Notes: generated from the sequence alone by a model not told the origin. DNA of 23,768 nt from a virus (IMGVR_UViG_3300030090_006193:1-23768), one strand, 5' to 3'; positions 1 through 23,768 are shown, numbered from the stretch's first letter. A program made the numbers and translations.

Positions 1-578
1 AAGAGGGTGGTAAGTTAATATTACAAGTTGCTACGCATGATGGAGAAATGGTTAACGCAGCAATTTTTGCTGATGGCCAAAATGAAGACGAAGTTGAGTT
101 AATTCTTGGAAACAATGCCATGGGTGCAAATATTCAAGTTGACTCTACATCTGGTTTAACATTCAACCACCCAGCAGTCTCTGGGTATAGCAATGACGAA
201 GGCGCCGGTGATATTCTTCGCGACGGCGGAGGCACACTGACCGCTGGCAAGTTGTATTTCATGCCTTCTGGCTCAACAACTTGGACAGAGACAAGAGCCG
301 CTACTGACACATCAGGTTCCGGTCAACTTTTGGGAATTGCAATGGGCTCTAGTCCTACTAACAATGGTTTATTAATTCGTGGATTCTTCGATGTCACCTC
401 GTATCTTAGTGGAACATTCAAATCAGGTTCCCCTGTCTATATGGGTACAGCAGGTGCCTACTTGCAAATGCATGCACCATCTGGCAGTGGCGAAATTTTG
501 CGAGTATTAGGCTATTGCACCTCAACAGCAAATGTTGTTTACTTTAACCCAAGCACAGACTTTATTGAATTTTCATAG
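1..578 (+). CDS. Virion fibre-like or decorating protein, C-terminal part (5' end outside the window)
   Basis: The frame is open from the left edge (first full codon at base 3), so this is the last ~191 residues of a longer protein and its true start is not visible. An internal ATG at 48 has no good ribosome binding site and is unlikely to be the start. The segment is rich in Gly, Ser, Thr and Asn with beta-type alternation. It begins with residues like those found in phage fibre shafts (GGKLILQVATHDG), continues with a GKLYFMPSG-type strand, and ends in an EILRVLGYC ... VYFNPS ... IEF block. From memory, that closing block is common at the C-terminus of marine phage fibre-like or capsid-decorating proteins. 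The next gene starts 11 bases downstream and its ribosome binding site overlaps this stop codon, so the two are probably co-translated. The exact role (receptor binding, capsid decoration or fibre tip) is inference. Confidence 0.6.
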   Translation, partial: EGGKLILQVATHDGEMVNAAIFADGQNEDEVELILGNNAMGANIQVDSTSGLTFNHPAVSGYSNDEGAGDILRDGGGTLTAGKLYFMPSGSTTWTETRAATDTSGSGQLLGIAMGSSPTNNGLLIRGFFDVTSYLSGTFKSGSPVYMGTAGAYLQMHAPSGSGEILRVLGYCTSTANVVYFNPSTDFIEFS

Positions 579-589
579 GAGTTGAATAT

Positions 590-1711
590 ATGCCCGCTAC
601 AGTTGATGAATTTAATGGTGTTGAACTTTCTGATATTGATGAAGTCAATGGTATCAGCAAAGGCAGCATAGACGAATGGAATGCGCACTGCGAATTCGGC
701 ACTGAAGTTTCCTCAAAGTGGTTAGTTGGCGCTAATAACGGAAAGCTTTTTTCTACAACTACCGCTGATGCTTCTTCTAACTGGGCTCAGTTAGTTGACC
801 TTGGGGGTAATTCATACAAAGACTTGGCAATTGGAAAAGACTCTAGCGGAAACAAACGTTGGGTGGTCTTTGCCTCTAATAATACCAATGAGATTGCGTT
901 TATTAATGATAGCGCCGATATGACCGATGCTAACAACTGGACACAGGTTGACATTTCACCAAACCATAAATCTGTTGAGCAAGGTGTTAGCATGGCTTAT
1001 GGAAATGAAGTTTGGATCCTTGGTGGTACAACCGGCGCCTTTAGTCGAGGAGGCACGACTTATTATGATGGCCCTCATCGTTCAACTGATGGCGGCGCCA
1101 ACTGGACCAAAATAGACGTTAATAATACCGGTAACGAAGGTATGAAAACCATGAACTATAAATCAGGTAATATTTGGCTTGTTACCTTCGGTCCCGACAT
1201 TTGGAAATCTACTGATAATGGCCTCAACTGGACGTTATTGGGTACAATAGAAGCGGGCAAAGATATAATGTGCCTAGCATACGACGGCAACAACCGATGG
1301 GTTGCAGGTTTAGATTCAGATAATGTTTACTATAGTGATGATGATGGTTCTAACTGGACAGAAGTTGCTACTGGTGTGTTTGCGGGTAACTGGAAGCCAT
1401 ATGGTGTAGTATACGCAGGAGGTTCAATTAATAAGTGGATCATGGTGGGACAAAGTGGCAGAATGTCTTATAGTTCTGATGGCGCAAGCTGGAGCACAAA
1501 CTGGGCCGGCGACGGTCTTGGCGATAATTGGGCCACCAATACGATTTATGGTATTGCAACCGATCACTATACAGTTGTAATAGTGGGCGCTAACGGAAAA
1601 ATTGCAACGAGCACGGATGGTATCAATTTTACTTTGAGAGCTATCACTGGTAACCCCACTGATACGCTTTGGAATGTATCTAGTAATGTTATCGGCGCTG
1701 GCATGAGATAG
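590..1711 (+). CDS. Asp-box (BNR/sialidase-like) beta-propeller virion protein
   Basis: A 373-residue protein. The first ~40 residues carry an Asp/Glu/Asn-rich repeat (VDEFNGVELSDIDEVNGI). The rest is a series of propeller blades, each closing in an Asp-box-like turn: STDGGANWT near residue 165, STDNGLNWT near 207, SDDDGSNWT near 249, SSDGASWST near 295 and STDGINFTL near 341. Two degenerate ones, SNWAQL near 66 and NNWTQV near 117, bring the count to seven blades spaced about 42-54 residues. Such propellers occur in sialidases, Ycf48-type assembly factors and phage adhesins. No sialidase catalytic Arg triad is obvious, so a binding role (glycan or receptor) is more likely than hydrolysis. 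The start is the ATG after AGGAG at 577-581. It sits just upstream of the scaffold and capsid genes. Virion location is inferred from context. Confidence 0.7.
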   Translation: MPATVDEFNGVELSDIDEVNGISKGSIDEWNAHCEFGTEVSSKWLVGANNGKLFSTTTADASSNWAQLVDLGGNSYKDLAIGKDSSGNKRWVVFASNNTNEIAFINDSADMTDANNWTQVDISPNHKSVEQGVSMAYGNEVWILGGTTGAFSRGGTTYYDGPHRSTDGGANWTKIDVNNTGNEGMKTMNYKSGNIWLVTFGPDIWKSTDNGLNWTLLGTIEAGKDIMCLAYDGNNRWVAGLDSDNVYYSDDDGSNWTEVATGVFAGNWKPYGVVYAGGSINKWIMVGQSGRMSYSSDGASWSTNWAGDGLGDNWATNTIYGIATDHYTVVIVGANGKIATSTDGINFTLRAITGNPTDTLWNVSSNVIGAGMR

Positions 1712-1713
1712 CG

Positions 1714-1775
1714 CAAAGATTTAATTTGGCATTTAACCATTCTATACACTATTTAATACTGACGTGAAATCTTTG
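1714..1775 (+). repeat. Inverted repeat flanking the promoter-like motif, upstream of the scaffold gene
   Basis: CAAAGATTT (1714-1722) is the exact reverse complement of AAATCTTTG (1767-1775), and a T5 run follows at 1776-1780. The 44-base loop contains the ACTATTTA motif. It could be a weak long-loop terminator for the propeller gene, an operator, or chance in AT-rich DNA. Confidence 0.3.
1748..1755 (+). promoter_or_regulatory. Recurrent ACTATTTA motif, candidate late promoter for the scaffold gene
   Basis: Exact ACTATTTA 43 bases before the scaffold ATG, in a non-coding gap. The same octamer recurs in four other gaps of this window. There is a TTGGCA at 1726-1731, but the other copies have no matching -35, so a T4-type late promoter with a single element is the better model. 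This is inference. Confidence 0.4.
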
Positions 1776-1798
1776 TTTTTACCGGTAGGAGTTTTTTG

Positions 1799-2824
1799 AT
1801 GTCATCAATGTTAGAACAGGCAATTATTGACGCTTCGGCGCTCAAAGAAGCTGCGATAAAAAACGCAGAACAGGCAATAGTAGAAAAGTATGCACCAGAA
1901 ATTAAAAAAGCTGTTGCTAGTTTATTAGAACAAGAAGAAGACCCGATGGATATGGGTATGGGCGATGAAATGGGTGGTGCTGATGCCGACCCAGCCGCTG
2001 TGCCAGATATCCCTCGTGCTGATGCAGCAGGTGAGAAACTTTGTCCTTGCCCTGATGATGAAGACGTTGTTGAAATCGATTTCGATCAATTAGTACAGGA
2101 TATGGCGGGTGAAGAAGCTGGCATGGAGTCTCAAGAAGACCTTGCTGCTGATATGCCTGCGTTAGAAGAGCAGTACGAGCTTGACACTTTAGCATTAGAA
2201 GACTTAGTTGAAGGTGATTTGGAAATTGACGAATCTATTATAAGAGCATTAGTTGAAAAGGTTACTGTTGACATGGATGTGGTGCCTGCTGGTAATGGCC
2301 ATGCCGCATCTCAGTACACACCGGAATATCAAAAAGAAGAGGCACACGATGTAGCCTTGGCTCTTGAAGCTGATACATCCGATGAAGAGGATGAAGAAAA
2401 AAAGGAACTTGAGGAATCATTAAGAAAACTTCGTTCCACTACAAAACAAAAGAATACACAAATTAAAGATTTAAAAGAAGCTTTGGCATATTTGAAAAAC
2501 AAACTTGAAGAGGTTAACCTTTCAAATGCTAAATTACTTTATACGAACCGTGTTTTAACAAGCACCTCCTTGAATGAGCGACAAATAAATAAAATTGTTG
2601 ATGCAATCGAGAACGCGGATTCTGTAGAAGAAGCGAAGGTCATTTACGAAACCCTTCAAAGCACAATGGGAGAAAAAACCGTAAGGAATAAAAATCCAAA
2701 ATCATTGAGCGAAGCGGTGAGGAGAGGATCTTCAACAATGTTACCTAGAAGAAATTCTAGAAACAATAATTCAACTGACGATTTCACCAAAAATAGGTGG
2801 AAACGTCTTGCAGGAATCAAATAA
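1799..2824 (+). CDS. Prohead core scaffold protein (T4 gp22-like)
   Basis: A 341-residue, very acidic protein expected to form the internal prohead scaffold that guides capsid assembly and is then degraded by the prohead protease. The start is the ATG at 1799 with AGGAG at 1787-1791. A TTG three bases earlier is in frame but worse placed. Residues 1-50 are helical. An Asp/Glu/Met-rich linker follows, with a CPCPDDED motif near residue 82. A strongly charged coiled coil spans about 196-252. The segment LLYTNRVLTSTSLNERQ then leads to a basic tail ending in WKRLAGIK, which is typical of T4-like scaffold proteins. Several L-x-E tripeptides would suit a gp21-type protease. It lies 16 bases ahead of the major capsid gene, the usual gp22-gp23 arrangement. 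The sequence is low in complexity, so the call leans on the C-terminal motif and the position. Confidence 0.75.
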   Translation: MSSMLEQAIIDASALKEAAIKNAEQAIVEKYAPEIKKAVASLLEQEEDPMDMGMGDEMGGADADPAAVPDIPRADAAGEKLCPCPDDEDVVEIDFDQLVQDMAGEEAGMESQEDLAADMPALEEQYELDTLALEDLVEGDLEIDESIIRALVEKVTVDMDVVPAGNGHAASQYTPEYQKEEAHDVALALEADTSDEEDEEKKELEESLRKLRSTTKQKNTQIKDLKEALAYLKNKLEEVNLSNAKLLYTNRVLTSTSLNERQINKIVDAIENADSVEEAKVIYETLQSTMGEKTVRNKNPKSLSEAVRRGSSTMLPRRNSRNNNSTDDFTKNRWKRLAGIK

Positions 2825-2840
2825 AAGGAGATAAAAAACG

Positions 2841-4736
2841 ATGTCTGTTATACAAAAATTATCAGAGGGTATCGTGAATCGTGACCTTGCTAGAGAAGGT
2901 GCTGCACTGCTTGACAAGTGGGAAAGAACCGGACTTTTAGAGGGAATTGATTCAGATCACACAAGATCCACGATGGCGCGTTTGCTTGAGAACCAAGCAA
3001 AAGAGCTTCTTCGTGAGACATCCTCGATGGCTGCTGGCGATGTAGAAGGTTTCGCCTCTGTAGCTTTTCCAATCGTTCGCCGTGTATTCGGTGGACTTAT
3101 TGCTAACGAGTTAGTTAGCGTCCAACCCATGAGCCTTCCTTCCGGTCTAATCTTTTTCTTAGACTTTAGGTTCAGCCCCGATGCGCATGCGGCTTATTAC
3201 CGTGACCGCGCTGGTATGGAGGCCGATGAGTCGCTATTTGGTGGTGGTGTTGTTGGTCAGCAGGTTACTGGTGGTGTTGTGCTTACCGGTGATAGTGCTG
3301 AAGACAGCTTCTACAGCCTTGCAAACGGCTTTAGTTCCCCAACCGGCTCTACTGCTCATCACATTCTAATCATTGCTTCTGGTACTGTTCAGGGTGGAAC
3401 AGGATCCGAAAATACATTCAATAGTATTGCCAAGCTTGGTGGTACCGATCATACTCTTGAGTCCCTTGTTCGTTACGACCCAGACCTTAGTGGTTCGGCT
3501 GTTGTTGTTGGTGTTATTTCTGGTTCTGATTCTGGTTCTGCCGACTTGAGCAACCTTAATAAGTTAAACCTTATTGCGTTGCAAGCTTCGTCTTCGAACT
3601 ATGGCAGTGACGATGGTCACCTTGATTCTACTAAGGGTCGCCTTGTGCGCCGTCTTACTAGACTTCATGGTGCTAACGCTACAACTGCACCGCTTGGTGA
3701 GCAGGCCCTTGATCCAGCTAACGCTGGTATCGCAGCCAGTGCTACAACAGCTTATGCCAGTAGCATTATCGTCGTCTTTGAGGCCGTTGGTTCTACAACC
3801 ATGGGTCAGTTGGAAGACGAAATCCAAACTTTTGAGGTTGGTGATGACGGCGATGGCCTTCAGATCTCTTGGCCCCTTAAGGACAACTTCGACAATGTTG
3901 GAGATCGTGCCCTTGGTGCTGTGGTCGGTGCTAGCGCATGGCAGTTGGAAAACAACGAAGATATCCCCGAGATCGACATCAAGGTTGACTCCGTGGCTAT
4001 CACCGCTGTTACCAAGAAGCTTAAGGCTAAGTGGACACCCGAGTTAGGACAGGATCTTAATGCCTATCACAACTTGGATGCCGAGGTCGAGCTTACCGGT
4101 ATTCTGTCTGAGCAGATTGCCCTTGAAATTGATCGTGAGATTATGAACGATCTTATTCGTGGTGCTTCTGCCGGTACATTCTACTGGTCGCGTTCGCCAG
4201 GTATGTTCCTGCGCCGTGACACTGGTAAGGAAATTGGAGCCCAGTCTGCTGCGCCTGATTTCACCGGTACAGTGTCTGAGTGGTATGAGACTCTTGTCGA
4301 AACGATGAATGATGTCTCGGCCCAGATCCATAGAAAGACTCTCCGTGGTGGAGCTAACTTCGTTGTCTGTGGACCCGAAGTTGCTAACGTCCTTGAGTTT
4401 ACAAGTGGATTCCGCGCTTCTGTTACAGCAGATGCTGACAGAGGAACGGTTGGTGCTGTTAACGCAGGATCGATTTCTAAGAAGTGGGATGTTTATGTTG
4501 ACCCCTATTTCCCAAGAAACGTTGTCCTCGTTGGACGTAAGGGAAGCAGCTTCTTAGAAAGCGGCTATGTTTACGCGCCTTATGTACCACTCCAGATGAC
4601 TCCGACCATTTTTGGAACGGAAGACTTCGTGCCACGTAAGGGTGTTATGACTCGCTACGGCAAGAAGATGGTCCGTCCAGATATGTACGGTCTTGTCATT
4701 GTACGCGGCCTCCTTGGTGAGCCCGGTGGAACCTGA
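2841..4736 (+). CDS. Major capsid protein (T4 gp23-like) with a large insertion
   Basis: A 631-residue subunit of the capsid shell with an HK97-type fold. The N-terminal third is a strong gp23 match: LLDKWERTGLLEG, MARLLENQAKELL, VAFPIVRRVFGGLIANEL and VSVQPMSLPSGLIFFLDFRF. The C-terminal half is equally typical: IPEIDIKVDSVAITAVTKKLKAKW from residue 375, then GQDLNAYHNLDAEVEL and ILSEQIALEIDREI. T4 gp23 is 521 residues. The excess lies mostly between about residues 112 and 330, a Ser/Gly/Thr-rich beta segment. As in T4, the N-terminal peptide is probably removed by the prohead protease; LRE at residues 56-58 fits the L-x-E rule, but the cut site is not proved. AGGAG at 2826-2830 sets the start. 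Its codons look more C-ending (gac, atc, aac) than those of neighbouring genes, as expected of the most expressed protein. A strong terminator follows. Confidence 0.95.
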   Translation: MSVIQKLSEGIVNRDLAREGAALLDKWERTGLLEGIDSDHTRSTMARLLENQAKELLRETSSMAAGDVEGFASVAFPIVRRVFGGLIANELVSVQPMSLPSGLIFFLDFRFSPDAHAAYYRDRAGMEADESLFGGGVVGQQVTGGVVLTGDSAEDSFYSLANGFSSPTGSTAHHILIIASGTVQGGTGSENTFNSIAKLGGTDHTLESLVRYDPDLSGSAVVVGVISGSDSGSADLSNLNKLNLIALQASSSNYGSDDGHLDSTKGRLVRRLTRLHGANATTAPLGEQALDPANAGIAASATTAYASSIIVVFEAVGSTTMGQLEDEIQTFEVGDDGDGLQISWPLKDNFDNVGDRALGAVVGASAWQLENNEDIPEIDIKVDSVAITAVTKKLKAKWTPELGQDLNAYHNLDAEVELTGILSEQIALEIDREIMNDLIRGASAGTFYWSRSPGMFLRRDTGKEIGAQSAAPDFTGTVSEWYETLVETMNDVSAQIHRKTLRGGANFVVCGPEVANVLEFTSGFRASVTADADRGTVGAVNAGSISKKWDVYVDPYFPRNVVLVGRKGSSFLESGYVYAPYVPLQMTPTIFGTEDFVPRKGVMTRYGKKMVRPDMYGLVIVRGLLGEPGGT

Positions 4737-4761
4737 TAACTAAGGTTTCAAACTAAAAGCT

Positions 4762-4792
4762 AAGCCCCCGACATTAGTCGGGGGCTTTCTTA
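4762..4792 (+). terminator. Strong intrinsic terminator after the major capsid gene
   Basis: A perfect 11-bp stem, AAGCCCCCGAC (4762-4772) with GTCGGGGGCTT (4777-4787), closes a 4-base ATTA loop and is followed by TCTTATTTG. It ends the scaffold-capsid transcription unit 25 bases after the stop codon. Confidence 0.9.
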
Positions 4793-4800
4793 TTTGTTAT

Positions 4801-4808
4801 ACTATTTA
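4801..4808 (+). promoter_or_regulatory. Recurrent ACTATTTA motif right after the capsid terminator
   Basis: Exact ACTATTTA 13 bases past the terminator stem. A new transcript must begin here for the isolated downstream gene, which supports a promoter role. It lies 126 bases before the next start, so this transcript would have a long leader. Confidence 0.45.
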
Positions 4809-4842
4809 TATGTGAATCGAAAAGGTTCAATCCAAAGTTATC

Positions 4843-4886
4843 GGGTAGACTTAGAGCTACCCCTTCGTGTTAAAATAAATTAACAC
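4843..4886 (+). promoter_or_regulatory. Two hairpins in the 5' leader of the 190-residue gene
   Basis: GGGTAG (4843-4848) pairs with CTACCC (4857-4862) over an 8-base loop. GTGTTAA (4867-4873) pairs with TTAACAC (4880-4886) over AATAAA. Neither is followed by a T run, so they are not terminators. They may stabilise the transcript or tune translation. Function is unknown. Confidence 0.4.
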
Positions 4887-4934
4887 AAAGGACATGATTA
4901 TAAATGGCGAAAAGCCAAGGGAGGGTTTTTAACT

Positions 4935-5507
4935 ATGGGAACAAAGAGAATAGGACTCGCAAGAGTTGAAAAATTATTAGAAAATCTTAAGAGAGAGATT
5001 GATTGGGGTGGAGGCGATGCCGCGTTTAAAAACGTTAGAAAATCTAATGTTACAGTTCGTTCCGCCACTACAGCGCATGATTTAACAGCCACAGACAGTG
5101 ATTTAACTGTTATTTATACAGGTACAATCGACGGAGATGTCACACTGCCTCAAGCCACAGTTGCTAACACAGGTATGGTTATTAAGGTTATTTATGCTGC
5201 AGGAGCAAGCAATTCAGCTAGAAAGCTAGGATTTGCAAATGGTGGTTCTACGGTATTAAAAGGTAACCTTACTGTGGGCGCCCTCGACGCTGCAGCAGGA
5301 GATGAAAACATTAGCTTTGCAATTACAAACAACGCAAAGGTTATTGCTATTGATGCAAACGATGCCACAGGTGGTGGTGGAGCCGCAGGTTCGGTTTACA
5401 CGTTTACATATTATGGCGCAAACACAGTGTTTGTAGAAGGCCACGCTCTCGTTACTACTGGAACTCCTGCCCCAGATGCAGCTTCCACTTCGGCAACTGG
5501 TATTTAA
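4935..5507 (+). CDS. Small beta-rich virion protein, probable capsid-associated, function unknown
   Basis: A 190-residue protein. The N-terminus (MGTKRIGLARVEKLLENLKREID) is a short amphipathic helix that, from memory, recurs on structural proteins of uncultured marine T4-like phages. After a Gly-rich hinge the rest is a beta-type domain with SDLTVIYTGTIDGDVTLPQ and GMVIKVIYAAG strands, a GGGGAAG loop, and an Ala/Thr/Ser-rich end. The start is supported by GGGAGGG at 4919-4925. The gene is insulated: the capsid terminator, a promoter-like motif and a two-hairpin leader precede it, and its own terminator follows. This suggests separate, strong expression, as expected of an abundant head-decoration protein. 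That role is inference, since no catalytic motif or signal peptide is present. Confidence 0.7.
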   Translation: MGTKRIGLARVEKLLENLKREIDWGGGDAAFKNVRKSNVTVRSATTAHDLTATDSDLTVIYTGTIDGDVTLPQATVANTGMVIKVIYAAGASNSARKLGFANGGSTVLKGNLTVGALDAAAGDENISFAITNNAKVIAIDANDATGGGGAAGSVYTFTYYGANTVFVEGHALVTTGTPAPDAASTSATGI

Positions 5508-5545
5508 TAACTTAATATTAATAAATATTTATTTTGTTATCTTTC

Positions 5546-5575
5546 AAACCCCCTTCCAAATGGTTGGGGGTTTTT
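5546..5575 (+). terminator. Intrinsic terminator after the 190-residue virion protein gene
   Basis: AAACCCCC (5546-5553) pairs with GGGGGTTT (5566-5573), with an inner CC/GG pair and an AAAT loop, and a T5 run begins at 5571. It lies about 40 bases past the stop codon. Confidence 0.85.
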
Positions 5576-5594
5576 GTTTATGTGCAAACTAGTT

Positions 5595-5602
5595 ACTATA
5601 TG
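5595..5602 (+). promoter_or_regulatory. Variant of the recurrent motif (ACTATATG)
   Basis: ACTATATG, a two-base variant of ACTATTTA, sits between the preceding terminator and the AGGAG of the next gene, 15 bases before its ATG. It is in the right place for a promoter but is a weak match. Confidence 0.25.
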
Positions 5603-5617
5603 TGATAGGAGAAAATC

Positions 5618-5893
5618 ATGGGTAGAAAAAGAAGAGTTAAAAACACTACAAAATTCGATAGCAAAAACAGTTCTTTAAAACAAGCATTAACGCAAAATAA
5701 AGACTTATCGGAGAGATTAGAAGCGATTACTGCTTCAATAGCACCACCGGTTGAAGCAGCAACTGAAAAAGTTACTCCACCAACTCCAAAAAAAACGACA
5801 ACGAAAAAAACAACAACCAAGACTCCCAAACGCGCATCTAATAGAAAAAAGAAGGCGCCGGCTACAAAAAGTAAAACCTCAACTACTAAATAA
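5618..5893 (+). CDS. Lys/Thr-rich basic protein, possible DNA-binding or internal head protein
   Basis: A 91-residue protein with AGGAG at 5607-5611. Residues 1-45 form a basic, probably helical part (MGRKRRVKNTT ... LSERLEAITASI). After a Pro-rich hinge (APPVEAATEKVTPPTP), the last ~35 residues are almost wholly Lys, Thr, Arg, Ala and Ser, with a near-repeat KKTTTKKTTTK. This composition resembles histone H1-type tails and would bind nucleic acid or an acidic partner. There is no enzyme signature. It lies between the capsid genes and the neck genes, so an internal head protein or packaging aid is plausible. It could equally be a disordered linker or assembly factor. The reading frame and ribosome binding site are clear; the function is not recognised. 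Confidence 0.65.
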   Translation: MGRKRRVKNTTKFDSKNSSLKQALTQNKDLSERLEAITASIAPPVEAATEKVTPPTPKKTTTKKTTTKTPKRASNRKKKAPATKSKTSTTK

Positions 5894-5916
5894 TAAGCAA
5901 CATTCCAGTTTGCGAA

Positions 5917-5924
5917 ACTATTTA
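5917..5924 (+). promoter_or_regulatory. Recurrent ACTATTTA motif before the gp13-like neck gene
   Basis: Exact ACTATTTA in the 50-base gap, 19 bases before the ATG and just ahead of the ribosome binding site at 5931-5935. No good -35 lies upstream. Confidence 0.4.
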
Positions 5925-5943
5925 CGTTTAGGAGGATTAGCAT

Positions 5944-7230
5944 ATGCCAGCACCACCCACATTAACACCGGTTAGTCAGACTAGTGCGACCATATTACCA
6001 GCTACGGGTACATCAGGCGATGTTTCTGATGCTGTCCCATATGGTGTTTATGTACATGTTGATGATTTTTTAAATGGCGCAGCGTTACAAGTTAATTATG
6101 TCTATAGAAAGCTTGGCGGCGATACGCTAGATCTTGAGTTAACAGCAGACAATGTTTACGCAGCTTATGAAGAGGCTGTTTTAGAGTATTCTTACATAGT
6201 TAATTTGCACCAAGCAAAGAATATACTTCCAAATGTACTTGGTAACACAACCGGTACATTTGATCACAAAGGCGAACTTGTATCTGGTGGTGCTTTGTCG
6301 TCCAGCTTGGGAACGAACCCTGACGGTCAACGTGTGGAGCTTAAATACCCCAGGTTTCGTTTTGAGTATGGACAAAGAATCAGCCAAGGAGCCGCAGTAG
6401 CGTCGAATGCGGGTGGTGATCAAAGAGAATATTCAGGTTCATTTGAGCTTATATCAGATAAACAAGATTACGACCTACAAGCCTTGATGAAAACAGCCTC
6501 TGCTGATAGTGACAGTGATTTTTATAATAAAATTGGCGATAAGAAAATTACTATTAAAAAGGTTTATTATAAGTCGCCCCATGCCATGTGGAGATTCTTT
6601 GGATATTACGGCGGATTGAACACAGTGGGCAACCTTTCTAATTATGGTATGTATGCAGATGATTCAAGTTTCCAACTTATTCCATCTTTTCATAATAAAC
6701 TTCAAGCAATGACTTTTGAAGACAATATTTACACTAGAGTTTCTCATTATTCTTATGAAATACATGATAACAGAATTAGGGTATTTCCAATTCCAAAAAG
6801 TCCTTCACCAGACAGAATGTATATAACATTTACGGTCCACGAGGATGCATGGGAGGAAACAGGCACCAGCCAAGTTGGTGTCAATGGAATTAATAACCTT
6901 AACACAGTTCCTTTTGGAAATATTCCATACGCAAATATAAACTCTATTGGTAAACAGTGGATCCGTCGATTTGCGCTAGCGTTGTGTAAAGAAACGCTTG
7001 GCCAAGTTCGAAGTAAATTTGGTTCTATTCCAATTCCTGGCGAAAGTATTGATTTAAATGGTGATGCATTAATTTCTGAAGGTCGAGAGGAACAAGATAA
7101 ATTAAGAGAAGAATTAAAACTTATCTTAGAAGAAACAACATACGCTAAACTAGCACAAACCGAGTCGGACATGCTGGAAAGCGCTAATAAAGCTCAATCC
7201 AAGGTGGCATTACCGGTTTTTGTTGGGTAA
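5944..7230 (+). CDS. Neck / head-completion protein (T4 gp13-like)
   Basis: A 428-residue protein likely to sit on the portal vertex and help close the filled head before tail attachment. The best family signal is near the C-terminus: WIRRFALALCKETLGQVRSKFG, then IPIPGESIDLNGDALISEG, then a charged helix EEQDKLREELKLILEE. I recognise this as the pattern of gp13-type neck proteins in cyanophages and other T4 relatives. Near the N-terminus, VYVHVDDFLNGAALQVNYVYRKLGGDTL and an AYEEAVLEYS helix also fit. It is longer than T4 gp13 (309 residues). The start has AGGAGG at 5931-5936. The following two genes match gp14 and gp15, so the 13-14-15 order of T4 is kept. No database alignment was done. Confidence 0.7.
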   Translation: MPAPPTLTPVSQTSATILPATGTSGDVSDAVPYGVYVHVDDFLNGAALQVNYVYRKLGGDTLDLELTADNVYAAYEEAVLEYSYIVNLHQAKNILPNVLGNTTGTFDHKGELVSGGALSSSLGTNPDGQRVELKYPRFRFEYGQRISQGAAVASNAGGDQREYSGSFELISDKQDYDLQALMKTASADSDSDFYNKIGDKKITIKKVYYKSPHAMWRFFGYYGGLNTVGNLSNYGMYADDSSFQLIPSFHNKLQAMTFEDNIYTRVSHYSYEIHDNRIRVFPIPKSPSPDRMYITFTVHEDAWEETGTSQVGVNGINNLNTVPFGNIPYANINSIGKQWIRRFALALCKETLGQVRSKFGSIPIPGESIDLNGDALISEGREEQDKLREELKLILEETTYAKLAQTESDMLESANKAQSKVALPVFVG

Positions 7231-7245
7231 TGGAGGACTTGAGAT

Positions 7246-7749
7246 ATGTCGCAAGACGATAGTAACAAATGGTCCCAGCCAGCAACACCGCCACCACCTC
7301 TTTTTACTGGGAAAAAAGAAAGAGATCTTATTAAACAGGTAAACGATGAGCTTATTGAGCGTGTCATTGGCCAGCAAATTTTATATTATGCATTAGACGT
7401 GTTTAATACCAAATATCACCCAATTTATGGCGAGGCTATTAATAAAACTTTTTTACCACCCGTCAAAATTCATGCATTGGTTGAAATGGATCAAGGGCTG
7501 TCAACCGTATACAGCGAAAACATAGGTCTTGATAAAGAATTTTCAATTGTTGTGCATTTTCATAAAAGGCGCCTAACCGAAGATCAGGATTTATTTGTCC
7601 GAGAAGGTGACTTTGTGGCTTTTGGAGATAGTTATTATGAAATAGTAACTTTAGAGGAACCTACAATGATTTTTGGACAACCAGACCACATGATGGAAAT
7701 ATCTGCAACTTGCAAGAGAGCTAGAGAGGGTTTGTTTGATGCCTCTTAA
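7246..7749 (+). CDS. Neck protein (T4 gp14-like)
   Basis: A 167-residue protein, shorter than T4 gp14 (256). After a disordered Pro-rich start (residues 1-20), the core reads QQILYYALDVFNTKYHPIYGEAIN, then a KTFLPPVKIHALVEM strand. A VREGDFVAFGDSYYEIV segment follows that resembles the EGDLIYF ... FEI motif of T4 gp14. It is expected to bind the gp13 ring and form the tail-docking surface of the head. The ribosome binding site is TGGAGG at 7231-7236. Its end overlaps the next gene by 11 bases, suggesting coupled translation. The assignment rests on the short motif and the position between gp13-like and gp15-like genes. Confidence 0.6.
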   Translation: MSQDDSNKWSQPATPPPPLFTGKKERDLIKQVNDELIERVIGQQILYYALDVFNTKYHPIYGEAINKTFLPPVKIHALVEMDQGLSTVYSENIGLDKEFSIVVHFHKRRLTEDQDLFVREGDFVAFGDSYYEIVTLEEPTMIFGQPDHMMEISATCKRAREGLFDAS

Positions 7750-8572
7750 AGAAATAGAATTGATGCCTTCAACAATTGAGACTATTGATACTGCTATGTA
7801 TGAATATCTTAATGACCGTTTAAACCTTTTTGCCTCTACAAACAAAGGTTGGAAAAAAACACCTATCATATGGGTTTCGGCCGAACGCTCGTTTCAAATT
7901 AAAAACGATAAAGACATAAGAGACTCAAAAGGCACATTAAAATTGCCATTGATCACCATTGGTAGAACAGGCATAGAAAAAAGCTTATCTAGAAAGGGTG
8001 GCTTATACGCTAATATACCACCTGGGTATGATGCCAAGGGTGGGTCAATTACTATTGGAAGAAGAATAGGCCAAAAGGTCACAAAGAAATTTGCAAATGC
8101 GCAAGCAAAAAGAAAAAGAGGACAACTTAACTTCCCCAGGAAAAATGATAAGGTTGTCTATGAAACGGTTAGCATACCCATGCCGGTATATCTCGATATT
8201 TCTTATGAAATTACTATTGAAACCGAATACCAACAGCAAATGAATGAGCTATTCACTCCGTTTGTTACTAAAACTGGAGGAATCAACTATTTTACTCTTA
8301 AAAAAGATGGCCATTTGTACGAGGCATTTATAGATGAAATGTTTTCATTTGATGATAATGTAACCTCGCTTGATGAAGATGCAAGATCTTACAAAGTCAC
8401 GATTCCAATAAAAGTATTAGGGTATATTTACAGCGCTGACAAAAATGAAGAAAGACCAAAGATTGTAGTTCGCGAAAATGCTGTAGAATTTCGCATTACG
8501 AGAGAAAGGGTAATAGTCGGAGACGAACACGATTTAGCCGATACAGCCTTGGACGCTTTTTATAGAGAGTAA
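7739..8572 (+). CDS. Tail completion / sheath stabiliser protein (T4 gp15-like)
   Basis: 277 residues, close to T4 gp15 (272). The expected role is a ring capping the finished tail, which fixes the sheath and joins the head. Matching elements are an N-terminal AMYEYLNDRLNLF helix followed by KTPIIWVSAERSF, compared with RVPITYASKEHF in T4. Then come VYLDISYEITIETEYQQQMNELFTPF, compared with MIYELSIFTRYEDDMFQIVEQILPYF, and an IKVLGYIYS strand. The start is the ATG at 7739, with GAGAGGG just upstream inside the gp14-like gene. An in-frame TTG lies three bases earlier, and a second ATG at 7763 would lose eight residues and has a poorer ribosome binding site. The final ~35 residues (RENAVEFRITRERVI) look like an extended arm. 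Confidence 0.65.
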   Translation: MPLKEIELMPSTIETIDTAMYEYLNDRLNLFASTNKGWKKTPIIWVSAERSFQIKNDKDIRDSKGTLKLPLITIGRTGIEKSLSRKGGLYANIPPGYDAKGGSITIGRRIGQKVTKKFANAQAKRKRGQLNFPRKNDKVVYETVSIPMPVYLDISYEITIETEYQQQMNELFTPFVTKTGGINYFTLKKDGHLYEAFIDEMFSFDDNVTSLDEDARSYKVTIPIKVLGYIYSADKNEERPKIVVRENAVEFRITRERVIVGDEHDLADTALDAFYRE

Positions 8573-8605
8573 CGCAGTTAATTTTGGATTTTTGGTTTTT
8601 GTTGA

Positions 8606-8613
8606 ACTATTTA
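8606..8613 (+). promoter_or_regulatory. Recurrent ACTATTTA motif upstream of the tail sheath gene
   Basis: Exact ACTATTTA in the 113-base gap before the sheath gene, 72 bases ahead of its ATG. The rest of the gap is AT-rich, with AAGGAG at 8670-8675 and no convincing ORF or hairpin. Confidence 0.4.
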
Positions 8614-8685
8614 CTAACGAATAAATATTATGGCTTTATGCTCGTAAAGTGAATAATTTAAATTAGACTAAGGAGAACGTTTATA

Positions 8686-11600
8686 ATGTCATCTAAAAAA
8701 TTCCGTTTTGTTTCGCCGGGAGTATTCCTTAACGAGATCGACAACTCAGCACTTCCAACACAAGCAAACGCACAAGGACCAGTTATTATTGGTAGATTTG
8801 AGAAAGGTCCAGGCATGCGCCCTGTTATCGTGGATTCGTTGTCAGAATTGGTTGAGACTTTTGGATACCCAATTGCTGGCCGCCAAGGAGGCGATGTTTG
8901 GCGTGATGGAAACCGAATCGGACCAACATATGCTGCTTTTGCCGCAGAGGCTTGGTTGAAGGCCGGTGTCGGACCTGCAACAATCGTCCGACTTATGGGC
9001 GTTGAGCACCCCGATAAAACCGCTGCTGGTCGCGCCGGGTGGGACACAGATTTGACGATTACAGCGATTCAAGGAACAAACGGTGGCGCCTATGGACTAT
9101 TTATTTGGGACTCGGGCTCTCAAGGTGCCGGTGTCGCCAATCCAACTGGCTCACACCCATTAGCAGCACCCCTTACCGGTGCTTTGGCAGCAGTTTGGTA
9201 TTTGACAACTGGTTCTATTGAGCTTGTTGGTCGCCCACGCGGCGATGTTGACGGCGAGGGATCATATTCCGGTACCGGTGTCACTCATACTAGTGTAGGT
9301 ACCTTCAGTTCTGGAACATGTGCTCTTTTCGAATCGGTTGGAGCTTCGCAAGAGTTCCGCGCAATCATTCGCGACGGTCAGAGCACTGTTGTAAAGGATA
9401 CCACGTTCAACTTCGACCGGTCGTCTGATCTTTATATTCGTAAAAAGTTTAACACAAACCCCCAGATGACAAACGGTACAATTACCCAGACTCAAAATAA
9501 AGAAACTTACTGGCTTGGTGAAACCTATGAAAGACACTTGGCTACATATGTCTCTGGTTCTGGAACATCTAAAAACCATGGTGCGATTCTTGGTATTATG
9601 AGTGGTAGCTCCACTGTTCTACATAAGAGTGATATGCGTATGGCATTTAGAGATGCTGAAACCGGTTGGTTCTTCTCGCAAGATATTACAACAAACAGTG
9701 GTTCCTTCCAACCGCAAGATCAGCAAAAATTATTCAAGCTTGTGGGTCTAAATTATGGAGAATGGATTCAAAACAACCTTAAAGTTTCTATTGAGGATAT
9801 TACATACTCTAAGAACTCGCAGACTGATTACGGTACATTCTCGGTTGTTTTGAGAAGACAAGATGACCATGATGGCGCTACACAGATTGTTGAAAGATAC
9901 ACCTCGTTAAGCTTAGATCCCAATTCAGCTAATTATATTGCAAGAAGAATTGGTAATGCTTACCAAGAGTGGAACGCAACCGAACTTAGGTATATCTACC
10001 ATGGTGAATATGAAAACCTTTCGCGCTACATACGTGTTGAAATGGATGAAGATGTTCACGCTGGTATCACCGATGCAGAATATCTACCATTTGGCTTCTT
10101 TGGGCCATTAAGAGAGGTTGGATTCTCAGTGTTTAGTGGTTCTAGATCTGTTCATAAGTTTGGAGCTACGACCCTTGACGAAACTTCGCTAACAGATGCA
10201 TCTCACAATCCAAAAGTTTATGCTCGCGGAAACGATGATATCCCCCGTTCTTTGGCAGATCCTAACCAAGCTGGCGCAGGTAGTGTTACATTTGGTATCC
10301 CTGGAATTTCCGGCAAGGATGTGTTTATTAATGTTGGCCATGGAGGTGCCGGAGGAGCAGTCGCCCATAAATCCGGCTCTTGCCCATTCACAGGATCGGT
10401 TATTTTCCCAACAATCGCGTTGAGAGCAACTGCTTCCACAACTGATGAATATTTTGGATACGATTCCACCCGAGCCGGCGCTACAGTAACAATCTTCGAT
10501 GAAAGCAATATTGACGTGCTTCGCGCCAAGCCAGCAGGCGAAACTCAAAACCCAACATCTGCAGGAGCAGTTGCCGGCGGAGGTGTTGAAATTTCTTGCT
10601 TCTTCACCTTAGATGATGTTCGCGTCTCAGGAAGCGGCCAAGGATATTACACATCTGGTTCTAGACAGGTTAACTCTAATGATGATACTGCCAAGTCTGT
10701 TGATTTGCACTCTGCAACCGCTATGAGTGGTACATACAAGCAGGTTCTTGACAAGGGCTTCGATAGGTTCACTGCTCCATTCTATGGAGGTTACGATGGC
10801 CTTAATATTAGAGAATCTGAGCCGTTTAGAAACTCGCAGTTTGATTCTTCAGAAAGCAGACTGGACCAGTATGCATTCCACACTATGGAAAGAGCAATCC
10901 AAGCTGTTGCAGATCCTGAAGTAGTTGAGTGTAACTTGATGGTCATGCCTGGAATTACAAACGAAACAATTACTGGTAAATTGATTAGTGCCTGTGAGGA
11001 TCGTGCTGATGCATTGGCAATTATTGACCTCAAGGGCGCCTATAAGCCATTCACTGAAAGCACCGAATCCGATGCTGCAAGAATTGGCAATGTCACTACA
11101 ACAATCAGTAATCTTAATAACAGACAACTTAGCACCAGCTACGGTTGTGCATACTACCCTTGGGTTCAGATGCGCGATAGTAACAGCAGTAGATTACTAT
11201 ATATTCCGCCCTCTATTGTTGCACTAGGAACCTTTGCTAGCTCTGAAAACAAGAGTGCGGTTTGGTTCGCCCCTGCGGGCTTCCAACGCGGTGGATTAGG
11301 AGGCGGCGCCGCAGGCGTAGCAATTACTGGGGTTCGCGAAAGATTGACTTCTAAGCAAAGAGATCAGCTATATGAAGCTAATGTCAACCCAATTGCATCT
11401 TTCCCATCAGAAGGAATTGTGGTGTTCGGTCAAAAGACCCTTCAGCTCACCCCGTCTGCCTTGGATAGAATTAATGTTCGCCGTCTGATGATTTTCATTA
11501 AGAAAGAAATCTCTGTCATTGCAAACGAAATCTTATTCGACCAAAATGTGTCGGCTACGTGGACTCGTTTCAAGAGCAAGGCAGTGCCTTTCTTAGAGGA

Positions 11601-11781
11601 AGTCAAGGCTGGATTGGGGCTAACAGACTTCAAGGTTATACTTGATACTACAACTACAACCCCAGATCTTGTAGACCGAAATATTATGTATGCTAAAATA
11701 TTCTTGAAGCCGGCTCGTGCAATTGAGTTTATTGCAATCGACTTTATGATTACTAATACCGGTGCTGCATTTGACGATTAA
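8686..11781 (+). CDS. Contractile tail sheath protein (T4 gp18-like), enlarged
   Basis: A 1031-residue protein forming the contractile outer tube of the tail. The N-terminus is typical of sheath proteins: FVSPGVFLNEIDNSALPTQ, then GPVIIGRFEKGPG, then SELVETFGYP, then AFAAEAWLKAGVGPATIVRL. The C-terminal core is also clear: INVRRLMIFIKKEISVIANE, FDQNVSATWTRFKSKAVPFLEEVKAGLGL, then ARAIEFIAIDFMIT. An upstream block has VMPGITNETITGKLISACEDRADALAIID and PPSIVALGTFASSENKSAVWFAPAG. T4 gp18 has 659 residues. The ~370 extra lie in the middle and are Gly/Ser/Thr-rich beta segments that probably decorate the outside of the sheath. AAGGAG at 8670-8675 sets the start. As expected for an abundant protein, codon choice is close to that of the capsid gene. 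Confidence 0.96.
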   Translation: MSSKKFRFVSPGVFLNEIDNSALPTQANAQGPVIIGRFEKGPGMRPVIVDSLSELVETFGYPIAGRQGGDVWRDGNRIGPTYAAFAAEAWLKAGVGPATIVRLMGVEHPDKTAAGRAGWDTDLTITAIQGTNGGAYGLFIWDSGSQGAGVANPTGSHPLAAPLTGALAAVWYLTTGSIELVGRPRGDVDGEGSYSGTGVTHTSVGTFSSGTCALFESVGASQEFRAIIRDGQSTVVKDTTFNFDRSSDLYIRKKFNTNPQMTNGTITQTQNKETYWLGETYERHLATYVSGSGTSKNHGAILGIMSGSSTVLHKSDMRMAFRDAETGWFFSQDITTNSGSFQPQDQQKLFKLVGLNYGEWIQNNLKVSIEDITYSKNSQTDYGTFSVVLRRQDDHDGATQIVERYTSLSLDPNSANYIARRIGNAYQEWNATELRYIYHGEYENLSRYIRVEMDEDVHAGITDAEYLPFGFFGPLREVGFSVFSGSRSVHKFGATTLDETSLTDASHNPKVYARGNDDIPRSLADPNQAGAGSVTFGIPGISGKDVFINVGHGGAGGAVAHKSGSCPFTGSVIFPTIALRATASTTDEYFGYDSTRAGATVTIFDESNIDVLRAKPAGETQNPTSAGAVAGGGVEISCFFTLDDVRVSGSGQGYYTSGSRQVNSNDDTAKSVDLHSATAMSGTYKQVLDKGFDRFTAPFYGGYDGLNIRESEPFRNSQFDSSESRLDQYAFHTMERAIQAVADPEVVECNLMVMPGITNETITGKLISACEDRADALAIIDLKGAYKPFTESTESDAARIGNVTTTISNLNNRQLSTSYGCAYYPWVQMRDSNSSRLLYIPPSIVALGTFASSENKSAVWFAPAGFQRGGLGGGAAGVAITGVRERLTSKQRDQLYEANVNPIASFPSEGIVVFGQKTLQLTPSALDRINVRRLMIFIKKEISVIANEILFDQNVSATWTRFKSKAVPFLEEVKAGLGLTDFKVILDTTTTTPDLVDRNIMYAKIFLKPARAIEFIAIDFMITNTGAAFDD

Positions 11782-11806
11782 TATTTAGGATAAAACTAAA
11801 ATATAC

Positions 11807-11814
11807 ACTATTTA
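11807..11814 (+). promoter_or_regulatory. Recurrent ACTATTTA motif upstream of the tail tube gene
   Basis: Exact ACTATTTA in the 80-base gap, 47 bases before the ATG. A small hairpin, GAACG (11830-11834) with CGTTC (11839-11843), lies between it and AGGAG at 11847-11851. Confidence 0.4.
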
Positions 11815-11861
11815 AGTTATAAGCAAGAAGAACGCTAACGTTCATAAGGAGAACAATTAAC

Positions 11862-12485
11862 ATGGCAGACAGCGCAACATCCTTCTGGGGATCCCCTTCG
11901 GTAGAACCAAAAAGGTCATATAGATTTATTGTAGAGGTGCCTGGATTAGATAACGCAGCTTGGTACGCCTCCAAGGTAGGAAAGCCAGGATTTTCGGTTG
12001 GTGAGTCAGAACACACTTTTTTAAATCACAAATTTTACTACCCCGGTAGAGTAGAGTGGGAAGAGGTTAGCATGACACTTGTTGATCCAATTACGCCTGA
12101 TGCTACTGATCAACTTATGAGCATGCTTGGGGTCACCACAAAAAATGGTGGCGGAGCTAGCCTTACTGGCGAAATGGGATATCGTTATCCCGATACATAC
12201 GATGCTGCAGCAGGCACTACTATTACAAAGCTCGCCGCAACGACAGCATTGGGTGAGGTTGTTATCAAGCAGATTTCGGGAGATACAACCACAGCACCTT
12301 ATACCTCGACAACAATTGTTGAGCAGTGGGTGCTTAAGAGAGCCTGGGTTAAGAGTGTTGATTTTGGAGAACTTGATTATACTTCTGATGATTTGATTAA
12401 CATCGAGCTTACAATAAGGTATGATTGGGCAGTGATTAACGCTGATGACTCCGAGGTTGGCCAAGCTCTCGTTACATCGGCATAA
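11862..12485 (+). CDS. Tail tube protein (T4 gp19-like)
   Basis: A 207-residue protein, somewhat longer than T4 gp19 (163). It polymerises into the rigid inner tube through which DNA passes. The family pattern is clear: SYRFIVEVPGLDNAAWYASKVGKPGFSVGESEHTFLNHKFYYPGRVEWEEVSMTLVDP (written here in family order), then DATDQLMSML. Later come EQWVLKRAWVKSVDFGELDYTSDDLINIELTIRYDWA, the usual closing strands. Immediately following the sheath gene is the classical position. AAGGAG at 11846-11851 precedes the ATG. The insertion relative to T4 is probably the GGGASLTGEMGYRYPDTYDAAAG region, with a further TTTAPYTSTT loop. Confidence 0.94.
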   Translation: MADSATSFWGSPSVEPKRSYRFIVEVPGLDNAAWYASKVGKPGFSVGESEHTFLNHKFYYPGRVEWEEVSMTLVDPITPDATDQLMSMLGVTTKNGGGASLTGEMGYRYPDTYDAAAGTTITKLAATTALGEVVIKQISGDTTTAPYTSTTIVEQWVLKRAWVKSVDFGELDYTSDDLINIELTIRYDWAVINADDSEVGQALVTSA

Positions 12486-12507
12486 TAACCGAATACAGTG
12501 CTTAGTC

Positions 12508-12515
12508 ACTATAAA
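12508..12515 (+). promoter_or_regulatory. Variant of the recurrent motif (ACTATAAA)
   Basis: ACTATAAA, followed by ATATAATTAATATAA, in the 58-base gap before the gp26-like gene. It is intermediate between ACTATTTA and the T4 late element TATAAATA. Low confidence as a promoter. Confidence 0.25.
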
Positions 12516-12543
12516 ATATAATTAATATAAACAAGAGGTAAAA

Positions 12544-13416
12544 ATGGCAAGAAATAATTCGTCTCGTTCGGGAGGTAATTCTAGACCCGAACCGGCCGAT
12601 GCTCCTGCTTCTTCAGTCGCTCAAGTAGAGGATACTCCTCCCGTTGGTAGTTTAAATTTTGTTACCCCAACAGAATTTGTCGAGTTACCAACAAAAGGTA
12701 GGTTTTATCCTGAAGGGCACCCTTTGAAGGATCAGGAAGTTGTTGAGATTAAATTTATGACAGCGAAAGAGGAGGATATGTTAACCTCCCCAGCGCTTCT
12801 AAAAAAGGGACTAGCTATTGATCGGGTTTTACAAAACCTTTTTGTCGATAAGCGGATTAAAATAGCAGATCTATATTTAGGAGACAAGAACGCCATAACA
12901 CTGGCATCTAGAATCAGTGGATATGGACCAGAATATAACGCAAAGGTTCAATGCCCTGCTTGTGGCCAATCGGTTCGACATAGCTTTGACCTAAGTCTAT
13001 ATGAGTTTAAGCCAGAGCCAGATTATGAAGCTCTTGGCGTTGTTTTAAATGACGATGGCACGCTTGAATTTACATTACCCAGGTCTAAGGTAAAAGTAAA
13101 GTGTAGATTAATGACATCACGCGATGAACGATATCTACTTGAAAGTGGCCAAAAAAGAAAAAAGCACGGCTTAGGTGAGGCCGGCTTAACAGACATGATG
13201 AAAAGAGCCATTAGCGCAGTTAATGGTAAATCCGACCAGAGCGTCATCAATAATTTCGTGGAAAATATGCCTGCCTTTGATTCCCGATATTTTAGACGTG
13301 TTTATCAACAGTGTACTCCAAATGTTCAAAACGAACAGGATTTTGAGTGCCGTAGTTGCGGTCATGAGCAGGAAATGGAGGTGCCCTATGGGGTAGAATT
13401 TTTTTGGCCTGAGTGA
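12544..13416 (+). CDS. Baseplate hub / tail-assembly-chaperone-type protein (T4 gp26-like) with a Cys4 zinc site
   Basis: 290 residues. After a disordered Ser/Pro-rich start (1-35), the core reads FVELPTKGRFYPEGHPL, EIKFMTAKEEDMLTSPALLKKG, DLYLGDKNAITLASRISGYG. I recognise these as motifs of the gp26 family annotated as baseplate hub subunits in T4-like phages. CPAC at 137-140 and CRSC at 269-272 form a likely zinc-binding Cys4 site. It lies between tube and tape measure genes, where most tailed phages encode tail-assembly chaperones that wrap the tape measure. A role as chaperone rather than virion part is therefore possible. The last codons cross a run of seven T (13399-13405), a potential frameshift site into the next ORF. 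AGAGGT supports the start. Confidence 0.65.
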   Translation: MARNNSSRSGGNSRPEPADAPASSVAQVEDTPPVGSLNFVTPTEFVELPTKGRFYPEGHPLKDQEVVEIKFMTAKEEDMLTSPALLKKGLAIDRVLQNLFVDKRIKIADLYLGDKNAITLASRISGYGPEYNAKVQCPACGQSVRHSFDLSLYEFKPEPDYEALGVVLNDDGTLEFTLPRSKVKVKCRLMTSRDERYLLESGQKRKKHGLGEAGLTDMMKRAISAVNGKSDQSVINNFVENMPAFDSRYFRRVYQQCTPNVQNEQDFECRSCGHEQEMEVPYGVEFFWPE

Positions 13417-13423
13417 TAAATAT

Positions 13424-13609
13424 ATGAAAGATGTTTATGAATCATTTTTCTTTTTAAAACATCAAGGAGGCTGGAGCTTCATAGAAGCTTATAATCTACC
13501 CATACAATTGCGTTCATGGTTTGTCAAAAGATTGTTGAAATATATGGAAGACGAAAATGAAGCAATTAAAAAGGCACGAAATAAGTCGAGAACAAAAAAG
13601 AATTTCTAA
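13424..13609 (+). CDS. Small tail-assembly-chaperone-position ORF, possibly translated as a frameshift extension
   Basis: 61 residues, aromatic and basic: an FFFLKHQGGWSFIEAYNLP core, then a WFVKRLLKYMEDENEAI helix and a Lys/Arg-rich tail. It starts 7 bases after the gp26-like stop, with only a weak GAG upstream, so independent initiation would be poor. Its frame is open back to 13397, overlapping the end of the gp26-like gene. A +1 (or -2) shift on the T7 run there would join the two. Size, position before the tape measure and aromatic Trp/Tyr content fit the short C-terminal extension of tail chaperones (the GT type). It could also simply be a coupled small gene. It is followed by a clear terminator. 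Confidence 0.6.
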   Translation: MKDVYESFFFLKHQGGWSFIEAYNLPIQLRSWFVKRLLKYMEDENEAIKKARNKSRTKKNF

Positions 13610-13611
13610 TT

Positions 13612-13644
13612 AAATAAGCCGGATAATATTCGGCTTATTTTTTT
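13612..13644 (+). terminator. Intrinsic terminator after the chaperone-position ORFs
   Basis: AAATAAGCCG (13612-13621) pairs perfectly with CGGCTTATTT (13631-13640) over a 9-base loop, and the T run continues to 13644. It is placed directly after the 61-codon ORF. Confidence 0.85.
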
Positions 13645-13653
13645 ATATTTGCT

Positions 13654-13663
13654 ACCTATTTAT
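13654..13663 (+). promoter_or_regulatory. Variant of the recurrent motif (ACCTATTTAT)
   Basis: ACCTATTTAT, one base off ACTATTTA, lies 10 bases after the terminator and immediately before the GGAG of the GTG-started gene. A restart of transcription is needed here, which favours a promoter. Confidence 0.35.
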
Positions 13664-13678
13664 ATACGGAGAATTATC

Positions 13679-14152
13679 GTGGGCAAAGCACCTAAAATAC
13701 CATCCAATGAGCGTGAAGATGTAAAGTTTACTAATTTTATCAATCAAGCCAGTTCTGTTGCAGCTAATTGGAATAGAAAGGATAAGAAGCACAAGGAAGA
13801 TCACAAAGACATGGAAAAACAAAATTTAGACGAGGACATAGTTCCAATAGTTATTGATTTATCAGCGGCCAAAAATGGCCAAGTAAATGAAAGTTTTTTA
13901 CGTCAATTTGGTGATTCTATCAAATTGCTTATGAGAGCTATGTTTGGCACTGGCAGAGTGTCAGCATCGATTAGAGGTTCACAGAGTGAAATTGAAGCCT
14001 TTAAAAATACACTAGCCAGCGAAAGAAACTATATTAAAGCTTATCAAAGATACGGCTTGGACGATCCTAGAACATTTAGAAACAAAGGAAAGTTAAAATC
14101 AACCATATCTAAGTTTGAAAGAGAGACGGGCATTAAATGGCCTTTTAAATAA
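13679..14152 (+). CDS. Conserved hypothetical protein upstream of the tape measure (GTG start)
   Basis: 157 residues from the GTG at 13679, which has GGAG at 13668-13671 with a 7-base spacer. An in-frame TTG 30 bases upstream has no such site and would overlap the promoter-like motif. The first ~50 residues are charged and probably disordered (NRKDKKHKEDHKDMEKQ). The rest contains SFLRQFGDSIKLLMRAMFGTG, SASIRGSQSEIEAFKNTLASE, YIKAYQRYGLDDPRTFRNKGKL and a final FERETGIKWPFK. From memory, this order is conserved in uncultured marine T4-like phages next to the tape measure. I do not recognise a biochemical function. Because of its position, a baseplate or tail-assembly role is the natural guess. 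Confidence 0.7.
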   Translation: MGKAPKIPSNEREDVKFTNFINQASSVAANWNRKDKKHKEDHKDMEKQNLDEDIVPIVIDLSAAKNGQVNESFLRQFGDSIKLLMRAMFGTGRVSASIRGSQSEIEAFKNTLASERNYIKAYQRYGLDDPRTFRNKGKLKSTISKFERETGIKWPFK

Positions 14153-14176
14153 GTCAGAACGAGGAAAGATTTATAA

Positions 14177-16651
14177 ATGTCCATTGAAGCACCAACCCAA
14201 CAAGAAGTCGAAAGAGTTAGAGAACTAGCAAGACAGTTCGAAAATGGTGAGATCTCTCTTAACGCTATGATTAGCGCCTTGGGGCCTGTGCTTCGTTCTG
14301 TAGAAGAATACGCAGCAGCCTTAGCAAAAGCTGAAGCAAGCACAGCTAAGCAACTTGAATATATGTCAGAAATAGAGCAAATGGCAGAAGATGCCTCCGA
14401 AGCTCTAGAAGCTCGTTTGAGCATAGAAGGTATTGAATTAGAAGGCCAGCGTGAAAGACTTCGACTGTTAAAAGAGCAGGCGAAAACTGACATGGAAGCG
14501 GCCAAGATGCGTAACGCTCAAGGCGTGTCGCTCATTGACCAAATCAAGCAAGAAGAAAAACTTTTAAGAATTAAAGAGGAACAGGTTGCAGCAGGTCAAA
14601 ATGTTGTTCAACAGACTCAAAAAATAATAGGGGCATTAACAGGGATATCGGATTCTTGGAAAGACTCTCTTGTTGGCTCACTGCTTTTAGCTGAAGACGG
14701 CTTAAAGAAAATGGCCCAGGCCGCCAAAGAAACAATAACTGTTTCTAATGTCATGGGCTCCATGATGCAAAAAACAATACAAATGACCACAAAAATGTTT
14801 TTTGCATTTGATGAAGCCCAGGTTTCACTGGGTCAAGCCACAGGTGCCGGAAATAAATATAATGAAATGCTTGGCAGAACTTACTCTGCAAATGGCGATT
14901 TGTTTGCTTCTATGGGAGAAACCAGTGAGGTTATTGGCGGATTAGTAAATAGCTATGCTGCCTTTAACCAACTAAGCGCCGACCAACAGGACTCCATGGT
15001 CAGAACTGGCCTAATCATGCAGAAATTAGGCGTTGATACACAAACCTTTGGTCAAGTGACTCAAGAGATGGTTTTAGCTTTAGGTCAAACACCAGCGCAG
15101 GCTGAATCCTCTGCGCTGCAGTTAGCCGATTTGGGCTCTCAAATTGGTAAATCAGCACAAACAATGATGACAGATTTTACTGCAGCCACTCCAAGATTGG
15201 CTATGTTTGGTGATGAAGCAGTTGGAATTTTTGAAGACCTCCAACGAATGTCAGCTTCAAGTGGTGTGTCTATGGACACTATGTTGGGTGTTGCTAGTAG
15301 GTTTGATACATTTGAAGACGCCGGCACCGCAGTTGGTCAATTAAATGCAATGATGGGCTCTAACTTAAACATGATGGACATGATGATGGCCACCGATGAA
15401 GAGCGAATTGAAATGCTGGTTCGCGCAACTGAGGCTGGAGATCTAAATTGGAACTCTATGAATCGCCAACAACAAATGGCTGTAGCAAACGCCGCTGGTA
15501 TTACTAACATGGCAGAAGCACAGGAAATGTTTGGTAACGGTGTTGCTGGCCTGCATAGATATAGAGATGCTCAAACCGATGCAGCAACAGCGCAACAAAA
15601 TGCAGAACTCGCCGCCCAACAAAATGTGACAATAATGAATAAGCTGCTCAATACACTGGAGCGCATGTTTGCACCAGAAGGGGCTCTTTATGGCGCCGTA
15701 GAAGGGTTTTCTAATTTTATAACTACAGTGGCCGAATTCGCTCAAGAAAATAAAGGTTTAATTAAAGGTCTAGGTCTTGCTGCCATGGCTTTTTTTGCTG
15801 CATCGAAAGCCATAGCCGCAATGAAAATTATCGGGACTATCAACAATGGCATCGCCGCTATGACAACAAGGTTAGGACTTAACACTGGAGCTACTGACCT
15901 AAACAACTTATCACAAAGAACTAGAACAACAACGATAACAACATCCGATGGAGTAACCAAAACATTTACAACCACAACCACAATGAAATCCCGTGCAACA
16001 GACATAGATACTGCATCAAACAATAGAAACTCTTTATCGCTTAAGGGTATTGGTGCTGCAGCTAAAACCGCCGCTATTGGAATTGGTGCAGTTGTGGCAG
16101 CTTTTATGATTGGAAAAGCAATTGGTGACATGATTGAAGATTGGTCCGTTGGTGCTAAAATCTTAGTAGCCGTTCTAGTCGGCGCAGCAGCCGCTATGGC
16201 TGCGTTTTGGATTGCTTCGACACTTGGAGTCGCTTCTGCTGGGATCATCGCTGGATGGGCCGCTGCGGCCGGCGGATTAGGTGTATTATATGGTGCCTTT
16301 ATGGAAGATGGTGTAACCAACTATGAAGGCACTAGGCAGGGCAGGGCAGATGTTGTTGGAGAAGCCGGCCCAGAGCTTGTGACTTTGCCTCCAAGATCAA
16401 ATGTTATTACAAACGAAAACATTGAAAGAATGTCTTCAATTATGACAGAAAAAGAAGTATTACGACAAGAGATTCAAATGCAAGCCGTCGCCGCCGGCGC
16501 ACAAGCTGGCACTGCAGCAGCTGCCACTACAGCCGCAAACACAAATGGCGGCGGTAACGGTGGTCAACCTATAGTTATGAAGTTTAAGCAGAGAGAAATT
16601 GCGAGAATGGTGGGTGGCGTTATGGACGGCATGATCACCAGCAAGTCGTGA
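14177..16651 (+). CDS. Tail tape measure protein
   Basis: An 824-residue protein that sets tail length and is ejected on infection, comparable in role to T4 gp29 (590 residues). Residues 1-150 are coiled coil (VERVRELARQFEN ... RLRLLKEQAK ... KQEEKLLRIKEEQ). A long Ala/Met/Gln-rich helical part follows. A hydrophobic segment lies at about 528-555 (LIKGLGLAAMAFFAASKAI) and a second hydrophobic block at about 624-714 (AAIGIGAVVAAFMIG and ILVAVLVGAAAAMAAFWIA). They are separated by a Thr-rich stretch. Such segments may cross the host inner membrane. At 728 the sequence GEAGPELVTLPPRSNVI is the classical tape measure C-terminal motif. An Ala/Gly-rich spacer leads to the end. The start has GAGGAAAG at 14161-14168. 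Confidence 0.88.
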   Translation: MSIEAPTQQEVERVRELARQFENGEISLNAMISALGPVLRSVEEYAAALAKAEASTAKQLEYMSEIEQMAEDASEALEARLSIEGIELEGQRERLRLLKEQAKTDMEAAKMRNAQGVSLIDQIKQEEKLLRIKEEQVAAGQNVVQQTQKIIGALTGISDSWKDSLVGSLLLAEDGLKKMAQAAKETITVSNVMGSMMQKTIQMTTKMFFAFDEAQVSLGQATGAGNKYNEMLGRTYSANGDLFASMGETSEVIGGLVNSYAAFNQLSADQQDSMVRTGLIMQKLGVDTQTFGQVTQEMVLALGQTPAQAESSALQLADLGSQIGKSAQTMMTDFTAATPRLAMFGDEAVGIFEDLQRMSASSGVSMDTMLGVASRFDTFEDAGTAVGQLNAMMGSNLNMMDMMMATDEERIEMLVRATEAGDLNWNSMNRQQQMAVANAAGITNMAEAQEMFGNGVAGLHRYRDAQTDAATAQQNAELAAQQNVTIMNKLLNTLERMFAPEGALYGAVEGFSNFITTVAEFAQENKGLIKGLGLAAMAFFAASKAIAAMKIIGTINNGIAAMTTRLGLNTGATDLNNLSQRTRTTTITTSDGVTKTFTTTTTMKSRATDIDTASNNRNSLSLKGIGAAAKTAAIGIGAVVAAFMIGKAIGDMIEDWSVGAKILVAVLVGAAAAMAAFWIASTLGVASAGIIAGWAAAAGGLGVLYGAFMEDGVTNYEGTRQGRADVVGEAGPELVTLPPRSNVITNENIERMSSIMTEKEVLRQEIQMQAVAAGAQAGTAAAATTAANTNGGGNGGQPIVMKFKQREIARMVGGVMDGMITSKS

Positions 16652-16670
16652 TACATTTTTTTCTATCATG

Positions 16671-16680
16671 ACCTATATAA
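16671..16680 (+). promoter_or_regulatory. Variant of the recurrent motif (ACCTATATAA)
   Basis: ACCTATATAA in the 50-base gap after the tape measure, just before TAGGAGG of the next gene. It is one of the looser matches to the family. Confidence 0.25.
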
Positions 16681-16701
16681 TCTAGGAGGATATAATTTAA
16701 T

Positions 16702-17427
16702 ATGGCTGATTATACAACATTTGATGATGGTTCTGTAACCGCTGGTCTTGCAAACAACCGTGAACATATTATACAGTTTCAATCACTACATTCTGGTAGA
16801 ACTGTTTGGTTCAAAGCAATGATCACGCAGTATAATGAAAATTTTGCCTCCGAGTGGGAAATGCAAGATACGTTTGGTCGAATGGATCCAATTGCCACAT
16901 TTAAAAGAACTGGCAGGACGATTGATTTGGGATGGAGCGTGATAGCAGAAAGCAAAGATTCAGCCGTGGACAATCTTAAAAGAGTAAATGCATTAATAAA
17001 AATGTTATACCCATCATACTCAGGAGGCTTGTTGAACACTGCCCCTCTAATCAGAGTTAAATTTGCCAATTTGATTAGCGATCACGATGGCGGATATTTA
17101 ATATGTGCCCTCAATGGGCTTAGTTATCAGCCGGATACAGAGGACGCTGGTTTTTTTGATCCTGGCAGCGGAAAACTTTTTCCAAAAGCGATTACTTTGT
17201 CTACACAATTGACTATTTTACACAAAACAACAGTGGGCTGGGGTTATTCCGATGGCGAATTGGCTTGGATTCCTGGCGCCGAAGAGAATTGGCCGTTTGT
17301 CACCGAAGCGAGCGGCTATAATGTTACGGCTACACCAGCAGCAAATTCTGCAGCCACCGGAACTGGTCAATTAGCTCAAGAACAAGCGAGCAGTGCGCAG
17401 TCAGACGTACTCAACAATGGTGATTAA
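16702..17427 (+). CDS. Baseplate protein in the tail-tube-initiator position
   Basis: A 241-residue protein. The core reads EHIIQFQSLHSGRTVWFKAMITQYNENFASEWEMQDTFGRMDPIATFKRTGRTIDLGWSVIAES in family order. Then come LIKMLYPSY, TAPLIRVKFANLI and GYLICALNGLSY, a beta-rich pattern ending in a Ser/Ala/Thr/Gln-rich disordered tail. The APLIxVxFxNLI strand and the order tape measure - this gene - LysM protein - hub match the slot of tube-initiating baseplate proteins (gp48/gp54 in T4). I cannot show direct similarity to either. The protein probably caps the hub and nucleates tube growth; this is inferred from position. The ribosome binding site is TAGGAGG at 16683-16689. Confidence 0.55.
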   Translation: MADYTTFDDGSVTAGLANNREHIIQFQSLHSGRTVWFKAMITQYNENFASEWEMQDTFGRMDPIATFKRTGRTIDLGWSVIAESKDSAVDNLKRVNALIKMLYPSYSGGLLNTAPLIRVKFANLISDHDGGYLICALNGLSYQPDTEDAGFFDPGSGKLFPKAITLSTQLTILHKTTVGWGYSDGELAWIPGAEENWPFVTEASGYNVTATPAANSAATGTGQLAQEQASSAQSDVLNNGD

Positions 17428-17448
17428 TTATAGTGGGAGATTAAAATA

Positions 17449-17790
17449 ATGGCCTTTAGTAGATATAGAATGAACAGACCGGAAAACATTATTTCTGAAG
17501 ATGCAGATAGCACGTTTTTTGATCAAATGGACAAAAGAGGCACTTCTAAAATAGAAGCATACCCAACACCAAAAATTCGACGCCCAGGTGGTAAATACAA
17601 ATTGACAGCACATATCTGGGAGCAAGGCGATAAATTTTGGAAACTATCTTCAAGATATTATGGTGATCCAGGGTATTGGCATATTATAGCACATTTTAAC
17701 TATAAACCAACCGAAGCTCATGTTACAATGGGAGAAACAATATACGTCCCGACGCCGCTAGACGCTGTTTTATCTGATATAAGGTATTAA
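17449..17790 (+). CDS. Baseplate wedge/hub protein with LysM-like domain (T4 gp53-like)
   Basis: A 113-residue protein. After a disordered N-terminal ~45 residues, residues 47-104 form a LysM-like fold. GGKYKLTAHIWEQGDKFWKLSSRYYGDPGYW is followed by HIIAHFN, then VTMGETIYVPTP. This is the order strand, 'gdtlwkIa..yyGdp..w..I...N', 'l..G..i.iP'. T4 gp53 carries such a domain and joins baseplate wedges around the hub. LysM baseplate proteins between tape measure and hub are common in contractile phages. The short length means no other domain is present. GGGAG at 17433-17437 precedes the ATG, and the next gene starts 3 bases after the stop. Confidence 0.7.
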   Translation: MAFSRYRMNRPENIISEDADSTFFDQMDKRGTSKIEAYPTPKIRRPGGKYKLTAHIWEQGDKFWKLSSRYYGDPGYWHIIAHFNYKPTEAHVTMGETIYVPTPLDAVLSDIRY

Positions 17791-17793
17791 TAT

Positions 17794-20700
17794 ATGGCAC
17801 TCACTGTTAACGAATTTGGTAAAGTTAGATATGCCGCCGAAACCAGTGCTCAAGTACAAAACTGGATGAATAGGAACTTGCGTTGGTTTGCCGGCGCCTC
17901 TCCTTATATGCAGAATACCAAGCTAACCACTCAGTTTTGGCAAGATAAATTAGATGCTGCATTTAGAGCCAATGGTGACCCGAATTTTAATCTTAGTTTT
18001 TCGTATCTAGGCAATATGCATAATAGCGGATACCCAGGCATCATCTGTTCGTCGTTGGGCTCTAATATTGGCGAGCCCGCTGCGTTTATTAATGCCCTGT
18101 TTCAAAGGGTTGAGGGTGGGTTTGTAAACTTAAGTTCTGAAATGCAGTCTATGTTAGTTCCCTTGGTTAAAATTGATGTTCCAACGAGCGACGGCCAAAG
18201 ATTAATAAATTTACCAATAGATATAAGCCCTGGAGCCATTGAACAAGGTATACCAACTGGCGTAAATGACTGGCATGTAAAGCAAGCTGGACTTATGTCT
18301 TTCGAATGGACAGATCAGGGTAATATGCCTGGTGTGACGGGCTTGATGTTTGGCGCGAAATTAATGCTTTACTTTAATTCTGTTGACGCTTTGGTAAATA
18401 CATATACAACTGGAGCAGGAGGGGTAAGCTTTTTACAGCTTCTGTCGCCATCGCACTCAACAACCACTGAATGTGTAATAACTGTTGGATGGAACAGACC
18501 TACAATTAGCGTTCAAGATCCTAGGTATGCAGAGCTACAGGATATTTGTTTGACTCAACGCGCATGTTACAGTATGTATATCACTGGTTATGATGTTACA
18601 ATTACCGAAGCCGGCGCAGTTGAGTTAGAAGTAAATTTTCAATTAGCAACTGAAAATCTATTTCATGGCCACAACTTGGATATTTTAGAGCCTGATCCCG
18701 GCCGTGGCTATGAATCTCCTCGTTCTATTGATCTTCGAAAACGCCAAGAGGCCCTTGAGCTTGAGATTCAAGCGCAAGTTAATTTAGCTGCTAGTTTCCA
18801 AACGCTGGTTGACGTTCATGATCAGCTTTTTGAAGAAATTGCAGGTGATGATGCTTCAATACAAGTTACATACGGCCAGGATCTCAGTTGGTATGACGGT
18901 GGTTGGGATGTGACCGGTGATCCGCATGGTGACCACGGCGTCACTTCAAACTTAAATCTTACTATTGAAGACGGCGGCCGGATGGCCAATAATAGGCATT
19001 TGCGATTATACCAAGCAGCAGCAACTATGGACGCCGCCGGTAATTTATCATCATATTCGCGAGTTTTGGGCGACTCGAATGCAGTACATGATGACTACTG
19101 GATCGACTGGACAATGTATACTGATTATTCGGGGGAACAATGGTATAGCGGTGACCCAGACAGTCCAAACATGAACGCGCGATTGATTGCAGATAACTAT
19201 TTTATGTTTATAACACGCTGGAGTGAAAAGAAATTAAATGATGCATTAAGTGCGAACGCCCGAGCACAAAATGAAATTGGAGCCGCTCTTTTACAATTAC
19301 AAGCCGCCGACTATAATGTTAGTGCTTTGCCATTTAGTCATACGCCACCTCGCGAGGGCTCCAGTTCACAACACATAGTATCATTTAATTTTAATGCGAA
19401 TACGCAAAGTTCTTGGGGCACCACTTATGGTAGTCAACTGGATAACATGGCTGATCCAAGCGATACTCGTACTGAAGGCAGAGGTATATGGAGATCAAGA
19501 TACTTTGTTACTCCCGGTCGATTATTACACTTTGAAAATTCTAGAATCGCAGCAGGAGCCAGTTTTCATCATCCTGCAATGCGTTCAGGGGCCGAAGCAC
19601 TGGAAGCTGCAGCCGCCAGCACATCTGAAACAGCACAAGACCCTATTACATTTGCCACAACTGAAGAGGGCAATCAATCAAGTTTACAAGCGCTGCGAGA
19701 AGAATTAGAGATGCTGCAAGATCAAAGAATTATCTCCGATCTGAATGATGCTTTTGCAACCATTACAAACCAACTAATGAAACGTTGTGCAATAATCAAG
19801 TTTGACGTTGACAAAAACGCTATCATAAATGATCAGGAAGTAAATGAGGATCAAGATTGGTACGAGGGTATGGTAGGAACAATGATGTGGATTCATGAAG
19901 ATTCATATGATCCAATTGCCACTGGCAGAGGTTCAGGTGGTGTTATTAGAACAACTCGTGGCGCAGACGAAGATGATTTTGTATATCAGTATGCAGGTTC
20001 AGAATTCAACGAAGACGCATATGAACGTAATGCTGCTATGGATTTAGATGCAGCAGCAGATGCACTTGAAGAGGGTACTGCCACGGATCTTGTTGACGAG
20101 TATATGGCCCAGATGAACGAGTCGCTTAATGGTGGTGTTATTAGAAGCTCTCTTTTACAAGGGACATTTTATGAAGATGGCATATCCACCGGCGCAACAT
20201 ATGAATCTGTAACAGATACTAACGGTGAGGGTTTGGTTCGATGCCATTATTTTTATTTGGGTGATCTATTGGGTGTTGTATATAACCATTTTTTCCCACA
20301 AATAAAAGTACTGGTTGGGCCTATGGTTACTGGTTATGTAGAAAGCACGACTGACCCTGGTAATGGCGACTTTATTGGTGTGAGTATGGCTGACATTCCA
20401 ATTAATTTTTACAAATTTAACAGAGCGTGTGTTAGCGCCATCGGTACTGCATGGGGTCGTCAAGGAACACTACCACCACATGTGTTTATAGAACACATAT
20501 TGCAAGAGTGTTTAGTTAACTTTGATGGCTATCCATTTGGCCAGTATATTGGCAATCCTGCTAACAACTTGGCACAAACTCATGGCGCCGGCGGAACCGT
20601 AGAAGTAATGCAACAAATGGTTAGCGTAAACGCCGCGCGAGATTTCACGCTATATGGTCAGCGATATAGTCTGCAAAACTTTTATGATTGGCTTGAGCCA

Positions 20701-21246
20701 ACGATTGGTGACCCAAGACATTCTGAGAACTGGTATTGTATTTACGCTCAAAACAATCCTAACAAGCAATTAAAAGCAGAACCAGATGAAGAAGTAGATA
20801 GACAAATGGGCATCTTCCACCTAAAACACGCAGCCGATAAAGGTATAGTTAAAAATATTAGCTACTCAAAATCTGAGGCGCCAATGTTTGGTGAAGGTGT
20901 CATGGCTGCTCAATTAGATCAAAACTCTACTCAAGGCCCAACGCCAATTGCATATCTGTATAACGCAGAAGTCACAATGTATGGAAACTTGTTGTTTGAA
21001 AACGGTATGCGAGTATATATTGATCCAAGACTTCCGCGTTCTGGTATAGATGCCACCGCGCGCGCCAATTTGGGAATGTCTGGCTATTATCGAGTGGTTA
21101 GAACTGAGCATGTTATTGAAGATGGAAAATTTGAAACTGTAATTAAGTGTGTCTTGGAGACAGCATATAACGGGACTCAACCGGCCGACGCCCAGGCAGA
21201 TGTTACCGGAGCACAGCTTGACCAGCAAGCTGCTAGTGGAGGGTAA
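17794..21246 (+). CDS. Large baseplate hub-like structural protein
   Basis: 1150 residues, much longer than T4 gp27 (391). The N-terminal ~300 residues are mixed alpha/beta (VKQAGLMSFEWTDQGNMPG, GLMFGAKLMLYFNSVDAL, ITVGWNRPTISVQDPRYAEL). Two helical or coiled segments lie at about 311-351 (RKRQEALELEIQAQVNLA) and 623-668 (LQALREELEMLQDQRI). Residues 1054-1129 match the C-terminal domain of phage hub and late-control proteins: VTMYGNLLFENGMRVYIDP, then GMSGYYRVVRTEHVIEDGKFETVIKCVLE. This suggests it forms the central hub at the tip of the tail tube. No lysozyme or peptidase motif is evident, though the middle region could hide an unrecognised domain. It starts 3 bases after the gp53-like stop with only a weak AAGG, so translation is probably coupled. 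Confidence 0.65.
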   Translation: MALTVNEFGKVRYAAETSAQVQNWMNRNLRWFAGASPYMQNTKLTTQFWQDKLDAAFRANGDPNFNLSFSYLGNMHNSGYPGIICSSLGSNIGEPAAFINALFQRVEGGFVNLSSEMQSMLVPLVKIDVPTSDGQRLINLPIDISPGAIEQGIPTGVNDWHVKQAGLMSFEWTDQGNMPGVTGLMFGAKLMLYFNSVDALVNTYTTGAGGVSFLQLLSPSHSTTTECVITVGWNRPTISVQDPRYAELQDICLTQRACYSMYITGYDVTITEAGAVELEVNFQLATENLFHGHNLDILEPDPGRGYESPRSIDLRKRQEALELEIQAQVNLAASFQTLVDVHDQLFEEIAGDDASIQVTYGQDLSWYDGGWDVTGDPHGDHGVTSNLNLTIEDGGRMANNRHLRLYQAAATMDAAGNLSSYSRVLGDSNAVHDDYWIDWTMYTDYSGEQWYSGDPDSPNMNARLIADNYFMFITRWSEKKLNDALSANARAQNEIGAALLQLQAADYNVSALPFSHTPPREGSSSQHIVSFNFNANTQSSWGTTYGSQLDNMADPSDTRTEGRGIWRSRYFVTPGRLLHFENSRIAAGASFHHPAMRSGAEALEAAAASTSETAQDPITFATTEEGNQSSLQALREELEMLQDQRIISDLNDAFATITNQLMKRCAIIKFDVDKNAIINDQEVNEDQDWYEGMVGTMMWIHEDSYDPIATGRGSGGVIRTTRGADEDDFVYQYAGSEFNEDAYERNAAMDLDAAADALEEGTATDLVDEYMAQMNESLNGGVIRSSLLQGTFYEDGISTGATYESVTDTNGEGLVRCHYFYLGDLLGVVYNHFFPQIKVLVGPMVTGYVESTTDPGNGDFIGVSMADIPINFYKFNRACVSAIGTAWGRQGTLPPHVFIEHILQECLVNFDGYPFGQYIGNPANNLAQTHGAGGTVEVMQQMVSVNAARDFTLYGQRYSLQNFYDWLEPTIGDPRHSENWYCIYAQNNPNKQLKAEPDEEVDRQMGIFHLKHAADKGIVKNISYSKSEAPMFGEGVMAAQLDQNSTQGPTPIAYLYNAEVTMYGNLLFENGMRVYIDPRLPRSGIDATARANLGMSGYYRVVRTEHVIEDGKFETVIKCVLETAYNGTQPADAQADVTGAQLDQQAASGG

Positions 21247-21248
21247 AA

Positions 21249-22730
21249 ATGCCAAGTGATAACGAAATAAGAAAATCCGTTGCTAGCGGAGTATATTCAA
21301 CGAATAAAGAAAAAAAACTAAGTAGGATTTATAAAGGTAGAACATATTATAAACAAAAAAACTTGGCACCGCGCGGCAGTCAATTTAGAAAGGCTATAGA
21401 TGATTATTATAATACGCCTGATGCAATTGATTTATATTATGAAAAGCCAATGTACGGCAGGGTTGATCAAAATAACGACTTTGTATACCCCAGAAACAAC
21501 AAAATGGCCGATGTACAATCTATAGAACGAATATCTGAAGGCAATAAACATGTTATGGTTTTAGATTTCGTTGCAAAAGCATTTAAAGACATGTCTGCTA
21601 AAATTGCTAAGATGGCCAGGGCGGGTAGTTTAAGTATGGACGGAAAACTTTTGCCTGGAGGCAAATTCGAACCGGCTAAAGGATATGTTGACATAGCAAT
21701 TGGACAGAACGCTTTTTTAGATATTTTTATTGATAGATATAATAATCAAATATTAGTTAATAGACGGACATCCTTACAAGAAAAAAATAAAATAACTAAT
21801 ATTCAAGTTTATTATGAAAAAATGATAGGCTACATTGAACTTACAAATTTTAAAATTACCAAGTCTGGTCGGTTAGGAAGCTCTAGAGGTGGAATACAAA
21901 ATACTGGATTAGCCATAGAGGTAGCTGAAGTAGAGTACGGAGACGATGTGGTAAATCTTAGCGAGTTTATATATGGTGATCAAAACTTTACCAAATACAG
22001 ACATCTAGCCAGAGAATATGGATTTGCGATAGATAAGAATGCACCATATAGATTGATTGCAGACTTAGGATCGCCCGTCATGGAAGATTATATGGCCATG
22101 TATGGTACAAATATAGATATGCTGTTTAAAACTCATTATCGTCTGGCATCGGCAGGCGACATTCAAGAATTGAGAAATGTAATTTTAAATGGTTATAATA
22201 ATTTTGCAAGCTCTAATAAGATTATGAGAGATATAAAATGTAAAGTATATCATGATTCAATACACAAAGCCGCAGCCTCTTCGACTTTTTGCCCTATAGA
22301 AGATATAAACGTTATAACAGTATCGACCATCTCACAAAGGGAAACAGAAACAATGGCTACAATGGTAAAAAAACTGCCTTTGTCGATGTGGTATCAAGCG
22401 TATTTTCGCATTAGACACACAGAGTGCGGGAGCCCATTTGATGAGCCAGAAAAAAACAGACACTTAATAAATATAGAACAAATGATGGAAGTTGTTGACA
22501 AGGGCGAAGTAGTACGTTATATTAATAGGGTACTTAAACCATACATGGTAGACACATTGAGTCAGCAAGTAGCCACAATTGATGATGCCGCCAGGACAAC
22601 AGCCTCTCCTGGCTCTAACGGAGCCTCTGCGCCTTCTGGCGGCTCTTCGGGCGGCTATACAAGCTCGGGAGGAACATCTGGAGGTTCCGCCGGCGGTGGC
22701 TCCGGCGGTGGCGGTGGCGGGGGGTACTAG
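21249..22730 (+). CDS. Baseplate-region structural protein, function unknown, with Gly/Ser tail
   Basis: A 493-residue protein beginning 2 bases after the hub-like stop, with GGAGGG at 21238-21243. The N-terminal part is basic (KLSRIYKGRTYYKQKN). The middle contains GKFEPAKGYVDIAIGQNAFLDIFIDRYN and YRLIADLGSPVMEDYM, then HYRLASAGDIQELRNVILNGYNNF. The late part has WYQAYFRIRHTECGSPFDEPEKN and a helix reaching about 450. The last ~45 residues are nearly all Gly, Ser, Thr and Ala (SGGYTSSGGTSGGSAGGGSG...). I believe homologs occur in uncultured marine T4-like phages in this position but do not know their role. The flexible tail recalls linkers in exposed virion proteins. Base composition is more AT-rich than in the capsid and sheath genes. 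The stop codon overlaps the GTG of the polymerase gene. Confidence 0.65.
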   Translation: MPSDNEIRKSVASGVYSTNKEKKLSRIYKGRTYYKQKNLAPRGSQFRKAIDDYYNTPDAIDLYYEKPMYGRVDQNNDFVYPRNNKMADVQSIERISEGNKHVMVLDFVAKAFKDMSAKIAKMARAGSLSMDGKLLPGGKFEPAKGYVDIAIGQNAFLDIFIDRYNNQILVNRRTSLQEKNKITNIQVYYEKMIGYIELTNFKITKSGRLGSSRGGIQNTGLAIEVAEVEYGDDVVNLSEFIYGDQNFTKYRHLAREYGFAIDKNAPYRLIADLGSPVMEDYMAMYGTNIDMLFKTHYRLASAGDIQELRNVILNGYNNFASSNKIMRDIKCKVYHDSIHKAAASSTFCPIEDINVITVSTISQRETETMATMVKKLPLSMWYQAYFRIRHTECGSPFDEPEKNRHLINIEQMMEVVDKGEVVRYINRVLKPYMVDTLSQQVATIDDAARTTASPGSNGASAPSGGSSGGYTSSGGTSGGSAGGGSGGGGGGGY

Positions 22731-23768
22731 TGCCTTTTCAAGCATTAGATAACAAAGGTTCGTGTGTAGGAGTGTATGATCAAGGCCGTCTGGTATTTGA
22801 TGAATTGCCGGAAACCCTATCATGTCACACATGGAATTATTCACAATTTTTAAAAGACCGGGATATTGAATATGCCAGTCTTTATTGTGGCAAAACATTA
22901 GAGCAAGCTTGTCCTGAACACTACGAGGCCGAACTACAATTAACTTCTGACAAACTAAAAGCATTTTTGAAATCTCTAAGGACAGCTAAAATAGATTTAA
23001 ATGAAAACTGTTTTTATGACTTGGTACCAGAGCGTTTTTTACTTGAATATTGCGATGTAAAAAATAAAATAACACAGCACGTTATAAACAATTATGAAAA
23101 GCCTAAAAACTACGATTTTTTATTAGATATGACAAAAGTTATTGAAGAGATTAAAACGCAAAAACTAACAATAAATCGCAAGGCGTTGATCCCATCAGCA
23201 CATAAATTTAAAACAAGACAATTTATGAAAAAAATACTGCGTACTGAACCTTATATTGATTATAAACTATTTGGAACTAAAACAGGGCGCTTGACAACTA
23301 GAAAAGGAACATTTCCAATATTAACACTTGACAAGCAGCATCGTTGTGTGTTAGAACCTACAAACGACTGGTTTGTAGAGCTTGATTTTAACGCAGCAGA
23401 GTTAAGAACTATGTTAGCGTTGTCAGGACAAAAACAACCACAAGAAGATATCCACAAGTGGAACATAAATAACGTGTTTAAACAAAATATTACTAGAGAC
23501 GAAGCTAAAACAAGAATTTTTGCTTGGCTTTATGGATCGGAAAAAGAGAGTAAGCGCCTATCTACTACAGATGCTAAAAAAATACTTAGACAAACGTACC
23601 AAAGAGAGAGAATTATTAGCGAGTATTGGACCGGCTCACATGTCAGAACACGATTCAATCGGACCATTCCTAGCGATAACCATCATGCTCTCTCTTATAT
23701 TATTCAAAGTAGTTGTGTCGATAACGTCAATAGGCAACTCATCAAGCTCCACGATAGAGTCGCTAATC
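22730..23768 (+). CDS. Family A DNA polymerase, N-terminal 346 codons (3' end outside the window), no exonuclease domain visible
   Basis: A template-directed DNA polymerase of the Pol I fold. Visible motifs are TGR at 185-187 (KTGRLTT). Motif A is DFNAAELR at 219-226, with catalytic Asp219 and Glu224. DIHKWN lies downstream, and motif B RDEAKTRIFAWLYG spans 256-269, with the R-x3-K-x3-F-x3-YG spacing intact (R256, K260, F264, Y268). The Asn-Phe-Gly of the usual motif B is Ile-Phe-Ala. Motif C (HDE) should fall just beyond the window. Only ~185 residues precede TGR, against ~147 from the start of the polymerase domain in E. coli Pol I. There is thus no room for a ~200-residue 3'-5' exonuclease domain, and no DxE exonuclease motif is seen. 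The GTG start overlaps the preceding TAG (TAGTG); an in-frame GTG at 22772 is an alternative. Confidence 0.88.
   Translation, partial: MPFQALDNKGSCVGVYDQGRLVFDELPETLSCHTWNYSQFLKDRDIEYASLYCGKTLEQACPEHYEAELQLTSDKLKAFLKSLRTAKIDLNENCFYDLVPERFLLEYCDVKNKITQHVINNYEKPKNYDFLLDMTKVIEEIKTQKLTINRKALIPSAHKFKTRQFMKKILRTEPYIDYKLFGTKTGRLTTRKGTFPILTLDKQHRCVLEPTNDWFVELDFNAAELRTMLALSGQKQPQEDIHKWNINNVFKQNITRDEAKTRIFAWLYGSEKESKRLSTTDAKKILRQTYQRERIISEYWTGSHVRTRFNRTIPSDNHHALSYIIQSSCVDNVNRQLIKLHDRVAN

Follow-up and report, generated by a model that had tools for sequence, protein, structure and literature searches.

Which polymerase copies the genome of a T4-like phage that carries a family A DNA polymerase gene directly behind its tail genes, and why would an enzyme without proofreading be kept while the replicase is swapped? 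The question is raised by the window, the whole stretch of viral DNA analysed here (23,768 nt), whose contig ends inside the polymerase gene (polA). This gene resembles that of T4 gp43 in belonging to a phage with gp23/gp20/gp17-type structural genes, but gp43 is a family B enzyme with a built-in exonuclease, whereas the window gene belongs to the PF00476 family. It is tempting to read this as a replacement; however, a missing gp43 and a family A gene need not mean that gp43 was replaced by that gene.

The polymerase reading frame begins with GTG and runs for 346 codons, still open at the contig end. It matched DNA_pol_A (PF00476; E 7.6e-8) with 32.1 bits, just under the gathering cut-off of 34.3, for a divergent protein truncated by the contig end, and it matched the PHROG 17 'DNA polymerase' profile (E 2.5e-14). 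A phmmer search of the window protein against PDB gave no useful match; a profile of the polymerase family was needed instead, and this matched Taq Pol I (E 4.9e-11). Motif A reads VELDFNAAELR, and the motif B codons for R, K and Y, read from the DNA, start at 23495, 23507 and 23531, respectively. These profile matches and legible motifs bear out the sequence-only reading, an earlier account of the window, which had proposed an exonuclease-less family A polymerase joined to the last tail gene by a TAGTG overlap. The overlap is present, and motif C, which that reading wanted read, is HDS in L002, an 84%-identical relative with a protein of 403 aa. The same −1 overlap between the tail gene (c49) and polA was found in 7 distinct sequences including the window; the others range from −4 to +119 nt. 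Pfam and PHROG profiles gave no match of note for c49.

Table 1. Features of the window discussed in the text, with positions counted from its first nucleotide.
Feature	Position	Strand	Basis
gp23-type major capsid protein, 631 aa	2841..4736	+	PF07068, E 4e-74; used to place the phage
c49 (493 aa, C-terminus rich in Gly), last gene of the tail/baseplate block	21249..22730	+	upstream of polA in almost all related contigs
Predicted promoter of sigma70 type within c49, TTGACA-17-TATATT, 236 nt ahead of the polymerase start	22495..22523	+	consensus match
TAGTG stop/start overlap, TAG of the baseplate gene with GTG of the polymerase	22728..22732	+	direct reading
Family A DNA polymerase fitting the divPolA1 type, N-terminal ~346 of ~403 residues	22730..23768	+	ORF 22730-23767, PF00476, PHROG 17; contig stops short of motif C
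TGR motif, residues 185-187	23282..23290	+	direct reading; invariant in 62/62 sequences
Motif A catalytic Asp, D219 (equivalent of E. coli Pol I D705)	23384..23386	+	direct reading; invariant in 62/62
Motif B R256, K260, F264, Y268 (equivalents of R754/K758/F762/Y766)	23495..23533	+	R, K, Y invariant in 62/62; F in 57/62

An IMG/VR scan returned 104 relatives, of which 80 (L002–L081; 44–84% identity) were kept, and a profile scan of IMG/VR found at least 594 loci. In an annotated phage collection every match was below 60% identity, about 24–30% among the matches listed, with partial protein coverage. The 61 distinct full-length relatives (392–418 aa) are catalytically intact and have the same gene start, and the in-frame exonuclease that was sought upstream of it is absent. 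TGR, the motif A Asp, R/K/Y of motif B and HD of motif C are invariant in the sequences that reach them, with each catalytic residue conserved in 61–62 of 62. Between the window and L002, dN was 0.096 and dS 1.10, and the dN/dS of 0.087 indicates strong purifying selection on the small polymerase. Our impression from the IMG sample set and the published GOV and immuto relatives is of a mostly marine habitat of the hosts.

The AlphaFold model built from the L002 protein and its relatives, 35 sequences altogether, had a pLDDT of 92.7 and a pTM of 0.90. Its best PDB matches by Foldseek were Klenow, KlenTaq and Pol nu (E 2.7e-14, TM about 0.6). By our own reading of the alignment, about 36 residues lead from the first thumb/polymerase helices to TGR, compared with about 120 in Klenow; this short segment and the small protein size leave too little space for both an exonuclease domain and a full thumb. 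The sequence-only reading had allowed for a thumb but no exonuclease before TGR. The lack of an exonuclease domain stands, but the simple thumb has to be exchanged for a shortened one preceded by an apparent remnant of the exonuclease region. Residues 1–120 occupy the place of the exonuclease domain, and the small PolAs of LR756508 and immuto (MW353176.1) have a longer N-terminus with a Pol I exonuclease-like start, lacking the DTE motif. Because of this position and these intermediates, we infer that residues ~1–120 of the window polymerase are a shrunken remnant of the exonuclease region; hhalign did not align the N-terminus reliably with the exonuclease domain of Klenow. Compared with bacterial Pol I, the window clade shares the palm/fingers fold, motifs A/B/C and a nearby 5'-3' exonuclease gene, but it is without an active 3'-5' exonuclease domain, has a short thumb and is about 14–18% identical in structure alignments.

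A divergent family A polymerase named divPolA1 has been described in 14 phages (Flavobacterium phage vB_FspM_immuto and its relatives, 155–190 kb); its exonuclease is inactivated and its thumb truncated, it stands beside a regular family A, B or C polymerase, replication genes follow it, and the regular DNAP lies close to chaperonin genes (Yutin et al., 2024; PMC11348598). Like the divPolA1 of immuto, the enzyme of the window clade is small, keeps the palm residues (motif A Asp, motif B R/K/Y, motif C HD), has lost the exonuclease and has a truncated thumb, and it is followed by replication genes in the same order (SSB, RecA/UvsX, 5'-3' exonuclease, gp41-type helicase). Related contigs carry a DnaE as the regular polymerase, again with chaperonins near it, the window itself ending in polA. 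Profile searches connected the family to immuto (2.5e-15), LR756508 (4.8e-20) and Mel-JY01 (6.7e-11), and hhalign gave 1.6e-18. In a family A tree of 39 rows, a check proposed with the sequence-only reading, the window clade (98/99) joined the immuto-type small PolAs, apart from 8 full-length PolAs (100/99; long branches flagged). The window gene fits the divPolA1 type on comparison with the sequence of immuto and the descriptions of the other published members. Members of the window clade differ from the immuto type in their shorter N-terminus (mostly 392–405 aa overall versus 408–452) and in keeping TGR, the motif B Arg and the motif C His-Asp, which are changed in immuto, Mel-JY01 and LR756508. 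The clade also differs in being paired with DnaE in all contigs reaching the locus, and in an FtsZ/TubZ-fold gene right after the polymerase.

RM378, which is distantly related to T4 and encodes its exonuclease (p024) and polymerase (p092) separately, had been put forward as a precedent for the window. The split is real, but p092 is a family B enzyme (motifs DLDFTSLYPSV and SHTDSIF; PF00136, 1.2e-34), and no family A match was found in RM378. A split polymerase of the RM378 type was also rejected for the window, whose gene is family A and in whose relatives no separate DnaQ or Pol I exonuclease was found.

The gene order c49, polA, c51, gp32-like SSB, UvsX, flap exonuclease and gp41 helicase is fixed over the stretch that each contig covers, both in the first 80 contigs and in the 70 from the second scan (some 140), with SSB or helicase undetected in a few. 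SSB was identified by PF08804 and the flap exonuclease (FEN) by PF02739, and UvsX and gp41 match T4. The adjoining c51 (~280 aa; L002:1292-2161, L004:11215-12051, G001:139009-139845) is present in nearly all related contigs. Pfam had no match to it, and neither PHROG nor the PDB sequences gave a useful one; its AlphaFold model (pLDDT 93.0, pTM 0.91) matched FtsZ (E 6.3e-13) and TubZ (E 7.1e-13) in Foldseek with TM 0.65–0.71. The first loop, GLGxAGC, is conserved and the tubulin signature GGGTGTG is degenerate. Judged from the model, c51 would be a tubulin-like gene within the replication operon of a T4-like phage. In immuto, no c51-sized gene is annotated between the small PolA and SSB.

Sigma70-like promoters (score at least 10.5) were predicted upstream of polA in 49% of 59 distinct 120-nt regions, compared with 2% of shuffles. 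Such promoters are also frequent before SSB and GroEL, not frequent before portal or c49, and rare before the capsid gene. Many of them, like that of the window (Table 1), sit within the 3' end of c49. Over the last 240 nt the rate was 72% of 54 distinct sequences versus 19% after synonymous codon shuffling, these sequences being related and not independent events; for an internal stretch of c49 it was 7% versus 10% shuffled. T4-type late promoters (TATAAATA) showed no consistent pattern in the four large contigs G001–G004. The sequence-only reading held that the placement of polA ties replication to the late structural block. This is not supported: across the clade, and in the cultured phages immuto and Mel-JY01, the gene lies at the boundary of tail and replication genes, and the predicted sigma70-like promoter ahead of it speaks against a need for transcription from the late structural genes.

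To see the rest of the genome, G001–G004 (155–204 kb) were read gene by gene. G001 encodes, 18.6 kb downstream of polA, a 1151-aa family C polymerase III alpha (DnaE) with PHP, alpha NTPase, finger and HHH domains (PHROG 405, E 3e-230; Taq Pol III alpha, E 1e-97). DnaE (PF07733, ~1150 aa) was found in 12 of 50 related records, with a further truncated copy at a contig end, at 11.6–22.2 kb past polA, and a second set added 7 viral contigs (G051, G052, G053, G054, G056, G057, G058) and the MAG record G050. The strict viral count is 12 complete, 1 truncated and 7 more, that is, 20, and none of the contigs reaching at least 22.2 kb past polA is without DnaE. The catalytic Asps are invariant in 12 of 12, as are nine PHP metal ligands (H13, H15, D23, H48, E78, H134, C185, D267, H269), whose make-up of 5 His, 3 Asp/Glu and 1 Cys is the same as in the zinc centre of Mtb DnaE1. 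Of the nine ligands in the M. tuberculosis centre, five have been lost in E. coli (PMC5636811). With all nine intact, the phage enzyme resembles PHP-proofreading DnaE of the Mtb DnaE1 type, and proofreading by it is predicted. Pairwise identity is 62–89% for DnaE versus 40% upwards (median 49%) for polA. GroES is encoded just upstream and GroEL downstream of DnaE (GroES-like c74 and GroEL c82 near DnaE in G001, G002 and G004). Around DnaE the clade thus carries GroEL/GroES together with IMP dehydrogenase, a ClpP-like protease and ribonucleotide reductase (G001:161616-162650, 164353-164994, 167511-169079; G002:148474-150444).

Searches for gp43 and for a separate exonuclease, both proposed with the sequence-only reading, found neither in 13 related contigs: there was no family B gene (PF00136) in these contigs of up to 204 kb, and no 3'-5' exonuclease of Pol I type (PF01612) or DnaQ type (PF00929), though a more divergent one could escape. 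One of the 13, G002 (203.9 kb), repeats its first 100 nt within its last 2 kb, which suggests a complete genome. The idea of a family A enzyme in place of gp43 thus stands as to the missing gp43 but not as to a sole replacement, given the family C DnaE downstream in the 20 viral contigs. Replacement of gp43 by the small polymerase alone was dropped as the default, DnaE being present in all related contigs that reach its locus. A search for a clamp, a clamp loader and a beta-clamp motif found none, so the processivity of DnaE could be accounted for only if it borrows host factors. A DnaG-like primase candidate was weakly detected.

Related phages differ in the replicase that accompanies the small enzyme. 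In immuto, the tail genes are followed by the small PolA (1-1326) and the replication genes, and a 777-aa exo-plus PolA (DTET) lies at 37854-40187 beside GroES/GroEL. Of the two family A polymerases of immuto, the larger is thus exo-plus and the small one exo-dead. The Microcystis phage Mel-JY01 (PP395634.1) carries the small PolA at 50397-51623, RecA, FEN, gp41 and, at 73198, PolB; its small polymerase bears no annotation beyond 'hypothetical protein'. By phage, the replicases are of family B in RM378 and Mel-JY01, family A in immuto, family B plus DnaE-like in LR756508, and DnaE plus family A in LR756511. The large uncultured LR756508 (484 kb; L193, L196, L203, L204) has PolB pieces, a 574-aa DnaE-like protein without PHP in frame and a small PolA. 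One record, L216 (CP070664.1, a candidate division WOR-3 MAG), contains the c49-polA-c51-SSB-UvsX array of the clade at 48% identity and a second DnaE-like gene far off. It possibly consists of binned or joined phage pieces, or is a host hint, and was left unused for host assignment.

From these results we favour, as the probable account, a small accessory divPolA1 polymerase that works beside a DnaE replicase and fills gaps together with the flap exonuclease. An intact DnaE with an intact PHP site in the relatives makes the small enzyme a second polymerase. It would synthesize DNA by the normal two-metal palm active site, and the missing proofreading exonuclease and short thumb would make it distributive and error-prone. 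Bulk replication would most likely fall to the family C DnaE encoded 12–22 kb downstream, which may proofread through its own PHP domain. From an operon with gp32-like SSB, UvsX, a separate 5'-3' flap exonuclease and gp41 helicase, the small polymerase would most likely fill short gaps in Okazaki-fragment maturation and recombination-dependent replication, so that polymerase and flap exonuclease together could do the work of Pol I from two genes. Several points count against this account: since the window contig ends inside polA, DnaE, SSB and FEN are unseen in the window genome itself, which we infer from the relatives to carry DnaE; divPolA1 has a more conserved replication-gene context than DnaE; and the searches brought no clamp or clamp loader and only a weak primase candidate.

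The conserved context also speaks for a different arrangement, in which the main replicase, in place of gp43, is the small family A enzyme and DnaE is an extra, for example for the lagging strand or repair. Yutin et al. took the conserved context of divPolA1 as pointing to a role in replication and found that of the regular DNAP less telling (PMC11348598). The lack of family B genes in the 13 contigs agrees with such a replicase, and so does the position of polA, which in almost all contigs heads an operon with SSB, UvsX, FEN and helicase. We nevertheless regard it as unlikely, though worth keeping in mind. The small polymerase has no proofreading and a shortened thumb, whereas DnaE is complete, has intact PHP and polymerase sites and is more strongly conserved than polA; moreover, related phages pair the small enzyme with a full PolA or PolB, so that the replicase changes and the small enzyme stays.

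A polymerase specialised in translesion synthesis or recombination repair alongside UvsX and SSB, instead of one for Okazaki-fragment maturation, seems improbable to us. It would suit an enzyme with no exonuclease, gp32-like SSB and UvsX/RecA as neighbours and the translesion enzyme Pol nu among its structural matches, but Pol nu is on a par with Klenow and KlenTaq rather than ahead of them, motif B has the standard R, K, F and Y, and the operon includes a flap exonuclease and a replicative helicase. Very improbable is a family A-derived RNA polymerase or primer-making enzyme, a role raised by Yutin et al. for divPolA2, the other divergent group (PMC11348598), since here the Foldseek matches are DNA polymerases and a DnaG-like primase candidate is present. 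The small polymerase is no decayed relic, and the chance that such decay or a chimeric join at ~22730 lies behind its divergence and sub-threshold Pfam score is negligible, in view of the dN/dS, the intact catalytic residues of the 61 full-length relatives and the recurrence of the c49-polA-c51 junction in nearly every related contig.

Compared with the divPolA1 report, what is new is the scale, a two-polymerase system known from 14 phage genomes turning out to be widespread (at least 594 loci in IMG/VR alone), the pairing in the window clade with a bacterial-type DnaE that has its own predicted PHP proofreading site, the embedded predicted promoter and the adjoining FtsZ/TubZ-fold protein. 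A bolder proposal, to which we would give only a small chance, is that the small exonuclease-less polymerase, and not the replicase, may be the fixed core of the replisome, around which family A, B or C replicases are freely swapped, its partners being the flap exonuclease and, in the window clade, the linked FtsZ/TubZ-fold protein, which would organise or position the replicating DNA.

The structural block of the window is of T4 type (gp23 capsid, sheath, tube and T4_baseplate family). The nearest gp23 records were LR756508, immuto, Mel-JY01, LR756511 and RM378, all above cyanophages, and the terminase and portal clusters scored higher to RM378 than to T4. The window capsid would accordingly be placed in the Far-T4 neighbourhood (PMC4360716), by this ranking of nearest records. 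The capsid protein (631 aa) and the tail sheath (1031 aa, 8686-11781) are longer than in T4, and the match of the capsid protein to the gp23 profile falls into two stretches that leave the middle part unmatched. A conserved PIN + PhoH protein is encoded upstream of the structural block (G001:36775-38109); PhoH is found near structural genes in Far-T4 phages, too (PMC4360716).
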